From Bacteroidaceae bacterium (lineage in GTDB: Bacteria > Bacteroidota > Bacteroidia > Bacteroidales > Bacteroidaceae), in NCBI GenBank assembly GCA_017466325.1, contig JAFTUK010000003.1, positions 1 to 64,000 of the forward strand: DNA of 64,000 nucleotides. The letters are read 5' to 3'. Made by a program: the position numbers and the translations under genes. The notes under the pieces were generated by a model. That model searched no databases. It was given only the letters and a program-made list of their open reading frames with translations, and was not told where the DNA came from. Below, one piece after another: positions 1-64,000 of this stretch; within the stretch, counting starts at the first letter, position 1, and each line of letters starts with the position of its first letter.

Positions 1-1130
1 CAACCAGAGAAAGCAGAAGTCCCAATTTCCGTTACCGAATTTGGAATGTCAATGGAAGTGAGACTAGCACAACCAGAGAAAGCAGAACATCCTATCTCTG
101 TTACAGAATTAGGTATATTTATAGTAGTAAGGCCTGTACAATTATTGAAAGCAGAATAATTTATTTTGGTTACAGATGTGGGAATATCAACAGAGGTTAG
201 TCCCGCGCATTCAGAGAAGACGAGACTATCAATACATGTTATTGAATTGGGTATGCTTATGGTAGTAAGACTAGCACAACCAGAGAAAGCCTCACGCCCA
301 ATCTCTGTTACAGAATTAGGTATATTTATAGTAGTAAGGCCAGTACAATTATTGAAAGCAGAATAATCTATTTTAGTTACAGATGTTGGAATATCAACAG
401 AGGTTAACCCCACGCATCTAGAGAAGACGTGACTATTAATACATGTTATTGAATTAGGTATGCTTATGGAAGTGAGACTAGCACAACCAGAGAAAGCAGA
501 ATGTCCTATCTCTGTTACAGAATTAGGTATATTTATAGTAGTAAGGCCTGTACAATTATTGAAAGCATCTGCTCCTATTCCCGTTACCGAATTAGGAATT
601 ATTGTCGAGGATATGCCCGAGTATAGAGTATTGGATGCTGTTTCGATAATTGCGTTGCAATTATTTCTAGAATCGTATATGGGGTTATCTTCATTAACCT
701 TGATTGAGGTCAAGGCTGAACAGCCTCCAAAAACACCGCTCCCAATTTCTGTTACCGATGCAGGAATATCTATGGAAGTAAGGCTGGTACAACCTTCAAA
801 GGCGCTAATTCCTATTTTCGCTACTGAATTAGGAATGTTTATAGTAGTGAGGCCAGAACAATAAGCGAAAGTTAAATGCTCTATTTCTGTCACCGAATTA
901 GGGATGTTTATGGAAGTGAGGCTGGTACAACCTTCAAAAGCGCTCATTCCTATTTTCGCTACCGAATTAGGAATGTTTATAGTAGTGAGGCCAGAACAAT
1001 AAGCAAAAGTTGAATGCTCTATTTCTGTCACCGAATTAGGGATGGTTATGTAAGTAAGGCTGGTACAATTATTAAAGGCGCTACTTCCTATTTCCACTAC
1101 CGAATTAGGGATGTTTATTGAGGTTAGAAG
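1..1130. repeat. Nested tandem repeat inside the leucine-rich repeat gene
   Basis: The basic period is 69 bp (23 codons). On top of it lies a near-identical 207-bp (3-unit) period covering about 61-570, where blocks starting near 61, 268 and 475 match almost base for base. A second 138-bp (2-unit) period covers about 770-1060. Such recent homogenised copies allow changes in repeat number by recombination. Confidence 0.85.
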
Positions 1131-1394
1131 ATAGGAACCAGAGAATGCACTCGGTTTTATTCCTTTAACAGAATACGTGATGTCATTATAAACGACAGTT
1201 TCCGGAATTACGACAGAATCTTTATATGCGCGGGATGCTGAAAAACTACTGCCTGCGCGATCAACATACACAATCCTATCTTCTTCCGATAAGATGTCAT
1301 AATAGATTCCATCTACTTTAAAGTCGTAAGCATTTGAAACAAGGCTTGTCAGCATCATCATTGCTGTAAGTAAGAAATGTCTCTTTGTTCTCAT
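1..1394 (-). CDS. BspA-type leucine-rich repeat secreted protein (3' end beyond window)
   Basis: The reverse strand stays open from an ATG at 1394 to the window edge, so at least 464 residues are visible and the C-terminus is missing. It begins with a basic, hydrophobic signal peptide (MRTKRHFLLTAMMML...). A short non-repeat stretch with an early YDFKVDGIYYDIL follows. The rest is a run of 23-residue LRR_5 repeats with the pattern LTSINIPNSVTEIG followed by SAF-x-GC. One unit is interrupted around 600-700 by a longer KVNEDNPIYDS-type segment, common in this family. BspA-like proteins are surface or secreted adhesins of oral and gut Bacteroidetes and are often anchored or exported through a C-terminal domain. 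That domain is not visible, so the export route is unknown. The gene has its own promoter and a long leader. Confidence 0.85.
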   Translation of the reverse strand, partial: MRTKRHFLLTAMMMLTSLVSNAYDFKVDGIYYDILSEEDRIVYVDRAGSSFSASRAYKDSVVIPETVVYNDITYSVKGIKPSAFSGSYLLTSINIPNSVVEIGSSAFNNCTSLTYITIPNSVTEIEHSTFAYCSGLTTINIPNSVAKIGMSAFEGCTSLTSINIPNSVTEIEHLTFAYCSGLTTINIPNSVAKIGISAFEGCTSLTSIDIPASVTEIGSGVFGGCSALTSIKVNEDNPIYDSRNNCNAIIETASNTLYSGISSTIIPNSVTGIGADAFNNCTGLTTINIPNSVTEIGHSAFSGCASLTSISIPNSITCINSHVFSRCVGLTSVDIPTSVTKIDYSAFNNCTGLTTINIPNSVTEIGREAFSGCASLTTISIPNSITCIDSLVFSECAGLTSVDIPTSVTKINYSAFNNCTGLTTINIPNSVTEIGCSAFSGCASLTSIDIPNSVTEIGTSAFSG

Positions 1395-1790
1395 AATATT
1401 TATGAACATAAAATTGTTGTCAATAGGCTCCAGATTGACAAATCCCGTAACTAAGCTTTCGTTCATACACACAAAAAACGTGGAGCCAGTACTGTCGCCC
1501 GTTCCACGCTATAAAGGCTCTCGCATTGCCCAGTCTGTCGAAACGAGCAACGCTGAAAGCCCCACGCCGATGAGTATATATCTCGCCCCACAAGGCCATG
1601 GTGGCTTACGCCAAAGCCAGTGAGGGGTGCATATCAACATCCCAAGGGGCGTCCCCGTTGCTTTGTTTTTGACAGACTGTGTGAATTTGCGAGATTCTTA
1701 TAGCGTCAAAATCAAAGCGTTCAGTTACGCCTTTTTATATGTATGTGCCACGCCCGCATCCCACCCAAGGGGCTTTCAGCAAAGGCTATG
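1395..1790 (-). promoter_or_regulatory. Long 5' leader of the LRR gene with a large inverted repeat
   Basis: About 390 nt separate the predicted transcription start (near 1790) from the LRR start codon, with no gene-like frame. Bases 1502-1551 and 1657-1710 are imperfect reverse complements of each other (about 50 bp, roughly three quarters matching). The perfect 12-mer GCTGAAAGCCCC at 1552-1563 pairs with GGGGCTTTCAGC at 1769-1780. A smaller stem, CGTGGA/TCCACG in RNA sense, lies near 1478-1508. The arrangement suggests a folded mRNA leader or a non-coding RNA. I cannot assign it to a named family. Confidence 0.5.
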
Positions 1791-1796
1791 ACGGTA

Positions 1797-1804
1797 CAAA
1801 TATA
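1797..1804 (-). promoter_or_regulatory. Bacteroidetes -7 box for the LRR gene
   Basis: Minus-strand TATATTTG matches TAnnTTTG. A T-rich stretch ending CTTG lies 16 bp upstream, in place of the -33 TTTG. It would start transcription near 1790, giving the long leader. Confidence 0.5.
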
Positions 1805-1943
1805 CGCTTTTTTACAAAAACAAGGAAACATTCTGCAAAAAATGTTAAGCTTGCCTTTTGTATATTAAGGGTATATTAAGATTGCCGCCTATAGTTCCCT
1901 ATTGTAAGAAAAGGAGGACTATGGAGGACTTATGCCGGACATA

Positions 1944-1975
1944 ATAAAAAAGGAGGCATGCCATAGCACGCCTCC
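1944..1975 (-). terminator. Intrinsic terminator after the DUF4595 lipoprotein gene
   Basis: Read on the minus strand, GGAGGC...GCCTCC forms a 6-bp stem (1952-1975) followed by TTTTTTATT. It sits 25 nt after the stop codon of the gene at 2001-2813. Confidence 0.75.
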
Positions 1976-2000
1976 AAACGATGATTTTATATCTGAATCA

Positions 2001-2813
2001 CTAATAAGTATAGTTCACCGATGCTGCCTCGCCATTGATGTTGTATGTGCAGAGTTCGGTCTGTTCCTCCCTGTTGGTGGAGTAACTGAATTCTATCTGA
2101 TAGTCCTCGCGCTTTGCCTCCTCGGGGAAGTCAATCTGGATGGTGTGAACCAGATGCTTTGTTGCCTTGCCCAGCAAACCGGCATAATACAGGTGCTCGA
2201 AACCGAAACATCCCATTTGCTTGGAGAGCGTTTCGGGGAGCAGGCCGTTGGTATTGTACAGCGAAGAGGGCGTACAATGGTAATAGGTGGGATCGTCGTT
2301 GTTCTCGGAATATGTGATGGTAGCTATGTCCCCGTCCTTATATTCAATGGCACCCCTTGCATGCAGGGCCTCTGCTCCGAAGTTGATGTCCTTCAGGGTC
2401 TTCTCCCGGGCAATGAGTCTGCCGTCGGCATAGAAGAAGCGATACTCGTCCTTGTTTACCGTCAGAGTCTCTATGAAGTTGTTCTCGTCCAGAGTGACGT
2501 TCATCTGCAAGTCTCCGGAATTGGCTATGGTCACGTTGTCGGGGGTGTATGTGAGTTGGCTGGTGTATTCAACCTCATGGCTTGTGGGATTGTACAGGCT
2601 TCCCTTGGCACCCACCAGACGCTCGTCGACATACTCAAACTCCCAATCGTAACTTCCCTCTATGCTACCACTGTGCACTACGCTCCTAATGTGTGTCTCG
2701 GTACTACCGGGAAGGTCGGGTCGCAGGTTAGGCTTTGGTGCAGGTTCTTCGTTTGAACATGCTACCATAAAGGCGGCAACTACGAGGCAAGCGGTTGTAT
2801 GTAAGAGTTTCAT
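2001..2813 (-). CDS. DUF4595-like lipoprotein
   Basis: 270 residues from the ATG at 2813. The start is chosen because MKLLHTTACLVVAAFMVAC is a clean lipoprotein signal with Cys-19, whereas the longer reading frame would run into lptB. After the lipid-modified Cys comes a Pro-rich linker (EEPAPKPNLRPDLPG). A beta-rich domain follows with alternating aromatic strands such as YDWEFEYVDERLVGAK and EYRFFYADGRLIAREK. This layout resembles the DUF4595 family of Bacteroidales lipoproteins, whose function is unknown. It lies 43 nt downstream of lptB on the same strand and probably shares its transcript, ending at the hairpin at 1952-1975. Family assignment is from pattern memory and is moderate. Confidence 0.65.
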   Translation of the reverse strand: MKLLHTTACLVVAAFMVACSNEEPAPKPNLRPDLPGSTETHIRSVVHSGSIEGSYDWEFEYVDERLVGAKGSLYNPTSHEVEYTSQLTYTPDNVTIANSGDLQMNVTLDENNFIETLTVNKDEYRFFYADGRLIAREKTLKDINFGAEALHARGAIEYKDGDIATITYSENNDDPTYYHCTPSSLYNTNGLLPETLSKQMGCFGFEHLYYAGLLGKATKHLVHTIQIDFPEEAKREDYQIEFSYSTNREEQTELCTYNINGEAASVNYTY

Positions 2814-2856
2814 TATTGTTAAGCGGTTAATGTTGTTATTCGGATTATAGGCCACC

Positions 2857-3651
2857 TTAGACCTGCTGGTTGCGTATTTCATCCATCTTCTGGAAGTCCT
2901 TCTTGCGAAGTTTGAAGGAGTGCGTCAGGTACTTGTCCAGCACCACGGGGTTCTGCGAGAGTTCCTCGGGGGTGCCGTGAAAGAGAATCTGGCCTTCAAA
3001 CAGGAGGTAGGCACGGTCGGTAATACAGAGTGTCTCCTCAACATTATGGTCGGTGATGAGCACACCGATGTTCTTCTGCTTCAGTTTCCACACAATGTAC
3101 TGGATATCCTCCACGGCAATGGGGTCCACACCGGCAAAGGGTTCGTCGAGCATGATGAACTTGGGGTCTATGGCCAGGCAACGCGCTATCTCCGTACGGC
3201 GGCGCTCCCCTCCCGACAACTGGTCGCCAAGGTTGCGACGTACCTTCTGCAGACGGAACTCGGCAATAAGGCTCTCAAGTTTCTCCTTCTGGTAGTCACG
3301 GGGCTTGCCCGTCATCTCCAGCACAGAGGCGATATTGTCCTCCACACTCATCTTGCGGAAAACCGAAGCCTCCTGCGCCAGATAGCCTATACCCTTGCGG
3401 GCACGCTTGTAGACAGGATCGTCCGTTATCTCCTCGTCACCAAGCCAGATGTGGCCGGCATTGGGGACAACGAGACCGGTGGTCATATAGAAACTGGTGG
3501 TCTTGCCTGCACCGTTGGGACCGAGCAATCCCACGATTTCCCCCTGATGTACATTGAATGAAACATTGTTCACAACGGTACGCTTGCCATACACCTTGAC
3601 AAGCCCCTCGCTGCGCAGTTCCACATTATCCTTGTTGTTCTGTGTTTCCAT
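2857..3651 (-). CDS. lptB: LPS export ABC transporter ATP-binding protein LptB
   Basis: 264 residues. LptB is the cytoplasmic ATPase that drives the LptFG permease to extract lipopolysaccharide from the inner membrane and push it along the Lpt bridge. Visible motifs are Walker A GPNGAGKTT (residues 44-52), the signature LSGGERRR, Walker B FIMLDEPFAGVDP, and the switch His in LITDHNVEE. The C-terminus carries about 20 extra residues relative to the usual 241. I start at the ATG at 3651 (METQNNKDN) because an in-frame ATG 30 nt further up lies upstream of a good -7 box. A lipoprotein gene follows 43 nt downstream; lptA, lptC and lptFG are not in the window. Confidence 0.95.
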   Translation of the reverse strand: METQNNKDNVELRSEGLVKVYGKRTVVNNVSFNVHQGEIVGLLGPNGAGKTTSFYMTTGLVVPNAGHIWLGDEEITDDPVYKRARKGIGYLAQEASVFRKMSVEDNIASVLEMTGKPRDYQKEKLESLIAEFRLQKVRRNLGDQLSGGERRRTEIARCLAIDPKFIMLDEPFAGVDPIAVEDIQYIVWKLKQKNIGVLITDHNVEETLCITDRAYLLFEGQILFHGTPEELSQNPVVLDKYLTHSFKLRKKDFQKMDEIRNQQV

Positions 3652-3658
3652 CTTGCCA

Positions 3659-3666
3659 CAAATGTA
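3659..3666 (-). promoter_or_regulatory. -7 box for lptB
   Basis: Minus-strand TACATTTG fits TAnnTTTG and lies only 7 nt upstream of the chosen ATG. Transcription from it would leave an almost leaderless mRNA. No good -33 TTTG is seen at the usual distance. Confidence 0.45.
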
Positions 3667-3794
3667 CGAAGATTTCTTCATTCACAGACACGCAACGGAT
3701 ATTTATTACCTTATTTTGTAGTTAATGTTTCTCAAAAATTCCATCAAGAGGAGAATTTATCGTGCCCGTACCGCCCTTTATCCATTAAAATGCG

Positions 3795-3960
3795 TAACTT
3801 TGATTTCCATATTAGTTACTCACGTTCGGATTTGCTCAAATAAATTTGGCAATTCGCTCACTTAATCGTAACTTTGACCTACGGCGAAGTTACTTTCGCT
3901 CGGAAAAGCGAAATTTAAGCAAGCTTTATTTTGCTTTTCACTCGCTTATTCGTAACTTTG
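3795..3960 (+). promoter_or_regulatory. Stacked promoters upstream of mlaE
   Basis: Three TAACTTTG boxes lie in a row at 3795-3802, 3869-3876 and 3953-3960. The second has TTTG at 3845-3848 (20-bp gap) and the third has TTTG at 3930-3933 (19-bp gap), both textbook Bacteroidetes spacings. The first lacks a clear -33. The sequence around the second box recurs almost exactly before proS, and that around the third resembles the lpxB promoter. The long open frame running into mlaE here is not real coding sequence. Confidence 0.7.
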
Positions 3961-3986
3961 TATCCGTCAAAAAAAGACCTACGAGC

Positions 3987-4730
3987 ATGTTTATAAGCAA
4001 CAGCATCGAGAAATTCGGAGAATACCTGTGCCTGATGGGAAGGGTCATGTCCGTTCCAGAAAGGTGGCGCATGTTCTTCAAACAATACGTCAAGGAAATG
4101 GTGGCCCTCGGAGTGGACAGCATCGGCATAGTCCTGCTGATATCCTTTTTCATCGGCGCCGTGATATGCATCCAGATAAAACTGAACATCGCATCCCCCT
4201 GGATGCCGGCATTCACCACAGGCTACACCACACGCGAAATCATGCTTCTGGAGTTCTCTTCCAGCATCATGTGCCTCATCCTTGCCGGCAAGGTGGGTTC
4301 CAACATCGCCTCGGAGATAGGCACCATGCGGGTGACCCAACAGATAGACGCCCTGGAGATTATGGGCATCAACTCCGCCAGTTTCATCATCCTGCCCAAG
4401 ATACTGGGACTCGTCACCATGATTCCCATGCTGGTTATCTTCAGCATCGTATTCGGTTTCGTTGGAGCATACGCCACGGCCTTGGCAGGAGTAATCACCG
4501 TGGACGACCTCACCCTCGGTCTTCAGCACGATTTTGTCCCCTGGTACGTATGGGCCAGTATAATCAAAAGCCTTGTCTTTGCCTTCATCATCTCTTCCGT
4601 GAGCAGTTTCCATGGCTATAACGTGGAGGGCGGTTCCTTCGACGTGGGCAAGGCCAGCACAAATGCCGTGGTGAGCAGCAGCATGCTTATCCTGTTTGCC
4701 GACATATTCCTAACACAATTACTCTCATGA
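3987..4730 (+). CDS. mlaE: MlaE-family lipid ABC transporter permease
   Basis: 247 residues from the ATG at 3987, 27 nt after the last -7 box; the longer upstream frame is promoter DNA. MlaE-type permeases form the inner-membrane core of the Mla phospholipid transporter that maintains outer-membrane lipid asymmetry. The protein has about five hydrophobic segments (for example residues 47-65 and 140-180). It carries the family-typical region LEFSSSIMCLILAGKVGSN, the following EIGTMRVTQQIDALEIMGI, and an SSFHGYNVEGGSFDVG near the C-terminus. The stop overlaps the mlaF start (ATGA), so the two are translationally coupled. The MlaD substrate-binding gene is not in the window. Confidence 0.93.
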   Translation: MFISNSIEKFGEYLCLMGRVMSVPERWRMFFKQYVKEMVALGVDSIGIVLLISFFIGAVICIQIKLNIASPWMPAFTTGYTTREIMLLEFSSSIMCLILAGKVGSNIASEIGTMRVTQQIDALEIMGINSASFIILPKILGLVTMIPMLVIFSIVFGFVGAYATALAGVITVDDLTLGLQHDFVPWYVWASIIKSLVFAFIISSVSSFHGYNVEGGSFDVGKASTNAVVSSSMLILFADIFLTQLLS

Positions 4731-5482
4731 TAGAACTGAAAGATTTGCACAAGTCCTTCGGAGGCAGAGAAGTGCTGAAGGGAATAAACGCACAGTTCGA
4801 GGACGGCAAGACCAACCTCATCATCGGCCAGTCCGGTTCCGGAAAGACGGTGCTGATGAAAAACATCGTGGGACTCTTCACCCCCGAGAAAGGACAAATC
4901 CTCTACGACGGGCGCGACTTCGTGCAGATGACGCAGAAGGAGCGCGTAATGCTTCGCCGCGAGATGGGAATGATATTCCAGGCTGCGGCCCTCTTCGACT
5001 CCATGTCCGTACTGGAGAATGTCATGTTCCCCCTGGACATGTTCTCCGACATGAACCTGACAGACCGCATAAAGCGTGCCAAGTTCTGCCTGGAGCGCGT
5101 CAACCTGAAGGGAGCGGAAGACAAGTTCCCCGGCGAAATCTCCGGCGGCATGCAGAAGCGCGTGGCCATAGCCCGTGCCATAGCGCTGAACCCCAAGTAC
5201 CTCTTCTGCGACGAGCCCAACTCAGGCCTTGACCCCAAGACCTCGTTGGTAATCGACGAACTCATCCACGGCATCACCGAGGAGTACAACATGACCACCA
5301 TCATCAACACCCACGACATGAACTCCGTCATGGGCATTGGCGAACACATTATATATATATATGAAGGAGAACTGGAATGGGTAGGCACCAAGGACGAAGT
5401 CATGTCCTCCACCAACGAACGCCTCACCTCCTTCATCTTCGCCAGCGACATGCTCCGCAAGGTCAGGGACGCGAACAAGTGA
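4727..5482 (+). CDS. mlaF: MlaF-type ABC transporter ATP-binding protein
   Basis: 251 residues. This is the ATPase partner of the upstream permease in phospholipid transport between the membranes. Visible motifs are Walker A GQSGSGKT (residues 34-41), Q-loop FQAAALFDSMSV, signature ISGGMQKRVAIARA, Walker B YLFCDEPNSGLDP and switch His in INTHDMNSV. The start overlaps the mlaE stop by 4 nt. A symmetric hairpin 30 nt downstream closes the two-gene operon. Confidence 0.93.
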   Translation: MIELKDLHKSFGGREVLKGINAQFEDGKTNLIIGQSGSGKTVLMKNIVGLFTPEKGQILYDGRDFVQMTQKERVMLRREMGMIFQAAALFDSMSVLENVMFPLDMFSDMNLTDRIKRAKFCLERVNLKGAEDKFPGEISGGMQKRVAIARAIALNPKYLFCDEPNSGLDPKTSLVIDELIHGITEEYNMTTIINTHDMNSVMGIGEHIIYIYEGELEWVGTKDEVMSSTNERLTSFIFASDMLRKVRDANK

Positions 5483-5512
5483 GTTTCCCGGGAATTCCAC
5501 ACTCTTCGACAT

Positions 5513-5564
5513 AAAAAAAGGGTATCTCTAATGCACCGGACAGGTGATTGAGATACCTTTTTTG
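5513..5564. terminator. Bidirectional terminator between convergent mlaEF and the lipoprotein operon
   Basis: GGTATCTC (5521-5528) pairs with GAGATACC (5550-5557). The stem has a run of A before it and T after it, so it can stop transcripts from either side. Confidence 0.85.
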
Positions 5565-5587
5565 TATATGTCTTAATTGGTTGGCTT

Positions 5588-5986
5588 CTACCTTATCCAC
5601 CAGCGTCCGCGGGTGTAGACCACGGGGAGCATGATTTCCTCACGGGTGCTGTCGCCGAAATGGACATTGAGGTAAACCATGGATATGGTGTCGACCATAG
5701 TATCGCGCTCCGCCTTGGCACTGAGGATGCCGCCACGAAGTTCCTTTTCCTCGTGCAAGAACTGTTCCATGAGGTCTACGAACTGGCCGTACTTAGCGGT
5801 GTCCATGGAGGCGGATTCCTGCATGTTGTCCACGTATGCCTGGCTCTGTCCCTTGGCAAGGAGTTCGTAGAAGTACTCTGCGGCCGACCTTGCACCGTCG
5901 GAACTGAACTGCGACAGGTCCCTACCGCCTTCCGAACAGGAGAGGGCGAGCATCAGAGTCAGGAGAAAATAGGCTGCCTTTTTCAT
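5588..5986 (-). CDS. Small lipoprotein, DUF4878-like
   Basis: 132 residues from the ATG at 5986 (MKKAAYFLLTLMLALSC, lipobox Cys-17). An in-frame ATG 21 nt upstream would only add a hydrophilic lead. The mature part has SAAEYFYELLAKGQSQAYVDNM, then a Glu-rich helix and a beta strand set ending VVYTRGRWWIR. This plan resembles DUF4878/NTF2-like lipoproteins of Bacteroidetes, with no known activity. It lies 39 nt after der and is the last gene of that run before the shared terminator. Confidence 0.6.
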   Translation of the reverse strand: MKKAAYFLLTLMLALSCSEGGRDLSQFSSDGARSAAEYFYELLAKGQSQAYVDNMQESASMDTAKYGQFVDLMEQFLHEEKELRGGILSAKAERDTMVDTISMVYLNVHFGDSTREEIMLPVVYTRGRWWIR

Positions 5987-6025
5987 TGCACGGGTTCCCT
6001 TTATCATTTTTCCTTGAAGTCACCT

Positions 6026-7336
6026 TTACTTCTGTCTGATGAATACGTTGATGGGGCATCCATTGAAGTCCCAGCGCTCGCGTATCTTGTTTTCAAGGAA
6101 ACGGCGGTACGGTTCCTTGACATACTGTGGCAGGTTGGCATAGAACACGAATGTGGGCACGTGTGTGTCCGGTATCTGCGAGCAGTATTTTATCTTGATG
6201 TACTTGCCCTTGATTGATGGTGGGGGATATGCCTCGATGAGGGGCAGCATCTCCTCGTTGAGTTTGCCGGTGCTCACACGGCGGCGACGGTTCTCGTACA
6301 CCTCCTTGGCGGTCTCCAGCACCTTGAAGATGCGCTGCTTGGTAAGGGCAGAGGCAAAGATGATGGGGAAGTCGGTGAAGGGAGCCATGCGGTCGCGGAT
6401 TGCCTCCTCGAAGGTCTTCATCACAATGGTAGACTTTTCCTCCACGAGATCCCACTTGTTCACTACCACAACGAGCGACTTGTTGTTCTTCTGTATCAAC
6501 TGGAAGATGTTCATGTCCTGGGACTCGATGCCACGGGTGGCATCAATCATGAGGACACAGACGTCGGAGTTCTCGATGGCACGGATAGAGCGCATGACAC
6601 TGTAGAACTCAAGGTCCTCGTTGACTTTGCTCTTCTTGCGGATACCGGCGGTGTCCACCAGATAGAAGTCGAAACCGAACTTGTCGTAACGTGTGTAGAT
6701 GCTGTCGCGTGTGGTGCCGGCAATGTCAGTAACTATATGACGGTCCTCGCCTATGAAGGCATTGATAAGGCTGGACTTGCCCGCATTGGGACGTCCCACC
6801 ACGGCAAAGCGGGGGATGTTCTCTTCGGGTGCCTCCTCGCTGTTCTTGGGAAGACTGCTGATGATGAGGTCCAGGAGGTCGCCCGTACCGCTACCCGTAG
6901 CGGCACTGATGCAATGAGGGTCGCCCAGGCCGAGGGAATAGAACTCTGCAGCCAGGTACACCTCGTTGTTGTCCACCTTGTTGCACACCAGTATCACGGG
7001 TTTCTTGGTACGGCGCAAGATGCCAGCCACGGCCTCATCAAGGTCGGTGACACCATTGTGTCCGTCCACGAGGAACAGGATTACGTCGGCCTCGTCCGTG
7101 GCCAACTGTACCTGCTTGCGTATCTCCTCTTCGAATATATCATCGCTGTTCACTACCCATCCGCCGGTGTCCACCACGGAAAACTCGTTCTTGCCCCACT
7201 CGCACTTGCCATATTGGCGATCGCGTGTGGTGCCTGCCTCGTCACTGACTATGGCGTGGCGTGTCTGAGTGAGTCGGTTGAAGAGCGTGCTCTTGCCGAC
7301 ATTGGGTCTTCCTACTATCGCTACTAAATTTGACAT
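6026..7336 (-). CDS. der: Ribosome biogenesis GTPase Der
   Basis: 436 residues, normal for the family. Der (EngA) has two tandem GTPase domains and acts in maturation of the 50S subunit. The first G1 motif GRPNVGKST is at the N-terminus, with DTGGW and NKVD. The second is GRPNAGKSS near residue 180, with DTAGI and NKWD. The C-terminal KH-like domain ends near [20 protein letters not shown]. It follows era by 99 nt and is probably transcribed with fabH-era. A 9-bp microsatellite lies in the spacer before it. Confidence 0.97.
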
Positions 7337-7381
7337 CGTTGTTTTGTTTTCTTGTTGGGGGTTAGTCTTTAAGGGAGGGGA

Positions 7382-7426
7382 ATAGAAACTATAGAAACTA
7401 TAGAAACTATAGAGACTATAGAGATT
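7382..7426. repeat. 9-bp microsatellite in the era-der spacer
   Basis: Five tandem copies of AGAAACTAT, the last two decayed to AGAGACTAT and AGAGATT. It lies just after the era stop codon. Confidence 0.85.
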
Positions 7427-7435
7427 GCCTGGCGC

Positions 7436-8353
7436 TTAGTCGCCGAGGTCGTAGCCGTATTGCTTCATGGCCTTGGCGCTCTGGCGCCAGTCCTTGTCCA
7501 CCTTGACAAAAATTTCCAGATAGATGCTCTTGCCGAAGAACTTCTCCAGGGACTTGCGTGCCTCGGTGCTCACCTTCTTCAGCGCCACGCCCTTGTGGCC
7601 TATGATGATACCCTTCTGCGAGTCGCGCTCCACATAGATGACGGCATTGATGCGGATATTCTTCTCCGTCTCCTTGAAGGACTCCACCACCACCTCGACG
7701 CTGTAGGGTATCTCCTTGTCGTAATACAGCAAGACCTTCTCGCGTATAATCTCGTTGACGAAGAAACGGGCGGGCTTGTCTGTCCACTGGTCCTTGTCGA
7801 AATAGGCAGGGGACTCGGGCAGGAGTTCCTTTATACGCCCCAGCAACTGCTCCACGCCGAAGCGGTGCAGGGCCGAGATTGGCATTATCTCTGCCTGAGG
7901 CAGTATCTGGTGCCACTCGTCGTACTTTGCCTGCAGGGCCTGAGGGTTGCTCAGGTCTATCTTGTTGATGACCACGATGATGGGTACCTTCATGTGCTGG
8001 ACCTTCTCTATGAAGTCGCTGTTCTTGTCGGGCGTCTCCACCATGTCCGTCACATAGAGCAGCACATCGGCATCCTGCAAGGCGGAAACGGAGAACTGGA
8101 GCATCTGCTCCTGCAACTTGTAGTTGGGTTTCAATACTCCGGGAGTGTCCGAGAAGCATATCTGCATCTCGGGCGTGTTCAGTATGCCCATTATGCGGTG
8201 ACGTGTGGTCTGTGCCTTGAATGTGGCTATGCTGATACGCTCTCCCACAAGCAGGTTCATCAGTGTGGACTTGCCCACGTTGGGGTTACCAACGATGTTC
8301 ACGAACCCCGCCTTGTGCCCTTTCCTTTGTGCTGTGCCTTCCTGAGTCATCAT
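7436..8353 (-). CDS. era: GTPase Era
   Basis: 305 residues. Era is a membrane-associated GTPase that binds the 3' end of 16S rRNA during 30S assembly. Visible motifs are G1 GNPNVGKST (near residue 23), G3 DTPGV, G4 NKID, and the C-terminal KH domain with GHKGVALKKVSTEARK. The start is the first of two adjacent ATGs, 9 nt after the fabH stop, so it is probably co-transcribed with fabH. Confidence 0.97.
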   Translation of the reverse strand: MMTQEGTAQRKGHKAGFVNIVGNPNVGKSTLMNLLVGERISIATFKAQTTRHRIMGILNTPEMQICFSDTPGVLKPNYKLQEQMLQFSVSALQDADVLLYVTDMVETPDKNSDFIEKVQHMKVPIIVVINKIDLSNPQALQAKYDEWHQILPQAEIMPISALHRFGVEQLLGRIKELLPESPAYFDKDQWTDKPARFFVNEIIREKVLLYYDKEIPYSVEVVVESFKETEKNIRINAVIYVERDSQKGIIIGHKGVALKKVSTEARKSLEKFFGKSIYLEIFVKVDKDWRQSAKAMKQYGYDLGD

Positions 8354-8362
8354 TACGTTACT

Positions 8363-9466
8363 TTATTTGCCTTCTGCCTCACGTACTGCGGCACGCTTGG
8401 CATACCACTCCTCACGTGAGATTTCGCCTTCCTTGTAGAACTCTGCAGGTTCCTTGGCTGCCTCAGCGGCACCGTCATAACCCCATATCATATAACTTGC
8501 GCCCCATGTGAAGCCGGCTCCGAAGGCGGTGAACAGTATCTTGTCGCCCTTCTTCAGCTTGGGCTCGTATTCCCACAGGCAAAGGGGCAGTGTACCGCCA
8601 GAGGTGTTTGCCATGTGGTCGATGTTCACCATCACCTGCTCTTCCGGGATGTCTATACGGTTCGCCACGGAAACCTCTATGTTGATATTTGCCTGATGGG
8701 GGACCAGCCAGTTGATATTCTCGGCACTGAGACCGTTGCGGCCGGCAACAATCTTCACGGCAGAAGACATGTTCAGTACGGCATGCTTGTAGACAGCCCT
8801 ACCCTCCTGATACACGGTGTGCTCGTGATTGTCCACGCTCTCGTGTGTGGGCATCTTTGCCGAGCCGCCTGCCTTCATGCGCAGATTACCCAGACCTACG
8901 CCGTTGGTACGGTAGTATCCGTCTATCAGGCCCACCTCCTCCGTAGTGGCCTCCATCATCACACAGGCCGCACCGTCGCCGAAGATGGGGCATGAATTGC
9001 GGTCGGTATAGTTGGTCATGGAACTCATGTGGTCGCCTCCGCACAGGATGATGCGCTTGTAGCGTCCGCTACGGATGTAGGAAGCGGCTGCTTCCAGACC
9101 AAAGAGGAAGCCTGCACATGCGGCTTCCATGTCGAAACCGAAGGCATTGTTCAGTCCGCAGGCACCGATTACGAGGGATGCCGTGGAGGGGAAATGGTAG
9201 TCGGGAGTGGTGGTGGCACACAGTACCATATCCACGCTCATGGGGTCTACTCCGGTCTTGCGCAGCAACTGCTTTACGGCACGTATCATCATGTAACTTG
9301 TGCCTGTGCCCTGCTCGGGCTTGAGAATATGGCGCGTCTTCACACCGATACGCTCCATGATCCACTCATCGCTGGTATCCACGATGGTAGACATTTCCTC
9401 GTTGTCCAGTATGTAGTCGGGCACGTAACCTCCCACACCTGTAATTACCGCATTTATCTTTTCCAT
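8363..9466 (-). CDS. fabH: 3-oxoacyl-ACP synthase III FabH
   Basis: 367 residues. FabH condenses acetyl-CoA with malonyl-ACP to start fatty acid synthesis. The catalytic triad is visible: Cys in MEAACAGFLFGLE, His in WLVPHQANI and Asn in DHMANTSGGT. Most FabH proteins end soon after the GAGFTWGASYMIWG strand. This one continues with a charged Ala/Glu-rich tail of about 40 residues (KEPAEFYKEGEISREEW...). The gene follows rpmF after a 139-nt gap with a hairpin and is followed at 9 nt by era. Confidence 0.95.
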   Translation of the reverse strand: MEKINAVITGVGGYVPDYILDNEEMSTIVDTSDEWIMERIGVKTRHILKPEQGTGTSYMMIRAVKQLLRKTGVDPMSVDMVLCATTTPDYHFPSTASLVIGACGLNNAFGFDMEAACAGFLFGLEAAASYIRSGRYKRIILCGGDHMSSMTNYTDRNSCPIFGDGAACVMMEATTEEVGLIDGYYRTNGVGLGNLRMKAGGSAKMPTHESVDNHEHTVYQEGRAVYKHAVLNMSSAVKIVAGRNGLSAENINWLVPHQANINIEVSVANRIDIPEEQVMVNIDHMANTSGGTLPLCLWEYEPKLKKGDKILFTAFGAGFTWGASYMIWGYDGAAEAAKEPAEFYKEGEISREEWYAKRAAVREAEGK

Positions 9467-9521
9467 TTTACGAACTAATACATTTAATCATAATACGCGC
9501 GTGCGCGCAGATATAAAGATA

Positions 9522-9576
9522 AATAAAGCCGTAGAGTATCCGCAAACGGGTTGCAGGTGCTTCTACGGCCTTTATT
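9522..9576. terminator. Hairpin between rpmF and fabH
   Basis: GCCGTAGA (9528-9535) pairs with TCTACGGC (9562-9569), with AATAAA before and TTTATT after. It could partly end the DUF177-rpmF transcript. On the minus strand the tail is weakly T-rich, so leaky attenuation is as likely as full termination. Confidence 0.6.
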
Positions 9577-9605
9577 CAAAACCAACCTTTGTTGGCTGAT
9601 AAACT

Positions 9606-9785
9606 TTAAGCCTCCTTCTCAATAGCCAACTTGCCACGGTAGTAACCGCAAGCGGGGCAAACAGTGTGGTAAACGTAGAATTCACCGCAGTTTGAGCATA
9701 CTGCCAATGCAGGAGCTACTGCCTTGTCATGGGTTCTTCTCTTGAGAGTACGAGTCTTTGACTGTCTTCTTTTAGGATGTGCCAT
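9606..9785 (-). CDS. rpmF: 50S ribosomal protein L32
   Basis: 59 residues. It starts MAHPKRRQSKTRT and has the zinc ribbon CSNCGEFYVYH...CPACGY with all four Cys. It lies 12 nt downstream of the DUF177 gene, the classic L32 partner, and upstream of fabH. Confidence 0.95.
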   Translation of the reverse strand: MAHPKRRQSKTRTLKRRTHDKAVAPALAVCSNCGEFYVYHTVCPACGYYRGKLAIEKEA

Positions 9786-9797
9786 TTTGTTTTATCT

Positions 9798-10307
9798 TTA
9801 TTTATTAGTTTTTGTTTTCAACTGTTCCAGTGCAGCCCATCTGGGGTCCGGTTGCTTTTCGCGGTCTGCCGCGTCAAGTCTTCCGATTACCTGTGCATTG
9901 CACTCCCCTTCGGGATGAACGTGGCGTATGGGTATTTCCAGTGCCAGCATTTCATACAGATGCCACGACAAGTCCAGAACTCCGGGGTTCTCCGCAACGG
10001 TGATCAGTTCGCCATCGTCGTCGTCCTCTTCGCCCAGCCTTGCCTTCAGGCTGCATTCTCCTTGGATGGGCTGGCTCATGAGTTCCAGACAGCGGTCGCA
10101 CTCCACATTCACCGTTCCTTCATACTGGAAGTCCAGGTCGAAGGCCTCGGAGGTACGTTTCACCCGCAGTGCCACGTCAACTTGCCCGGATGCTATTTCC
10201 GGCCCATGAACGGCGGAGAAGAAGTCGTCCGTCAGATGCCAGCGATGCGACACAGCATCCTCTGTCATACCCTTCAGGTCCACTTTATAGCCGTCCACTC
10301 TATCCAT
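9798..10307 (-). CDS. yceD: DUF177 / YceD-family protein
   Basis: 169 residues from the ATG at 10307, chosen because the -7 box at 10315-10322 lies just upstream and excludes a longer frame. The DUF177 family is tied to 23S rRNA accumulation or maturation and is nearly always next to rpmF, as here. Two family features are visible: the VECDRCLELMSQPIQG segment with a Cys pair, and an acidic loop (GEEDDDDGEL). It opens the operon DUF177-rpmF-fabH-era-der. Confidence 0.85.
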   Translation of the reverse strand: MDRVDGYKVDLKGMTEDAVSHRWHLTDDFFSAVHGPEIASGQVDVALRVKRTSEAFDLDFQYEGTVNVECDRCLELMSQPIQGECSLKARLGEEDDDDGELITVAENPGVLDLSWHLYEMLALEIPIRHVHPEGECNAQVIGRLDAADREKQPDPRWAALEQLKTKTNK

Positions 10308-10314
10308 CGGGGTG

Positions 10315-10322
10315 CAAAGGTA
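10315..10322 (-). promoter_or_regulatory. -7 box for the DUF177-rpmF operon
   Basis: Minus-strand TACCTTTG, 8 nt upstream of the chosen ATG. Confidence 0.6.
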
Positions 10323-10389
10323 CGACTTTTTACTGAAATTCACCAAGATTACGACGTCTTTTTTTTCTTTATTGTTCAAAATCTTCGTC

Positions 10390-11556
10390 TTACGAGTTCA
10401 ATTCTATGCGGAACACGGTACCAGACGCAGGGTCGCTGCTCTTCACGAAGATACGTCCGCGGTGGTATTCTTCCACTATCCTTTTGGCCAGGGACAAACC
10501 CAGCCCCCATCCGCGCGACTTGGTGGTATATCCGGGCAGGAAGATGGTTTTCCATCTGCCGGGAGGGATGCCTTTGCCAGTATCCGCCACCTCTATGGAG
10601 CACGTATAGGCATCCTTCCTGACGGTTATGGCTATGCTCCCCTTGCTGTCCATGGCATCTATGGCGTTCTTGCAGAGGTTCTCCACCACCCATTCGAACA
10701 GAGGGGCACACAAGGGAGTCTCCACCCTGCCCTCTGGCAGGTCTGCCGTAATGGCAACGCGGTTGCTGGCACGGCATCGGATATAATCCACCACATGCCC
10801 CACCACCTCGCATACATCCGTACTCTTCAACTCGGGCAGAGAACCTATCTTGGAAAAGCGCTCGGCTATGAGTTGGAGGCGCTGCACATCGCGCCCCATC
10901 TCGGGGATAAGGGTATCGTCGGGATACGTTTCCCGGAGCACCTCCACCCATGCCATTAGGCTGCTGATGGGGGTTCCCAACTGATGTGCCGTCTCCTTGG
11001 ACAGTCCCACCCACACTTTGTTCTGCTCGGACTTCTTGCTGCTGAGCAGGGCATATATGGCCACGATAACGAAGATGGACACTATGCCCAACTGCACATA
11101 GGGCCACAGGGCCAGGCGGCGGAGCAGAAGCGAGTCGGCATAATACACATCCAGCCAATCGTCCTCGGACAGCGCAATACGGATGGAGTGCGGCGGCATG
11201 CCGTCGTACTCTTCAACATTGCGCTCCATCTGCACCCTGCCCTCATCGTCCACCACCTTCACCGGTATGGTGTTGTTGCTGTTCAGCACCTTCAGCACCA
11301 GGGAGAGGTCGGCATCCGAGTCGGCCTCGCCAAGGGAACGCATGGCCTCGGCCCACGTTTCCATCTTCACCTGCTCCTCGCGTTTGAGGTCGCGCACCAG
11401 ATAATGGCTCACCACCAGCGATGCCACACTAAGCAGCACCGCCACCACTATCAGCGTTATCCTGATGCGTTTTATTCTGTCAGCCCATTGCATACACATT
11501 GATAACGTAACGGACACACCTTTTATTATAAACCGACACCACTTTTTATTCTCCAT
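10390..11556 (-). CDS. Membrane sensor histidine kinase (orphan)
   Basis: 388 residues. Transmembrane helices lie at about residues 32-52 and 152-172 and bracket a periplasmic sensor of about 100 residues. The cytoplasmic part has the H-box SKETAHQLGTPISSL (His-191), N-box ENLCKNAIDAM, G1 DTGKGI and G2 GWGLGLSLAKRIVEEYHRG. It should autophosphorylate and pass phosphate to a response regulator, but none is adjacent. It is not part of the DUF177 operon: a predicted promoter at 11670-11698 gives it a leader of about 110 nt. That leader carries a 22-bp palindromic repeat array. The start at 11556 is tentative; an internal MCMQ is possible. Confidence 0.88.
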   Translation of the reverse strand: MENKKWCRFIIKGVSVTLSMCMQWADRIKRIRITLIVVAVLLSVASLVVSHYLVRDLKREEQVKMETWAEAMRSLGEADSDADLSLVLKVLNSNNTIPVKVVDDEGRVQMERNVEEYDGMPPHSIRIALSEDDWLDVYYADSLLLRRLALWPYVQLGIVSIFVIVAIYALLSSKKSEQNKVWVGLSKETAHQLGTPISSLMAWVEVLRETYPDDTLIPEMGRDVQRLQLIAERFSKIGSLPELKSTDVCEVVGHVVDYIRCRASNRVAITADLPEGRVETPLCAPLFEWVVENLCKNAIDAMDSKGSIAITVRKDAYTCSIEVADTGKGIPPGRWKTIFLPGYTTKSRGWGLGLSLAKRIVEEYHRGRIFVKSSDPASGTVFRIELNS

Positions 11557-11566
11557 GTCAAGCAGT

Positions 11567-11632
11567 CAGTTTCCCAATGGGAGAACTGCAGTTTCCCCAC
11601 GAGAAAACTGGAGTTTCCTTGTAGGGAAACTG
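11567..11632. repeat. 22-bp palindromic repeat array, copy 1
   Basis: The half-motifs GAGAACTG (11581), GAAAACTG (11603) and GGAAACTG (11625) recur every 22 bp. Each of the first two is followed by its inverse (CAGTTTCC or GAGTTTCC), giving tandem palindromes. The same array recurs at 54997-55062. It lies in the predicted leader of the histidine kinase gene. Confidence 0.85.
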
Positions 11633-11669
11633 AAAAGGGCCAACGAAGGGGGACTTCGACATAAAATGA

Positions 11670-11698
11670 CAAAGATATACTGCACTACCATTCACAAA
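11670..11698 (-). promoter_or_regulatory. Predicted promoter of the histidine kinase gene
   Basis: Minus-strand TATCTTTG (11670-11677) with TTTG at 11695-11698, a 17-bp gap. Confidence 0.5.
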
Positions 11699-11775
11699 TT
11701 GGACAATTCATCTGCACAAACATGGCATTGACGGCGTATACCCAAGGTGCTCTCCTTCGGATTTTCTCAAATAAA

Positions 11776-11807
11776 TTTGGTAAATCGCTCACTTAATCGT
11801 AATTTTG
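11776..11807 (+). promoter_or_regulatory. proS promoter (shared promoter cassette)
   Basis: TTTG at 11776-11779, a 20-bp gap, and TAATTTTG at 11800-11807. About 45 bp around it are nearly identical to the middle mlaE promoter at 3833-3876. Confidence 0.75.
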
Positions 11808-11834
11808 TACGCGAAATAATACATTATACAATAT

Positions 11835-13313
11835 ATGGCAAAAGAACTTGACTTCCTCACAAAGAGAAGTGAGGATTATTCTAAGTGGTACAACGAACTG
11901 GTGGTTAAGGCCGACCTGGCCGAACAGAGTGATGTGCGCGGTTGCATGGTGATAAAGCCCTATGGCTACGCCATCTGGGAGAAGATGCAGCGCGTGCTGG
12001 ACGATAAGTTCAAGGAGACGGGTGTGCAGAACGCCTACTTCCCCCTGCTTATCCCCAAGAGTTTCCTGTCTCGCGAGGCCGAGCATGTGGAGGGCTTCGC
12101 CAAGGAGTGCGCCGTGGTAACTCACTACCGTCTGAAGACAAACGAGACAAAGGACGGTGTGGTGGTAGACCCCTCTGCACGACTGGAGGAGGAACTTATT
12201 ATCCGTCCCACCTCTGAGACAATCATATGGAATACTTTCAAGAACTGGATACAGTCCTACCGCGACCTGCCCCTGCTGGTAAACCAGTGGTGTAACGTGA
12301 TGCGCTGGGAGATGCGCACACGTCTGTTCCTGCGTACTGCCGAGTTCCTGTGGCAGGAGGGACACACCGCACATGCCACACGCGAGGAGGCCGAGGAGCG
12401 TGCACGCCAGATGCTGAAGGTGTATGCCGACTTTGCAGAGAACTACATGGCCGTGCCCGTGGTGCAGGGTGTGAAGAGCGAGACAGAGCGCTTTGCCGGT
12501 GCACTGGACACATACACCATAGAGGCCATGATGCAGGACGGTAAGGCCTTGCAGAGCGGCACAAGCCACTTCCTGGGACAAAACTTCGGCAAGGCCTTTG
12601 ACGTCCAGTTCCTGAACAAGGAGAACAAACCCGAATACGCCTGGGCTACCAGTTGGGGCGTGAGCACACGCCTGATGGGTGCTCTGATAATGACCCACTC
12701 CGACGACAACGGTCTGGTGCTGCCTCCTGCACTGGCTCCCATACAAGTGGTGATAATACCCATAGGCAAGCCTGCACAGATGGAGCAGTTGGATGCCAAG
12801 GCCACGGAGATAATGAACAACCTGAAGGCCATGGGCGTAAGCGTGAAGTATGACAATGCCGACAACAAGCGTCCCGGTTTCAAGTTCGCCGACTACGAAC
12901 TGAAGGGTGTTCCCGTGCGTCTGGTTCTGGGTGCCCGCGATCTGGAACAGGGTCTGGTGGAGGTTATGCGCCGCGACACCCTGGAGAAGGAGAACATCGC
13001 CGTGGAGGGCATAGAGCAGTACATCAAGAACCTGCTGGACGAAATCCAGCAGAACATCTTCAAGAAGGCAAAGGATGCACGCGACGCACGCATCTACGAG
13101 TGCGACAACTACGAGGAGTTCAAGGAGCGTGTGAAGGACGGCGGTTTCTTCCTGTGCCACTGGGACGGCACTGCCGAGACCGAGGCAAAGATAAAGGAGG
13201 AGACACAGGCCACCATCCGTTGCGTGCCCTTCGGCGTGGAGCAGACACCCGGCACGGATATGGTGAGCGGAAAACCCTCCGTGGCCCGCGTGCTCATAGC
13301 CCGCTCCTACTAA
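11835..13313 (+). CDS. proS: Prolyl-tRNA synthetase (short, eukaryote-like type)
   Basis: 492 residues. It charges tRNA-Pro. The class II core shows motif 2 as [19 protein letters not shown], the RPTSET segment and the [10 protein letters not shown] region. There is no bacterial insertion domain between motifs 2 and 3, so this is the compact archaeal/eukaryotic-like form usual in Bacteroidetes. An anticodon-binding domain starts near [11 protein letters not shown], and a C-terminal Cys-rich-like end closes with ARVLIARSY. Two MFS genes follow on the same strand. Confidence 0.95.
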
Positions 13314-13323
13314 CCCGACCCAA

Positions 13324-13347
13324 AGGATCTTGAGTCCGCAAGATCCT
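13324..13347. other. Perfect 9-bp hairpin in the proS-MFS spacer
   Basis: AGGATCTTG, loop AGTCCG, CAAGATCCT. No T-run follows, so it is not a standard terminator. It may attenuate transcription or protect the proS 3' end. Confidence 0.5.
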
Positions 13348-13364
13348 AAAGTCACTAACGAGAT

Positions 13365-14594
13365 ATGAAGTCTAACGAAGGAGGATTGTGGACCATCACA
13401 CTCTTTGCTACCAACGAGATACCATCGGTGGTGGTTACCTTCGTGGCACTTATAATGTTCCTGCAAATAGGCATGGGGGTGGCTACGTCCACCCTTTTTG
13501 CTACCCTGCTACTGTTGCCCTGGGTGACACAACCTCTGATGCGCAAGTTCCTGCCTGGAACTGAGGGTGGCAGGATATGGATACACATGGCAGAGGCAAT
13601 GATTACCGCCATGCTGCTTACTTTTGCCCTGACCATGGAGAACGGGAAATGGTGGACCGTGGGAATGCTGATGGGGATAAGCGTGCTGAGTGCATGGCAC
13701 GACCTGCAGGCACGGCGCTACTACAAGAGGCGCACCATGCATGCTCTGGAGAACTACCACACAGTGCTACGCACCCTGTCTTCACAGATGGCAACGGTAC
13801 TGACCTACGGTCTGATGATAATGGCAGTGGGCGTGTTGCAGATATATTTCCGACAAAGGGCAGTAACATACTCCTGGTCCTTGGGATTCTATATACTGGC
13901 CGGAGCCTATCTGTTGCTGACAATGGCCAACGTGATATTGCTGAAACCTCCAGGAAATCCACCCATACCCACACCACAGCAATGGCCGTGGCAACGTCCC
14001 GGCTGGACACACCAGTCCCTGCTACTGGCGATGATGCTGATTCCGCAGGGACTGATGTTCTATAGCAGGACCATCTTTCTGCTGGCAAGGCCACAGGACA
14101 GAGGACTGGGATGCACATTACAGGAAGTGGGGTTTGCCCAAGGGACAATAGGAGTGATAGCATTCCTGCTGGGTGTGGCGTTGGGACGTGCCATGCAGTA
14201 CCGCTACGGAGAAACAAAGATGCGTTGGTTTCTGACCATCTGTCTGGGGTTGTCGCCCTTGGCCTATCTAATCATGACACGTTTTATACCCGACAATCTA
14301 TGGACATTGTCGGCACATACTTTTCTGGCACAGTTGTTCTTCGGTCTGGGACTTAACGCATGCCGAAAGTACATAGAGAACATATCCGGAGAACGCTATC
14401 AGAATGCAGTCAATCCGTTATACATACCTATCATCTGCCTGTGCCTGTTGCTGCCTATGGCGATGAGCGGATTCATGCTGAGCAGAATTACTTTCGAACA
14501 ATTCTTCATGATAGACACGTTGTGCGCTCTACCAGTATGGATAGCGATAACCATCAAATGCATTCTTCCTGCAATAAAAAGAAGTTCACGATAA
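13365..14594 (+). CDS. MFS transporter, AmpG-like paralogue 1
   Basis: 409 residues with about 12 hydrophobic helices, so an inner-membrane permease. Its N-terminus (LFATNEIPSVVVTFVALIMF) aligns with that of the next gene (YFAEALPYVAVMTLSTIMY), so the two are tandem paralogues. This copy has lost the PLW-x-P-x-VD signature after helix 2 (here PWVTQPLMRKFLPG) and the ATHDIAADG motif (here AWHDLQARR). Its substrate or mechanism may therefore have diverged. AmpG-like carriers import muropeptides in Proteobacteria; applying that here is inference. It lies 51 nt after proS and 21 nt before the second copy. Confidence 0.75.
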   Translation: MKSNEGGLWTITLFATNEIPSVVVTFVALIMFLQIGMGVATSTLFATLLLLPWVTQPLMRKFLPGTEGGRIWIHMAEAMITAMLLTFALTMENGKWWTVGMLMGISVLSAWHDLQARRYYKRRTMHALENYHTVLRTLSSQMATVLTYGLMIMAVGVLQIYFRQRAVTYSWSLGFYILAGAYLLLTMANVILLKPPGNPPIPTPQQWPWQRPGWTHQSLLLAMMLIPQGLMFYSRTIFLLARPQDRGLGCTLQEVGFAQGTIGVIAFLLGVALGRAMQYRYGETKMRWFLTICLGLSPLAYLIMTRFIPDNLWTLSAHTFLAQLFFGLGLNACRKYIENISGERYQNAVNPLYIPIICLCLLLPMAMSGFMLSRITFEQFFMIDTLCALPVWIAITIKCILPAIKRSSR

Positions 14595-14615
14595 AATCCG
14601 GAGCAAAATTAGACA

Positions 14616-15938
14616 ATGAACATTATAAAACGCAACAACCCAGTATCATGGGTTCCGTCACTTTATTTTGCTGAAGCACTGCCATACGTGGCGGTGATGA
14701 CATTGTCCACGATCATGTATACCAACATGGGCATGACGAACACGGAAGTGGCATTGTACACCTCATGGTTGTACCTGCCGTGGGTTATAAAACCTCTGTG
14801 GAGTCCGCTGGTAGACAGTTTAAAGACAAAGCGTTGGTGGATACTGATGATGCAGGTGCTGGTGGGAACGTCCCTGGCAGGGGTGGCGTTAACAATGCAG
14901 ACCGAGATGTGGCTGAAGATGTCGATGGCGTTCTTCTGGCTGATGGCTTTCAGCAGTGCCACACACGACATAGCTGCCGACGGCTTCTATATCCTGGGAT
15001 TGACGGATAAGGAGCAAGCCTTTTATGTAGGTGTCAGATCCACATTCTACCGCATAGGCACCATCTTCTGCCAGGGCGGACTTGTGATGCTGGCAGGCAT
15101 TATGCAAAGAGAACACCCCGTGGCAGTGGCATGGGGACTGGCAATGGGAGGACTGGCGGCGATAATGATAGCCCTGGCAGCCTGGCACGGAAGAAACTTG
15201 CCGAAGGTGGCAAAGGATGTGGAGTCCACTACAGAGGAGGGCATACAGGACATCATGGGTCGGATTCCATGGATCGGCAAACTGAGAGACTATGCCTTGC
15301 TGGCACCGATGACACCGTTCATAGAGACATTGGCGTCGTTCTTTTACAGGAAAGGCGTGGGAACAGCCATAGTGTTCATGCTGTTGTTCAGATTTCCTGA
15401 GGCCCAACTGGCAAAAATGGCACAGCCCTTCATGCTGCGCGGAATAGAAGAAGGCGGTCTGGCGATGAGTACGGAGATGGTGGGATTTACATACGGCACC
15501 TTGGGTGTGTTGGGCCTATTGGGAGGCGGAATACTAGGAGGATTCCTTGTGAGCATGAGCGGACTGAAACGCTGGTGGTGGCCTATGATTATGGCAATAT
15601 CGTTGCCTGATGCCGTTTACATATACCTTGCCACGGTACAGCCTGATTCCATTTGGATAATAGGTTCTTGCGTGCTGATAGAGCAGTTAGGTTATGGATT
15701 CGGATTTACTGCCTACATGCTCTTTCTGGTATACTTCTCGAAAGGAGAGAGAAGCACCAGTGTGTTCAGCATATGCACCGCCCTTCAGGCCATGGGCATG
15801 ATGCTACCAGGCATGATTGCAGGCTATTTGGCAGACCTGTGGGGCTTCACCGGTTTCTTCTGGTGGGTAATGCTTTGCTGCCTGGTCACCGTGGCAGTAA
15901 GTGCCATTGTAAAAATACCGCACGAAGAAAAAGCCTGA
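14616..15938 (+). CDS. MFS transporter, AmpG-like paralogue 2
   Basis: 440 residues and about 12 membrane helices. It retains typical AmpG-like MFS signatures: PWVIKPLWSPLVDSLKTKRWW after helix 2 and SSATHDIAADGFYILGL after helix 4. A Lys/Glu-rich central loop (KVAKDVESTTEEGIQD) separates the two halves. The likely role is import of cell-wall sugar-peptide fragments or a related solute, by family resemblance only. It is in line with paralogue 1 upstream and coaX 31 nt downstream. Confidence 0.8.
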   Translation: MNIIKRNNPVSWVPSLYFAEALPYVAVMTLSTIMYTNMGMTNTEVALYTSWLYLPWVIKPLWSPLVDSLKTKRWWILMMQVLVGTSLAGVALTMQTEMWLKMSMAFFWLMAFSSATHDIAADGFYILGLTDKEQAFYVGVRSTFYRIGTIFCQGGLVMLAGIMQREHPVAVAWGLAMGGLAAIMIALAAWHGRNLPKVAKDVESTTEEGIQDIMGRIPWIGKLRDYALLAPMTPFIETLASFFYRKGVGTAIVFMLLFRFPEAQLAKMAQPFMLRGIEEGGLAMSTEMVGFTYGTLGVLGLLGGGILGGFLVSMSGLKRWWWPMIMAISLPDAVYIYLATVQPDSIWIIGSCVLIEQLGYGFGFTAYMLFLVYFSKGERSTSVFSICTALQAMGMMLPGMIAGYLADLWGFTGFFWWVMLCCLVTVAVSAIVKIPHEEKA

Positions 15939-15969
15939 CCCCTACCCTACACAAATTTCAATACCCCAT

Positions 15970-16656
15970 ATGCACATACTTTTTGACATTGGCAATACAC
16001 GTATGAAGGTATCCGTTGCAGACAACAACGGGATCATACCGGCAGAAAATTGGAAGGAACTACTAACCGATGCGGATACTGTGATGGTCAGCAACGTTGC
16101 CGGAGACAAAGCACTTCCACACGAAATTGCAGAACACCCAAGATGCCATATACTGACATGGCAGTCTCCCGAAGCATCATGGTGGTTGAAGGATATACCT
16201 GCAGGACTGGGAGCTGACCGAGTGGCAGCCGACATCGGTGCAAGAAGTATACGTCCGAACCAGACTCTGTTAATTATAGATGCAGGTACATGCCTGACTT
16301 TTGACGTAATAGGTCGCAACGGTAGTATATTGGGAGGAGCTATTTCGCCTGGAATTAGCCTGAGGTTGAAAGCAATGCACGAACACACAGCAGCGCTGCC
16401 GCTTTTGGATGTCCAAGGGGAACATCCGGTTCTGGGTTACGACACCCACACATCCATGCGAAGCGGTGCCATAAACGGGGTAAGATGGGAAATAGAGGGA
16501 TACATACGACATATTATGTCAATGTACCCCGACCTGCATGTTTTCTTCACTGGCGGAGACAATATAGAGTTTCCGAGTGACCTACAGGAAATAGTCTCAT
16601 GCGACAGGCTGTTGGTACAGAAAGGCCTGCTGGCTGTTGGGAAGAAGATGGAGTAG
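15970..16656 (+). CDS. coaX: Type III pantothenate kinase
   Basis: 228 residues. It phosphorylates pantothenate in the first step of CoA synthesis. The ASKHA-fold motifs are visible: N-terminal LFDIGNTRMKVS, central LGADRVAADIGA, phosphate-binding LLIIDAGTCLTFDVI, GGAISPGISLRLKAMHEHTA and C-terminal FFTGGD. It is at the short end of the family. Its stop codon directly abuts the stop of convergent lpxH (16656/16657) with no spacer or terminator. Confidence 0.94.
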   Translation: MHILFDIGNTRMKVSVADNNGIIPAENWKELLTDADTVMVSNVAGDKALPHEIAEHPRCHILTWQSPEASWWLKDIPAGLGADRVAADIGARSIRPNQTLLIIDAGTCLTFDVIGRNGSILGGAISPGISLRLKAMHEHTAALPLLDVQGEHPVLGYDTHTSMRSGAINGVRWEIEGYIRHIMSMYPDLHVFFTGGDNIEFPSDLQEIVSCDRLLVQKGLLAVGKKME

Positions 16657-17514
16657 TCAAAGTTCGAAGTTGTCCAGCAACATGGACTCTCCGTCCCATA
16701 CGGCATAGGTGTACTTCCTTATCCATTCGCCGAGAATGAGGAGGCGGGCCTGGCGGGAGAGCATGAGGTCGAGTTCTATGTGGCGGTGACCGAAGATGAA
16801 AAAGGAGGTGGCGGGATGGGAGTGCAGATATTGTTTGGAGAAGATTACCAATGGTTCGTTGGCCTCGCCCTGGAAAGGTTCCTCCGTTTCCATGTTGCTG
16901 GAAAGGACATCGCCCAAGGCATTTCTGGCTTCTCCGTCTTCGGAAACAAAAAGAGTGTCGCCGTTCTCGGCAACGGCATTCCTGCTATGCTTCAGTCGGC
17001 TGGACTTTGCCCAACGTAGGCCGAATTCCATGCCCCAGTCGGCAGGGAATATGTTTCGGAAGAGCCATTGGCACAATGGTGAATGGAAGATGGCACGGAT
17101 GAAACGGAAACCACGGCTGGGGTCACCCAGTCCGTCGCCATGTCCCACAAAGGCGGTAAAGGGGGTGCCGGAGAGGGATGGCAGGGAGATTTCCATGGGG
17201 GCGGTGTGCAGTATTACTCCGCACTCCTCGTGGAGATAGTCAAAGGCCCACATGTCGTGATTGCCGGTGAAGTAGTGTATCTCTATGCCGGCATCCGAGA
17301 GTTCGGACAATTTCCCGAGGAAGCGCGTGTAACCCTTGGGGATGACATTGTGGTACTCGAACCAGAAGTCGAAGATGTCTCCCAAAAGATATATGGCGGA
17401 TGCCTCGTGGCGTATGGAGTCGAGAAAGCGGCACAATCTCTGCTCACGCTCGCGGTTGTCTGCCGAAGCGCGGCTGCCCAGATGGGCATCGCTGAGGAAA
17501 TATATCTTCTTCAT
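16657..17514 (-). CDS. lpxH: UDP-2,3-diacylglucosamine diphosphatase LpxH
   Basis: 285 residues from the ATG at 17514. The longer frame upstream overlaps the DUF59 gene and is rejected. LpxH hydrolyses UDP-2,3-diacylglucosamine to lipid X on the cytoplasmic membrane face during lipid A synthesis. All calcineurin-like metal motifs are present: SDAHLG, GDIFDFW, GNHDMW, GHGDGLG and GHRHIE. It is longer than the roughly 240-residue enterobacterial form, with an insert after GHGDGLGDPSRGFRFIRA. The visible operon is DUF59 gene, then lpxH. Confidence 0.92.
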   Translation of the reverse strand: MKKIYFLSDAHLGSRASADNREREQRLCRFLDSIRHEASAIYLLGDIFDFWFEYHNVIPKGYTRFLGKLSELSDAGIEIHYFTGNHDMWAFDYLHEECGVILHTAPMEISLPSLSGTPFTAFVGHGDGLGDPSRGFRFIRAIFHSPLCQWLFRNIFPADWGMEFGLRWAKSSRLKHSRNAVAENGDTLFVSEDGEARNALGDVLSSNMETEEPFQGEANEPLVIFSKQYLHSHPATSFFIFGHRHIELDLMLSRQARLLILGEWIRKYTYAVWDGESMLLDNFEL

Positions 17515-17552
17515 TCCGGTCCCTATTATATATATATAATGTATCTGATGTA

Positions 17553-17882
17553 CTACAGGAAACCCAGTTCCACCTTGGCTTCCTCGGTCATCATGTCCTT
17601 TGTCCATTCGGGTTCGAAGACGAGGTTCACGTCCACACGCTCCAGGCCTCCGATGCACTCCAGTTTCTGGCGCACATCCTCCACTATGAAGTCGGCGGCA
17701 GGGCAGTTGGGGGCTGTAAGTGTCATGTCCACCTCCAGCACCTTCTCCTCTGCCTTTACCTCTATGCGGTAGATAAGGCCAAGGTCGTAGACGTTGACGG
17801 GGATTTCGGGGTCAAAGACGGTCTTTAGCAGTTCTATGGCCCTTTCTTCGATGGACAAAGTGTCTTGTATATTGTTATCCAT
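17553..17882 (-). CDS. DUF59 / MIP18-family iron-sulfur assembly factor
   Basis: 109 residues. This family (SufT, PaaD, MIP18-like) helps deliver or mature Fe-S clusters in the cytoplasm. Key motifs are present: the N-terminal VFDPEIPVNVYDLGLIY, TLTAPNCPAAD with the reactive Cys, and WTKDMMTEEAKVELGFL at the end. No suf genes are adjacent; neighbours are lpxH downstream (38 nt) and radC upstream. Confidence 0.9.
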   Translation of the reverse strand: MDNNIQDTLSIEERAIELLKTVFDPEIPVNVYDLGLIYRIEVKAEEKVLEVDMTLTAPNCPAADFIVEDVRQKLECIGGLERVDVNLVFEPEWTKDMMTEEAKVELGFL

Positions 17883-17952
17883 TGTGTGTTATTTTATTAT
17901 GGGGCGGACGCAGCACGCTGCGTCCCTACTGGTGGGTGGTTGGGGGGAGAGA

Positions 17953-18042
17953 GTTTCAGAGTACTCGGAGTAGTCGGAGTTTTCGGAGTACTCTAACGCT
18001 CAAAGTTATCCGCTTATCCGCTCATCCGCTCACCCGCTCATC
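17953..18042. repeat. Composite microsatellite after radC
   Basis: Read in radC sense, repeats of GAGCGGAT (18009-18042) run across the radC stop codon and are followed by repeats like ACTCCGAGT (17953-17995). The same two-part module, in the same order and orientation, follows rluD at 22657-22740. A separate palindrome, GGACGCAG-CAC-GCTGCGTCC, lies near 17905-17925. Confidence 0.8.
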
Positions 18043-18713
18043 CTCCCCTCGTCGGCATAGGAATAATAGGTGTCGTCTCCTATTACAATATGGTCGAGCA
18101 AGCGGAGGGCCATGGTATGGCATGCCTTTTGCAGACGCATGGTCAGGTCGTCGTCCTGACGGCTTGGCTTTGGATTGCCGCTTGGATGATTGTGGGCAAG
18201 GATGAGGTTGGGCGCTCCCGCTATGAGGGAGTGGCGCAGGGCCAGACGGATGTCCACGGTGGATTCCGATATGCCGCCACGGCCTATGACGTGATGACCC
18301 ACGAACTGGTTCTTCACATCCAACAGGAGTAGATGGCACTCCTCGTGCGGTATGTCGCCCATCTTGGCACGGAAGAAGTCGTAGGCATCGGCGGAGGTGC
18401 AGAACTTGGCCTTGGGTCCCTTGGTTTCAAGCAGCAGGCGCTTGCCCAGTTCCATTGCCGCCTGAATGGTGACGGCCTTGGCAGGACCTATGCCGTTATA
18501 CATTTCCAGTTCCTGACGTGACAGCGTACCAAGGGCACGGAGACTGTCGCCATGCTCACTTAGAATCTTGCGCATGAGGTCTACGCTGGTCACCTCCGGT
18601 GTTCCGCTACCGATAAGTATGGCCAAGAGTTCGGCATTGCTGACGGCCTCGGGGCCGAGGGCCATGACACGCTCGCGCGGCCTTTCATCGTTTGACCAGT
18701 CCTTTATCTTCAT
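18030..18713 (-). CDS. radC: RadC family protein (JAMM/MPN+ domain)
   Basis: 227 residues. It has an N-terminal helix-hairpin-helix region (NGIGPAKAVTIQAAMELG). A C-terminal JAB/MPN+ metalloprotease-like domain carries LAHNHPSGNPKPSRQDD and supplies His, His, Ser and Asp ligands. Its true role is unsettled, as the old link to DNA repair in E. coli is weak. The C-terminus (GRMSG) is encoded by a GAGCGGATGAGCGG-type microsatellite, so the last residues are probably not under selection. It lies 30 nt downstream of the glycosyltransferase gene. Confidence 0.92.
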   Translation of the reverse strand: MKIKDWSNDERPRERVMALGPEAVSNAELLAILIGSGTPEVTSVDLMRKILSEHGDSLRALGTLSRQELEMYNGIGPAKAVTIQAAMELGKRLLLETKGPKAKFCTSADAYDFFRAKMGDIPHEECHLLLLDVKNQFVGHHVIGRGGISESTVDIRLALRHSLIAGAPNLILAHNHPSGNPKPSRQDDDLTMRLQKACHTMALRLLDHIVIGDDTYYSYADEGRMSG

Positions 18714-18743
18714 GTCGCTTTCGTACTGACGGATGACGTCTCC

Positions 18744-19841
18744 CTACTGATAGAAGTTGTCCTTGAAGGCCTGCAACTCCTCATTGCGTCCGCACACGCA
18801 CCGCAGCCACCATGCACGGATGAAGCCTGTGCCGTAGCCGAGCAGTTGTATGAAGGATGCCTTGATGCTGAGCAGGGCCACCTTGCATGACCTGTTCTGG
18901 ATGAGAGAGTCGGAGAATATCAGTATGGAATATAGCACCGGGGGGATGAGCGAGCATGCGATGGCAATGCAACCGAGGAGCACACCCACGTGAAGCATGT
19001 GGTCGTCAGCACCTGTGCCAGACATGCTATGGATGCCGTACAGATTGGCGCCAAGCAGTACGAGGCCTGCCAGGAAGAGCAGTGCCAGGAATGCCATGCC
19101 TGCTGTGAAGACGGCAGGCAGGAGGTGCACCGGTTTCATGCTGCCGGGATGGCGCTTCTGCAGGTTTATGCGCGCTATGCCACTATTGTGCACCTGCTTG
19201 AAGAACTTCTTCATGTCCGTGCGGCGCTTGTGCCACACCCATGCCTCGGGGAACAGACGGCACGATGCTCCGCTCTTGAAGATGCGGATGCTGAAGTCTA
19301 TGTCCTCGCCGAAGCGCATGGCGGAAAAACCGCCCAGGCGCCGGTAGAGGTCGGCACGTATGCCCATGTTGAAGGAGCGCGGATAGAACTTGTCCAGTTT
19401 CTTCTTGCCTCCGCGTATGCCTCCCGTGGTGAAGAAGGAGGTCATGGAGTAGTTGATGGCCTTCTGCACGGGCGTGAAACTCTCGTGTGCGCGGTCGGGA
19501 CCTCCGAAAGCATCGCATGGTTTGCGCGTAAGTTCGTCGTCCACCGCCTGCAGATATCCGGGGGGCAGGACGCAGTCGCTGTCCAGCACTATGAGGTATT
19601 CGCCTTGAGAGCGCTCGGCCCCGTAGTTGCGCGACTGGCCGGGACCGCTGTTCTCCTTTTGGAAATAACGCAATGCCAGCCTGGAGGCGTGCTCGTTGAC
19701 AACATTCTGGCAAGGTATCGTGGAGCCGTCTTCGACCACCACTACCTCGAAGTCCTTCAGTGTCTGCACCTCCAGGCTGGCAAGCAGTTCGTCTACCTCG
19801 TCGGGACGATTGTAGACGGGAATGATGAGGGAGTATTTCAT
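18744..19841 (-). CDS. Family 2 glycosyltransferase, membrane-anchored
   Basis: 365 residues from the ATG at 19841 (MKYSLIIPVYNRPDEVDELL). The GT-A core has VVVVEDGST, the DSDCVLPPGY metal-binding DXD-like motif, a GGPDRAHESFTP loop and FGEDIDFSIRIFKSG. Two or three membrane helices follow in the C-terminal third (about 245-310). It probably transfers a sugar to a lipid carrier or surface glycan; donor and acceptor cannot be read. It stands between efp and radC with no polysaccharide cluster around it. Confidence 0.85.
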   Translation of the reverse strand: MKYSLIIPVYNRPDEVDELLASLEVQTLKDFEVVVVEDGSTIPCQNVVNEHASRLALRYFQKENSGPGQSRNYGAERSQGEYLIVLDSDCVLPPGYLQAVDDELTRKPCDAFGGPDRAHESFTPVQKAINYSMTSFFTTGGIRGGKKKLDKFYPRSFNMGIRADLYRRLGGFSAMRFGEDIDFSIRIFKSGASCRLFPEAWVWHKRRTDMKKFFKQVHNSGIARINLQKRHPGSMKPVHLLPAVFTAGMAFLALLFLAGLVLLGANLYGIHSMSGTGADDHMLHVGVLLGCIAIACSLIPPVLYSILIFSDSLIQNRSCKVALLSIKASFIQLLGYGTGFIRAWWLRCVCGRNEELQAFKDNFYQ

Positions 19842-19875
19842 GTATTTAAGGTTCATTTCTCTCTCCCGTCCTTCT

Positions 19876-19904
19876 GCCCCGAAGCGCCTGTCGGCGTTCG
19901 GGGC
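19876..19904. terminator. GC-rich hairpin after efp
   Basis: GCCCCGAAGCGCC pairs with GGCGTTCGGGGC around a 4-nt loop, 22 nt beyond the efp stop. There is no T-run, so it is probably a weak terminator or an mRNA 3' stabiliser. Confidence 0.45.
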
Positions 19905-19925
19905 AAGTGCAAGGATGGTTAGTTG

Positions 19926-20492
19926 TTATGCCTTGACGCGGCCCAGGTAGCTGCCGTCGCGGGTGTCAACCTCCACGATTTCGCCCTCGTTGATGAACAG
20001 GGGTACGCGGATGTCGGCGCCAGTCTCCAGCTTGGCGGGCTTCAAGGTGTTGGTGGCGGTGTCGCCCTTCAGGCCGGGCTCTGTCCACTCGATGGCCAGA
20101 TGAACCTTTGCGGGCAACTCGGCATACAGGATGGTTTCTGTGCTTGCATCGGTAACAACCTCCACGTTCTGACCTTCCTTCATGTACTTCACGCCGGTAA
20201 TCTGGTCAGCGGGGATGTTTACCTGCTCGTAGGTCTCGTTGTTCATGAAAACGTAGTCCTCGCCCTCGGCATAGAGGTACTGGTAGGGACGGCGCTCTAC
20301 GCGGACATCCTCCAGTTTTTCACCGATGTTGAAACGACGCTCCAGTACGCCGCCGTTCACCACGTCCTTCAGAGTAACGCTCATGATGGTGTTACCCTTA
20401 CCGGGCTTGCGGTGCAGAAAATCAATGCAGAAATACAGTTTGCCATCCATGCGGATGCATGTACCTTTCTTAATGTCTTGTGAGTTAATCAT
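19926..20492 (-). CDS. efp: Elongation factor P
   Basis: 188 residues. EF-P rescues ribosomes stalled at polyproline. The tip loop RKPGKGN carries the conserved Lys-32, which is modified in many species; no modification enzyme is visible here. Three OB-like beta-barrel domains are expected, and the EF-P signature DVRVERRPYQYLYAEGEDYVFMN and C-terminal VDTRDGSYLGRV are present. It is transcribed divergently from rpmH from a promoter about 70 nt upstream. Confidence 0.96.
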   Translation of the reverse strand: MINSQDIKKGTCIRMDGKLYFCIDFLHRKPGKGNTIMSVTLKDVVNGGVLERRFNIGEKLEDVRVERRPYQYLYAEGEDYVFMNNETYEQVNIPADQITGVKYMKEGQNVEVVTDASTETILYAELPAKVHLAIEWTEPGLKGDTATNTLKPAKLETGADIRVPLFINEGEIVEVDTRDGSYLGRVKA

Positions 20493-20562
20493 ATATTTGA
20501 CGTTTAATTATTGTGGTTTATCCTGTCGTACCTACACGATGGCAGGGATATTATTTCACGTG

Positions 20563-20570
20563 CAAAGGTA
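20563..20570 (-). promoter_or_regulatory. -7 box for efp
   Basis: Minus-strand TACCTTTG, about 70 nt upstream of the efp start. Confidence 0.6.
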
Positions 20571-20609
20571 CAACAATTTAGGCAAAAAACAAGAAAAAAG
20601 GCGGAAAGG

Positions 20610-20641
20610 TTTGGTCATTTACAAAAAAGTATGTAATTTTG
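20610..20641 (+). promoter_or_regulatory. rpmH promoter
   Basis: TTTG at 20610-20613, a 20-bp gap, and TAATTTTG at 20634-20641, 47 nt before the rpmH ATG. Confidence 0.75.
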
Positions 20642-20688
20642 CACCCCGAAACCCATGGTGTGAAAACAGATAAAAACAAAACATAGCT

Positions 20689-20844
20689 ATGAAAAGAACA
20701 TTCCAACCCTCTAACCGTCGCCGTGCAAACAAGCACGGTTTCCGTCAGAGAATGACCACAGCCAATGGTCGTCGTGTATTGGCAAGCCGCCGCGCAAAGG
20801 GTCGCAAGAAGCTGACCGTTTCTGACGAGAAGCATGGCAAGTAA
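20689..20844 (+). CDS. rpmH: 50S ribosomal protein L34
   Basis: 51 residues, very basic, starting [19 protein letters not shown] and containing [16 protein letters not shown]. The length and both motifs match L34. It is divergent from efp and is followed by a terminator. dnaA/oriC, the classic neighbour in many phyla, is absent here. Confidence 0.95.
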
Positions 20845-20865
20845 GCAAGAGATTGCTTTCACATA

Positions 20866-20909
20866 AGAGAAGAAGTAGGGAAGTTTCCTTGCTTCTTCTT
20901 CTTTTTTAT
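20866..20909 (+). terminator. rpmH terminator
   Basis: The arms AGAAGAAGTAGGGAA and TTCCTTGCTTCTTCT form a purine/pyrimidine stem followed by CTTTTTT. Confidence 0.75.
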
Positions 20910-20982
20910 ACCTCTTTATTTGGAGAATATCTTACTTATTAGTAAATTTGCATAGGAAACGACACTACATATCCGCATATTC

Positions 20983-21600
20983 ATGAACTTCAAGAAGATA
21001 TTCAGCCCGGTCGTGTGGGGCAACCTTTTGGCCATGTGCCTGTTCGTGGCACTGGTAATCGCCGCCTTCTGGTATGGCACGATGGTGTACACACGCCATG
21101 GAGAGATAATACAGGTTCCCGACGTGTCACGCATTCACCACAAAGATGCGGCCCTCATGCTTGAACAACACGAACTGATTGCCGTTGTGTCCGATTCGGG
21201 ATACAACCGCAACCTCGCGCCTGGCAGTGTGCTTATGCAGCAGCCGCAGGCAGGTGCCGAAGTGAAAGCCGGGCGCAAGGTCTACCTGACCGTAAACTCC
21301 ACCAGCGGCCCTACCCTGACCATGCCCGACATAGCAGACAACTGCGATGTCTACGAGGCAGAGATCAGACTCCGCACCATGGGTTTCAAGATAGGTCCCA
21401 AGGAATATGTGGAAGGTGACAAGGACTGGGTTCTCGGCGTGAAATGCCGTGGCAGGGAAGTACGTGCCGGAGAGAAGGTTCCGGCCGAAGCGCCCATAGT
21501 GCTTGTGGTCGGCAACAGCCTCACCGAGGACGAGAAATGGGCAGCGGACAGTCTTGCCGGTGCAGACGGGGAAGAGGTGGAATACGAATTTGAGTTTTAG
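20983..21600 (+). CDS. Membrane-anchored PASTA-domain protein
   Basis: 205 residues. A short cytoplasmic N-terminus and one transmembrane helix (about 12-34) are followed by two periplasmic PASTA domains. The first starts at IIQVPDVSRIHHKDA (about 41-108) and the second at LTMPDIADNCDVYEA (about 113-176), and an acidic tail ends the protein. PASTA domains bind peptidoglycan fragments. There is no kinase domain, unlike Firmicutes/Actinobacteria PASTA kinases. It lies 5 nt before rluD, with ddl beyond, a wall-related neighbourhood. Confidence 0.88.
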   Translation: MNFKKIFSPVVWGNLLAMCLFVALVIAAFWYGTMVYTRHGEIIQVPDVSRIHHKDAALMLEQHELIAVVSDSGYNRNLAPGSVLMQQPQAGAEVKAGRKVYLTVNSTSGPTLTMPDIADNCDVYEAEIRLRTMGFKIGPKEYVEGDKDWVLGVKCRGREVRAGEKVPAEAPIVLVVGNSLTEDEKWAADSLAGADGEEVEYEFEF

Positions 21601-21605
21601 GCGTG

Positions 21606-22673
21606 ATGGTGAGCGAGGAACAGTACTTCGAGGACCTGGAAGACCTGGAAAATATCAGTGACGAGAACGGGCAGACAGAACTATACGAGCACCGCCGTGT
21701 GGTGGCCGACAGCGGACAGAACCCCGTGCGAGTGGACAAGTTCCTGATGGACCATCTCCGCGATACAAGCCGCAACCGCATACAGAAGGCTGCCGAGGCC
21801 GGTTACATCATGGCCAACGGCAAGCCTGTGAAGAGCAACTACAAGGTGAAGGCCGGCGATGTCATCACCCTGATGTTCGACCGCCCCAAGCGAGATTGGG
21901 AAATAATACCCGAGGACATTCCCTTAGACATAGTTTACGAGGACGACCAGATACTGCTCATCAACAAGCCGGCCGGCCTGGTGGTGCATCCAGGATGCGG
22001 CAACTTCAGCGGCACACTGGTCAACGCACTGGCATGGCATCTGAAGGACGACCCACGCTATGACCCCAACGACCCCGAGGTGGGCCTGGTGCATCGCATA
22101 GACAAGGACACAAGCGGTCTGCTGGTGGTGGCAAAGACTCCGGAGGCAAAGACCTCGCTATGCAAGCAGTTCTTCTACCATACCACACGCCGCCTCTACA
22201 ATGCCCTGGTGTGGGGACCTTTCGCACAGGACGAAGGCACCATAACCGGCAACATAGGGCGCGACCCGAAGGACCGCCTGCGCATGGCGGTTTTCCCCGA
22301 GGGAAGCGACACGGGCAAGCATGCCGTAACGCACTGGCGCGTGCTTGAGCGCTTCGGTCCCGTGACGCTGGTGGAATGTCGTCTGGAGACGGGACGCACC
22401 CACCAGATCAGGGCGCACATGAAGCACACGGGGCATCCGCTCTTTGCCGACGAACGGTACGGAGGCGACCAGATTCTGCGTGGCGAGCAGACTTCGTCCT
22501 ACAAGGCATTCATCCGCAACTGCATGGACCTCTGCCCCCGGCAGGCCCTGCATGCCCGCACACTGGGATTCCAGCACCCTGTAACAGGCGAGGAGATGGA
22601 CTTCCAAAGCGACCTTTCCCCCGACATGCTAGCACTGATAGAGAAATGGAGGAAGAGAGCGGTGAGCGGATGA
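21606..22673 (+). CDS. rluD: RluD-type 23S rRNA pseudouridine synthase
   Basis: 355 residues from the ATG at 21606 (a GTG lies 3 nt earlier). It converts uridines in helix 69 or similar 23S sites to pseudouridine. An S4 RNA-binding domain (VRVDKFLMDHLRDTSRNRIQ) precedes the catalytic core. The core has LLINKPAGLVVHPG and the catalytic Asp in GLVHRIDKDTSGLL, and RTHQIRAHMKHTGHPLFAD is also visible. An acidic extension of about 30 residues precedes S4. The last codons (AVSG) lie inside a GAGCGG microsatellite, as in radC. Confidence 0.93.
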   Translation: MVSEEQYFEDLEDLENISDENGQTELYEHRRVVADSGQNPVRVDKFLMDHLRDTSRNRIQKAAEAGYIMANGKPVKSNYKVKAGDVITLMFDRPKRDWEIIPEDIPLDIVYEDDQILLINKPAGLVVHPGCGNFSGTLVNALAWHLKDDPRYDPNDPEVGLVHRIDKDTSGLLVVAKTPEAKTSLCKQFFYHTTRRLYNALVWGPFAQDEGTITGNIGRDPKDRLRMAVFPEGSDTGKHAVTHWRVLERFGPVTLVECRLETGRTHQIRAHMKHTGHPLFADERYGGDQILRGEQTSSYKAFIRNCMDLCPRQALHARTLGFQHPVTGEEMDFQSDLSPDMLALIEKWRKRAVSG

Positions 22674-22740
22674 GCGGTGAGCGGCGAGCGATAAGCGGTT
22701 TCCGATTACTCTAATTACTCCGATTACTCTGATTACTCCG
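22657..22740. repeat. Composite microsatellite after rluD
   Basis: GAGCGGTGAGCGGATGAGCGG-like repeats overlap the rluD stop and pass into repeats of ATTACTCCG (22703-22740). A third, looser series of CCCTAAAGT-like units lies at about 22759-22792, before ddl. The first two parts match the block after radC. Confidence 0.85.
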
Positions 22741-22799
22741 AAAACAATAACAAACGACCCTAAAGTCCCTAAGGACTCTAAAGACCCTAAAATAAAAAT

Positions 22800-23777
22800 A
22801 TGAAGACAATAGCAATCATCTGTGGCGGTGACAGTTCCGAGCACGACGTGAGCATGCGCAGTGCCACCGGCATAGAATCATTCATAGACAAGGACAGATA
22901 CACTGTATACAAGGTAGAACTGAAGGCAGGCCTCTGGGAGGCCATCCTGCCGGACGAAAACCGTAGCAAGGTGGACCGTAACGACTTCACCTTCCGGAAC
23001 GAAAAGGGCGAGACGGTGCGTCCCGACTTCTGCTACATCACCATCCACGGTGCACCGGGCGAGAACGGCGTGCTTCAGGGATACTTCGACCTCATAGGCA
23101 TGCCCTACTCCACAAGCGGAGTGCTGGTGGAGGCACTGACCTTCGACAAGTTCGTGCTGAACAACTACATGCGCTCCCTTGGCGTAAGCGTGGCAGACAG
23201 CCTCATCGTCCGCATAGGACAGGAGAACGAGGTAAGCGACCAGGACATCATCGACCGCATAGGCCTGCCATGCTTCGTGAAGCCCGCTCGTGGAGGAAGT
23301 TCCTTCGGCACCACCAAGGTGAAGACGCCCGAGGCTCTGCGTCCTGCCATAGAACTGGCACTGAAGGAGGGCGAGGACGTGATGGTGGAAGCCTTCATGG
23401 GCGGCACCGAGATAACATGCGGATGCTACAAGACCCGCACATCCAGCCACGTACTGCCAATCACCGAGGTGGTGACCACCAACGAGTTCTTCGACTACGA
23501 TGCTAAGTACAACGGACAGGTGGAGGAGATTACTCCAGCCCGCATCTCCGAGCGCCTGACACAACGCGTGCAGACACTCACGTCCACTATCTACGACATC
23601 CTGGGATGCTATGGCATCATACGCATCGACTATATAATCACCGAGGGAGAGAAGATAAACCTTCTGGAGATAAACACCACGCCGGGCATGACGGCCACCA
23701 GTTTCATTCCCCAGCAGATACGTGCCGCAGGGTTGGACATCAAGGACGTAATGACCGAAATCATAGAGGGCAAATAA
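22800..23777 (+). CDS. ddl: D-alanine--D-alanine ligase
   Basis: 325 residues. This ATP-grasp enzyme makes the D-Ala-D-Ala dipeptide for peptidoglycan. Visible features are the N-terminal IAIICGGDSSEHDVSMRSA, GAPGENGVLQGYFDLIGMPY, FVKPARGGSSFGTTKV (ATP-binding loop), VEAFMGGTEITCG and the C-terminal LLEINTTPGMT. It is preceded by an A-rich leader without a Shine-Dalgarno sequence and followed 24 nt later by an acyltransferase gene. Confidence 0.96.
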   Translation: MKTIAIICGGDSSEHDVSMRSATGIESFIDKDRYTVYKVELKAGLWEAILPDENRSKVDRNDFTFRNEKGETVRPDFCYITIHGAPGENGVLQGYFDLIGMPYSTSGVLVEALTFDKFVLNNYMRSLGVSVADSLIVRIGQENEVSDQDIIDRIGLPCFVKPARGGSSFGTTKVKTPEALRPAIELALKEGEDVMVEAFMGGTEITCGCYKTRTSSHVLPITEVVTTNEFFDYDAKYNGQVEEITPARISERLTQRVQTLTSTIYDILGCYGIIRIDYIITEGEKINLLEINTTPGMTATSFIPQQIRAAGLDIKDVMTEIIEGK

Positions 23778-23801
23778 CTCAATACCACATAACACCTTAC
23801 C

Positions 23802-24962
23802 ATGGATATACACGAATTCGACGAGATACGCCCCTATGAAGAGGGGGAGATGAAGGAGGCTCTGAACCAATTGCTCAACGACCGCCACTTCAACAAGGTG
23901 ATGCAGGGTTTTGCCCCTTGGTTGCCCAAGGGATTGCGCAACGGTTTCTTCAAGATGATGTTCATAGGAGTGAAAACTCCGCTTGACTTCCAACTCCGCT
24001 TCATGAAGCACGTAGTGCGCTATGTGCTGAAGAAGCATGCACACGGCTACACCTTCAACCACAGCACAATCTCGAATCGCGGCAACCAACTGTTCATCTC
24101 CAACCACAGGGACATCGTCCTGGACAGCGCCATCCTCGACCTGATGCTTCACGAGGCAGGCTTCCCCACAACGTGCGAGATTGCCATTGGCGACAACCTG
24201 CTCATATATCCATGGATAAAGACACTCGTGCGAATGAACAAGGCCTTCACCGTGCGCCGCAGCCTGAAGGCCAAGGAAATGATGGAAAGCAGCATACTCA
24301 TGAGCCGCTACATGCACTATGCCATCACGCAGAAGAAGGAAAACATCTGGATTGCCCAGCGCGAAGGACGTGCCAAGGACAGTAGCGACCAGACACAGGA
24401 GTCGGTGCTGAAGATGCTTGCCTACGGAGGCGAGGGCACCATCATTGAAAGGCTGAAGGAACTGAACATCGTACCCCTTACCCTCAGTTACGAGTACGAC
24501 CCTTGCGACTACCTCAAGGCCCAGGAGTTCCAGCAGAAGCGCGATGACCCTTCATGGAAGAAAAACAAGCAGGACGACCTGGACAACATGAAGATTGGCA
24601 TCTTCGGCTACAAGGGACACGTACATTTCCGCACGGGCACTCCTGTGAACCAATGGATAGATGAACTGAAGGACATGCCCAAAAACGAGGTGTTCAAGGA
24701 GATTGCCCAGCGCATAGACAAGGCAATACACTCCAATTACATGCTTTATCCAGGCAACTTCATCGCATACGACGAACTGAACAAAACCAACACCTTCCAC
24801 AAGAGATACAGCCAGCACGACAAGAAGGTCTTTGAGGAATACCTGCGTGGCCAGATAGCAAAAATCAATCTGCCCAACCCCGACGAGGCTTTTCTGCGCG
24901 AGCGTATCCTCACCATGTATGCCAATCCCGTGGTCAACAAGATTCGCACCAAAGACCTATGA
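23802..24962 (+). CDS. PlsC-type 1-acyl-glycerol-3-phosphate acyltransferase family protein
   Basis: 386 residues, longer than classic PlsC (about 245). The acyltransferase core shows the HX4D motif in NHRDIVLD (about 93-100), the AQREGRAKD (EGR) motif and the VPLTLSYEYDP strand. A C-terminal part of about 150 residues follows. It probably acylates a lysophospholipid or glycolipid at the membrane. No transmembrane helix is obvious, so attachment would be peripheral. The stop overlaps the start of the next lipoprotein gene (ATGA). Confidence 0.82.
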   Translation: MDIHEFDEIRPYEEGEMKEALNQLLNDRHFNKVMQGFAPWLPKGLRNGFFKMMFIGVKTPLDFQLRFMKHVVRYVLKKHAHGYTFNHSTISNRGNQLFISNHRDIVLDSAILDLMLHEAGFPTTCEIAIGDNLLIYPWIKTLVRMNKAFTVRRSLKAKEMMESSILMSRYMHYAITQKKENIWIAQREGRAKDSSDQTQESVLKMLAYGGEGTIIERLKELNIVPLTLSYEYDPCDYLKAQEFQQKRDDPSWKKNKQDDLDNMKIGIFGYKGHVHFRTGTPVNQWIDELKDMPKNEVFKEIAQRIDKAIHSNYMLYPGNFIAYDELNKTNTFHKRYSQHDKKVFEEYLRGQIAKINLPNPDEAFLRERILTMYANPVVNKIRTKDL

Positions 24963-25633
24963 TGTCACCAACATCCTTCCGGCAACACCCAAAGGCCCTA
25001 CATAAGGCAATGCTGCTTCTGGCGGCATTGCTGCTTTTCTCCTGCTCGGAAGAACAGGAACCGTATCCCGACCTTGTCACGGAGTTTGCCGACATCCGCA
25101 CCGGTGCCGACGGCATGTTCCTGGACATGACCACTGACAACGGCACACGCTATTCCATAACAAACACGAATATCAAACCGCACCGTCCCGACACAACCTA
25201 CAGGACAGTGGCAGGTTTCGTCCCCGAAACCGGCACATCCAATCCGCAGGCACTCATCTACACCCTCATTGGTGCACAGGTTCTGGCGGACAGCACCGCC
25301 ATCCTCCGCCACGACCCAACAGGCATAGAAAGCATGTGGCAGGAAGGCCGGTACATCAACATGCAACTCACCGCCAAGACACAAGGCGGCATCCAACATT
25401 GGGGATATGCCATAGACCTTGTCCGCCAGGCAGGGGAAGACGGCAGGACACACGCACACCACCACCTCTCCATCCACCACAACCAGGGACAGGACCCCAC
25501 GTCATATTCCCAGACATACTACTGTTCCATCCACGTCCCCTCCATACCTTATTATAATATAGGAGACACAATCAGCGTATCTGTGCATACATTCAATGGC
25601 GTGAAGAAATGGACGTTCCACAAACAGCCCTAA
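24959..25633 (+). CDS. NigD-like lipoprotein
   Basis: 224 residues. A basic N-terminus is followed by a signal with lipobox (MLLLAALLLFSC, Cys near residue 29). The mature domain has TEFADIRTGADGMFLDMTTDNGTRY and TYRTVAGFVPET, like the OB-type N-terminal half of NigD family proteins. A beta domain ends NGVKKWTFHKQP. NigD was named from a bacteriocin locus, but most relatives are uncharacterised lipoproteins. Translation is probably coupled to the acyltransferase gene. The 3' end overlaps convergent licD by 4 nt. Confidence 0.6.
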   Translation: MMSPTSFRQHPKALHKAMLLLAALLLFSCSEEQEPYPDLVTEFADIRTGADGMFLDMTTDNGTRYSITNTNIKPHRPDTTYRTVAGFVPETGTSNPQALIYTLIGAQVLADSTAILRHDPTGIESMWQEGRYINMQLTAKTQGGIQHWGYAIDLVRQAGEDGRTHAHHHLSIHHNQGQDPTSYSQTYYCSIHVPSIPYYNIGDTISVSVHTFNGVKKWTFHKQP

Positions 25634-26439
25634 TCCAGGAACTCCATTTTCGCGCAGTGTGCGACAATGCTCTCCTCTGGGGGCAACTGCATATAGTCGC
25701 CATACATCAGGCGCAGCATGTGGTCGTAGTTGTGGGGAACGGGGAAGTCGATGCCTTCGAACCTCAATGTTGACAACGGGAAAATATCCTTGGCATAACG
25801 TGGGTTGTGGAAAGGTATACCCATGCCGCTGGTTATGACATCCGTGCCGGACAAGCGGCACAGCAGGCGCAGAACGGGGAACACGAAGCAGCGGTTAAAA
25901 TTGAACCATCTCATCACCTTCTTTATCCCTACTTTGTCATCCGTGCATGTACGCCATATCTTGTACATGTGCCCCACGGTATTCTCACTTATCTTATGGA
26001 TACAGAGCGGTTGGCGCTCCAAGGGGAAGATGTCTATGTATATGCCCTGTTCCTTCCACATGCGGTCGTAGTTGTTCCCTTCAGTCAGAAGGGAACGGCG
26101 GTCGCGAATCTTCGCATAGTAGAAGAAATACGTGGGATCCGTCTCGTGCGTCTGCAAAGCCATGGTTGAAGGCATTTCGCCTGGCAAGACCTTCATCAGA
26201 CGGTCGTAATCCTCGCGCATCATCTCTATGTCCAGATCATCGTCCCATGGAATAAAGCCACCATGTCTGGCAGCACCTATCAGCGTACCGCTGCTCAGCC
26301 AATAACTTATGGCATGCTTCTTGCATATCCTGTCTATTTCGCACAATATTTCCAGCATCCGCTTCTGTTGACGACGCAGAAGAGAACCGTCCGGACTATA
26401 CTTTGCCCTCAAGGAATCGTGTTGAGCCTGTGATATCAT
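25630..26439 (-). CDS. LicD-family phosphotransferase
   Basis: 269 residues from the first ATG at 26439; an upstream TTG is possible. The LicD core is clear: LSSGTLIGAARHGGFIPWDDD followed by LDIEMMREDYDRL, a nucleotidyltransferase-fold GT-x-LGA-x-RH...WDDDLD motif. Family members transfer phosphocholine, ribitol-5-phosphate or related groups onto surface glycans; the donor here cannot be told. It stands alone rather than in a polysaccharide cluster, 27 nt after the pRiA4b family gene. Confidence 0.88.
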   Translation of the reverse strand: MISQAQHDSLRAKYSPDGSLLRRQQKRMLEILCEIDRICKKHAISYWLSSGTLIGAARHGGFIPWDDDLDIEMMREDYDRLMKVLPGEMPSTMALQTHETDPTYFFYYAKIRDRRSLLTEGNNYDRMWKEQGIYIDIFPLERQPLCIHKISENTVGHMYKIWRTCTDDKVGIKKVMRWFNFNRCFVFPVLRLLCRLSGTDVITSGMGIPFHNPRYAKDIFPLSTLRFEGIDFPVPHNYDHMLRLMYGDYMQLPPEESIVAHCAKMEFLD

Positions 26440-26466
26440 AAATGCAAGAGTCAAACTTATGCCAGC

Positions 26467-27441
26467 CTAAGACAGGCCTTCTTCCCAAAGGCCCTCCAAT
26501 TCCTCTACTATAAACTCGGCATCGCAATCTTCCGGATCGTACCATCTGTCAATTCCGTACCACTCCAATCTCCTCTTGTCCTCTGCCGACTTGCGCTTCT
26601 GAGAACGAATTTTCAGCAATTCCGCATATCCCCACACTCCGCCACAATCCTCTGGAGGACATGCTCCGGTTCCTTTCACGAAAGCCAGAGTTGGTTCTTC
26701 ACCTTCTGCATAGTCCCTTATGCCTTTAATCCATACTTCATGCTCCCAACTATCGCCGAAGTCATATTCAAAGATTACCCTTCTCTGTTTTTCCTTCAAC
26801 AGATCTGCTATTGAATGATCCTCTGCCGCCACGTACTCGGATCGAGAGAAAAAGGGATGCAAAATCTCGGATTCAGCCATGAGATCGTGCCTATTCTTAT
26901 ATATTATATTGCCGTCCTTGAACTGATGCAGATGTGTATTGTTCCATCCCATAGCGGTAATTATCACATGGGCAAGAAATTCAACGCAGACATTAGACGG
27001 GATCTTCACCTCACGCCACACAGGAACCAGCGAGTTCTTCAGTTTGATACGCAAATGATACTCCTTGGCAGTTTCGCTCTCAATGAAAATATTATCGGGG
27101 AGCAGCCATGGATCCCATTCTTCCTCCCCGTATGTATCATCCGTGTCCATATCCTCCTCGTTACGAGGTCCGAATATAGACTTACTGAAAGAGGCCATGG
27201 GATGGTCATCATCAAAGCGAACGGACTCTATGGGAGGCAACTCTCCCGTACCGTGTTTCTCCGTATAGTCAAACATTTTTTCTGGGTCAATGCCCATCAT
27301 TGCAGACAATCCAAGCAGATCCTCAAAGGACGTAACCTTGAATGCATCCAGAATTTTCTGAAGTTCTCCAGGCAATTGCGAATAGAACTGATTGAATCTC
27401 GCAGCCTCTTCGCCTGCCACCTGCTTTATCTTCTTTGCCAT
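26467..27441 (-). CDS. Plasmid pRiA4b ORF-3 family protein
   Basis: 324 residues. The C-terminal half is the pRiA4b ORF-3-like (IS1096 TnpR-like) domain: YHLRIKLKNSLVPVWREVKI, AMGWNNTHLHQFKDG, FEYDFGDSWEHEVWI and PPEDCGGVWGYAELL. The first 90 residues are a separate helical region (FNQFYSQLPGELQKILDAF), then an acidic linker. The molecular function is unknown; the domain occurs on plasmids and in mobile contexts. It has its own -7 box. The 530-nt spacer upstream is full of repeats. Confidence 0.85.
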   Translation of the reverse strand: MAKKIKQVAGEEAARFNQFYSQLPGELQKILDAFKVTSFEDLLGLSAMMGIDPEKMFDYTEKHGTGELPPIESVRFDDDHPMASFSKSIFGPRNEEDMDTDDTYGEEEWDPWLLPDNIFIESETAKEYHLRIKLKNSLVPVWREVKIPSNVCVEFLAHVIITAMGWNNTHLHQFKDGNIIYKNRHDLMAESEILHPFFSRSEYVAAEDHSIADLLKEKQRRVIFEYDFGDSWEHEVWIKGIRDYAEGEEPTLAFVKGTGACPPEDCGGVWGYAELLKIRSQKRKSAEDKRRLEWYGIDRWYDPEDCDAEFIVEELEGLWEEGLS

Positions 27442-27465
27442 ATAATTTATTCATGTTTATTGGCA

Positions 27466-27473
27466 CAAAGGTA
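27466..27473 (-). promoter_or_regulatory. -7 box for the pRiA4b-family gene
   Basis: Minus-strand TACCTTTG, 24 nt upstream of the start codon. Confidence 0.55.
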
Positions 27474-27542
27474 AGAATAATTTTCGTATAAGTAAAACAC
27501 AACCATCCTATTTATCTTTAACGAGAGAAGAGTTCACGCCGA

Positions 27543-27924
27543 AACCCAAATCGGCCATTAGCGTTATGATGATAATAACCTTTACCTTGAACCTTTTCGT
27601 TAAGCCAATGGAGCGAGTTCAACCGACGCAGGAGTGAGCGCAGGATCAAGTTTATCTGAACTATGCCGAGCGGAACCTCCCCCCCCCCACCCTTGCCCTT
27701 AATAGCGGTAAAATTTATCGCTAATGGCGGTGAGATTAATCGCCAATGGCGGCAAAGTTTATCGTCGAGGGCGGCGAAGTCTGTCGTCGAGGGCGGTAAA
27801 ATCTGCCGCCCTCGAGATCAAGGTAAAGACTATATGACACCACACCAGACGTTCATGGTCTCACACATAAAATATAACCCAAATCGGTCATTAGCGTCTA
27901 ACTGTCTATTGACCGATTTGGGTT
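27543..27924. mobile_element. Possible non-coding element bounded by 19-bp inverted ends
   Basis: AACCCAAATCGGCCATTAG (27543-27561) and the inverted CTATTGACCGATTTGGGTT (27906-27924) bound 382 bp without a gene. A further direct copy, AACCCAAATCGGTCATTAG, lies at 27876-27894, only 11 bp from the right end, so the two could also form a tight hairpin. The left end plus about 25 following bases recurs at 45312-45360. No target duplication or transposase is visible, so a MITE-like or IS remnant is the likeliest reading, not proven. The interior holds a 22-bp tandem array and a run of ten C (27679-27688). Confidence 0.4.
27701..27810. repeat. 22-bp tandem array, five copies
   Basis: Exact 22-bp period, units resembling AATGGCGGTAAAATTTATCG plus CC. 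Units 1-3 start AATRGCGG and units 4-5 start GAGGGCGG. It is non-coding. Confidence 0.85.
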
Positions 27925-27953
27925 AAATTATTTCTACTATATAGAAACAACAG

Positions 27954-27983
27954 CGAGGCAACACACACAGATGTGTTGCCTCG
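27954..27983 (-). terminator. alaS terminator
   Basis: A perfect 12-bp stem, CGAGGCAACACA / TGTGTTGCCTCG, 26 nt beyond the alaS stop. The minus-strand tail is CTGTTGTTTC, moderately T-rich. Confidence 0.75.
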
Positions 27984-28009
27984 CGAGCATGTATTATATA
28001 TAAGGTGTA

Positions 28010-30652
28010 TTACTCTGCTGTTGCCAGTTCTACAACCTTTTCCACTGCTGAAAGCAGACCGTCGGGGTTCTTGCCGCCGGCAGTGGCGAAGTGGGCCTGG
28101 CCGCCGCCACCACCCTGGATGAGGCGTCCGGCCTCGCGTACTGCCTTGCCGGCATTGAGGCCTGAGGCAACGAGGTCATCGGAGAAACTTACAGTCAGAG
28201 AGGGTTTGCCCTCGAAGAGACTACCGATTACCACTATCAGGTTCTCTGGGAACTGACCACGCAACTGGAATACCATATCCTTGGCAACCTGCGGGTCAAG
28301 GTTGATGACTCCGGAAATTACCTTCACACCACCCACCTCACGGGCATCGGCGATGAGTTCCTGCTTGTACTGCTGGGCACGCTGGGCCTTGAAGTCGTCC
28401 AGTTGCTTGCGCAGGTCAGCATTCTCGTTGATGGCACGCTGGATGGTGCCCATCAGGTCGGGCACATTGTTGAACAATGCTCTCAAATCTGCTACCAGGT
28501 CCTGCTGCTTGTCCATCATTTCCTCTACGGCACGACCTGTGATGGCCTCAATACGGCGTACGCCGGCAGCAACGCTGCTCTCGCTGACAATGCGCACCAT
28601 GCCTATGCGGCCTGTGCTCTGGGCATGACAACCGCCACAGAACTCAACGCTGGAACCGAACTGCACAACGCGCACCTTGTCGCCATACTTCTCGCCGAAG
28701 AGAGCGATAGCACCCAGTTTCTTTGCCTCCTCCAGGGGAGTGTCGCGATACTCCTGCAGGGGCAGGTCCTCACGGATACGCTCGTTTACCAAGTGCTCCA
28801 CCTCGCGGATCTGCTCGGGAGTAACCTTCTCGAAGTGGGAGAAGTCGAAGCGCAGGTAGTCGGGAGTTACCAAAGAACCCTTCTGCTCCACATGCTCACC
28901 CAGAACGGTGCGCAGGGCCTCGTCCAGAAGGTGGGTACAGGTATGGTTGGCCTCGGTGGCACGACGGCGCTCCACATCCACGCAAGCCATGAATTCGGCC
29001 TCAGGATTGTTGGGGATGCGCTCCAGCAGGTGAACGGAAACACCGTTCTCCTTCTTGGTGTCCAGCACGCGGATGATCTCTTCATTGTTCACCAGCACAC
29101 CGCTGTCGCCTACCTCACCGCCCATTTCGCCGTAGAAAGGAGTCTGGTTCAGTATGGCCTCGTAGACAACGCCCTTCTTCTGCTTCACCTCACGGTACTT
29201 CACTATGCGGCAACTGTACTCTGTGTAGTCGTAGCCCACGAAAGTGCTGAGTTCGTCGCCTGTAAGTTCCTCGGCATCGCCCACGATGTGCCAGTCGCCG
29301 GTCTCCACCTGGGCGGCGTTGCGGGCACGGGCCTTCTGCTTCTCCATCTCGGCATTGAATCCGGCCTCGTCCACGGTCATTCCGTTCTCGCGGCAGATAA
29401 GTTCTGTCAGGTCCAAGGGGAAGCCGAAAGTGTCGAACAGGGTAAACGCCTTTTCGCCTGCAATCTCAGTCTTGCCGGCGGCACGTGTTTCCTCGATAAC
29501 GCCGTTGAGCAGACGGATACCGTTCTCCAGGGTGCGCAGGAAACTGTCCTCCTCCTCCTTCATCACCTTCATGATGAAGTCCTTCTGGGCAACGAGTTCG
29601 GGGAAAGCACCGCCCATCTCCTGTGCCAGAGTGGGAACGAGGGTGTACATGAAGGCCTGCTTCTGACCCAGGAAGGTGTAGCCGTAACGCACGGCACGGC
29701 GCAGGATACGGCGGATAACGTAACCGGCCTTGGCATTGGACGGCAACTGACCGTCGGCTATGCTGAACGATATGGCACGCAGGTGGTCCACGATAACGCG
29801 CATGGCAATGTCGGTCTTCTCGCCCTGGCCGTAAGGTATGCCAGTCTTCTCGCCCAAGGCCTTGATGATGGGCTGGAAGATGTCGGTGTCGTAATTGGAC
29901 TGTTTGCCCTGGATGGCACGAACCAGACGCTCGAATCCCATACCGGTATCGATAACGTTCATGCCAAGAGGTTCCAGATGGCCGTCCGCCTTGCGCTCGT
30001 ACTGCATGAACACGATGTTCCATATCTCGATGACCTGTGGGTCGTCCTTGTTTACAAGTTCACGTCCGGGCACTTTTGCCTTCTCCTCGGCAGAACGGCT
30101 GTCCAGATGTATCTCGGAGCAGGGACCGCAAGGACCTGTATCGCCCATTTCCCAGAAGTTGTCGTGCTTGTTGCCGTTGATGATGTGGTCGGCAGGCACG
30201 TGCTTCAGCCAGAAGTTGGCAGCCTCATCGTCGCGTGAGAGGTTCTCGGCGGCATCGCCCTCGAATACGGTAACGTAGAGGTCGGCAGGGTTCAACTTGA
30301 GGACATCAACAAGGTATTCCCAAGCCATGTCAATGGCGCCCTCCTTGAAATAGTCGCCGAAACTCCAGTTGCCGAGCATCTCGAACATGGTGTGGTGGTA
30401 AGTGTCGTGACCGACCTCCTCCAGGTCGTTATGTTTGCCACTGACGCGCAGACACTTCTGTGTGTCGGCACGGCGGCGGGGTTCGGGGTCGCGGGTACCC
30501 AGAATTATATCCTTCCACTGGTTCATGCCGGCATTGGTGAACATCAGTGTCGGGTCGTCCTTCACTACCATCGGAGCGGATGGAACTATAAGGTGACCCT
30601 TGGACTCGAAGTACTTCTTGTACGAGTCGCGGATTTCGTTTGCTGTCATCAT
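28010..30652 (-). CDS. alaS: Alanyl-tRNA synthetase
   Basis: 880 residues from the first of two ATGs at 30652; the longer frame overlaps the promoter. It charges tRNA-Ala. The class II core has [20 protein letters not shown] and [15 protein letters not shown]. The editing domain has the zinc ligands HTCTH and CGGCH. The C-Ala DHHA1 domain with [20 protein letters not shown] ends the protein. It is divergent from a MerR-like gene, with which it shares an interlocked promoter region. Confidence 0.97.
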
Positions 30653-30718
30653 ATATCTGTGTGTTATGTTTATTATTTGCAAATAATCTTGTCCTACGGA
30701 CACTTTCTCCAAAAAAAC

Positions 30719-30754
30719 TTTGCAAAGATACTCCGTTTTGCTTAACTTTGCAAA
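30719..30754. promoter_or_regulatory. Interlocked divergent promoters of alaS and merR
   Basis: Minus-strand promoter for alaS: TTTG at 30751-30754, 20-bp gap, TATCTTTG at 30723-30730. Plus-strand promoter for the MerR gene: TTTG at 30719-30722, 20-bp gap, TAACTTTG at 30743-30750. Each -33 element abuts the other promoter's -7 box, within the palindromic word CTTTGCAAAG at both ends. Both fit the consensus exactly. Confidence 0.75.
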
Positions 30755-30808
30755 GATTTTCATGAATAAATACCCCACTGGAAACCAAAACATTCACACA
30801 AGAGCGAT

Positions 30809-31156
30809 ATGAGTCTGAACACCAATCCCGATTTGAAGTTATACTATAGTATATCTGAAGTTGCAGCCCAGTTCGGTGTTGCCGAGTCTCTATTGCGCTT
30901 TTGGGAAAAGCAGTTCCCCAATATTCATCCCAAGAAGAGTGGCAACAACGTGCGCCAGTACACCCAGGCAGACATTGAGGAAATACGTGTTGTCTACAAT
31001 CTGGTGAAGGTACGTGGCATGAAGTTGAATGCCGCCAAAGAGGTCCTTTCCAAAAACAAGAAAGGAGCCGGCGACACATCGGCTATAATCAACGAACTGC
31101 AGAGCCTGCGCGAAGAACTGGTGGCCCTGCGCAAGGAACTGAACGATCTGGCATAG
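30809..31156 (+). CDS. Small MerR-family regulator
   Basis: 115 residues. A winged-helix MerR DNA-binding domain (YYSISEVAAQFGVAESLLRF, then RQYTQADIEEIRVVYNLV) is followed by a short Leu/Glu coiled coil (INELQSLREELVALRKEL). There is no effector-binding domain, so it resembles the stand-alone MerR_1 proteins common in Bacteroidetes. The target is unknown. It might regulate alaS through the shared promoter region, by position only. It ends 34 nt from convergent rel. Confidence 0.85.
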   Translation: MSLNTNPDLKLYYSISEVAAQFGVAESLLRFWEKQFPNIHPKKSGNNVRQYTQADIEEIRVVYNLVKVRGMKLNAAKEVLSKNKKGAGDTSAIINELQSLREELVALRKELNDLA

Positions 31157-31190
31157 GGAAACGGAAAACGGAAGGACCCACCCCGACCCT

Positions 31191-33470
31191 CTAATCCGTT
31201 CTCACCACCTTTTCAATTTCCTTTATTTTCTTCAGGTCGCGGATAATGCTTTGAAGGTCCTGGAGATCATGTACCTCCATGACAATGTCGGCGGAGAAGA
31301 TGCCGTTGTTGGTCTGTACGCTGAGGCTGGAGATGTTCAGGTTCATCTGATGTGACAGGATACCCGTCATCTGGTGGAGCACCCCTATGCGGTCTATGCC
31401 CTCGACATGCAATACCGCAGGAAAATACAGGACTTTATGGGTATCCCATACAGCAGCAAGGATGTTGTTGCCCTCCACCGCCTTCATACGGCTGGACACA
31501 GAGCACTGACGCTTATGTATAGTGACATAACCGTTCTCGTCCTGAAAAGCCAGGACATCATCACCCGGTATGGGATGACAGTGCTCACAGATAAGGTATT
31601 TGGATATCGTATCCTCATTGAGAAGAAGAGGGTTCTTCTTGTCCAAGCGCAACAGAGACCTGGTGGCATTATTCTGCGAAATCAGGTTCTCGGATGCATC
31701 TGCCCCACCCTGTTTCGCCTGCCCGGACAGATTGCCCTTGACATCATCATTTGCCTTCAGGAACGGAATGAAACGACGCCACTTGCGCGTTGATGTCTTC
31801 TCGCTAAGGTGTTTCAAGTCGTCACCTCCAAGAACAAACGTACGAGATGCTATCTGAAAGTAAAGTTGTTCCTTCTCTGTCACCTGATGGAATTTACACA
31901 GACGATCCAGAGTATCCGTATCTGCCGTAAGGTCGTGTTTGGAAAGGAACTCTAACAACATTTCCTCTCCCTCCTTCTGCAACTGGCGCTGCTGGCGGCG
32001 CAGTATGGCCTGAATCTTGGTCCTGGCCTTGGCTGTAGTAACATGGTTCAGCCATTCTGCCGTAACCTGCACGTTTCTTCCTGTCAGGATTTCCACCTGG
32101 TCTCCGCTTTCTAGTTTATGGGACATGGGCACAAGGGTATGGTTCACCTTGGCTCCAATACAATGTGTCCCCAGGGTAGTGTGGACGCTAAATGCGAAGT
32201 CCAGTACGGTACACCCTGCCGGCATGGTCTTGAACTCTCCCTTGGGCGTTACAACGAATATTTCCTTGGCATAAAGGTTCAGTTTAATGGCATCCAGAAA
32301 ATCCATTGCATTGGGCTGAGGGTCGTCCAGTATTTCCTTGATAGTGGAGAGCCAGCGGTCCAGTTCGTTCTCGCTGTCCTGCTGGGTCTTTCCGCCATCC
32401 TTGTACTTCCAGTGTGCGGCAAAACCCTGTTCTGCTATATCGTCCATACGCCGCGAACGAATCTGCAGTTCTATCCATCTACCGCTCTTGCTCATCAACG
32501 TTGTCTGCAAGGCCTGGTATCCGTTGGCCTTCGGATGGGAGAGCCAGTCACGCAAGCGCTCTGGATGCGGACGGTAAATGTTGGTGGCTATGGCATATAT
32601 GCGCCAGCAGTCCGTTATCTCGTTTTCGGACTGTCCGTCGCCCTCAAAGATGATTCGCGCTGCAAGAATGTCGTATATCTCGTCCAGCGTAACCTTCTTG
32701 TTCTGCATCTTGTTCCAGATGCTGTAGGGAGACTTGATACGGGCCTTTATCTCATATTTCAGTCCCGTCTGGTCCAGGCGTTCCCGTATGGGCGCGGTAA
32801 ATTCGTCGAACAATTCCTGCAAGTGCCCGCTCACCTCAGAAAGTCTGGCCCGTATGAGGGCATACTGCTCTGGCTGTTCATAACAGAATGACAAGTCTTC
32901 CAGTTCCTCCTTAATCTTGTTAAGACCTAACCTGTTGGCCAAAGGGGCGTAGATATACAGGGTTTCGCCAGTTATCTTGTACTGCTTGGCCGGCAACTGG
33001 CTCTCCAGCGTACGCATGTTGTGCAGACGGTCACTTATCTTTATAAGTATGACGCGGATGTCGTCGCTCATGGTAAGCAGCAGTTTCTTGAAGGTCTCTG
33101 CCTGTGCCGATGCCTGATTACCGAAGATACCACCGCTAATCTTTGTGACTCCATCCACTATCTGCGCTATCTTCGGCCCGAATATATTCTGGATGTCCTC
33201 CACAGTATAGTCCGTGTCCTCCACCACGTCATGCAGAAGGGCCGAACAGATGCTGGTGCTTCCCAGCCCTATCTCTCCGCAAACGATCTGCGCTACGGAA
33301 AGGGGATGCATGATATATGGTTCGCCCGACAGACGGCGCACACCGGCATGTGCCTGACAAGCAAACTTGAAGGCCTTCTCGATAACATCCACCTTCTTGC
33401 GGTGTGGAGATGCGAGATATGTGTCAATAAGGCGCTGATAGGCCTCTTGAATCATTTTGGCGTCTTCCAT
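31191..33470 (-). CDS. RelA/SpoT-family bifunctional (p)ppGpp synthetase/hydrolase
   Basis: 759 residues. It controls the stringent response alarmone. Domains in order: the HD hydrolase with intact HDVVED (about 79-84), the synthetase with GDGQSENEITDCW and LSHPKANGYQALQTT, TGS (IFVVTPKGEFKTMPAGCTVLDFAFSVH), a Cys/His region (ICEHCHPIPGDD) and a C-terminal ACT domain (IDRIGVLHQMTGILS). An intact HD motif suggests it can hydrolyse as well as make (p)ppGpp. It lies 11 nt downstream of mltD. Confidence 0.95.
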   Translation of the reverse strand: MEDAKMIQEAYQRLIDTYLASPHRKKVDVIEKAFKFACQAHAGVRRLSGEPYIMHPLSVAQIVCGEIGLGSTSICSALLHDVVEDTDYTVEDIQNIFGPKIAQIVDGVTKISGGIFGNQASAQAETFKKLLLTMSDDIRVILIKISDRLHNMRTLESQLPAKQYKITGETLYIYAPLANRLGLNKIKEELEDLSFCYEQPEQYALIRARLSEVSGHLQELFDEFTAPIRERLDQTGLKYEIKARIKSPYSIWNKMQNKKVTLDEIYDILAARIIFEGDGQSENEITDCWRIYAIATNIYRPHPERLRDWLSHPKANGYQALQTTLMSKSGRWIELQIRSRRMDDIAEQGFAAHWKYKDGGKTQQDSENELDRWLSTIKEILDDPQPNAMDFLDAIKLNLYAKEIFVVTPKGEFKTMPAGCTVLDFAFSVHTTLGTHCIGAKVNHTLVPMSHKLESGDQVEILTGRNVQVTAEWLNHVTTAKARTKIQAILRRQQRQLQKEGEEMLLEFLSKHDLTADTDTLDRLCKFHQVTEKEQLYFQIASRTFVLGGDDLKHLSEKTSTRKWRRFIPFLKANDDVKGNLSGQAKQGGADASENLISQNNATRSLLRLDKKNPLLLNEDTISKYLICEHCHPIPGDDVLAFQDENGYVTIHKRQCSVSSRMKAVEGNNILAAVWDTHKVLYFPAVLHVEGIDRIGVLHQMTGILSHQMNLNISSLSVQTNNGIFSADIVMEVHDLQDLQSIIRDLKKIKEIEKVVRTD

Positions 33471-33481
33471 AAAACACGCAG

Positions 33482-34741
33482 TTATCTTACACGCAGTCTC
33501 TGTCCTGCTCTGATATTGGTCCCCTTCAGGTTATTCAGTCTCTTTATCTTGGCTACCGTAGTACCGTTGCGCTTCGCAATAGCACCCAACGTGTCTCCAT
33601 TGCGAACCTTCACATACTTTGCCCCCTTATTGTTCTTGGAGGCAGCCTTCTCGTCTACGTAGACCACAGAACGGCGTTTGTTCAGTTCGGACAATCTGTG
33701 GGTATAAACCGTGTCACCGCTCTCTATGAACTTGTGTATGACCTCCATGGGCATACGCAGGTTGCATGGCGCGGCATTACCAGGAATCTTTGTTGTACGA
33801 TACTGTGGATTCAGCGCTTTAAGTTCCTCCATGGATATGCCGCACACCTCGCTGATTTGCTCCATGTAGACATCGCGTGTAACAACGATAGTATCGGTTC
33901 CCATGGGCAGACGGGTGGATGCCGGACATATATTGTGCTCACAATAATAGTTCATCACATAGTTGGCCGCAATGAAGGCAGGGACATACCCTCTGGTCTC
34001 GCTGGGCAGATAGGAATAAATTTTCCAGTAATCCTTCTCGCCACCGGCACGTTTTATGGCCTTGCTGACGTTGCCAGGACCACAATTGTAAGAAGCGATG
34101 ACAAGAGTCCAGTCACCGAAAATCTCATACAACGACTTCAGCATACGTGCGGCTGCATAACTGGCCTTCACCGGGTCGCGGCGGTCGTCTATCAGACTGG
34201 TAATCTCCAGTCCATAACGTTTGCCAGTAGTGGGCATGAACTGCCACAGGCCACCGGCTCCGGCCCTACTTGTGGCACCGGGGTTCAAGGCACTTTCTAT
34301 AACAGGCAGATACTTCAGTTCCAGTGGCAGTTGGTAGGCCTCCAAAGCATCTTCAAAGATTGGAGTATAGAAATTGCTCGCACCAAGCATCATCGCCACG
34401 CTACGGCGAAGGCGCCCAGTGTACTGGTCAATGAACTTGCGTACTACAGGGTTGTATGGCATCTCTATGACGTTGGGCAGGTTCTGCAGCCTTCTTATAT
34501 ACACTTCAGGTTCGTAGGCAATATCCTCGCCTGTGCTTTCACATGCAGCACTGTCGTATGTCAGATACGTACGGGCACACCATTGGCGCATCATGCTGTC
34601 TATCTCCGCATCCAACATTCCCTCGGGCAGTCCTATGGCCTCTTCCTTGCCTGTATTATCATCATATACGGTTATTACCTGCTGGGCACGTACATGGCAG
34701 ACCAGCAAAACCAATGAGATTGCTATCAGATATTTCTTCAT
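33482..34741 (-). CDS. mltD: Lytic transglycosylase with LysM (MltD-like)
   Basis: 419 residues. A Sec signal peptide (MKKYLIAISLVLLVCHVRA) has no lipobox Cys at the cleavage site, so the protein is periplasmic or secreted. The SLT domain has the catalytic Glu in VIESALNPGATSRAGAGG and LWQFMPTTGKRYGLEI, plus the IASYNCGPGNVSKAIKRAGG segment. A degenerate LysM-like part (YMEQISEVCGISMEELKALN) precedes a good C-terminal LysM (VRNGDTLGAIAKRNGTTVAK). It cleaves peptidoglycan glycan strands. It is part of the parA-parB-DUF5683-mltD-rel run. Confidence 0.93.
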   Translation of the reverse strand: MKKYLIAISLVLLVCHVRAQQVITVYDDNTGKEEAIGLPEGMLDAEIDSMMRQWCARTYLTYDSAACESTGEDIAYEPEVYIRRLQNLPNVIEMPYNPVVRKFIDQYTGRLRRSVAMMLGASNFYTPIFEDALEAYQLPLELKYLPVIESALNPGATSRAGAGGLWQFMPTTGKRYGLEITSLIDDRRDPVKASYAAARMLKSLYEIFGDWTLVIASYNCGPGNVSKAIKRAGGEKDYWKIYSYLPSETRGYVPAFIAANYVMNYYCEHNICPASTRLPMGTDTIVVTRDVYMEQISEVCGISMEELKALNPQYRTTKIPGNAAPCNLRMPMEVIHKFIESGDTVYTHRLSELNKRRSVVYVDEKAASKNNKGAKYVKVRNGDTLGAIAKRNGTTVAKIKRLNNLKGTNIRAGQRLRVR

Positions 34742-34754
34742 GGATTGACAGTTT

Positions 34755-35489
34755 TTAGTAGTTAATTTGTATGGTGATTCCTGGACTACTTCCTAAGGAA
34801 TTGGCATCGTACATGGAACCGGAAGGTATCATTTGCGGGGCTATTGTCATGGACAAATCCGTCCCTATATCGAACGTACTCAATTCAGCATCCACGTAGG
34901 CATCAATTATGCTGAGCAGATATACTCCTGCAATACAGAAAATACTCAGGTCGCGGTAGCGTCTGTAGAAGTCCTTCTTACGTTTGAAGACCGATTTGAA
35001 ATGTTCTTCCCTTCCCGTTATGTCGTATCCTAACGGAAGCATCTCCAGATGGCTGTTGGTGGTGGGATCGTTGTCCATTATATCCTGATATGCCTGGGAA
35101 TAGTCGCGTAACATCTGGCCATTCCAACTTACGGCATATACGCACCCCACGACACCTCCATAAACTATGGGCAGTTTCCAGAACTTGCGGTTGTATATTT
35201 GTCCGCCACCAGGGAACACCATTCCCAGCCACATGGCACGGATGGGGTCCGGTTTCCAGTCGTTGAAACGGTTCAGGTCCAAAGTGTCGCCTCCGGCACA
35301 CTGCAAGGAATCTGCAACCACAGCCTGCAACGAGTCTGCATACATAACGTCAACCTGTGCCGTATCTAAGGACAGGACCTGAGTTACAGTATCCGTCGAC
35401 TGTTTCAAGGCAAAAGCATCCTGCCACCTGAACGACAGGACCATTGCGAGCAACAGAACAAGGATTCCATATCGTTTTGTCGCACTCAC
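34755..35489 (-). CDS. DUF5683 membrane protein
   Basis: 244 residues. There is an N-terminal signal/anchor (about 8-28). The conserved DUF5683 block WKPDPIRAMWLGMVFPGGGQ and IYNRKFWKLPIVYGG lies near residues 78-115, and a second hydrophobic segment (DLSIFCIAGVYLLSIIDAYVDA) near 185. The function is unknown. The gene conservatively follows parB in Bacteroidetes and here overlaps the parB stop by 4 nt. Confidence 0.85.
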   Translation of the reverse strand: MSATKRYGILVLLLAMVLSFRWQDAFALKQSTDTVTQVLSLDTAQVDVMYADSLQAVVADSLQCAGGDTLDLNRFNDWKPDPIRAMWLGMVFPGGGQIYNRKFWKLPIVYGGVVGCVYAVSWNGQMLRDYSQAYQDIMDNDPTTNSHLEMLPLGYDITGREEHFKSVFKRKKDFYRRYRDLSIFCIAGVYLLSIIDAYVDAELSTFDIGTDLSMTIAPQMIPSGSMYDANSLGSSPGITIQINY

Positions 35490-36379
35490 TTCAATCTGTC
35501 CAAAATTTCTATGATTCGTTCCATATCCCTTTCATTGGCAAAGGGAATCACTATCTTGCCCTTCCCCTTGTCGGAACAGGTCAACTGCACCTTGGTCTGG
35601 AAGAAGCGCGACAGACTGTCCTTCAGTATATTGTATTCCTCGCTTATCTTGGTGCCGCGAGCCTTCAGGCGTCCGCCTTCCGTTGTCTTCACAGAACCGC
35701 CTTCCGACAGTTCCTTTACCATCTCCTCCACCTTGTGCACACTCAGGCCCTGTGACACTATCTCGTTATAGGCACGGATCTGGAGTTTTGGGTCGTCAAT
35801 GGCCAGAAGGGCACGTGCATGGCCCATTTCCAGACGGCGGTCCTTCAGTCCCATCTGGATGGTGGCAGGCAGTTTCAGCAGGCGCAGGTAGTTGGTGATT
35901 GTACTGCGGTTCTTGCCCACCCTCTCGGACAGGCGTTCCTGTGTCAGGTTGTACTGTTCCAACAGGTGCTGGTAGGCCAGGGCTATCTCCAGGGCGTTGA
36001 GGTCTTCACGCTGGATATTCTCGATAAGGGCCATCTCCATCATGTTCTCGTCGTCCACGGTACGCACATAGGCAGGGATGGACTCGAGTCCGGCCATCTG
36101 GCTGGCCCTCCAGCGGCGTTCGCCGGCTATGATGAGGTAGGTTCCGTCGCCCTGGTCGCGCAGGGTGATGGGCTGGACGATGCCAAGTTCCCTGATACTG
36201 TCCGACAACTCCTGCAATGCCACGGGATCAAATTCCCTTCGTGGCTGGTTGGGATTGGGGAATATCTGTCCGATGGGGATCTCGTTGATACTGCCCGAAC
36301 CGGCCGTATTCACCTTCTCGGTACTGATTAGCGCGTCCAAACCGCGGCCCAAAGCCGAATATTTTTTCTTTATTGCCAT
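35486..36379 (-). CDS. parB: Chromosome partitioning protein ParB
   Basis: 297 residues. ParB binds parS, loads as a CTP clamp and spreads around the origin region. Visible features are the N-terminal ParA-interacting stretch (KKYSALGRGLDALIS), the PNPNQPRREFD motif, the CTP-binding GERRWRASQMAG and ENIQREDLNALE, the HTH near LSERVGKNRSTITNYLRLL and a C-terminal dimer domain. The start shares one base with the parA stop (TAATG). No convincing parS was found near it. Confidence 0.95.
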   Translation of the reverse strand: MAIKKKYSALGRGLDALISTEKVNTAGSGSINEIPIGQIFPNPNQPRREFDPVALQELSDSIRELGIVQPITLRDQGDGTYLIIAGERRWRASQMAGLESIPAYVRTVDDENMMEMALIENIQREDLNALEIALAYQHLLEQYNLTQERLSERVGKNRSTITNYLRLLKLPATIQMGLKDRRLEMGHARALLAIDDPKLQIRAYNEIVSQGLSVHKVEEMVKELSEGGSVKTTEGGRLKARGTKISEEYNILKDSLSRFFQTKVQLTCSDKGKGKIVIPFANERDMERIIEILDRLK

Positions 36380-37152
36380 TAGTTCTGTTTCTCGTTTTTC
36401 TCAATGATTTCCTGTGCCAGTGCCAGATGGTTCCTTGCACCGGCAGAATCCACATCGTAGTGGAGCACCGGCAGACCATGACTGGGAGCCTCGGACAGTT
36501 TCACGTTGCGCTGTATCACCGTACGGAACACCAGTTCGCGGAAATGGCGCTTCACCTCGTCATAAATCTGGTTGGCCAGTCGCAGACGGCTGTCGTACAT
36601 GGTCAGCAGGAAACCTTCTATCTCCAGACTTGGGTTCAGTTTGGCCTTGATAATCTTTATGGTGTTAAGCAGCTTGCTTATGCCCTCCAGCGCAAAATAC
36701 TCGCACTGGACAGGGATGATAACGCTGGCGGCCGCCGTAAGGGCATTCACCGTTATCAGTCCGAGCGAGGGGCTGCAGTCTATCAGTATATAGTCGTAAT
36801 CACCCACCACCGGAGCAAGCATGTTCAGCATGATGCGCTCGCGGTTCTGCCTGTTGAGCATCTCTATCTCCGCTCCCACCAGGTCAATGTGACTGGGGAT
36901 GATGTCCAGATTCTCCACATCGGTACTGTAAATGGCTTCGCGCACATCCACTCCGTCAATCAAACAATTATAGACAGTGCAATCCACCTGGGTGCTGTCC
37001 ACGCCAAGACCGCTTGAGGCATTTGCCTGGGGGTCGGCATCAATCAGCAGCACTTTTTTCTCCAACGCAGCCAGGGATGCGGCAAGGTTCATACTGGTAG
37101 TGGTTTTTCCCACACCGCCCTTCTGGTTGGCTAAAGCAATTATCTTACCCAT
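36379..37152 (-). CDS. parA: Chromosome partitioning ATPase ParA
   Basis: 257 residues from the ATG at 37152; the longer frame crosses the promoter and is rejected. This is a deviant Walker A ATPase (NQKGGVGKTTTSMNLAA, residues about 9-25) that moves ParB-parS complexes. Also visible are DADPQANAS and DCSPSLGLITVNAL. It leads the operon parA-parB-DUF5683-mltD-rel and is divergent from surE. Confidence 0.95.
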   Translation of the reverse strand: MGKIIALANQKGGVGKTTTSMNLAASLAALEKKVLLIDADPQANASSGLGVDSTQVDCTVYNCLIDGVDVREAIYSTDVENLDIIPSHIDLVGAEIEMLNRQNRERIMLNMLAPVVGDYDYILIDCSPSLGLITVNALTAAASVIIPVQCEYFALEGISKLLNTIKIIKAKLNPSLEIEGFLLTMYDSRLRLANQIYDEVKRHFRELVFRTVIQRNVKLSEAPSHGLPVLHYDVDSAGARNHLALAQEIIEKNEKQN

Positions 37153-37180
37153 TTGCTTTTCGGTTATATTGTTTCGCGCA

Positions 37181-37249
37181 CAAAGATACAGAAAAATGGG
37201 GAAAACACAAAGTGGAACTTGCGTTAAAATACAAAAAGCACTACCTTTG
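37181..37249. promoter_or_regulatory. Divergent promoters of parA and surE
   Basis: parA (minus): TATCTTTG at 37181-37188 with TTTG at 37208-37211 (19-bp gap). surE (plus): TACCTTTG at 37242-37249 with TTGC at 37219-37222 (19-bp gap). Confidence 0.65.
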
Positions 37250-37273
37250 CCGGCAAAAAAGAACACTATAGTT

Positions 37274-38038
37274 ATGCAAAAAGACACACGTCCCACCATT
37301 CTCATCACCAACGACGACGGTTATCAGGCACAGGGAATACGTTTCCTGACCAAAATCATGAAGGGCCTCGGCAACTGTGTTGTCGTGGCGCCAGACAGCG
37401 CCCGCAGTGGCGCCGCATGCTGCATAACCCCCACTCATCCGGTCAGCGTAATGAAGGTAGAGGACGGAGTCTATGCCTGCTCGGGCACGCCTGTAGATTG
37501 CGTTAAAATCGCTTTGGAAAAGGTATTGCCATGCAAGCCCGACCTGGTTGTAAGCGGCATAAACCATGGAGACAACGCTTCCATTTCCCTGCACTACAGC
37601 GGCACGGTGGGCGCCGTCCTGGAGGCATGCATGAAGGGTGTTCCTGCGATAGCCTATAGTCTGAGGACACACAAGAAGGAATGTGACTTCACCCCCTATG
37701 CCGAAGTGGTGAAAGAGTGGGCATGCAAAGTCCTTGGGGAGGGGCTGCCGGAAGGCACCTGCCTGAATATCAACTTCCCGGAGGTGGAACGTCTGTCGGG
37801 CAGTAGGGTATGCCGCATGGCACGAGGAATGTGGCACACGGAATGGTTGGACGCAGGAACTGATTCGGAAGGGAAAAACATTTACACCCTGACGGGTACG
37901 TTCTGTAATTTGGAACCCGAGGCCGCCGACACGGACTATTGGGCCATAGACCACGGGATGGCTGCCATCACCCCACTGACTCTGGATATGACCGACCATA
38001 GTATGCTGGCAGTTTTGGGAGGGGTGGGTGACAGATGA
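37274..38038 (+). CDS. surE: 5'/3'-nucleotidase SurE
   Basis: 254 residues from the ATG at 37274, 24 nt after the -7 box. SurE dephosphorylates nucleoside monophosphates and polyphosphate in stress survival. Conserved motifs are ILITNDDGYQAQGI (metal-binding Asp pair), VVAPDSARSGAACCIT, GTPVDCVKIAL and the VVSGINHGDNASISLHYSGT signature. A 330-nt repeat-bearing spacer follows. Confidence 0.95.
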   Translation: MQKDTRPTILITNDDGYQAQGIRFLTKIMKGLGNCVVVAPDSARSGAACCITPTHPVSVMKVEDGVYACSGTPVDCVKIALEKVLPCKPDLVVSGINHGDNASISLHYSGTVGAVLEACMKGVPAIAYSLRTHKKECDFTPYAEVVKEWACKVLGEGLPEGTCLNINFPEVERLSGSRVCRMARGMWHTEWLDAGTDSEGKNIYTLTGTFCNLEPEAADTDYWAIDHGMAAITPLTLDMTDHSMLAVLGGVGDR

Positions 38039-38133
38039 TGCAACTGATGTGATTTCAATGTGTTAGCAAACAGATAACTCCGACCCTTCCCAGTGTCGGA
38101 TGCAGGCTTGTTGATGCAGGCGGTGTGTTCTCG

Positions 38134-38224
38134 CGAGGACGCGCCTTTGTCCTTAGTATTGTCACACCTTTGTCCTTAGTATTGTCGCACCCTTGTCCTT
38201 AGTATTTGTGAGGGTGCGTCCTCG
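38134..38224. repeat. 23-bp tandem repeat framed by a 9-bp inverted repeat
   Basis: Three units of CCTTTGTCCTTAGTATTGTC-type sequence with a 23-bp period (38141-38210). They are bracketed by CGAGGACGC (38134-38142) and GCGTCCTCG (38216-38224), so the array would sit in the loop of a cruciform or RNA hairpin. The rest of the 38039-38368 spacer shows no gene. Confidence 0.75.
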
Positions 38225-38368
38225 GTAGCGGCAAAGGGCACTCATAGTGATGCGGGCACTCTATGCTCGGGCAATTTGCAGAATGGACATACATGCGTCG
38301 GTTGCTGCCTTCGTGTCTTGCGGTTGAAAAAGGTTTACAGAAATGTCGCCTCGGCGTGGAGGCTGCGG

Positions 38369-39739
38369 TCATTGCTTCTCTTGGATGAACACCACCTTGA
38401 CGTCATTGCGCGACAAACGCATCCTGAGCCAGTTCTCCATCCTCTGTTCGTCCTCGGCTTTCACTCTTGAGTCCAAACTGACGTTCACCACATACACAGC
38501 GCTGTCCAGCATCACGGAGTCGGCCCAATACGTATATATGCCCCTGCCCGTGGATACGGAAACGACCTGGGGGAACAGGGAGGTTAGTTCGGGCAACAAT
38601 ATGCGCGAAAACTCTACCGTCTGCATATAATGGTCTACGCTATCGCGCAAAGCGCGTATTTGCAGTTCGTTCTCGGCCAACTGCTTTTGGGTGGCCAAGG
38701 CCTTGTTCTTTTCTGTGGTAATCAAACCACGCACGCTTTCCATGTCTACGCCCTTGGCACTCTGGACAATGTCCAGACACACGCCTTCAAGCCCGAACTG
38801 AGGCAGACGGGCCGACATGCCTGCAATCTGCACGCTGTCCACCTCCTCACCAAGCATCACCACTCGTATAGTGCGACTGCTGTAGTCAAATTCCTGAGAA
38901 ATTATCTTTGCATCGTTTTTCTGCAGCACATCTCTGTAGAAGTCCAAGCAACGTTCGCGGAACACCGTTTCCTGCACCATCTGGAAGGTGATGAAGATAC
39001 TGGGAATAATGGTAATAACGCTGATAAACGAGATTATATGCTTAACCTTTTTTTCGCGTGCCTTGTCCACGAATACCTTCTTCGGGAAGCGCATGACAAA
39101 CGTCACTCCTATGAATGTGGCCAAAGATATGAATATGGTGTTGATCAGGTACAAGTACAGCGCCCCTGCCGCAAACAGCCAGTTTCCCGTACCCAGCCCG
39201 AAACCTACGGTACACAGGGGAGGCATCAGTGCCGTGGCTATTGCCACACCGGGTATGACATTGCCGGTGCGCTGGCTGCGGCTGCTCAGTGCCACTATGC
39301 CGGCCAGACCGCCACACAGGGCTATGCCAACGTCGTAAATGGTGGGTGAGGTTCGTGCCAACAGTTCCGACTGCACCTCGTCCAGCGGAGTCAGCAGGAA
39401 ATACAAGGTGGCCGTGGCCACACTGAAGAGCGTTGCCACAAGATAGTTCTTGGCGGCACGCTTGAAGAGCATGAAGTCGTTGATGCCTATTCCCAGGCCC
39501 ATGCCGATGATGGGACCCATCAACGGAGATATGAGCATGGCGCCAATGATTACCGCCGCACTGTTGGTGTTCAGACCCAACGAGGCAACGAAGACGGCCA
39601 GTATCAGAATCCATAGTTTTGCTCCACGGAAATCCACACCTGCCTCTATGACGGCAATGGTATCCTTTTCCGGAGCCATGTCCTCACCCAAACTCAGTAT
39701 TCCACCAAGCCAATCCTTAAACATCTGCCAAATATTCAT
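38369..39739 (-). CDS. DUF389 membrane protein
   Basis: 456 residues. The TIGR00341/DUF389 hallmark is clear: LGLNTNSAAVIIGAMLISPL then MGPIIGMGLGIGI, followed by further helices (LYFLLTPL, GIALCGGLAGIVALSSRSQR, VIPGVAIATALMPPLCTVGFG). About six transmembrane segments lie in the first 250 residues. A long soluble coiled-coil/beta region follows that includes KALATQKQLAENELQIRALR. The function is unknown. It lies 14 nt downstream of lpxB on the same strand. Confidence 0.88.
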   Translation of the reverse strand: MNIWQMFKDWLGGILSLGEDMAPEKDTIAVIEAGVDFRGAKLWILILAVFVASLGLNTNSAAVIIGAMLISPLMGPIIGMGLGIGINDFMLFKRAAKNYLVATLFSVATATLYFLLTPLDEVQSELLARTSPTIYDVGIALCGGLAGIVALSSRSQRTGNVIPGVAIATALMPPLCTVGFGLGTGNWLFAAGALYLYLINTIFISLATFIGVTFVMRFPKKVFVDKAREKKVKHIISFISVITIIPSIFITFQMVQETVFRERCLDFYRDVLQKNDAKIISQEFDYSSRTIRVVMLGEEVDSVQIAGMSARLPQFGLEGVCLDIVQSAKGVDMESVRGLITTEKNKALATQKQLAENELQIRALRDSVDHYMQTVEFSRILLPELTSLFPQVVSVSTGRGIYTYWADSVMLDSAVYVVNVSLDSRVKAEDEQRMENWLRMRLSRNDVKVVFIQEKQ

Positions 39740-39753
39740 AAGCGTTCTGCTTT

Positions 39754-40917
39754 TTATTTACCTACTATCTTATGCGCCGCCTTTTCAGGCGCTCCGGGTT
39801 CTCCCAGTAACTGCATCATGGTTTCATACCCCTGCTTCTGGTTCCTGCGGAAGGTCTCGTCCACGAGCACATTGCGCAGATTGCGTTCCACCGACTCCTG
39901 TGTCATCTCGCCCGCCACCAGTTCCGGCACGACTTCTCTCCCCACAATCAGGTTGACCAAGGACACATACGGAACCTTCAGGACAATCTTTCGCAACCAC
40001 GACACCACCTTGCCGAATGCCATGGCATAGCACACCACCTGGGGAACTCCGAAAATAGCCGTTTCCAATGTGGCCGTCCCACTGGTCACCAAAGCGGCAT
40101 AGGCACTGTCCAGAAGCATGAAACTGCTCCGGCTGCCCTGGCAGGGCGCAAGCACTATCCTTTTGCGGAAGTCCCCGTTTCCGTCACCTAAGGCAGAGGA
40201 TATTATGGTTTCATAAAAATCCTTGTGCATATTGGGGGCAGAGGCGATGACATACTGATAGTCTCCTCCCACCGCGCAAGCCGCCTTCAACATCATGGGC
40301 AGGTTGCGCTCTATCTCCTGACGGCGGCTTCCTGGCAACAGGGCCACGACGGGAGCGTTCCTTAAAGCCAGGCTATTCCTCCACGCCTCAATTTCCTGTG
40401 CCTGCAAGGAGTTGCGGAACATGCTTATTTCGTCCAGTGTGGGATTGCCGACATAATCCACATGGCAATCATGCTTCCCGGCATACCATTTCACCTCGAA
40501 AGGCAGTATGCTCAGTATGGAATCCACATACTTCTTTATCTGCACTATCCTGCCCTCTTTCCAGGCCCATATCTTGGGCGGGATGTAGTAAACCACTTGG
40601 GGAACGGCAGTTGTCTCTCCACGTCTGCCTTCGACAAACACCTTATGGAACCAGGCGGCAATCTTCAGGTTGAAACCGGGATAGTCAACGAGTATCAGGC
40701 GGTCGGGCATAAATTCCGATATGCTCTTCTTGCATTCCTGCATACCACGCAGTATCTCCGGCAGATGCATTGCCACCGATATAAAGCCCATATATGCCAG
40801 GTCGGGCCTATACCAATAGTATATTTCCGCCTCAGCATCCTTGGCACGTATGGCATCCATCAGATGCCTGGCATGCAAATCTCCACTGGCCTCGCCAGCA
40901 ATCAGAAAGTACTTCAT
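39754..40917 (-). CDS. lpxB: Lipid-A-disaccharide synthase
   Basis: 387 residues from the ATG at 40917 (MKYFLIAGEASGDLHARHLM), placed 7 nt after the -7 box. LpxB joins UDP-diacylglucosamine and lipid X (the LpxH product encoded 22 kb away) into the lipid A disaccharide. GT19 motifs are visible: GEASGD, LVDYPGFNLKIA, YYIPPKIWAW, ALLPGSRRQEIERNLP and LVTSGTATLE. Upstream lies a duplicated promoter block. Confidence 0.95.
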   Translation of the reverse strand: MKYFLIAGEASGDLHARHLMDAIRAKDAEAEIYYWYRPDLAYMGFISVAMHLPEILRGMQECKKSISEFMPDRLILVDYPGFNLKIAAWFHKVFVEGRRGETTAVPQVVYYIPPKIWAWKEGRIVQIKKYVDSILSILPFEVKWYAGKHDCHVDYVGNPTLDEISMFRNSLQAQEIEAWRNSLALRNAPVVALLPGSRRQEIERNLPMMLKAACAVGGDYQYVIASAPNMHKDFYETIISSALGDGNGDFRKRIVLAPCQGSRSSFMLLDSAYAALVTSGTATLETAIFGVPQVVCYAMAFGKVVSWLRKIVLKVPYVSLVNLIVGREVVPELVAGEMTQESVERNLRNVLVDETFRRNQKQGYETMMQLLGEPGAPEKAAHKIVGK

Positions 40918-40923
40918 CGCCCA

Positions 40924-41080
40924 CAAAGATACGAATAAGCGAGAGCAATACCAAAATAAAAGACGTTTTATTTGGGGATTGCCGAACGGAAGTATCTTAG
41001 AGACATAGTCTCAGAGGTACGAAATTAGTGAGAGCAATACCAAAATAAAAGCATTTTATTTGGGGATTGCAGAGCGGAAG
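40924..41080 (-). promoter_or_regulatory. lpxB promoter and its duplicated, decayed copy
   Basis: Minus-strand TATCTTTG (40924-40931) with TTTG at 40952-40955 (20-bp gap). The block 40941-40992 is repeated nearly exactly at 41030-41080. In the upstream copy the -7 box has decayed to TACCTCTG. Both resemble the last mlaE promoter (CTCGCTTATTCGTANCTTTG). Confidence 0.7.
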
Positions 41081-41191
41081 TTTTAACTACCAAATTAGTC
41101 TTTTTGTTCTTTTACGGAACAATTATGAGCAAAAAGCACACAAACGGAACGCATTTTTCTTGCCAATAAGGCAAAAACAAACAGTTTTCAT

Positions 41192-41199
41192 TATCTTTG
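41192..41199 (+). promoter_or_regulatory. -7 box for the AraC-type gene
   Basis: TATCTTTG 5 nt before the ATG. No matching -33 is seen, as might be expected of an activator-dependent promoter. Confidence 0.4.
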
Positions 41200-41203
41200 C
41201 ATC

Positions 41204-42076
41204 ATGAAAAAGGTTAATATAAACACATCAATCCCTCAGGAACTGCATCTTGACTACCAGGACAAGTACATTGTTCTGCTGGACAATGTGCACCAGGTGC
41301 AGCATACTCAGGAAACCGTCATCAACGAGTCATTCATAATAATTCTGGTTGAAGACGGAGAATGTACCGCCACAATCAATGACAATGAATATTCTCTGAA
41401 CCCAGGGGACCTATTGATCTGCACACCTGGCAACCTACTGGAACGTGGCATGGTGAGCATAAACTTCCACTGCCGCATTTTCATCATGTCATCCGAACAC
41501 GCAGGAGACATCCTCAAGGGAACGCCCATGAGCATATCGCACTATCTCATGAGCAAAGTGGTACAGGCAATACGACTAACCCACGAAGAGCAGGAAATGC
41601 TGAAAGGATTCTACAGACTGCTATCCTCCATAAACCCACTACCGGACGATAAAGTGAGGGAATATACGGTGCATCACCTGTTGAAATCATTTGCATACAC
41701 CTTTGTAGGCTTCTTCATACGACGCGGTTACACATCTCCAAAGAATAAAGGTACATCCGCAGAAGTATTGTTCAGAAAGTTCACACGCATTCTCCACGAG
41801 CACCCCGAGGGGCGCACCGTGCAATTCTATGCCGACAAGCTCAACATCACACCAAAATACTTCAATACCATCTGCAAACAAGTCTCCGGAAAAACAGCAA
41901 GCAAACTTATCAACGAGGAAATAGTGACGCAAGCCCAACTGATGCTGAAGGATCCAGACCTGAGCATCAAACAGGTGTCGTCCATACTTGGGTTTACCAA
42001 CCAGTCACACTTCGGTTCCTTCATTAGGAAAGAAACAGGAGTCTCACCACAATTCCTACGCAAGAAACAAATTTGA
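41204..42076 (+). CDS. AraC-family transcriptional regulator
   Basis: 290 residues. An N-terminal cupin-like sensor (ESFIIILVEDGECTATINDN then EYSLNPGDLLICTPGN) is followed by a C-terminal AraC double HTH: VQFYADKLNITPKYFNTICK, then LSIKQVSSILGFTNQSHFGS and FIRKETGVSPQFLRK. The ligand is unknown. A lipoprotein gene follows at 48 nt on the same strand and may be a target. It lies 123 nt beyond the duplicated lpxB promoter block, transcribed away from it. Confidence 0.9.
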   Translation: MKKVNINTSIPQELHLDYQDKYIVLLDNVHQVQHTQETVINESFIIILVEDGECTATINDNEYSLNPGDLLICTPGNLLERGMVSINFHCRIFIMSSEHAGDILKGTPMSISHYLMSKVVQAIRLTHEEQEMLKGFYRLLSSINPLPDDKVREYTVHHLLKSFAYTFVGFFIRRGYTSPKNKGTSAEVLFRKFTRILHEHPEGRTVQFYADKLNITPKYFNTICKQVSGKTASKLINEEIVTQAQLMLKDPDLSIKQVSSILGFTNQSHFGSFIRKETGVSPQFLRKKQI

Positions 42077-42124
42077 AAAGCATAAGACATTCAGAACATC
42101 ATACACAATATTATTTTGAGCAAT

Positions 42125-42661
42125 ATGAAGAAATACCTATTCCGTATCCTCATCGTCATGCTTGGCATCTGGGCAGCCATCGGAAATATTGGCTGCAAGA
42201 ACGAGTATAAGGACATGCTGCCGGGAGAAATCCGTTTGAAAGAGAACGACTATCGCAACGATGACAAAATCAAGGACACCGAATACAGCACCGACAAAGG
42301 TGCAGTCAAAATGAGCGCCATGGAAGTACGGGGAATCTGGCATGCCGTCATTATCAAAACGGAAGATGAGTTCGAGAGGACAGACGACAAAGAGGGAAAA
42401 CTCTACGAAAGTCCTGTTCACGCAGAAGAGACTTTCCACTCCCTATTGCGGGAAAACATGAACTCCGTTGCAGAGAAATATCCCTATTCGCATACCGCAA
42501 TAATGAAGGAACTTGCAAGGGCGGAAGTACACACCTATATAAAATATGTATGGTGTGCACAGGCAGAAGAATATGTCAATCTGAAATTCGAAGCAACTCC
42601 TCATATCATTGTCACAGAGGTTCCTGCAGAACAAAAAACAGGTGGTCAAGAGGCAAAATAG
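42125..42661 (+). CDS. Hypothetical lipoprotein
   Basis: 178 residues from the ATG at 42125; an in-frame TTG 9 nt earlier is less likely. The signal MKKYLFRILIVMLGIWAAIG leads to an IGCKN lipobox-like Cys. The mature part is hydrophilic and acidic, with EVRGIWHAVIIKTEDEFERT and a helical C-terminal half (HTAIMKELARAEVHTYIKYV). I recognise no family. It stands between an AraC-type regulator and frr. Confidence 0.6.
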   Translation: MKKYLFRILIVMLGIWAAIGNIGCKNEYKDMLPGEIRLKENDYRNDDKIKDTEYSTDKGAVKMSAMEVRGIWHAVIIKTEDEFERTDDKEGKLYESPVHAEETFHSLLRENMNSVAEKYPYSHTAIMKELARAEVHTYIKYVWCAQAEEYVNLKFEATPHIIVTEVPAEQKTGGQEAK

Positions 42662-42682
42662 CAATAAAAGCATAGTATCCAC

Positions 42683-42713
42683 TTGCATTATTGAAAGAAA
42701 AGACCTACATTTG
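42683..42713 (+). promoter_or_regulatory. frr promoter
   Basis: TTGC at 42683-42686, a 19-bp gap, and TACATTTG at 42706-42713, 36 nt before the frr start. Confidence 0.6.
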
Positions 42714-42749
42714 TTCTGAATTTCCGAAATAATCAAAGAATAACCTAAT

Positions 42750-43310
42750 ATGATTGACGTTAAAGTTACCCTCGCTGACGCCGAGGAGAAAATGGAAGAG
42801 GCCGTAATGTACCTGGACGAGGCATTGGCCCACATCCGTGCAGGCAAGGCAAATGTTAAGATCCTGGACGGCATACGTGTGGACAGTTACGGCAGCATGG
42901 TTCCCCTGAACAACGTTGCAAGCATCAACACCCCCGATGCACGTACCATCGCCATCAAACCATGGGACAAAAGTATGTTCCGTGCCATAGAAAAGGCCAT
43001 CATGGACAGTGACGTGGGCATCACTCCCGACAACAACGGTGAAATCATCCGTCTGACCATACCGCCACTGACCGAGGAGCGACGCAAGCAATTGGCCAAG
43101 CAGTGCGGCAAGGAGTGCGAACAGGCAAAGGTAAGCATCCGCAATGCACGACGCGACACCAACGACAAACTGAAGAAGGCCATCAAGGACGGACTGTCCG
43201 AGGACCTCGAGAAGGATGCGGAAGCAGACCTGCAGAAGATGCACGACAAGTACATCAAGAAGGTGGAAGAACTCCTGGCCAACAAGGAGAAAGAAATCAT
43301 GACTGTCTGA
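42750..43310 (+). CDS. frr: Ribosome recycling factor
   Basis: 186 residues. With EF-G it splits post-termination ribosomes. Canonical segments are [60 protein letters not shown] and the long helical [17 protein letters not shown] end. Its stop overlaps the rsgA start (TGATG), giving translational coupling of two ribosome-cycle factors. Confidence 0.97.
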
Positions 43311-44278
43311 TGCAGGGCATTGTCATCAAGAATACAGGAAGCTGGTACGTTGTCCGCTTGGACGACGGCCAGCTTTTCCAGTGTAAAGTGAAGGGCAACT
43401 TCCGCCTCAAGGGCATACGCAGCACCAACCCCGTTGCCGTGGGCGACAACGTCCGCATTGTCCCCACAGAGGCCAATGCCGGACATGTGGGCATGATAAC
43501 CGAAATACTGGACCGCCGCAACTACATTATCCGCAAGGCATCCAACCTTTCCAAGCAAAGCCACATCATAGCGGCAAACGTGGATCAGGCGGCCTTGGTC
43601 GTGACATTGAGGCATCCCGAGACGAGCACAACCTTCATAGACCGTTTCCTGGCAAGTGCCGAGGCATATCGCGTGCCGGTAATATTGATATTCAACAAAG
43701 TTGACCTGCTCGACGAGGACGACCGCCACCTGCTGGAACTCTTCTTCCGTCTCTATGAAAGCATAGGATACCCCTGCTATGGCGTCTCCGCCATAGACGA
43801 CACGAAGGGCCTGTGCGGCATGGACACCTTGCGCAAGGCACTCGGAGGCAAGACTACCCTATTCTCCGGCAACAGCGGTGTGGGCAAAAGCACACTGCTC
43901 AACGCCCTCATTCCGGGACTGGAAGTAAAGACAGCGGAAATATCCGACTCGCACGATACAGGCATGCACACCACCACCTTCTCGGAGATGTTTGACCTGC
44001 CGGCATCTGCCCACGGGGAATCTGGACATATCATAGATACCCCCGGCATAAAGGGATTCGGCACGTTCGACATGGAGCGGGAAGAGGTAGGACATTACTT
44101 CCGCGAAATATTCCAGACGGGCAAGGAATGCCGTTTCGGCAACTGCACCCACACCCACGAACCGGGGTGTGCTGTGCTGGAGGCCCTTAAAGAACACCGC
44201 ATAGCCCAAAGCCGCTACAACAGTTACCTCTCCATGCTGGAAGACAAGGACGAAGACAAATACCGCACAAAACTTTAA
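43310..44278 (+). CDS. rsgA: Small-subunit maturation GTPase RsgA
   Basis: 322 residues from the ATG at 43310, overlapping the frr stop. RsgA (YjeQ) is a circularly permuted GTPase for late 30S maturation. An N-terminal OB fold is followed by G4 FNKVDLL, then G1 [14 protein letters not shown], then [10 protein letters not shown] zinc-binding C-terminal knuckle has [16 protein letters not shown]. The permuted motif order (G4-G1-G3) is visible directly. Confidence 0.96.
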
Positions 44279-44295
44279 AGACTCTAACAAAAGAT

Positions 44296-45204
44296 ATGAA
44301 AACAGTTATCATCGGCAGTGGCCCTGCGGGCTACACTGCAGCCATCTATGCCAGCCGCAGCGGTTTGGAACCTGTCCTCTACGAAGGCAACCAACCCGGA
44401 GGCCAGTTGACACAAACCACAGAAATAGACAACTTCCCCGGTTATCCCGAGGGAACCACCGGCAACGAACTGATGGACGACCTCCGTGCACAGGCAGAAC
44501 GCCTTGGCGCGGACATACGTATGGGAACCATCACCGCCGTGGACTTCTCCATGGACGGTAGCCAGCCCCATGTACTAACCATCGATGACGGCACCACGAT
44601 AGAGGCCGACACCGTGATTATCTCCACCGGAGCGTCTGCAAAATACCTTGGGCTGGAGGACGAGAAAAAGTATCAGGGCATGGGTGTAAGCGCCTGCGCA
44701 ACCTGCGACGGATTCTTCTACCGCAAGAAGACTGTGGCCGTGGTAGGCGGTGGCGACACGGCATGCGAAGAGGCCCAGTATCTGGCCGGTCTGTGCAAGA
44801 AGGTCTACATGATAGTTCGCCGCGACGTCCTGCGTGCCTCTGAAGCGATGCAGAAGAAGGTCATGGAGACAGAGAACATAGAAATTCTGTGGAACACCCA
44901 GGTACGTGGCCTGTACGGCGCCGACGGAGTGGAGGGCGCTCACCTGTCCACAGGCGAGGACCTGCCCATCGACGGACTCTTCCTGGCTATCGGTCATCAT
45001 CCCAACAGCGACGTGTTCCGTCCGGCACTAGAATGTGATGCAGAGGGGTATATCATAGTAAAGCACCCTACAACCGAGACTAACATCCCCGGTGTCTTTG
45101 CATGTGGCGACGTAGCCGACCCCATCTACCGCCAGGCCATCTCTGCTGCCGGCAGCGGATGCCATGCTGCCATGGATGCCCGAAAGTATCTGTCGGAGAA
45201 GTAA
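44296..45204 (+). CDS. trxB: Thioredoxin-disulfide reductase
   Basis: 302 residues. It reduces thioredoxin with NADPH through FAD. Visible motifs are the FAD-binding GSGPAGYTAAIYASRSGL, the redox pair CATC in SACATCDGFFYRKK, the NADPH-binding GGGDTACEEAQYLAGLC, and the C-terminal FACGDVADPIYRQAISAAGS. It ends in a good hairpin 26 nt downstream. Confidence 0.96.
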   Translation: MKTVIIGSGPAGYTAAIYASRSGLEPVLYEGNQPGGQLTQTTEIDNFPGYPEGTTGNELMDDLRAQAERLGADIRMGTITAVDFSMDGSQPHVLTIDDGTTIEADTVIISTGASAKYLGLEDEKKYQGMGVSACATCDGFFYRKKTVAVVGGGDTACEEAQYLAGLCKKVYMIVRRDVLRASEAMQKKVMETENIEILWNTQVRGLYGADGVEGAHLSTGEDLPIDGLFLAIGHHPNSDVFRPALECDAEGYIIVKHPTTETNIPGVFACGDVADPIYRQAISAAGSGCHAAMDARKYLSEK

Positions 45205-45230
45205 CGCACGAACACATATACAAATACCTT

Positions 45231-45265
45231 ACAGCCATGAGCAACTTTCCTGCGTTCATGGCTGT
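45231..45265 (+). terminator. trxB terminator
   Basis: ACAGCCATGA and TCATGGCTGT form a perfect 10-bp stem with a 15-nt loop, followed by ATTATTTG. Confidence 0.75.
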
Positions 45266-45311
45266 ATTATTTGTGCATAAACAGGAAAAGGCGCATCTTT
45301 GCACAAAATTA

Positions 45312-45360
45312 AACCCAAATCGGTCATTAGTATTATGATGATAATAGCCTTTTTTTTGAA
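45312..45360 (+). repeat. Second locus of the 19-bp end sequence
   Basis: AACCCAAATCGGTCATTAG (45312-45330) followed by TATTATGATGATAATAGCC. Over about 45 bp it matches 27543-27587 closely. It is preceded by a promoter-like TTTG (45270s) and CATCTTTG (45294-45301) and followed directly by a transporter fragment. Confidence 0.65.
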
Positions 45361-45363
45361 TAG

Positions 45364-45486
45364 ATGCTTTGGCACTTTGAGGGCGCAATGGGGTTCCATT
45401 GTTTCTGTGACTACGTGAAGGTGGGTCTTCCACTGCAACTTATCATCGGCATAGTAATGATATTAGTCCTGGCCTACTGTTTCTAA
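45364..45486 (+). pseudogene. C-terminal remnant of a DASS/SLC13-type anion transporter
   Basis: A 40-codon frame ends in FCDYVKVGLPLQLIIGIVM and a short hydrophobic tail (ILVLAYCF). This resembles the last helix of divalent anion:Na+ symporters, where a DYVKVGLPL-type turn precedes the final membrane segment. No upstream transporter body exists: the 19-bp repeat end at 45312-45360 abuts it. So it is either a leftover from a deletion or insertion event or, less likely, a tiny membrane peptide. Confidence 0.5.
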
Positions 45487-45490
45487 AAAT

Positions 45491-45520
45491 TACAGTCCGT
45501 CAAAGTTCTGGCGGACTGTA
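45491..45520 (-). terminator. rsmD terminator
   Basis: TACAGTCCG / CGGACTGTA, a perfect 9-bp stem followed on the minus strand by ATTTTTAG, 13 nt after the rsmD stop. Confidence 0.85.
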
Positions 45521-45532
45521 ATAGTAAACTTT

Positions 45533-46066
45533 TTATCTAAAGAAGGAGAAATTTACACTGCCGTACTGGCGATGTTCCACAAAACGCGGATGACTGCTGA
45601 AATCATGGTCCTTTCCGTGTTCCAAGACCATAATACCACCCTCTCGCAATAAATTACGCTCAAGAATCATATCTGGCAGTTGCGGTATCTCCGTCAAAAC
45701 ATAAGGAGGATCGGCAAAAATAAAATCAAATTGCTCCCTGCACTGTGTCAAGTACTTGAACACGTCTCCTTTGATTGGAACAGCAGAAAGATCCTGGAGT
45801 TTATCTATGAAGCCCTTTATGAACTTATAATGCAATGGATCCTTCTCTATACTTATAACACGAGAACACCCACGTGAAAGCAGTTCCAACGTTATGCTGC
45901 CTGTACCGGCAAAAAGATCCAGAGCCACTGGCTCTTCATCCCAGTCTATATACGAATTTAGGACATTGAAAAGGTTTTCCTTGGCAAAGTCTGTGGTGGG
46001 ACGTGCCTTGAATGTACGGGGAATGTCAAAGTGCCTACCCTTATATTTACCTGTTATAACACGCAT
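45533..46066 (-). CDS. rsmD: 16S rRNA (guanine966-N2)-methyltransferase RsmD
   Basis: 177 residues. It methylates G966 of 16S rRNA. Rossmann-fold motifs are VALDLFAGTGSITLELLSRG (AdoMet site) and the catalytic FIFADPPY. The N-terminal RVITGKYKGRHFDIP and RPTTDFAKENLFNVL are typical. It follows the DUF3822 gene, as in many Bacteroidetes, after a 90-nt gap in which I see no feature. Confidence 0.95.
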   Translation of the reverse strand: MRVITGKYKGRHFDIPRTFKARPTTDFAKENLFNVLNSYIDWDEEPVALDLFAGTGSITLELLSRGCSRVISIEKDPLHYKFIKGFIDKLQDLSAVPIKGDVFKYLTQCREQFDFIFADPPYVLTEIPQLPDMILERNLLREGGIMVLEHGKDHDFSSHPRFVEHRQYGSVNFSFFR

Positions 46067-46156
46067 ATTTGCTAATGTATATTATAATATTGCAACGACA
46101 CGACCATGCCCGATTATTTCCCTGATGACTTCCATGTTCCGATTTCAGATTTCCAT

Positions 46157-46897
46157 TCACACACTAAGTTCACGCATATTCACATTCGCCAGATATTGGC
46201 AGATATCCTCATAAAGGCTTTCACTCGCACCATACAAAGTGCAAGAATCATGCAATGCATCCAAAGACAGCATCCTCCATACATACAATATGAAATACAA
46301 CCTGTCTGCATTCTGAATTGCACGGAACACATTGGCAAAAACCAGACGTCCACTACGGAGAACAGCAATCATCACCCCACCGTCAAGTATAATGGCATGC
46401 GTGCTTACAGACAACGTACTACCCTGCTGCATCTCGGCCACCTGGGATAACATTGTGCCATACAAACCCTGCACCATAGCACTGGGAAAATGGTTTTTCA
46501 ATGTTTCTACGATAGAAGATTGCAAGGTGAAGATCTCCACCACGTCTAAAGACGGAAGCACCTGAAAGCACATATCCTCAGGGCGTGGTGCCGTGCCGGC
46601 AAACGTCAGTCGGTACACAGCCAGCATATCATCGCGTCTGAACTCATCCAGAGGTACTCGGGTACTTGGCGATGAAGAATAAAGGACCACACGCTCGTAA
46701 TGTCTGCCTCTGATTCTTGGCAACGACAAACCACGCTCCAGGGTATCCGACATCGTCTCGTCCTCGACACAATGAAGGTTCTCTTGCAACAGCAACTGGC
46801 CGGAACCGAGGCTATATACAAGAAAAGAAAATCCATCCGTACAAAGACGGATGGATAGACTATAGTTCAATAAAGATTTATTCCCAGTTACCGGCAT
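46157..46897 (-). CDS. DUF3822 family protein
   Basis: 246 residues from the ATG at 46897 (MPVTGNKSLLNYSLSIRL); an ATG 27 nt upstream is possible. The N-terminal SIRLCTDGFSFLVYS and the internal LPSLDVVEIFTLQSSIVETL fit DUF3822, a Bacteroidetes-specific family with an actin-like (ASKHA) look and unknown role, usually next to rsmD as here. The start overlaps the end of the upstream gene by 20 nt. Codons 16-23 form a terminator-shaped hairpin (46832-46855). Confidence 0.8.
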   Translation of the reverse strand: MPVTGNKSLLNYSLSIRLCTDGFSFLVYSLGSGQLLLQENLHCVEDETMSDTLERGLSLPRIRGRHYERVVLYSSSPSTRVPLDEFRRDDMLAVYRLTFAGTAPRPEDMCFQVLPSLDVVEIFTLQSSIVETLKNHFPSAMVQGLYGTMLSQVAEMQQGSTLSVSTHAIILDGGVMIAVLRSGRLVFANVFRAIQNADRLYFILYVWRMLSLDALHDSCTLYGASESLYEDICQYLANVNMRELSV

Positions 46898-47570
46898 TGT
46901 TATTCCAACCATCACCGGCCTCACCGATCTTCAGACCGGCATAACGGCCCATTTCATCTGCCTCAAGGGTCTTGTTCTTAATCATTCTGTCACCGAGCTT
47001 ACCCATACCCTTCAGATAACTTGCGATAGAAGCATTGCACTCCATAACCTGAACAATAGCACCGCTCTTGGTGGTATTGGGACAAGCGACGATCTCGAAA
47101 GTATCACCCTCTGAGAAAGGAATGTAACGCATAGAGTCCACGTTGAGGTTCTGACCTTTATAGAGACTGTCCATCAAAGACACCCATATAGTATCGCGGC
47201 GGAACCCCTGCAGTTTATACTCCGCAATGGCCTTTGCGTCACCGCTGTTGATGATGGCTGCTGCCTTTGACTCGGTCAGGCCCTTCTCCATCTGCTCGTC
47301 ACTCAGAACACCTTCCTTAATGACAACAGGCAATTTACCGTTCCTGACAAACTCTGTCAGGACATTCCAATCCGCGCAATAAGCACCCTCGGGATGCTGC
47401 TGCTTGTAAGCTTCCTCTGCATCCTTGATTTGAAGAAGACGAGCCTTTACCTGAGCCTCACGATACTTGACATCACTGTCAAAATTGATGTCGTCTTGAA
47501 TGCTACGCCAGCAGATAACAGCCAGCAACACCACGCATACAGCCAAAACTGCATTAATTACCTTTTTCAT
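46878..47570 (-). CDS. Membrane-anchored protein of unknown function
   Basis: 230 residues. A single N-terminal membrane helix (VINAVLAVCVVLLAVICW, about 4-22) is followed by a periplasmic-looking part. That part starts with a helical stretch (YREAQVKARLLQIKDAEEAY) and a Trp/Cys segment (PEGAYCADWNVLTEFV), a layout reminiscent of type IV pilin-like or GspG-like proteins but without a prepilin cleavage motif. A Gly/Asn-rich tail ends GWNNNAGNWE. I do not recognise the family. It overlaps the DUF3822 gene. Confidence 0.65.
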   Translation of the reverse strand: MKKVINAVLAVCVVLLAVICWRSIQDDINFDSDVKYREAQVKARLLQIKDAEEAYKQQHPEGAYCADWNVLTEFVRNGKLPVVIKEGVLSDEQMEKGLTESKAAAIINSGDAKAIAEYKLQGFRRDTIWVSLMDSLYKGQNLNVDSMRYIPFSEGDTFEIVACPNTTKSGAIVQVMECNASIASYLKGMGKLGDRMIKNKTLEADEMGRYAGLKIGEAGDGWNNNAGNWE

Positions 47571-47606
47571 GTCTTTATTTCGTTATATTTTTGTACATTC
47601 GCATCG

Positions 47607-47614
47607 CAAAGTTA
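47607..47614 (-). promoter_or_regulatory. -7 box for the 46878-47570 gene
   Basis: Minus-strand TAACTTTG, 37 nt upstream of its start. The -33 is not clear. Confidence 0.45.
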
Positions 47615-47666
47615 ATAAAAAGAATCCAAGTAACGACACTTTCAGTCCTTTTTTTCTAAAAGTTTT

Positions 47667-49106
47667 ATGATAAGTGAGGATTTCAGAGCACTGATACGAG
47701 AAAACTTCATACATATTCCTACGCAAGAGCAGGAACATGTGATAAATTTGTGGTGCAGTTTCCTGCTTGGCAGAAGCGACGACAGCATGTTCCTTCTGAA
47801 GGGTTATGCCGGCACAGGAAAGACCTCTCTGGTAGGCGCTTTGGTCAGGACGATGAAGATGTTGAAACAGCGTGTGGTCCTCCTGGCACCCACCGGAAGG
47901 GCGGCAAAAGTGATGGGAGGATATGCTGACACTCCTGCCGGAACGATACACAGGCATATCTACAGGCAGAAGACCTTTGGCGAAGAGAAGTTCACAGCAG
48001 CCCCCAACCTGAAGGAAAACACTCTCTACATCGTGGACGAGGCCTCTATGATTGCCAACGAAGGACTGTCGGGAAGCGTGTTCGGCGACGGGCGCTTGTT
48101 GGACGACCTCATACACTTTGTCTATTCCTGCCACGGGTGCCGCCTCATACTGATTGGCGACACGGCACAGCTGCCTCCTGTGGGGGAACTGCACTCCCCA
48201 GCCCTTGACATAATGGAACTGGAAGGATACGGTCTGGATGTCATCGAGGCAGAACTCACACAGGTGGTCCGACAGGTGGATTCGTCCGGCATACTGTGGA
48301 ATGCCACACGACTAAGGGAATGTCTCTGCCACGGGGACGACGTGCCGAGAATACGCGTTTCCTTCCCCGATGTACGGGTAGTACCAGGCAACGAACTAAT
48401 AGAATATCTGGAACAGAGTTACCATAGGTGCGGAAAGGATGGCACGATAGTAATTACGCGAAGCAACAAGCGTACCAACGTCTACAACATGGGCATACGC
48501 AACCGTATCCTGGACTATGAATGCGAACTGGGTGGCGGCGATATGGTAATGGTGGCAAAGAACAAATACCTGAACGGCAAAGACCTGATTGCCAACGGAG
48601 AAATGGCCATTGTGCAGAGGTTGCACAACGAGCGCGAATTATATGGTTTCCGCTTTGCCGATGCCACGCTGAAACTGATAGACCGCACGGACACTGCCGA
48701 GGAGAACGGGGAAAACGACGACGGCCAGCGCATCCCCACCGAACTGGACACCGTAGTCCTTCTGGACACCCTGCATTCAGAAGCGCCGGCACTGACCAGA
48801 GAGCAGCAGCAGCAACTGTTCCTGCGGGTGTGCGAAGATTATCCAGAACTCCGCAACAAGCGCGACCTTTTCAAGGCAGTGAAAGAAGACAAACACTATG
48901 GTGCCCTGCAGATAAAGTATGCATACGCCATCACCTGCCACAAGGCCCAAGGCGGCCAGTGGGAGGATGTCTACATAGATCAGGGTTACGTTACCGAGGA
49001 CATGCTCACCGAGGACTACATCAGGTGGCTCTACACGGCCATAACCCGAGCCACGGGGCACGTTTACCTTGTCAACTGGCCCGAAGAACAGGCGGAGGAG
49101 GCTTAA
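47667..49106 (+). CDS. RecD/Dda-type SF1B helicase
   Basis: 479 residues. A stand-alone 5'-3' DNA helicase by family. Motifs: Walker A GYAGTGKTSLVGAL (about 46-59), motif Ia LLAPTGRAAKVM, Walker B LYIVDEASMI, motif III LILIGDTAQLPPVG, motif IV ITRSNKRTNVYN and motifs V/VI YAITCHKAQGGQW and WLYTAITRAT. It is shorter than RecD2 and lacks its N-terminal extension, closer to Dda-like proteins. It is divergent from the 46878-47570 gene. Confidence 0.9.
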   Translation: MISEDFRALIRENFIHIPTQEQEHVINLWCSFLLGRSDDSMFLLKGYAGTGKTSLVGALVRTMKMLKQRVVLLAPTGRAAKVMGGYADTPAGTIHRHIYRQKTFGEEKFTAAPNLKENTLYIVDEASMIANEGLSGSVFGDGRLLDDLIHFVYSCHGCRLILIGDTAQLPPVGELHSPALDIMELEGYGLDVIEAELTQVVRQVDSSGILWNATRLRECLCHGDDVPRIRVSFPDVRVVPGNELIEYLEQSYHRCGKDGTIVITRSNKRTNVYNMGIRNRILDYECELGGGDMVMVAKNKYLNGKDLIANGEMAIVQRLHNERELYGFRFADATLKLIDRTDTAEENGENDDGQRIPTELDTVVLLDTLHSEAPALTREQQQQLFLRVCEDYPELRNKRDLFKAVKEDKHYGALQIKYAYAITCHKAQGGQWEDVYIDQGYVTEDMLTEDYIRWLYTAITRATGHVYLVNWPEEQAEEA

Positions 49107-49155
49107 AAATAATTAAATGCTCACAGCATAACACTCTACCTATTATATTTTTATA

Positions 49156-49163
49156 TATCTTTG
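49156..49163 (+). promoter_or_regulatory. -7 box for the HAD-thioesterase gene
   Basis: TATCTTTG, 31 nt before the ATG at 49195. No TTTG is seen at the -33 distance. Confidence 0.5.
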
Positions 49164-49194
49164 TCTTGCGAAGAACAAAATAAAAACACGATAT

Positions 49195-50460
49195 ATGGAC
49201 ATCAAACTTCTAGTCTTAGACGTTGACGGCACTCTGCTGAACAGCAACCGCGAAATGAGCGAACGTACCGTCAAAACACTGAAGAAAGTACAACAGAACG
49301 GTGTACGCGTTGCCCTGGCCACAGGCCGTCCCACATACGGTGTACTGCCATTCGCCAAGGCCATAGACCTGGACTTCAACGACGGTTTCATCATCAGTTA
49401 CAACGGAGCCAAGGTGCTGGAAGCCAGCACCGGCAAGGCTATATTTGAAAGAACCATAGACCCCAAGATGGTGCCCTACCTGGAGAAGCAGGCCCAACGT
49501 TGCGGTTGTGCCCTTGCCTACTATGAGGGAGACGAGGTAGTGGCCACAGATACCACCAACCCCCGCATCGTGGACGAAGCACAGATGAACAACATGGCAC
49601 TGCGCCACGTCGACAGCATTTCCGAGGCCATGGCACATCTGGAAGACAACAAGGAAGCCTGGCCCACAGAGGTTATCTTCGTACACGAGGACGAACAAGT
49701 CCTGCTTGGCATGGAGGAGCATCTGCAACGCCACCTGAACGGTGTCATGGACACCATCCATTCCAACCCCTACTATCTGGAAATAGTCGGTTATCAGGTG
49801 GGCAAGAGCCATGCCATGAGTGCCCTGGTGCAGAAACTGGGCATCAGCATGAAGGAGGTCCTTGCCTTTGGCGACGGACGCGCCGACATCAACATGCTGC
49901 AGATGGCCGGCATGGGCATTGCCATGGGCAACGCACCCGAGGAGGTGAAGCGCTGTGCCGACTATACCACCCTTTCCAACGACGAGGACGGTGCGGCACT
50001 TGCCATAGAACGCGCCTTCGAAGAAGAGCAGGAGAAACCCGAGGACGATCAGGAAGTTCCCGTTGACGTACTGAACGCCCAGAACAAGAACACCCTGATG
50101 GGCGCCCTGGGCATGCAATACACCTTTGCCAGTCCCCACCGCGTGGAAGCCACCATGCCCGTAGACGGACGCACACGCCAGCCCTTCGGCATCCTGGCAG
50201 GCGGAGCGTCACTGGCCCTGGCGGAAACTCTGGCCGGTCTTGGCAGCATGATAGCATGCAAACCAGGCGACATGGCCGTGGGTATGCAGGTATCAGGCAA
50301 CCATGTCTCCAGCGCTCACGACGGAGACACCGTGCGCGGTGTTGCCACTCCCGTACACCTGGGGCGCTCCAGTCACGTGTGGAACGTACAGATATTCACC
50401 TCCACAGGCAAACTGGTAAGTTCCGTTACGGTAACCAACTCCATCATGAGCAAGAGGTAA
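49195..50460 (+). CDS. HAD (Cof-type) phosphatase fused to a hotdog-fold thioesterase
   Basis: 421 residues in two domains. Residues 1-275 are a HAD-IIB Cof-type hydrolase: motif I LDVDGTLL (Asp-9, Asp-11), LATGRPTYG, Lys in VGKSHAM and FGDGRADINML. A charged linker (about 276-295) leads to residues 296-421, a PaaI/MenI-like hotdog thioesterase with QPFGILAGGASLALAETLAG (predicted catalytic Glu-344) and HLGRSSHVWNVQIF. Relatives of the second domain hydrolyse 1,4-dihydroxy-2-naphthoyl-CoA in menaquinone synthesis. In many relatives the GG pair is preceded by His; here it is Ala. A fused role in menaquinone synthesis is inference; no men genes are nearby. Confidence 0.85.
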   Translation: MDIKLLVLDVDGTLLNSNREMSERTVKTLKKVQQNGVRVALATGRPTYGVLPFAKAIDLDFNDGFIISYNGAKVLEASTGKAIFERTIDPKMVPYLEKQAQRCGCALAYYEGDEVVATDTTNPRIVDEAQMNNMALRHVDSISEAMAHLEDNKEAWPTEVIFVHEDEQVLLGMEEHLQRHLNGVMDTIHSNPYYLEIVGYQVGKSHAMSALVQKLGISMKEVLAFGDGRADINMLQMAGMGIAMGNAPEEVKRCADYTTLSNDEDGAALAIERAFEEEQEKPEDDQEVPVDVLNAQNKNTLMGALGMQYTFASPHRVEATMPVDGRTRQPFGILAGGASLALAETLAGLGSMIACKPGDMAVGMQVSGNHVSSAHDGDTVRGVATPVHLGRSSHVWNVQIFTSTGKLVSSVTVTNSIMSKR

Positions 50461-50517
50461 CACGCTACTGTCCCTCTCCCCCCAACGGCCATACCGTTTG
50501 CATCAATCCCATTGCAT

Positions 50518-50559
50518 GAATTAGGCCATGTCGCATTTCCTCTCGACATGGTCTAATTC
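50518..50559. terminator. Bidirectional terminator
   Basis: GAATTAGGCCATGTCG pairs with CGACATGGTCTAATTC, a long stem with one mismatch. It separates the HAD fusion gene from the convergent accessory cassette. Confidence 0.8.
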
Positions 50560-50582
50560 TTATCTGCAGAGGCTTCATGGTG

Positions 50583-51060
50583 CTATTCCATGATTTCCCA
50601 GAAGCCGCCCCTATCAGGCCCTACACGACGGAGGTACTTATCTCGCATTACATTAATATTGTTACTGATAGCCGTAACACTAATACCGATAGTTTTTGCC
50701 AATTCTGATTGAGAAATATATGGATTACCTGCGATTAAGCGCAATATGGCAATTCTGTTTTCAGTTAACTTGTCTCCGTTTCCTGTAGCCTTTTCTATCA
50801 ACTTTTCTATCAACCTATCTGGGTTTTCTATCAACTTTTCTATCAACCTATCCGAGTCTTCTATCAACTTTTCTGTTACCCTTGGGACAGAAACCTTCAA
50901 AATGAAATCATCGGTATGGAATGAAAGAGGTGCAGCACCATTCACTTCCAATTCACGATACATACGGTCAACACCCTCGCCATACTCCTTGACATAGTGA
51001 TAAGTCCAATATTTACAAGGTCCACACTACGTATATTCTCTATTCCTACTTGTTCCTTAA
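50583..51060 (-). pseudogene. Remnant of an AlbA_2 (Schlafen-type) RecG-like regulator
   Basis: The open part (stop at 50583, in frame up to about 51026) encodes only the C-terminal end. It begins CKYWTYHYVKEYGEGVDRMY, typical of the region after the AlbA/HATPase-like core. A LIEKLIE helical repeat of 11 residues and a C-terminal winged helix (LRLIAGNPYISQSELAKTIG) follow. Just upstream, another frame reads VGIENIR, matching the preceding part of such proteins, so a deletion with frameshift has occurred. The AlbA_2 N-terminus is gone. An ATG at 50963 could still give a 126-residue winged-helix peptide. A 23-codon frame at 51074-51145 (MEILLEKDICETLVLEDILE...) has no recognisable identity. Confidence 0.65.
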
Positions 51061-51150
51061 CTCTCGCCTTATCTTATGCGGAAAGTTCCAATATATCCTC
51101 CAGAACAAGAGTCTCACAAATATCTTTTTCTAATAAGATCTCCATATAAA

Positions 51151-52023
51151 TTATTCCTTAGGATGTAATTCTGCAAAAGTCTGTCCGTCACGATTCTTAA
51201 GTGCCGTAGGCCCTTGCATTGCTGTACCAGTTATTACTTCGGCAGGTAATGATGGCAATCCGCTCTCTACAGGGATATTAGTACTTTGAATAACTCTAAA
51301 AAGATTCCCTTCTCTTTTACAGAACTCATTGTCCTGTAAAAGTAAAGTTCTTACTTCCTTTGCTTTTTTTGAACAACTAGTTTCTATAGCAGAAATCAAA
51401 CTTCCTTCAAGCAGAATAAATTTTCTTGTTTGTGGAGAATACTGGAGTTTTGCAAAGATTCCTCGTCTCTTGACTTCAACAGTATATACTTCATTTATTT
51501 CTGTTTTTGCTGTATCAATTCTAGGATTATCAAATATTGCACATCCATAGAAACGAGTCAGGAACATAATTTCCTCAAAGAACAATTCCATATCATTCTT
51601 CTTGTCATCAGAAAGTCTCGGTTCCTTTATCGGCTTTGAATTTGTTATATGAAAATTATTGGCATCACAAGCTAATTTCCAGCCCAAATACTCTAAATAC
51701 TGAGTTTCACTCGCAAATATTTCATCTGCCTTTGATACAAAGACGAGCGCAACATCCCACCAATCATTCTTTTGTTTATGGTCGATAACTCTATCCGCAA
51801 AATCATTTGTTTGGCCGATATATGCCAAAGGGGCACCAATACCCATACTACCTACTAGTATATAAAAAGCGTATTTGCCAGCAAGGTATTCTTTACATAC
51901 CCTTGCCACAGAAGCACTAGGTAAGACAAAACATTGACACGTCTTTGTCGAACCCATATCAATAATTCGTGCTCCGTCCAAAGTACGGTCAAGCAACTTT
52001 GTATAAACTGTTAATATTGCCAT
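51151..52023 (-). CDS. GIY-YIG nuclease with DUF4357 domain
   Basis: 290 residues. The GIY-YIG fold starts near residue 50: YAFYILVG, PLAYIGQTNDFADRVIDHKQ and the Glu-bearing ASETQYLEYLGW, so the Tyr, Arg and Glu expected for catalysis are visible. The C-terminal part (YTVEVKRRGIFAKLQYSPQT through TALKNRDGQTFAELH) resembles DUF4357, often paired with nucleases. It is third in the minus-strand cassette, 30 nt after the DUF262-HNH gene, and has clearly lower GC than the housekeeping genes. A role in cutting DNA alongside the methyltransferase is inference. Confidence 0.82.
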   Translation of the reverse strand: MAILTVYTKLLDRTLDGARIIDMGSTKTCQCFVLPSASVARVCKEYLAGKYAFYILVGSMGIGAPLAYIGQTNDFADRVIDHKQKNDWWDVALVFVSKADEIFASETQYLEYLGWKLACDANNFHITNSKPIKEPRLSDDKKNDMELFFEEIMFLTRFYGCAIFDNPRIDTAKTEINEVYTVEVKRRGIFAKLQYSPQTRKFILLEGSLISAIETSCSKKAKEVRTLLLQDNEFCKREGNLFRVIQSTNIPVESGLPSLPAEVITGTAMQGPTALKNRDGQTFAELHPKE

Positions 52024-52053
52024 TGCTTTAATTTTATATTTCTTGCTTCAACC

Positions 52054-53172
52054 TTATCTACCTCCCTTCACCCTATTGCAATTCCTGCAAAGCATTTGGC
52101 AATTCTCTGCCACAGTAATGCCACCATCCTTCCATGGCGTGATGTGGTCAGCCTCCATTTCTTCCAATTCAAAGTGCTTTCCGCAATGCACACAGATACC
52201 ATTTTGCCTCTCGTATGCCTCTCGTTTCTGCTTTTTGTCGAACGAGCGGAAAGACAAATCACGCAAATCCCCACTCAACACATAACGATAGATACCTGAC
52301 TTTTTCTGTATCTCGTCATCCTCCATCAAGTCATGAATTTGCCTCTCAAGCGCATCAATATCGTAAATATTCTCGGCGAACTCGTCAAACATAGCGCCCC
52401 AGTCAAGTCCCTTCATCTCCTTACGGTAGTTGGGAAAGGTTGAGCGCACCCAAGTTATTATCTGCATATAATATGCCCATAATTTATTGGCATTTGGGTC
52501 GAACTGATGAATTGCCATATACTTGTCAATCGGTTTTTCATCGTGTATATTATCGTGACGAGCCGCCCACTTCAAGATGGTTTCAAGATAGGCCTGCTCT
52601 ACGGTATTTCCACTCATGTAGTCGCTACCGATCTTGTATGCAGGACAACCGTTCTTAGAAAAATGACGACGAGCATCTGTCACGAACGGACCAACATACA
52701 CCGCATTGCGCAACTCCTGATCAAATAACTTTTCGCCAGCAATATTGATTACACGAAACCAATCCAGTTTCTCTTTGTCCGTTCCGTTGCAGAAATACAC
52801 GGTCAGTTCATAGTTAAGAAATGCCTGTTTTTCGTCATCTGTTAGCGTATTAAAGAATAGTACTCCCCTATTCTTGTCAACTATGTTAAAGTCATGTGTA
52901 TAGAACTCGCAAATCGAAAGTGTGCGTTGCTGACCATCAATCATTTCAAATGTGCCATTCTCTCCCTCCGACCAATACATAATATTCAAAGGAAAGCCCT
53001 TCATTATTGTTTCTATCACGGCACGCTTCTGTTGTTCGTTATACCTGAACTCACGCTGATAAGTAGGACGCACATCAAGTTTACCGCCATAGGCACTAAC
53101 ACCTGTATCAGGGTCATTGCAATATCCATTTATTAGGTCGCGAATAGATATGGATTTAAGTTCTATTTTCAT
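52054..53172 (-). CDS. DUF262 and HNH nuclease protein
   Basis: 372 residues. The N-terminal DUF262 (GmrS/DndB-like ParB-fold) domain has the hallmark MIDGQQRTLSICEFY (residues 77-91) and TYQREFRYNEQQKRAVIETI. The C-terminal HNH domain (about 326-372) has CVHCGK, MEADHITPWKDGGIT and CRNCNRVKG, so the zinc Cys pairs and the DH catalytic pair are intact. Proteins of this type act in restriction of foreign or modified DNA. It starts 5 nt after the methyltransferase stop, so the two are almost certainly co-translated. Confidence 0.9.
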   Translation of the reverse strand: MKIELKSISIRDLINGYCNDPDTGVSAYGGKLDVRPTYQREFRYNEQQKRAVIETIMKGFPLNIMYWSEGENGTFEMIDGQQRTLSICEFYTHDFNIVDKNRGVLFFNTLTDDEKQAFLNYELTVYFCNGTDKEKLDWFRVINIAGEKLFDQELRNAVYVGPFVTDARRHFSKNGCPAYKIGSDYMSGNTVEQAYLETILKWAARHDNIHDEKPIDKYMAIHQFDPNANKLWAYYMQIITWVRSTFPNYRKEMKGLDWGAMFDEFAENIYDIDALERQIHDLMEDDEIQKKSGIYRYVLSGDLRDLSFRSFDKKQKREAYERQNGICVHCGKHFELEEMEADHITPWKDGGITVAENCQMLCRNCNRVKGGR

Positions 53173-53177
53173 AACAA

Positions 53178-54194
53178 CTACCTTTGGATTTTACGTATTA
53201 ATATCCTTTCATAAAGGCGGACCAATTCTCCATCCTTATCCAAATATAAACGAGGTCCACCATTTAATTTCCCCAATCTCTTCCTAATAATGTCCATATT
53301 TGCCAACTCCAATCCTATGCCAATTATTTCGAACTGGTCAGGGTTATATTTATCTATAAATGTAATTGGTACGCCCATTACACCATCATAATCACAAGGA
53401 ATATACTCTGTTCGTGATACCTCTATAGCATCATAGTTTACATACCTTGGATATTCTTCTGGAGCGTACAACTTGTACAAGATTAAATCTTCATGACGTT
53501 CCTTATAATCAAGATTAGTAAACCACCTTACACCCTTAACGCGAATATACTTTCGTCCTGTTTCATCAATACCACATCCCGCAGCATTTAGTCCGTAATC
53601 ATCTGGTACCCAGAATTTTCTATCTCCACTATGAATACTCGCGCCAAACCACATTCTATTACTTTGAATTAATGGAAATATTTCTTTATAAGACAATGCA
53701 TTTACATTTCCTATTATCAAAAACTTCTTATCATACGCCATTAACTGCGCCACGAACTCACGGAAAAGAGAAAAGGGAGGGTTGGTTACAACTATATCTG
53801 CCTCTTTAAGCAACTCGACACACTCGGCACTACGGAAATCGCCATCACCTTTAAGTGGTTGCACACCTATTTCCTCTACATCAGGTATACGATTACCATT
53901 CTTATCCCCTTCGTATATTAGGTACACAGCCTGCTCGCTCTTATTGGTGCTGAACAAGTCCATATCCTGATTCTTATAACAAGTAGTTATAAGTTTCTTT
54001 AATCCAAGATACTCAAAATTATAGGCGAAGTACGTGAAAAAGTTACTTACACGAGGGTCATCACAGTTGCACAATACAGTCTTACCTCGAAAATGTTCGC
54101 GGTAGTGGCGCATTTCATTATTGATATCTTCAAGCTGAGTATAAAACTCATCCTTCTTTGCCTCCTTGGCCTTGTTCAGATTCTTATTTGCCAT
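53178..54194 (-). CDS. EcoRI-family adenine-specific DNA methyltransferase
   Basis: 338 residues, close to M.EcoRI in length. The N-terminus NKNLNKAKEAKKDEFYTQLE is typical of the family. An AdoMet-site-like segment (KTVLCNCDDPRVSNFFTYFA) precedes the catalytic motif NPPF (residues 138-141, IVVTNPPFSLFREFV). It should transfer methyl to adenine N6; whether the target is GAATTC cannot be read. No EcoRI-like endonuclease is present. The neighbours are DUF262-HNH (5 nt downstream), GIY-YIG and an upstream XRE regulator. Confidence 0.9.
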   Translation of the reverse strand: MANKNLNKAKEAKKDEFYTQLEDINNEMRHYREHFRGKTVLCNCDDPRVSNFFTYFAYNFEYLGLKKLITTCYKNQDMDLFSTNKSEQAVYLIYEGDKNGNRIPDVEEIGVQPLKGDGDFRSAECVELLKEADIVVTNPPFSLFREFVAQLMAYDKKFLIIGNVNALSYKEIFPLIQSNRMWFGASIHSGDRKFWVPDDYGLNAAGCGIDETGRKYIRVKGVRWFTNLDYKERHEDLILYKLYAPEEYPRYVNYDAIEVSRTEYIPCDYDGVMGVPITFIDKYNPDQFEIIGIGLELANMDIIRKRLGKLNGGPRLYLDKDGELVRLYERILIRKIQR

Positions 54195-54304
54195 ATCCTT
54201 GTTGCTCTTCGTTATTTATCAACCCCTTTAGATGCAGTGTTTCATATAGAAATTCTTTTCAAAGGGGCCTTCACACTTAAATATCCCAAAACAGTGATTA
54301 TATA

Positions 54305-54413
54305 TCAATATGTGGGACAGTGTCTCACTTTTTTAACACCATCAATCCACTGATTGTAATCATCTGTCGCAACAGAGTTTTTTGTATAATCACACCCTTG
54401 CTCATACTCCTTG
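54305..54413 (-). pseudogene. Orphan protein-like frame after the XRE gene
   Basis: In the frame offset from the XRE gene, 35 codons without a start read CKEYEQGCDYTKNSVATDDY and then NQWIDGVKKVRHCPTY before a stop. The composition looks protein-like (Trp, Cys, Tyr spread) and overlaps the XRE 3' end. It may be a decayed C-terminus joined by frameshift, or chance. The rest of the 54195-54401 spacer shows nothing else. Confidence 0.3.
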
Positions 54414-54629
54414 CAACATCATATACTGCTTATACTCCCTTATGATCAGTTCTTTTATATCCACCTCCAACAGGTCTGCAATCTTAAGCAGGCTACTGAG
54501 GTCTGGTTGCGATGAATTTGTACACCATTTTGAGACGGTAGACGGGTTAACCCCCAACTGCTCTGCCAACCATTTATTGGTACGTTTTTTCTCAACTAAA
54601 ACTACTTTTATGCGGTTTATATCTTCCAT
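54402..54629 (-). CDS. XRE-family regulator of the methyltransferase cassette
   Basis: 75 residues. A single helix-turn-helix domain (KKRTNKWLAEQLGVNPSTVS then KWCTNSSQPDLSSLLKIADL) nearly fills the protein, as in controller (C) proteins of restriction-modification systems. It is first in the minus-strand cassette, 207 nt before the methyltransferase start. A 17-bp near-perfect palindrome lies 26 nt upstream of its ATG and is a likely operator. Control of the nuclease and methyltransferase genes is inference. Confidence 0.82.
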   Translation of the reverse strand: MEDINRIKVVLVEKKRTNKWLAEQLGVNPSTVSKWCTNSSQPDLSSLLKIADLLEVDIKELIIREYKQYMMLQGV

Positions 54630-54654
54630 AACTTTGTTCGTTTGTAAAAAAAGT

Positions 54655-54671
54655 AGTGAATTAATTTCACT
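54655..54671. promoter_or_regulatory. Palindromic operator candidate for the XRE regulator
   Basis: AGTGAATTAATTTCACT is palindromic at all positions but one, centred 34 nt upstream of the XRE start. Confidence 0.5.
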
Positions 54672-55157
54672 TTAACTGCATAAAGGCGGAATTATTTGGG
54701 CATTCACCATGCCTATTCATGACTATCTCCCGTTTCCAGTACCATTAAGCCCTCCTGCATTTCAATATTGCCACGGGTAAACCTGCGTTGTCTGTCCCTG
54801 CCCTACAACAGAATCAAAGCAAAATACAAGTAAGGGGAAATCGTAGTAATCTTTGTCGTGATAAAAAACGAAGACGATAAACCAGATTTCTTTAAGACGA
54901 CTTAAAGTGAAACTCTCGTATTCAGTCGAAACTCTCTATACGCTCATATCCAGTACAACTCCAACGTCAATATCCCCACACTCCGAGTAGGCAACACAGT
55001 TCCCCGATAAGGAAACTGGAGTTCTCTCGTTGGGGAACTGGAGTTTCCTTACTGGGGAACTGACTTGGCCTTACCATGCGTGTGTCATCGTTCAAAATGA
55101 ACAATGCATACACAAAAACGGGCACGGCCGTGTCCCTGCTGTTGCTGTCCTGCAAAA
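54672..55157. other. Spacer between the XRE regulator and the ribosomal operon terminator
   Basis: No convincing gene on either strand. It holds the 22-bp palindromic array (54997-55062). A further AGTGAAACT near 54908 looks like an operator half-site. A 16-bp near-palindrome, GGGCACGGCCGTGTCC, lies at about 55119-55134. Confidence 0.6.
54997..55062. repeat. 22-bp palindromic repeat array, copy 2
   Basis: GGAAACTG (55011), GGGAACTG (55033) and GGGAACTG (55055) recur every 22 bp with the inverted halves GAGTTCTC and GAGTTTCC between, and CAGTTCCCC at the left edge. Same design as 11567-11632. Confidence 0.85.
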
Positions 55158-55195
55158 CTAAAAAAAGCGCCTCCCCTATCGTCAGGGAAGGCGCT
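55158..55195 (-). terminator. Terminator of the ribosomal protein operon
   Basis: On the minus strand AGCGCCTTCCC and GGGGAGGCGCT form a strong stem followed by TTTTTTAG, 21 nt after the rplQ stop. Confidence 0.9.
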
Positions 55196-55215
55196 CTGTT
55201 TATTGCAATTTAGAA

Positions 55216-55701
55216 TTATTCGGCACTTGCTGCGGTCTCTTCAGCAGTCTCTGCTGCGGGAGCCTCAGCTACAGGAGCTTCTGCTGCCTTCTTGCCGGAG
55301 CGGCGTGTGCGCTTGGCCTTCTTGGCAGTCTTTGCCATGTTCTCGTCGAAGTCTACCAACTCGATGAAGCACATGGGTGCATTATCGCTGGCACGGTTGC
55401 CAGTCTTAATAATACGGGTATAACCACCGGGACGGTCGCCAACCTTTGCGCTGATGGTGCTGAACAGCTCGGTGATAGCCTGCTTGTCCTGCAGGTAGCT
55501 GAACACTACGCGGCGTGCATTGGTTGTGTCTTCCTTTGAGCGGGTGATCATGGGCTCTACATACTTCTTCAGAGCCTTGGCCTTGGCCACAGTCGTAGTG
55601 ATTCTTTTGTGCATGATCAGAGAAACGGCCATGTTGCTCAGCATGGCTGCTCTGTGGGATGCAGTACGACTCAGGTGATTGAATTTCTTATTATGTCTCA
55701 T
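55216..55701 (-). CDS. rplQ: 50S ribosomal protein L17
   Basis: 161 residues. The L17 core has [20 protein letters not shown] and [21 protein letters not shown] Lys then Ala/Glu-rich tail of about 40 residues follows ([20 protein letters not shown]...), a low-complexity extension common in Bacteroidetes L17. It is the last gene of the operon, before a strong terminator. Confidence 0.96.
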
Positions 55702-55709
55702 AAGTTTTC

Positions 55710-56702
55710 TTAATCTTTATCTAATTTGTATCTTGAGATGTCGGTTCCAAACGACAGATTCAGACTCTCCAGCAAATCATCAAGCTCGGTGAGCGATTTC
55801 TTACCGAAGTTGCGGAACTTGAGCAGGTCGGTCTTGTTGTACTGAACAAGGTCGCCCAGAGTGTCCACGTCGGCTGCCTTCAGGCAGTTGAGGGCGCGTA
55901 CGCTGAGATCCATGTCGACAAGCTTGGTCTTCAGCAACTGGCGCATGTGAAGTACTTCCTCGTCGAACTCCTCGTTGCTCTCAGCATCGCAGTTCTCCAG
56001 AGTGATCTTGTCGTCGGAGAAGAGCATGAAGTGATAGATGAGGATCTTGGCGGCTTCCTTCAAAGCGTCCTTCGGGTGAATGGAACCATCAGTTGTGATC
56101 TCCAGTATGAGCTTCTCGTAGTCAGTCTTCTGCTCTACGCGATAGTTCTCTACTGCATACTTCACGTTTCTGATAGGAGTATAAATTGAATCGATGGGTA
56201 TGACATTCACGTCGGTGCAGTACTCGCGGTTCTCCTCGGAGGGAACGTAACCGCGGCCCTTGTTTATGCCAATCTCCATCTGCATCGTTGCCTTGGCATC
56301 CAGATGGCAAATAACTAAGTCAGGGTTTAACACTTCAAATCCAGTCAGATACTTGTTGAAGTCACCAGCCTTGAGTTCTGTCTTGCCCTCAACCTTGATG
56401 CTCACTTTCTCTGTCTCGAATTCATCTACTAACTGCTTGAAGCGAACCTGCTTCAAGTTAAGTATAATGTTGGTGACATCCTCCTTCACACCGGGAACGG
56501 TGGCAAACTCGTGCTCGACGCCGCGGATTGAAACTGTGTTGATGGCAAAACCATCGAGTGAAGAAAGAAGTATGCGGCGCAAAGCATTACCTATGGTAGT
56601 ACCGAAGCCACCCTCCAGAGGACGGAACTCGAACTTGCCGTACTTGTCGTCCGCCTCCAACATTAATACCTTATCAGGTTTTTGAAATGCTAATATCGCC
56701 AT
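55710..56702 (-). CDS. rpoA: RNA polymerase alpha subunit
   Basis: 330 residues. The assembly NTD has [20 protein letters not shown] and [10 protein letters not shown]. The CTD (about 250-330) has [20 protein letters not shown] and [19 protein letters not shown], which contact DNA and activators. It lies 8 nt before rplQ and 9 nt after rpsD. Confidence 0.97.
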
Positions 56703-56711
56703 CCTTAATTA

Positions 56712-57317
56712 TTATTTAGAGTACAATTCAACGATTAACTGCTCCTTGATATTCTCAGGAATATCTGCGCGCTCGGGCTTGTGAAGCAACTTGCCGGACT
56801 TGGTAGCCTCGTCCCACTCGATCCAGGGATACTTGCTGTGGTTGAAGCCTGCCAGCGCATCGCCGATAACCTCGAGGTTCTTGGCACGCTCGCGAACGCC
56901 CACGATCTGACCGGGCTTAACAGCATAGCTGGCTATGCCTACCACCTTACCGTCAACGGTAATGTGCTTGTGGTTGACCAGCTGGCGGGCAGCACGACGG
57001 GTGGGAGCGATACCCAGACGGTATACTACGTTGTCCAGACGGCACTCGAGGTTCTGCAGGAGAATCTCACCGGTGATACCGCTGGTACGTGCAGCCTTCT
57101 CGAACATGTTGCGGAACTGCTTCTCCAGAACGCCGTAGGTGTACTTGGCCTTCTGCTTCTCAGCCAACATCACACCGTACTCGGAGGTCTTGCGGCGACG
57201 GTTGTTACCGTGCTGGCCGGGAGGGAAGTTTCTGCGTGAACGTACTTTCTCAGAGCCCAAAATGGTCTCGCCGAAACGGCGGTCAATTCTTGATTTAGGT
57301 CCAGTATATCTTGCCAT
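56712..57317 (-). CDS. rpsD: 30S ribosomal protein S4
   Basis: 201 residues. It nucleates 30S assembly by binding 16S rRNA. The S4 RNA-binding motif [20 protein letters not shown] and [16 protein letters not shown] is present. The N-terminal [14 protein letters not shown] lacks the zinc Cys set, so this is the zinc-free type. It is in the S13-S11-S4-rpoA-L17 block. Confidence 0.97.
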
Positions 57318-57353
57318 AATCTTTTACTTACTTTAATTTAGGTCCTTGGTGAA

Positions 57354-57743
57354 TTAAACTCTTCTTCTCTTGGGAGGACGGCAGCCGTTGTGAGGAAGTG
57401 GAGTAACGTCGATAATCTCGATTACCTCAATACCTGCACCGTGTACGGTACGGATAGCGGACTCGCGGCCGTTACCGGGACCCTTAACGTATGCCTTAAC
57501 CTTGCGCAGACCCAAATCGTAAGCGATCTTTGCACAATCCTGTGCTGCCATCTGGGCGGCGTAAGGAGTGTTCTTCTTACTGCCACGGAAACCCATCTTG
57601 CCGGCAGAAGACCAGGAGATTACCTGACCCTCGCTGTTAGCCAAAGACACGATGATATTATTGAAGGAACTGTGAACATGCAGCTGACCGAGAGCGTCAA
57701 CCTTCACATTTCTTTTCTTTGCTGCAACTGTTTTCTTTGCCAT
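57354..57743 (-). CDS. rpsK: 30S ribosomal protein S11
   Basis: 129 residues. Conserved [38 protein letters not shown] and the C-terminal [18 protein letters not shown] identify S11. It is 10 nt after rpsM. Confidence 0.97.
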
Positions 57744-57753
57744 ATCTCAATTA

Positions 57754-58134
57754 TTATTTAGTAGCCTTTTTCTTGTTAGCAACGGTCTTCTTCTTACCCT
57801 TACGTGTACGAGCGTTGTTCTTGGTGCTCTGGCCACGAACGGGAAGACCATTACGATGACGAACGCCACGATAGCAACCGATATCCATCAGTCGCTTGAT
57901 GTTCAGAGAAATTTCACTGCGGAGGTCGCCCTCAACCTTGTACTCGGCAGCAATCACCTCACGGATCTTACCGGCCTCGTCGTCGGTCCAGTCACAAACC
58001 TTCTTGTCCTTGTCGACACCAGCCTTCTCCAAAATCTTGGCTGAGCTACTGCGACCTATACCATAAACATAGGTCAAAGCGATTTCGCCTCTCTTGTTCT
58101 GAGGCAAATCTACACCAACAATTCTAATTGCCAT
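57754..58134 (-). CDS. rpsM: 30S ribosomal protein S13
   Basis: 126 residues. It contacts the 50S subunit at the head of the 30S. Starts [20 protein letters not shown], then helix-two-turn-helix [17 protein letters not shown], and [19 protein letters not shown] near the end. Confidence 0.97.
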
Positions 58135-58160
58135 ATACTATTATTCTTTTTTGCAATAAA

Positions 58161-58277
58161 TTAACCCTGACGTGTCTTGAACTTAGGGTTCTTCTTGTTA
58201 ATAACATACAAACGACCCTTGCGACGGACAATCTTGCAATCAGGGGTACGTTTCTTCAATGAAGCTCTTGTTTTCAT
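58161..58277 (-). CDS. rpmJ: 50S ribosomal protein L36
   Basis: 38 residues: [20 protein letters not shown], then a [18 protein letters not shown] end. Only one Cys remains of the zinc set, so this is the zinc-independent form. It lies between infA and rpsM. Confidence 0.95.
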
Positions 58278-58289
58278 ATTTAATGTCTA

Positions 58290-58511
58290 TTATTTGTATC
58301 TGAATACGATGCGACCCTTCGTCAAGTCGTATGGACTCATCTCCACCTTGACCTTATCACCGGGAAGGATCTTGATGTAGTGCATTCTCATCTTGCCACT
58401 GATGGTGCATAGTATCTGCGCTCCGATCTTGTCAAGTTCAACGCGGAAGTTGGCATTGGAGAGAGCCTCCACAACTACACCATCCTGTTCTATAACTGCC
58501 TGCTTTGCCAT
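58290..58511 (-). CDS. infA: Translation initiation factor IF-1
   Basis: 73 residues, a single OB fold. [34 protein letters not shown] and [11 protein letters not shown] are typical. It is placed between map and rpmJ as in most bacteria. Confidence 0.97.
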
Positions 58512-58532
58512 TATTACCTTACAGCTCTGTTG

Positions 58533-59324
<792 letters not shown>

Positions 59325-59343
59325 CTTAGAGAAATCCCTAAAA

Positions 59344-60687
59344 TTACTGAGCCATTCCGTTGCGGCCGTGGATGCGGCCACTGCTCAACAGACCGTCATA
59401 GTGTCTCATCAACAAGTGACTTTCAATCTGCTGCAATGTATCGAGAACCACACCTACCAGAATCAGCAAGCTTGTACCTCCGAAGAACTGTGCAAATTCC
59501 TGTGACACTTTGAGAAAGCCAGCAAAAGCGGGCATACATGCAATGAGTGCAAGGAAAATAGAACCGGGGAATACCAAACGTGACATTATCTGATCAAGGT
59601 ACTCTGCTGTATCATGACCGGGACGAACACCGGGGATGAAACCATTGTTGCGCTTCATGTCCTCTGCCATCTGAACAGGATTCATAGTGATGGCGGTATA
59701 GAAATATGTGAATGCTATAATCAAGGCAGCAAACACAATGTTATACCACACACTGGTATGATCGCTGAGGGCAATCAATGCCGCAGAGGGATTCTCACCT
59801 CCGCTTATCATCTGCAACAGGGTTACAGGGATGAACATGATAGCCTGGGCAAAGATAATGGGCATTACATTGGCAGCGAATATCTTGAGAGGAATGTACT
59901 GACGTGAGCCTCCTACCTGCTGACCTGCATACATTCGCTTGGCGTACTGTACAGGCACCTTGCGTGTACCCTGAACCAACAGAATGGCAGCACAGATAAC
60001 GAGCATGAGAATAACCAACTCTACGGCGAACATGATCAGACCGCCACCGCTAAGGTTATTCAGACGTGCCACAAGTTCCTGACCGAATGCCTGGGGAAGA
60101 CGGGCGATAATACCGAGCATGATAATCAGTGAAACACCGTTACCGATACCCTTGTCGGTAATACGCTCACCCAGCCAAAGGATGAACATGCTGCCTGCTG
60201 CAAGAATGATGGTACTGGAAATGATGAAGAATGTCCAGTCCAACTCGGGATTCAAGGCACCGGCAGCCTGCATACGGAGGTTAATCAGATAAGAGGGAGC
60301 CTGGAACAGCAGAATGATGATTGTCAGCCAACGGGTGTACTGATTCATCTTTCTGCGTCCACTCTCACCCTCACGCTGCATCTTCTGGAAATGAGGTACA
60401 ACGAAGGCAAACAGTTGAATTACGATTGAAGCCGAGATGTATGGCATTATTCCCAATGCAAAGATAGATGCATTTGAGAAAGCACCACCAGAGAACATGT
60501 TCAACAGAGACATCAAACCTGTGTTTGTCTGCTCGTGCAACTGGGCCAATGCGTTAGGATTGATACCGGGAAGCACGACAAACGAACCGAAACGATATAC
60601 TGCTGCCAGAGCCAAGGTCCACAAGATACGGGTTCTCAGGTCCTCAACGCTCCAGATGTTCTTTATGGTTTCAATAAACTTTTTCAT
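59344..60687 (-). CDS. secY: Preprotein translocase subunit SecY
   Basis: 447 residues with ten membrane helices, the protein-conducting channel in the inner membrane. Conserved features are the N-terminal LRTRILWTLALAAVYRFGSF, plug-region GGAFSNASIFALGIMPYISA, RITDKGIGNGVSLIIM, and the cytoplasmic loop GFIPGVRPGHDTAEYLDQIM. It lies 5 nt downstream of rplO. Confidence 0.97.
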   Translation of the reverse strand: MKKFIETIKNIWSVEDLRTRILWTLALAAVYRFGSFVVLPGINPNALAQLHEQTNTGLMSLLNMFSGGAFSNASIFALGIMPYISASIVIQLFAFVVPHFQKMQREGESGRRKMNQYTRWLTIIILLFQAPSYLINLRMQAAGALNPELDWTFFIISSTIILAAGSMFILWLGERITDKGIGNGVSLIIMLGIIARLPQAFGQELVARLNNLSGGGLIMFAVELVILMLVICAAILLVQGTRKVPVQYAKRMYAGQQVGGSRQYIPLKIFAANVMPIIFAQAIMFIPVTLLQMISGGENPSAALIALSDHTSVWYNIVFAALIIAFTYFYTAITMNPVQMAEDMKRNNGFIPGVRPGHDTAEYLDQIMSRLVFPGSIFLALIACMPAFAGFLKVSQEFAQFFGGTSLLILVGVVLDTLQQIESHLLMRHYDGLLSSGRIHGRNGMAQ

Positions 60688-60692
60688 ACTGT

Positions 60693-61136
60693 TTACAGTT
60701 TAGTAGCAGTACCACCGGCAGCAACGATAGCAGCCTCGGCAGACTTGGAGAAGGCATTTGCAGTAACCTCAACCTTAGCGCTCAAAGTGCCGTTGCCGAG
60801 AACCTTAACAAGCTGGCCGGCCTTGGCAAAACCTGCAGCAACGATCTCGGCAACACCGATTGTGGTGACGCCCTTCTCGGCCATTGTCTGCAGAGAGCTC
60901 AGATTTACTGCCTGATACTCTACATGATTGATATTCTTGAAGCCGAACTTAGGCAGACGACGCTGCAAAGGCATCTGACCACCCTCGAAACCGATCTTCT
61001 TCTTGTAACCGGAACGAGCCTTGGCACCCTTGTGACCACGGGTAGAAGTACCACCCAAACCACTGCCGGGACCGCGACCAATTCGACGCTCGCTGTGAGT
61101 AGAGCCTGCAGCGGGCTTCAATGTATTTAACTTCAT
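60693..61136 (-). CDS. rplO: 50S ribosomal protein L15
   Basis: 147 residues. Gly/Arg-rich N-terminus RIGRGPGSGLGGTSTRGHKG and QMPLQRRLPKFGFKN are diagnostic. It lies between rpmD and secY. Confidence 0.97.
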   Translation of the reverse strand: MKLNTLKPAAGSTHSERRIGRGPGSGLGGTSTRGHKGAKARSGYKKKIGFEGGQMPLQRRLPKFGFKNINHVEYQAVNLSSLQTMAEKGVTTIGVAEIVAAGFAKAGQLVKVLGNGTLSAKVEVTANAFSKSAEAAIVAAGGTATKL

Positions 61137-61171
61137 AACGTTTTCAGTTTTTTAATTGAATAAAACTTGAA

Positions 61172-61348
61172 TTAGTCAATAACCTTCACCAAGTGATGAA
61201 CAGTCTGAATCAAACCGCGTGTGCAGGCATTGTCCTCCAACTCGACAATCTGATTCAACTTCTTCAGGCCCATAGTATCCAGGGTTGCCTTCTGGCGCTT
61301 AGGAGCATGGATACGGCTCTTGACTTGCTGTACTTTAATAGTTGCCAT
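61172..61348 (-). CDS. rpmD: 50S ribosomal protein L30
   Basis: 58 residues: MATIKVQQVKSRIHAPKRQK, then a TLDTMGLKKLNQIVELED core and LIQTVHHLVKVID end. It lies between rpsE and rplO, the expected place. Confidence 0.95.
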   Translation of the reverse strand: MATIKVQQVKSRIHAPKRQKATLDTMGLKKLNQIVELEDNACTRGLIQTVHHLVKVID

Positions 61349-61371
61349 AATACGTTTCTCCTTTACTAAGT

Positions 61372-61881
61372 TTAACCACGGAATACTTTCTCCACACTGA
61401 TACCACGGCTCTGAGCCACCTGACGGGCGTCACGCATGCTTGCAAGAGCAGCGATAGTGGCCTTTACCAGGTTGTGGGGGTTGGAAGAACCCTTTGACTT
61501 GGCCAGACAGTCAGTAACGCCTACGCTCTCCAACACTGCACGCATAGCACCACCGGCAACAACACCGGTACCATGGCTTGCAGGCATGATGAGAACATCA
61601 GCACCGCCGAACTTTGCAGCAGCCTCGTGAGGTACGGTACCCTTGATTACGGGAACCTGAACGAGGTTCTTCTTGGCAGCCTCTACACCCTTGGCAATGG
61701 CAGCAGTCACTTCACCGGCCTTACCCAGACCCCAGCCGATAACGCCGTTCTCGTTACCTACCACGACGATTGCGCTGAAAGTGAATGTACGGCCACCCTT
61801 GGTAACCTTAGTAACGCGGTTGATAGCAACCAAACGGTCCTTCAATTCCTCGCTATTGATATTTATGTTCTTAATTGCCAT
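61372..61881 (-). CDS. rpsE: 30S ribosomal protein S5
   Basis: 169 residues. The dsRNA-binding N-terminal domain has [20 protein letters not shown] and [13 protein letters not shown]. The C-terminal domain has [19 protein letters not shown]. It acts in decoding fidelity. It lies 8 nt after rplR. Confidence 0.97.
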
Positions 61882-61889
61882 AATCGTTA

Positions 61890-62231
61890 TTAGAATTTAA
61901 GTCCTCCGTTACGTGCAGCGTCAGCCACTTCCTTAACTCTACCATGGTACAGATAGCCATTACGGTCGAACACAACTGCTGTGATACCGGCCTCGAGAGC
62001 CTTCTTGGCAATCAACTCGCCAACCTTTGCAGCCTGCTCCTTCTTGGGGCAAGCCTCCATGCCGAGGCTGTTAGCGCTTACCAGTGTGGTACCGGTCAGG
62101 TCGTTGATGATCTGTACATAAATCTGCTTGTTGCTGCGGAAAACGCTCATACGAGGACGTGCGGCAGTACCAGAGATCTTGTTACGAACTCTATATTTGA
62201 TCTTAATTCGTCTTTCTAATTTTGTTGTCAT
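61890..62231 (-). CDS. rplR: 50S ribosomal protein L18
   Basis: 113 residues. [37 protein letters not shown] and [20 protein letters not shown] mark L18, a 5S rRNA-binding protein. Confidence 0.97.
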
Positions 62232-62251
62232 AATCTTACAGTTTTAAAGAT

Positions 62252-62818
62252 TTACTTTGCACCTGCTGACTTACCAGACTTTCTGCGTACGACCTCACCA
62301 GCAAAGAGGACACCCTTGCCCTTGTAAGGTTCGGGCTTACGGAAAGAACGAATTTTTGCACATACCTGACCCAGCAACTGCTTGTCGCAAGACTCCAGGA
62401 TAATCAGAGGATTCTGGTTTCTCTCAGACTTGGTCTCAACCTTAATCTCAGAAGGCAACTGAATGAAGATGCTGTGAGTGAAACCCAGAGACAACTCTAT
62501 CAGGTTACCCTGATTGCTTACACGGAAACCAACACCTACGAGCTCAAGAGTCTTCTTGTAACCTTCGCTTACACCGACTACCATGTTGTTAACCAGTGAA
62601 CGGTACAGACCATGATAAGCATGCTTCTGCTTTGCGTCGATATCAGCAGCCTCGTCAATCTCGAATGTAACTTCTGTTCCAGAAATCTTCACCAGGATAG
62701 AGGGATTGATAGCCTGGCTCATCTCTCCCTTGGGACCCTTCACGCTAACAACGTTGTCGCTGTAGTTGATGGTAACACCTGCGGGAATAGTAATGGGCAA
62801 TTTACCTATTCTTGACAT
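62252..62818 (-). CDS. rplF: 50S ribosomal protein L6
   Basis: 188 residues. SRIGKLPITIPAGVTI, VSVKGPKGEMS and the C-terminal IRSFRKPEPYKGKGVLFAGE are typical. It is near the GTPase centre of the 50S subunit. Confidence 0.97.
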   Translation of the reverse strand: MSRIGKLPITIPAGVTINYSDNVVSVKGPKGEMSQAINPSILVKISGTEVTFEIDEAADIDAKQKHAYHGLYRSLVNNMVVGVSEGYKKTLELVGVGFRVSNQGNLIELSLGFTHSIFIQLPSEIKVETKSERNQNPLIILESCDKQLLGQVCAKIRSFRKPEPYKGKGVLFAGEVVRRKSGKSAGAK

Positions 62819-62833
62819 TGCTAAATCCTCCTA

Positions 62834-63229
62834 TTAATATACGTAACAAAGGACCTCACCACCGATCTTCAGCTCAGCGGCCTCCTTGTTAGTCATTACA
62901 CCCTTGGATGTGGATATGATAGCAATACCCAGTCCGTTAATAACACGAGGCATATCCTTGTAGCCGGTGTACTTACGCATACCGGGAGTTGATATACGGA
63001 TCAACTTCTTGATAGCGTTCTGACGAGTCTGCTCGTCGTACTTCAAGGCTACCTTGATTGTACCCTGAGGTCCATCCTCAATGAACTTGTAGTTCAGAAT
63101 GTAACCCTTCTCGAAGAGAATCTTGGTGATTTCCTTCTTCAAATTTGACGCAGGACATTCTACCACACGGTGCTTTGCCTGGATTGCATTACGCAAGCGC
63201 GTCAAATAATCTGCAATTGGATCTGTCAT
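62834..63229 (-). CDS. rpsH: 30S ribosomal protein S8
   Basis: 131 residues. TDPIADYLTRLRNA at the start and INGLGIAIISTSKGVMTNKE near the end identify S8. S8 binds 16S rRNA and in E. coli also represses its own operon. It is preceded by an unusually long 102-nt spacer with two hairpins. Confidence 0.97.
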   Translation of the reverse strand: MTDPIADYLTRLRNAIQAKHRVVECPASNLKKEITKILFEKGYILNYKFIEDGPQGTIKVALKYDEQTRQNAIKKLIRISTPGMRKYTGYKDMPRVINGLGIAIISTSKGVMTNKEAAELKIGGEVLCYVY

Positions 63230-63245
63230 TTTTTTTAGGTTTTAA

Positions 63246-63320
63246 TTAATCGGGACTATCCCGACAATATTAAAAGATAACTATATGATTTCTTGACGTG
63301 CCCCAAAAGGGCCCGTCAAG
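63246..63320 (-). promoter_or_regulatory. Two hairpins in the rpsN-rpsH spacer
   Basis: CTTGACGTGCCC / GGGCCCGTCAAG (63292-63320, one mismatch, AAAA-containing loop), and the smaller CGGGA/TCCCG stem (63250-63263). The other spacers in this operon are mostly under 40 nt. A translational control site is possible. Confidence 0.4.
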
Positions 63321-63331
63321 AACTGCTTCGC

Positions 63332-63637
63332 TTACCAGCTTGCCTTCTTTACGCCGGGAATCAGACCTGCTGAAGCCATCTCGCGGAACTGTATACGGCT
63401 GATGCCGAACATACGGATATATCCCTTGGGACGACCTGTAATCTTGCAACGATTGTGCAGGCGGATAGGATTAGCGTTGCGAGGAATTGCCTGGAGCTTC
63501 TGAGCTGCCTCGAAAGCATCAACGGGATCTGTGTTGGGATTGTTGATGATCTTCTTCAAAGCTGCACGCTTCTCAGCATACTTGGCTACCATTTTTGCGC
63601 GCTTAACCTCGCGAGCCTTCATTGATTCTTTTGCCAT
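63332..63637 (-). CDS. rpsN: 30S ribosomal protein S14
   Basis: 101 residues, the long zinc-independent form without CXXC pairs. [17 protein letters not shown] and [20 protein letters not shown] are characteristic. It lies 9 nt after rplE. Confidence 0.96.
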
Positions 63638-63646
63638 AACTCTGTG

Positions 63647-64000
63647 TTAGTTTTTAGCGTTCTTAAAGGGAAGACCGAACTCCTTGAGCAGGGCGTAACC
63701 CTCTTCATCGGTCTTAGCTGTGGTTACAAAAGTAATGTTCATACCCAGGATGCGGTCGATTGCGTCGATGTTGATCTCAGGGAAGATGATCTGCTCCTGA
63801 ATACCGAGGGTATAGTTACCACGACCATCAAACTTGCTTTCGATACCCTTGAAGTCACGGATACGGGGCAGAGCCACGCGAACCAACTTCTCAAGGAACT
63901 CATACATGCGCTCACGACGCAGAGTTACCATAACACCGATGGGCATCTTCTTACGCAACTTAAACTGAGCAACGTCCTTCTTAGAGAAGGTTGCAACTGC
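63647..64000 (-). CDS. rplE: 50S ribosomal protein L5 (5' end beyond window)
   Basis: 117 residues of a protein that is usually about 180-185; the frame is open to the window edge, so the N-terminal third is missing. [58 protein letters not shown] and the C-terminal [17 protein letters not shown] are L5 hallmarks. L5 binds 5S rRNA and contacts S13. Confidence 0.95.

Follow-up and report, generated by a model that had tools for sequence, protein, structure and literature searches.

How does a restriction-modification cassette choose its target when an adenine methyltransferase of the EcoRI family is accompanied not by the usual endonuclease but by a DUF262-HNH protein? The question is raised by a group of genes in the window, as we call the whole stretch of 64,000 nucleotides that was analysed. 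Below, the methyltransferase is referred to as M and the DUF262-HNH nuclease as R.

The cassette and its genomic surroundings

The preliminary description had named five genes on one strand, and all five were recovered at the same places on the minus strand (Table 1). The gaps it gave, 5 nt between M and R and 30 nt between R and the GIY-YIG-type gene, were measured again with the same result, and the cassette is indeed richer in AT, with a G+C content of 0.35-0.43 in 500-base steps against 0.42-0.59 in the flanks, where 19 of 23 steps have at least 0.46. Of the terminators claimed for both ends, one strong structure exists at 55197-55164 and belongs to rplQ, but no terminator call was obtained for the 50.5 kb end. 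The winged-HTH remnant, which we take to be a protein of the AlbA/COG2865 type, lies outside the M-R system. The inverted repeat overlaps the -35 element of a promoter-like site and is conceivably an operator; promoter-like matches are at the level of shuffled sequence (13 versus 13.7 in shuffles).

The genome of the window has a second M copy of its own. Within about 12 kb past rplQ, 11 congeners and two genomes of the same order contain neither a gene of the cassette nor a gene of the window's other flank (the contig of a twelfth congener was too short and was left out). The genomic site beyond rplQ is simply variable.

Table 1. Features of the cassette (positions in the window).
Feature	Coordinates	Strand	Evidence or remark
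XRE/Cro-type regulator, 75 aa	54402..54629	-	HTH_26 4e-11
Inverted repeat GTGGGACAGTGTCTCAC	54312..54328	.	between XRE and M
EcoRI-family adenine methyltransferase (M), 338 aa	53178..54194	-	PF13651 1.6e-145
NPPF catalytic motif of M, aa 138-141	53772..53783	-	invariant in both alignments (A1, A3)
Variable block 1 of M, aa 185-223, putative target-recognition block TRD1	53526..53642	-	entropy peak
Variable block 2 of M, aa 292-329, putative TRD2	53208..53321	-	entropy peak
GmrSD_N(DUF262)-HNH nuclease (R), 372 aa	52054..53172	-	PF03235 3.7e-17; PF01844 1.2e-13
DGQQR NTP-pocket motif of R, aa 79-83	52924..52938	-	invariant in 70 rows (A4)
HNH domain of R, aa 327-370	52063..52194	-	PF01844
GIY-YIG-type protein, 290 aa	51151..52023	-	PADLOC PDC-S14 1.2e-43
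Winged-HTH remnant	50583..50963	-	HTH_24 7e-10

M and R form a near-obligate pair

Two scans with M yielded 160 loci (the best 80 from genomes and the best 80 viral ones), in which a nuclease was sought within 4 kb. R or a piece of it was found in 72 of the 80 best named genome loci. In the window's bacterial family, R adjoins M in 78 of 82 loci, and the four misses have at most 301 nt available downstream. The pair is common: of 251 genomes sampled from this family, 76 contain M, and judging by record titles it occurs across many phyla; the commensal Xylanibacter muris is one carrier of the pair. Searches made with R gave a matching picture. Of the viral loci obtained, 78 were new; two of them lacked an M frame, each with no more than 150 nt upstream. 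Of 22 full-length matches in a phylum search, one lacked it, and this match starts at contig position 213. On plasmids, 192 records match R, 42 of them over at least 80% of its length, and M stands beside R in both of the matches that were examined. The pairing is thus far beyond chance and near-obligate, and the core of the cassette is M plus R. An EcoRI-type nuclease stands beside M instead at four loci of the two scans (three of them distinct), in keeping with the earlier proposal of a non-standard restriction-modification system in which DUF262-HNH replaces the usual endonuclease. Neither nuclease was found within 4 kb of M in 31 of the 80 viral loci, three of which have less than 200 nt downstream, and at two distinct loci two M genes share one R.

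The co-occurrence that had been expected of the whole neighbourhood holds for M and R but rarely for the other two genes, and the four-gene set is not conserved. In Pfam, the GIY-YIG-type protein stays below the threshold (GIY-YIG, E 0.07; DUF4357, E 0.19), and the PADLOC profile PDC-S14 covers residues 7-289 of its 290, a full-length profile match. None of the 160 scan loci has its gene next to M, and of the 81 other family loci L508 alone has it next to R; the protein in its slot there matches DUF4357 (1.3e-14) and weakly RAMA (4e-4). Because it is so seldom found beside M or R, we regard it as an accessory and not as a core component, and the idea that it is a second effector is not borne out. 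A phmmer search with the window's XRE protein detected a similar ORF in five of 82 family loci, the window included, which is too few for a core part; it is a possible controller in a minority of relatives.

Conserved motifs of R and variable blocks of M

R is matched nearly over its full length (residues 1-367, 6.5e-122) by the PADLOC profile REase_II (PDLC03418). Pfam finds GmrSD_N together with HNH/HNH_5 in R, and neither DUF1524 nor a helicase domain. Sequence-profile searches of solved structures gave matches to the HNH domain of R only and no relative of M. Residues D342, H343, N357, N366 and K369 of the HNH domain are invariant in 70 rows, and the catalytic and NTP motifs of the pair are intact. 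The invariant DGQQR, whose role as an NTP-pocket motif is described in PMC4619093 and PMC9646914, hints that R uses an NTP. In addition, R contains a YQR stretch (Y38, Q39, R40); among 125 aligned R sequences, Y38 is near-constant and the other two residues show no variation.

The limits of the two variable blocks of M were set from the entropy profile. Block 1 falls into discrete classes and is conserved in those M that are paired with the EcoRI nuclease. When classes were formed by single linkage at 60% identity, the set of 155 M-R pairs contained 40 classes of block 1 and 87 of block 2. Twelve of 13 multi-member classes of block 1, and 22 of 28 of block 2, are joined to at least two classes of the other block. 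The window's block 2 has a sole fellow in its class in this set, the second copy in the same genome; in the family set, locus L529 reaches an identity of 0.61. The two recognition-like blocks reassort and, next to a constant R, vary almost without constraint. At one locus (L077), both blocks are of the EcoRI class although the partner of M is a DUF262-HNH protein.

Where specificity lies

The location of specificity was assessed on the 155 M-R pairs, which are the best-scoring loci and form locus pairs that are not independent of each other. Over this set, the Spearman correlation with R identity is 0.60 for the M core, 0.07 for block 1 and 0.09 for block 2. At an R identity of 0.6-0.7 (3758 locus pairs), block identity is below 0.4 in 82% of the pairs for block 1 and in 97% for block 2. 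Among near relatives with an R identity of 0.8-0.95, at least one block falls below 0.4 in 304 of 325 pairs, and in DNA-level profiles of six pairs the stretches of lowest identity lie in the M blocks. EcoRI, the sole classical control, behaves differently: for nine M genes beside an EcoRI-type nuclease, none of 36 pairs falls below 0.4, and the lowest identities are 0.62 and 0.70 for the two blocks. Scores for coevolution between M and R (effective depth 148) reach 8.1 at best, compared with maxima of 5.6-10.1 in 20 shuffled pairings, and none exceeds the shuffles.

As counterpoints to a specificity residing in M only, three observations should be mentioned. In a windowed partial correlation along R, no region tracks block 2, but for block 1 amino acids 231-260 attain 0.102, against a 95% line of 0.099. 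Within the bacterial family, block 1 follows R with a Spearman correlation of 0.37, well below the 0.89 of the M core. Finally, the blocks are identical in the five pairs with an R identity of at least 0.95.

Because the blocks change while R remains constant, unlike in EcoRI, it is unlikely that R reads the target site. Sequence specificity probably lies in M, and R probably acts as an effector gated by NTP, with either M or the m6A mark directing it.

Proposed mechanism and alternatives

We propose, with about an even chance of being right, a two-gene restriction-modification system in which M alone sets the specificity through its two exchangeable blocks and R is an unvarying effector without site recognition of its own. 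M would find its site and methylate the cell's own DNA. At an unmethylated site it would engage R, whose DUF262 domain (DGQQR) would bind and hydrolyse an NTP and thereby permit cleavage by the HNH domain. An exchange in a single M block would retarget marking and cutting together, and therefore R would need no change. Several elements are our inference: the role of the blocks in specificity, the use of an NTP by R, protection by methylation and docking of R on M. The docking finds no support in the coevolution scores, which count against the proposal.

The indifference of R to the M blocks is also predicted if R, like SspE, reads a mark. R would then sense m6A in its DUF262 pocket regardless of sequence and without docking on M, the mark would drive NTP hydrolysis and license or release R, and unmarked DNA would be cut or nicked. 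SspE, a protein of the DUF262-HNH type, recognises a backbone modification and depends on DGQQR, as reported in PMC9646914 and PMC13251355. The YQR stretch of its reader site is present in R, and the coevolution scores give no sign of contact between M and R. However, YQR appears to be general among DUF262 proteins, which weakens this argument, and unrelated m6A marks would satisfy or mislead a reader that ignores the surrounding sequence. Moreover, phage Marchy carries a lone M whose blocks are 0.92 and 0.91 identical to those of a Gordonia plasmid system, which suggests that the site matters, although common descent would also explain the match. On balance we find such mark reading unlikely. 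A classical type II system, in which R and M each recognise the same site independently, would fit the M-then-R operon, the dependence of R on M and the REase_II profile, whose name, together with the annotation of the Prevotella intermedia member discussed below, implies it. It is nevertheless improbable: the blocks vary beside a constant R, the opposite of the EcoRI control, one R region tracks block 1 just at the 95% line and none tracks block 2, and one R is shared by two M genes at two distinct loci.

That R might cut modified foreign DNA in the manner of a type IV system, with M as a bystander or decoy, is suggested by its nearest named N-terminal domain, GmrSD_N, as GmrSD cuts modified DNA according to PMC12707154. 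However, M is no bystander, since in the searches made with R it is lacking solely at contig ends; the lone M of viral loci fits a protective mark better, and the nuclease domain of R is HNH and not DUF1524 in Pfam. We therefore hold this to be very improbable. A four-gene system with GIY-YIG and XRE as required parts is hardly credible: the shared strand and tight spacing of all four genes in the window, and the R-then-GIY order repeated at L508, speak for it, but the scarcity of GIY-YIG beside M and R elsewhere speaks against it, as does the presence of other genes between M and R at some loci (Bro-N, Fic, or AAA_21 with a weak DUF4276 match).

A member in Prevotella intermedia and implications

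The remark in the preliminary description that no named system has this content is fair as far as the mechanism is concerned, but R matches a PADLOC type II profile and a member of the pair was listed as early as 2017. Pin25611FORF1345P of Prevotella intermedia ATCC 25611F consists of an M of 323 aa, a gap of 71 nt and an R of 367 aa that matches the R profile at 549 bits. Compared with EcoRI-paired M, its M has an identity of 0.57-0.70 in the core and 0.15-0.32 in the blocks. The methylome paper of 2017 (PMC5608340) lists it under type II with GAATTC as the predicted site and calls it inactive because GAATTC methylation was not seen. The published methylome of this strain has 11 m6A motifs. 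In the open-licence literature we found no description of M plus DUF262-HNH as a system. New here is the discriminating test of where specificity lies; the pair itself is already catalogued.

If our proposal is true, predictions of an EcoRI site for such pairs are wrong and the "inactive" call in P. intermedia has to be reopened. The pair would be a compact, retargetable restriction system and would explain how new specificities can emerge without the nuclease having to co-evolve. R, with its roughly 370 residues and no recognition site to itself, would also be a simple model for cutting directed by a methyltransferase or its mark.

Comparison with known systems

The M of EcoRI, which protects by m6A (PMC4081073), belongs to the same Pfam family as the cassette M. 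Its nuclease is unrelated to the GmrSD_N-HNH protein, the gene order is not the M-then-R of the cassette, and its recognition blocks are fixed whereas they are free in the M-R pair. At one locus (L127), an M with an EcoRI-type nuclease adjoining has blocks of the EcoRI class and a core that falls outside the main EcoRI clade in a quick, unrooted and weakly supported tree, which we count in favour of the proposal. With type IIP systems the pair shares adjacent, separate M and R genes and an R that depends on M, as far as co-occurrence indicates; the indirect sequence test argues against an R that recognises the M site by itself.

SspE, BrxU and GmrSD join a DUF262-type domain with DGQQR to a His-Me finger nuclease (PMC10952713, PMC9646914). 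R has this domain and a C-terminal HNH-type nuclease in common with SspE, but it carries HNH (PF01844) in place of DUF1524, is about half as long as SspE and is tied to an m6A methyltransferase, whereas the others are tied to a PT machine or have no partner. The partner of R is a PF13651 M, and no PT gene of the sspABCD set is among the five cassette genes of the window. From type IV GmrSD it is set apart by the lack of DUF1524 and by the presence of M, in the searches made with R, except at contig ends.

In type III Mod/Res systems, as described in PMC3874151, specificity lies in the methyltransferase and an NTP-needing nuclease takes its site from M; in BREX, the methyltransferase BrxX (PglX) with its TRD senses unmodified DNA (PMC11842806). 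BREX differs from the present two genes with their plain nuclease, and the window's cassette contains no other BREX gene. Specificity in M with a constant R, as in type III, is what the sequences suggest here too, but the present M is an EcoRI-family enzyme whose two blocks are separate, and R is a GmrSD_N-HNH protein of 372 aa in which Pfam finds no helicase domain. The R subunit of type III combines a helicase-type ATPase with a PD-(D/E)XK nuclease, which R does not. Tentatively, and with slightly less than even confidence, we consider the pair a separate kind of restriction-modification: the halves of a two-module M would reassort, one unchanging NTP-gated R would cut where M points or where the mark is missing, and a swap of about 40 residues would retarget the system, the EcoRI M being a member of the same family whose blocks a site-reading nuclease would hold fixed. 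The logic proposed for M and R would thus resemble that of type III Mod/Res and BREX BrxX, built from other parts.

Pairing of the methyltransferase with a DUF262-HNH nuclease

The unit is an EcoRI-family adenine methyltransferase (M) together with a GmrSD_N(DUF262)-HNH nuclease (R). A profile of R gave 22 full-length matches in the 395 genomes searched in the phylum, and a wide gap in score sets these (at least 429 bits) apart from other DUF262 proteins (at most 92 bits). M adjoins 21 of the 22, once as a fragment; the sole R without M begins at position 213 of its contig, and two R genes have internal stops. An M frame was also found at 76 of the 78 new R loci of viral contigs, the other two having at most 150 nt upstream.

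The M domain, PF13651, is present in 20 of the 395 genomes. Of the 20 stretches around the better PF13651 matches, 16 have R within 4 kb of M (broken in two of them), two have an EcoRI nuclease homologue near M, and two showed neither near M, one of them at a contig end. Among the best 80 of 568 relatives in named genomes, 72 loci have a whole or partial R no more than 4 kb from M and one has an EcoRI-type nuclease near M; two loci lack an M frame of at least 270 aa, and at five neither partner was found near M, four of these having less than 1.6 kb of downstream sequence. In the window's bacterial family, M occurs in 76 of 251 genomes (38 of 101 in the genus). R is on the strand of M in 78 of the 82 family loci read, which come from the best-scoring matches and include the window and the second copy in its host genome; the remaining four have at most 301 nt downstream. 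On viral contigs M without R is common: neither partner lies within 4 kb at 31 of the best 80 loci, three of which have less than 200 nt downstream.

Variable blocks of M

In alignments of M, two hypervariable blocks (aa 185-223 and aa 292-329, window numbering) stand out from a conserved core. Because the entropy profile of these alignments was also used to set the block limits, the evidence lies in the contrast with EcoRI-paired M genes and not in block variability as such. Identities are bimodal for block 1; for block 2 they peak at low values with a tail reaching high ones, and the blocks therefore come in classes. Single linkage at 60% identity gave 40 classes for block 1 and 87 for block 2 among 155 M-R pairs (of 156 unique ones, one was left out because its blocks were short). 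Twelve of the 13 block-1 classes with at least two members are joined to two or more block-2 classes, as are 22 of the 28 such block-2 classes to two or more block-1 classes. In these combinations, the blocks behave like reassorting target-recognition modules.

Nuclease identity and block identity

An R that recognised the site on its own, in the manner of EcoRI, would be expected to change along with the blocks. Across the 155 pairs, most of them from best-scoring matches and the locus pairs not independent, the Spearman correlation with R identity is 0.60 for the M core, 0.07 for block 1 and 0.09 for block 2. At R identities of 0.6-0.7 (3758 locus pairs), 82% have block 1 and 97% block 2 below 0.4 identity; at 0.9 or more (13 pairs), the corresponding shares are 77% and 85%. 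In contrast, the only classical control, a set of nine M genes from plasmids, viral contigs and genomes that adjoin an EcoRI-type nuclease, shows identities of 0.62-0.95 in block 1 and 0.70-0.95 in block 2 at nuclease identities of 0.58-0.91; in all 36 pairs the blocks are more alike than the core, and values below 0.4 do not occur. Five loci were excluded from this control: L043 and L347 because their R is partial, L167 because it duplicates L166, L356 because its EcoRI-type nuclease adjoins a methyltransferase other than M, and L346 because no M was found.

Within the window's family, at R identities of 0.80-0.95, at least one block is below 0.4 in 304 of 325 pairs. The window's closest relative in the family set (L522) is 89% identical in R, 97% in block 1 and 26% in block 2. 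In the five family pairs whose R identity reaches at least 0.95 the blocks are the same, and the family Spearman with R is 0.37 for block 1 and far higher, 0.89, for the M core. DNA profiles of six pairs have their lowest stretches within the blocks; the drop is sharp for pairs such as L513/L514 (0.95 to 0.47) and gentler for pairs such as L467/L471.

To look for a reading region hidden in R, a windowed partial correlation was run along the protein, with a permuted 95% line as threshold. No R window follows block 2 (peak 0.062, line 0.079). For block 1 the result is borderline at one place, aa 231-260 (peak 0.102, line 0.099), and no window outside it reaches the line.

In a quick M-core tree, the EcoRI-paired genes do not fall on one side of any branch; one of them (L127) stands apart from their main group, yet has blocks of the EcoRI class. 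By these comparisons, the EcoRI-type nuclease accompanies EcoRI blocks whatever the core, and the DUF262-HNH nuclease any blocks. At L077 both M blocks are of the EcoRI class, yet the partner is DUF262-HNH, with a Bro-N gene in between; this locus is a ready test case for GAATTC methylation.

The Prevotella intermedia system

The methylome paper on P. intermedia ATCC 25611F (PMC5608340) describes an EcoRI-like M (51% identical) that is followed by a nuclease gene, with GAATTC as predicted target; no GAATTC methylation was found there, and the system was called inactive. The published coordinates coincide exactly with open frames in the genome compared here: an M of 323 aa and, after a gap of 71 nt, an R of 367 aa that scores 549 bits with the DUF262-HNH profile. 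Compared with EcoRI-paired M, identity is 0.15-0.28 in block 1, 0.24-0.32 in block 2 and 0.57-0.70 in the core. What was published as an inactive GAATTC type II system is an M plus DUF262-HNH pair with non-EcoRI blocks. The block reading predicts just such a lack of methylation at GAATTC; it is also possible that the system is truly inactive.

The cassette and its accessory genes

Coordinates of the cassette, its surroundings and related loci
Feature	Location	Strand	Remarks
XRE regulator	54402-54629	minus	first gene of cassette order
M, EcoRI-family adenine methyltransferase	53178-54194	minus	PF13651, 1.6e-145
R, GmrSD_N(DUF262)-HNH protein	52054-53172	minus	matches GmrSD_N and HNH
GIY-YIG-type protein	51151-52023	minus	PADLOC PDC-S14, 1e-43
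Winged-HTH remnant	50583-50963	minus	last gene of cassette order
rplQ terminator	55197-55164		
Inverted repeat	54992-55067		33-nt arms, 82% complementary; between rplQ terminator and XRE gene
HAD-family hydrolase/4HBT thioesterase	49195-50460		both domains fused in a single frame
Second M-R pair of host genome (L031)	G000:C31:1743-4048		complete; more distant subfamily
P. intermedia M-R pair (L559)	G821:C1:303512-305658		
Slot between M and R	L062:7138-9026		
Two M genes with one R	L153:4899-8185		same contig as L273
EcoRI-class blocks with DUF262-HNH	L077:5989-8885		

The cassette is richer in AT than its flanks, as the preliminary description had it. The terminators which it placed at both ends reduce to one, which is rplQ's own; none was called at the other end. 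In the 155-pair set, the block-2 class of the window has one further member, block 2 of the host genome's second pair, with 91 of 129 nt identical.

The cassette genes other than M and R are accessories. GIY-YIG follows R at only one other family locus, L508, where the protein has DUF4357 and a weak RAMA match; the same search found none at L509, whose R is 98% identical. The M-R gap is a recurrent slot for other genes (L062, L032, L052, L075, L077, L086, L102): Bro-N, Fic with HTH, and AAA_21 with a weak DUF4276 match. Pfam was run on one of the three Fic-type genes, that of L075; L086 and L102 were assigned by similarity to it. Two M genes with one R occur at three of 373 loci with a match, two of them distinct (L153, sharing its contig with L273, and L329); at L153 the M genes overlap, are 35% identical in block 1 and have R in common. 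The Enterococcus faecium plasmid pBN83-1 (L348) carries an intact M-R pair near annotated erm(A) and optrA.

Mechanism and relation to known systems

The DGQQR and HNH residues of R are conserved without exception in 70 aligned proteins; DGQQR is the NTP pocket of GmrS and SspE (PMC4619093, PMC10952713, PMC9646914). We favour a model in which M would supply the specificity and R would act as its NTP-gated effector. An alternative that comes close behind has R itself reading the m6A mark, in the way that SspE does phosphorothioate. A coevolution test for M-R contact gave nothing beyond shuffled pairing, so that docking of R on M in the favoured model is something we infer.

Methylation presumably protects, because R depends one-sidedly on M and lone phage M genes exist. 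Both blocks of the lone M of Mycobacterium phage Marchy match a Gordonia plasmid system (0.92 and 0.91), which may reflect descent as much as function. Among 36 M genes without intact R (four with an R fragment), there are four whose two blocks both match those of a single paired or EcoRI M; these include a duplicate pair of the EcoRI class (L193/L194) and a near-copy (L157).

The pair is already known as a putative type II system, in PADLOC, whose REase_II profile PDLC03418 covers R residues 1-367 (6.5e-122), and by name in one methylome paper. Searches of open-licence literature found no account of M plus DUF262-HNH as a system, nor of its specificity logic. From its sequences, the pair would be a variant of restriction-modification and stands a fair chance of representing a kind of its own. 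The favoured model of M and R shares its logic with type III systems (PMC3874151) and BREX (PMC11842806).
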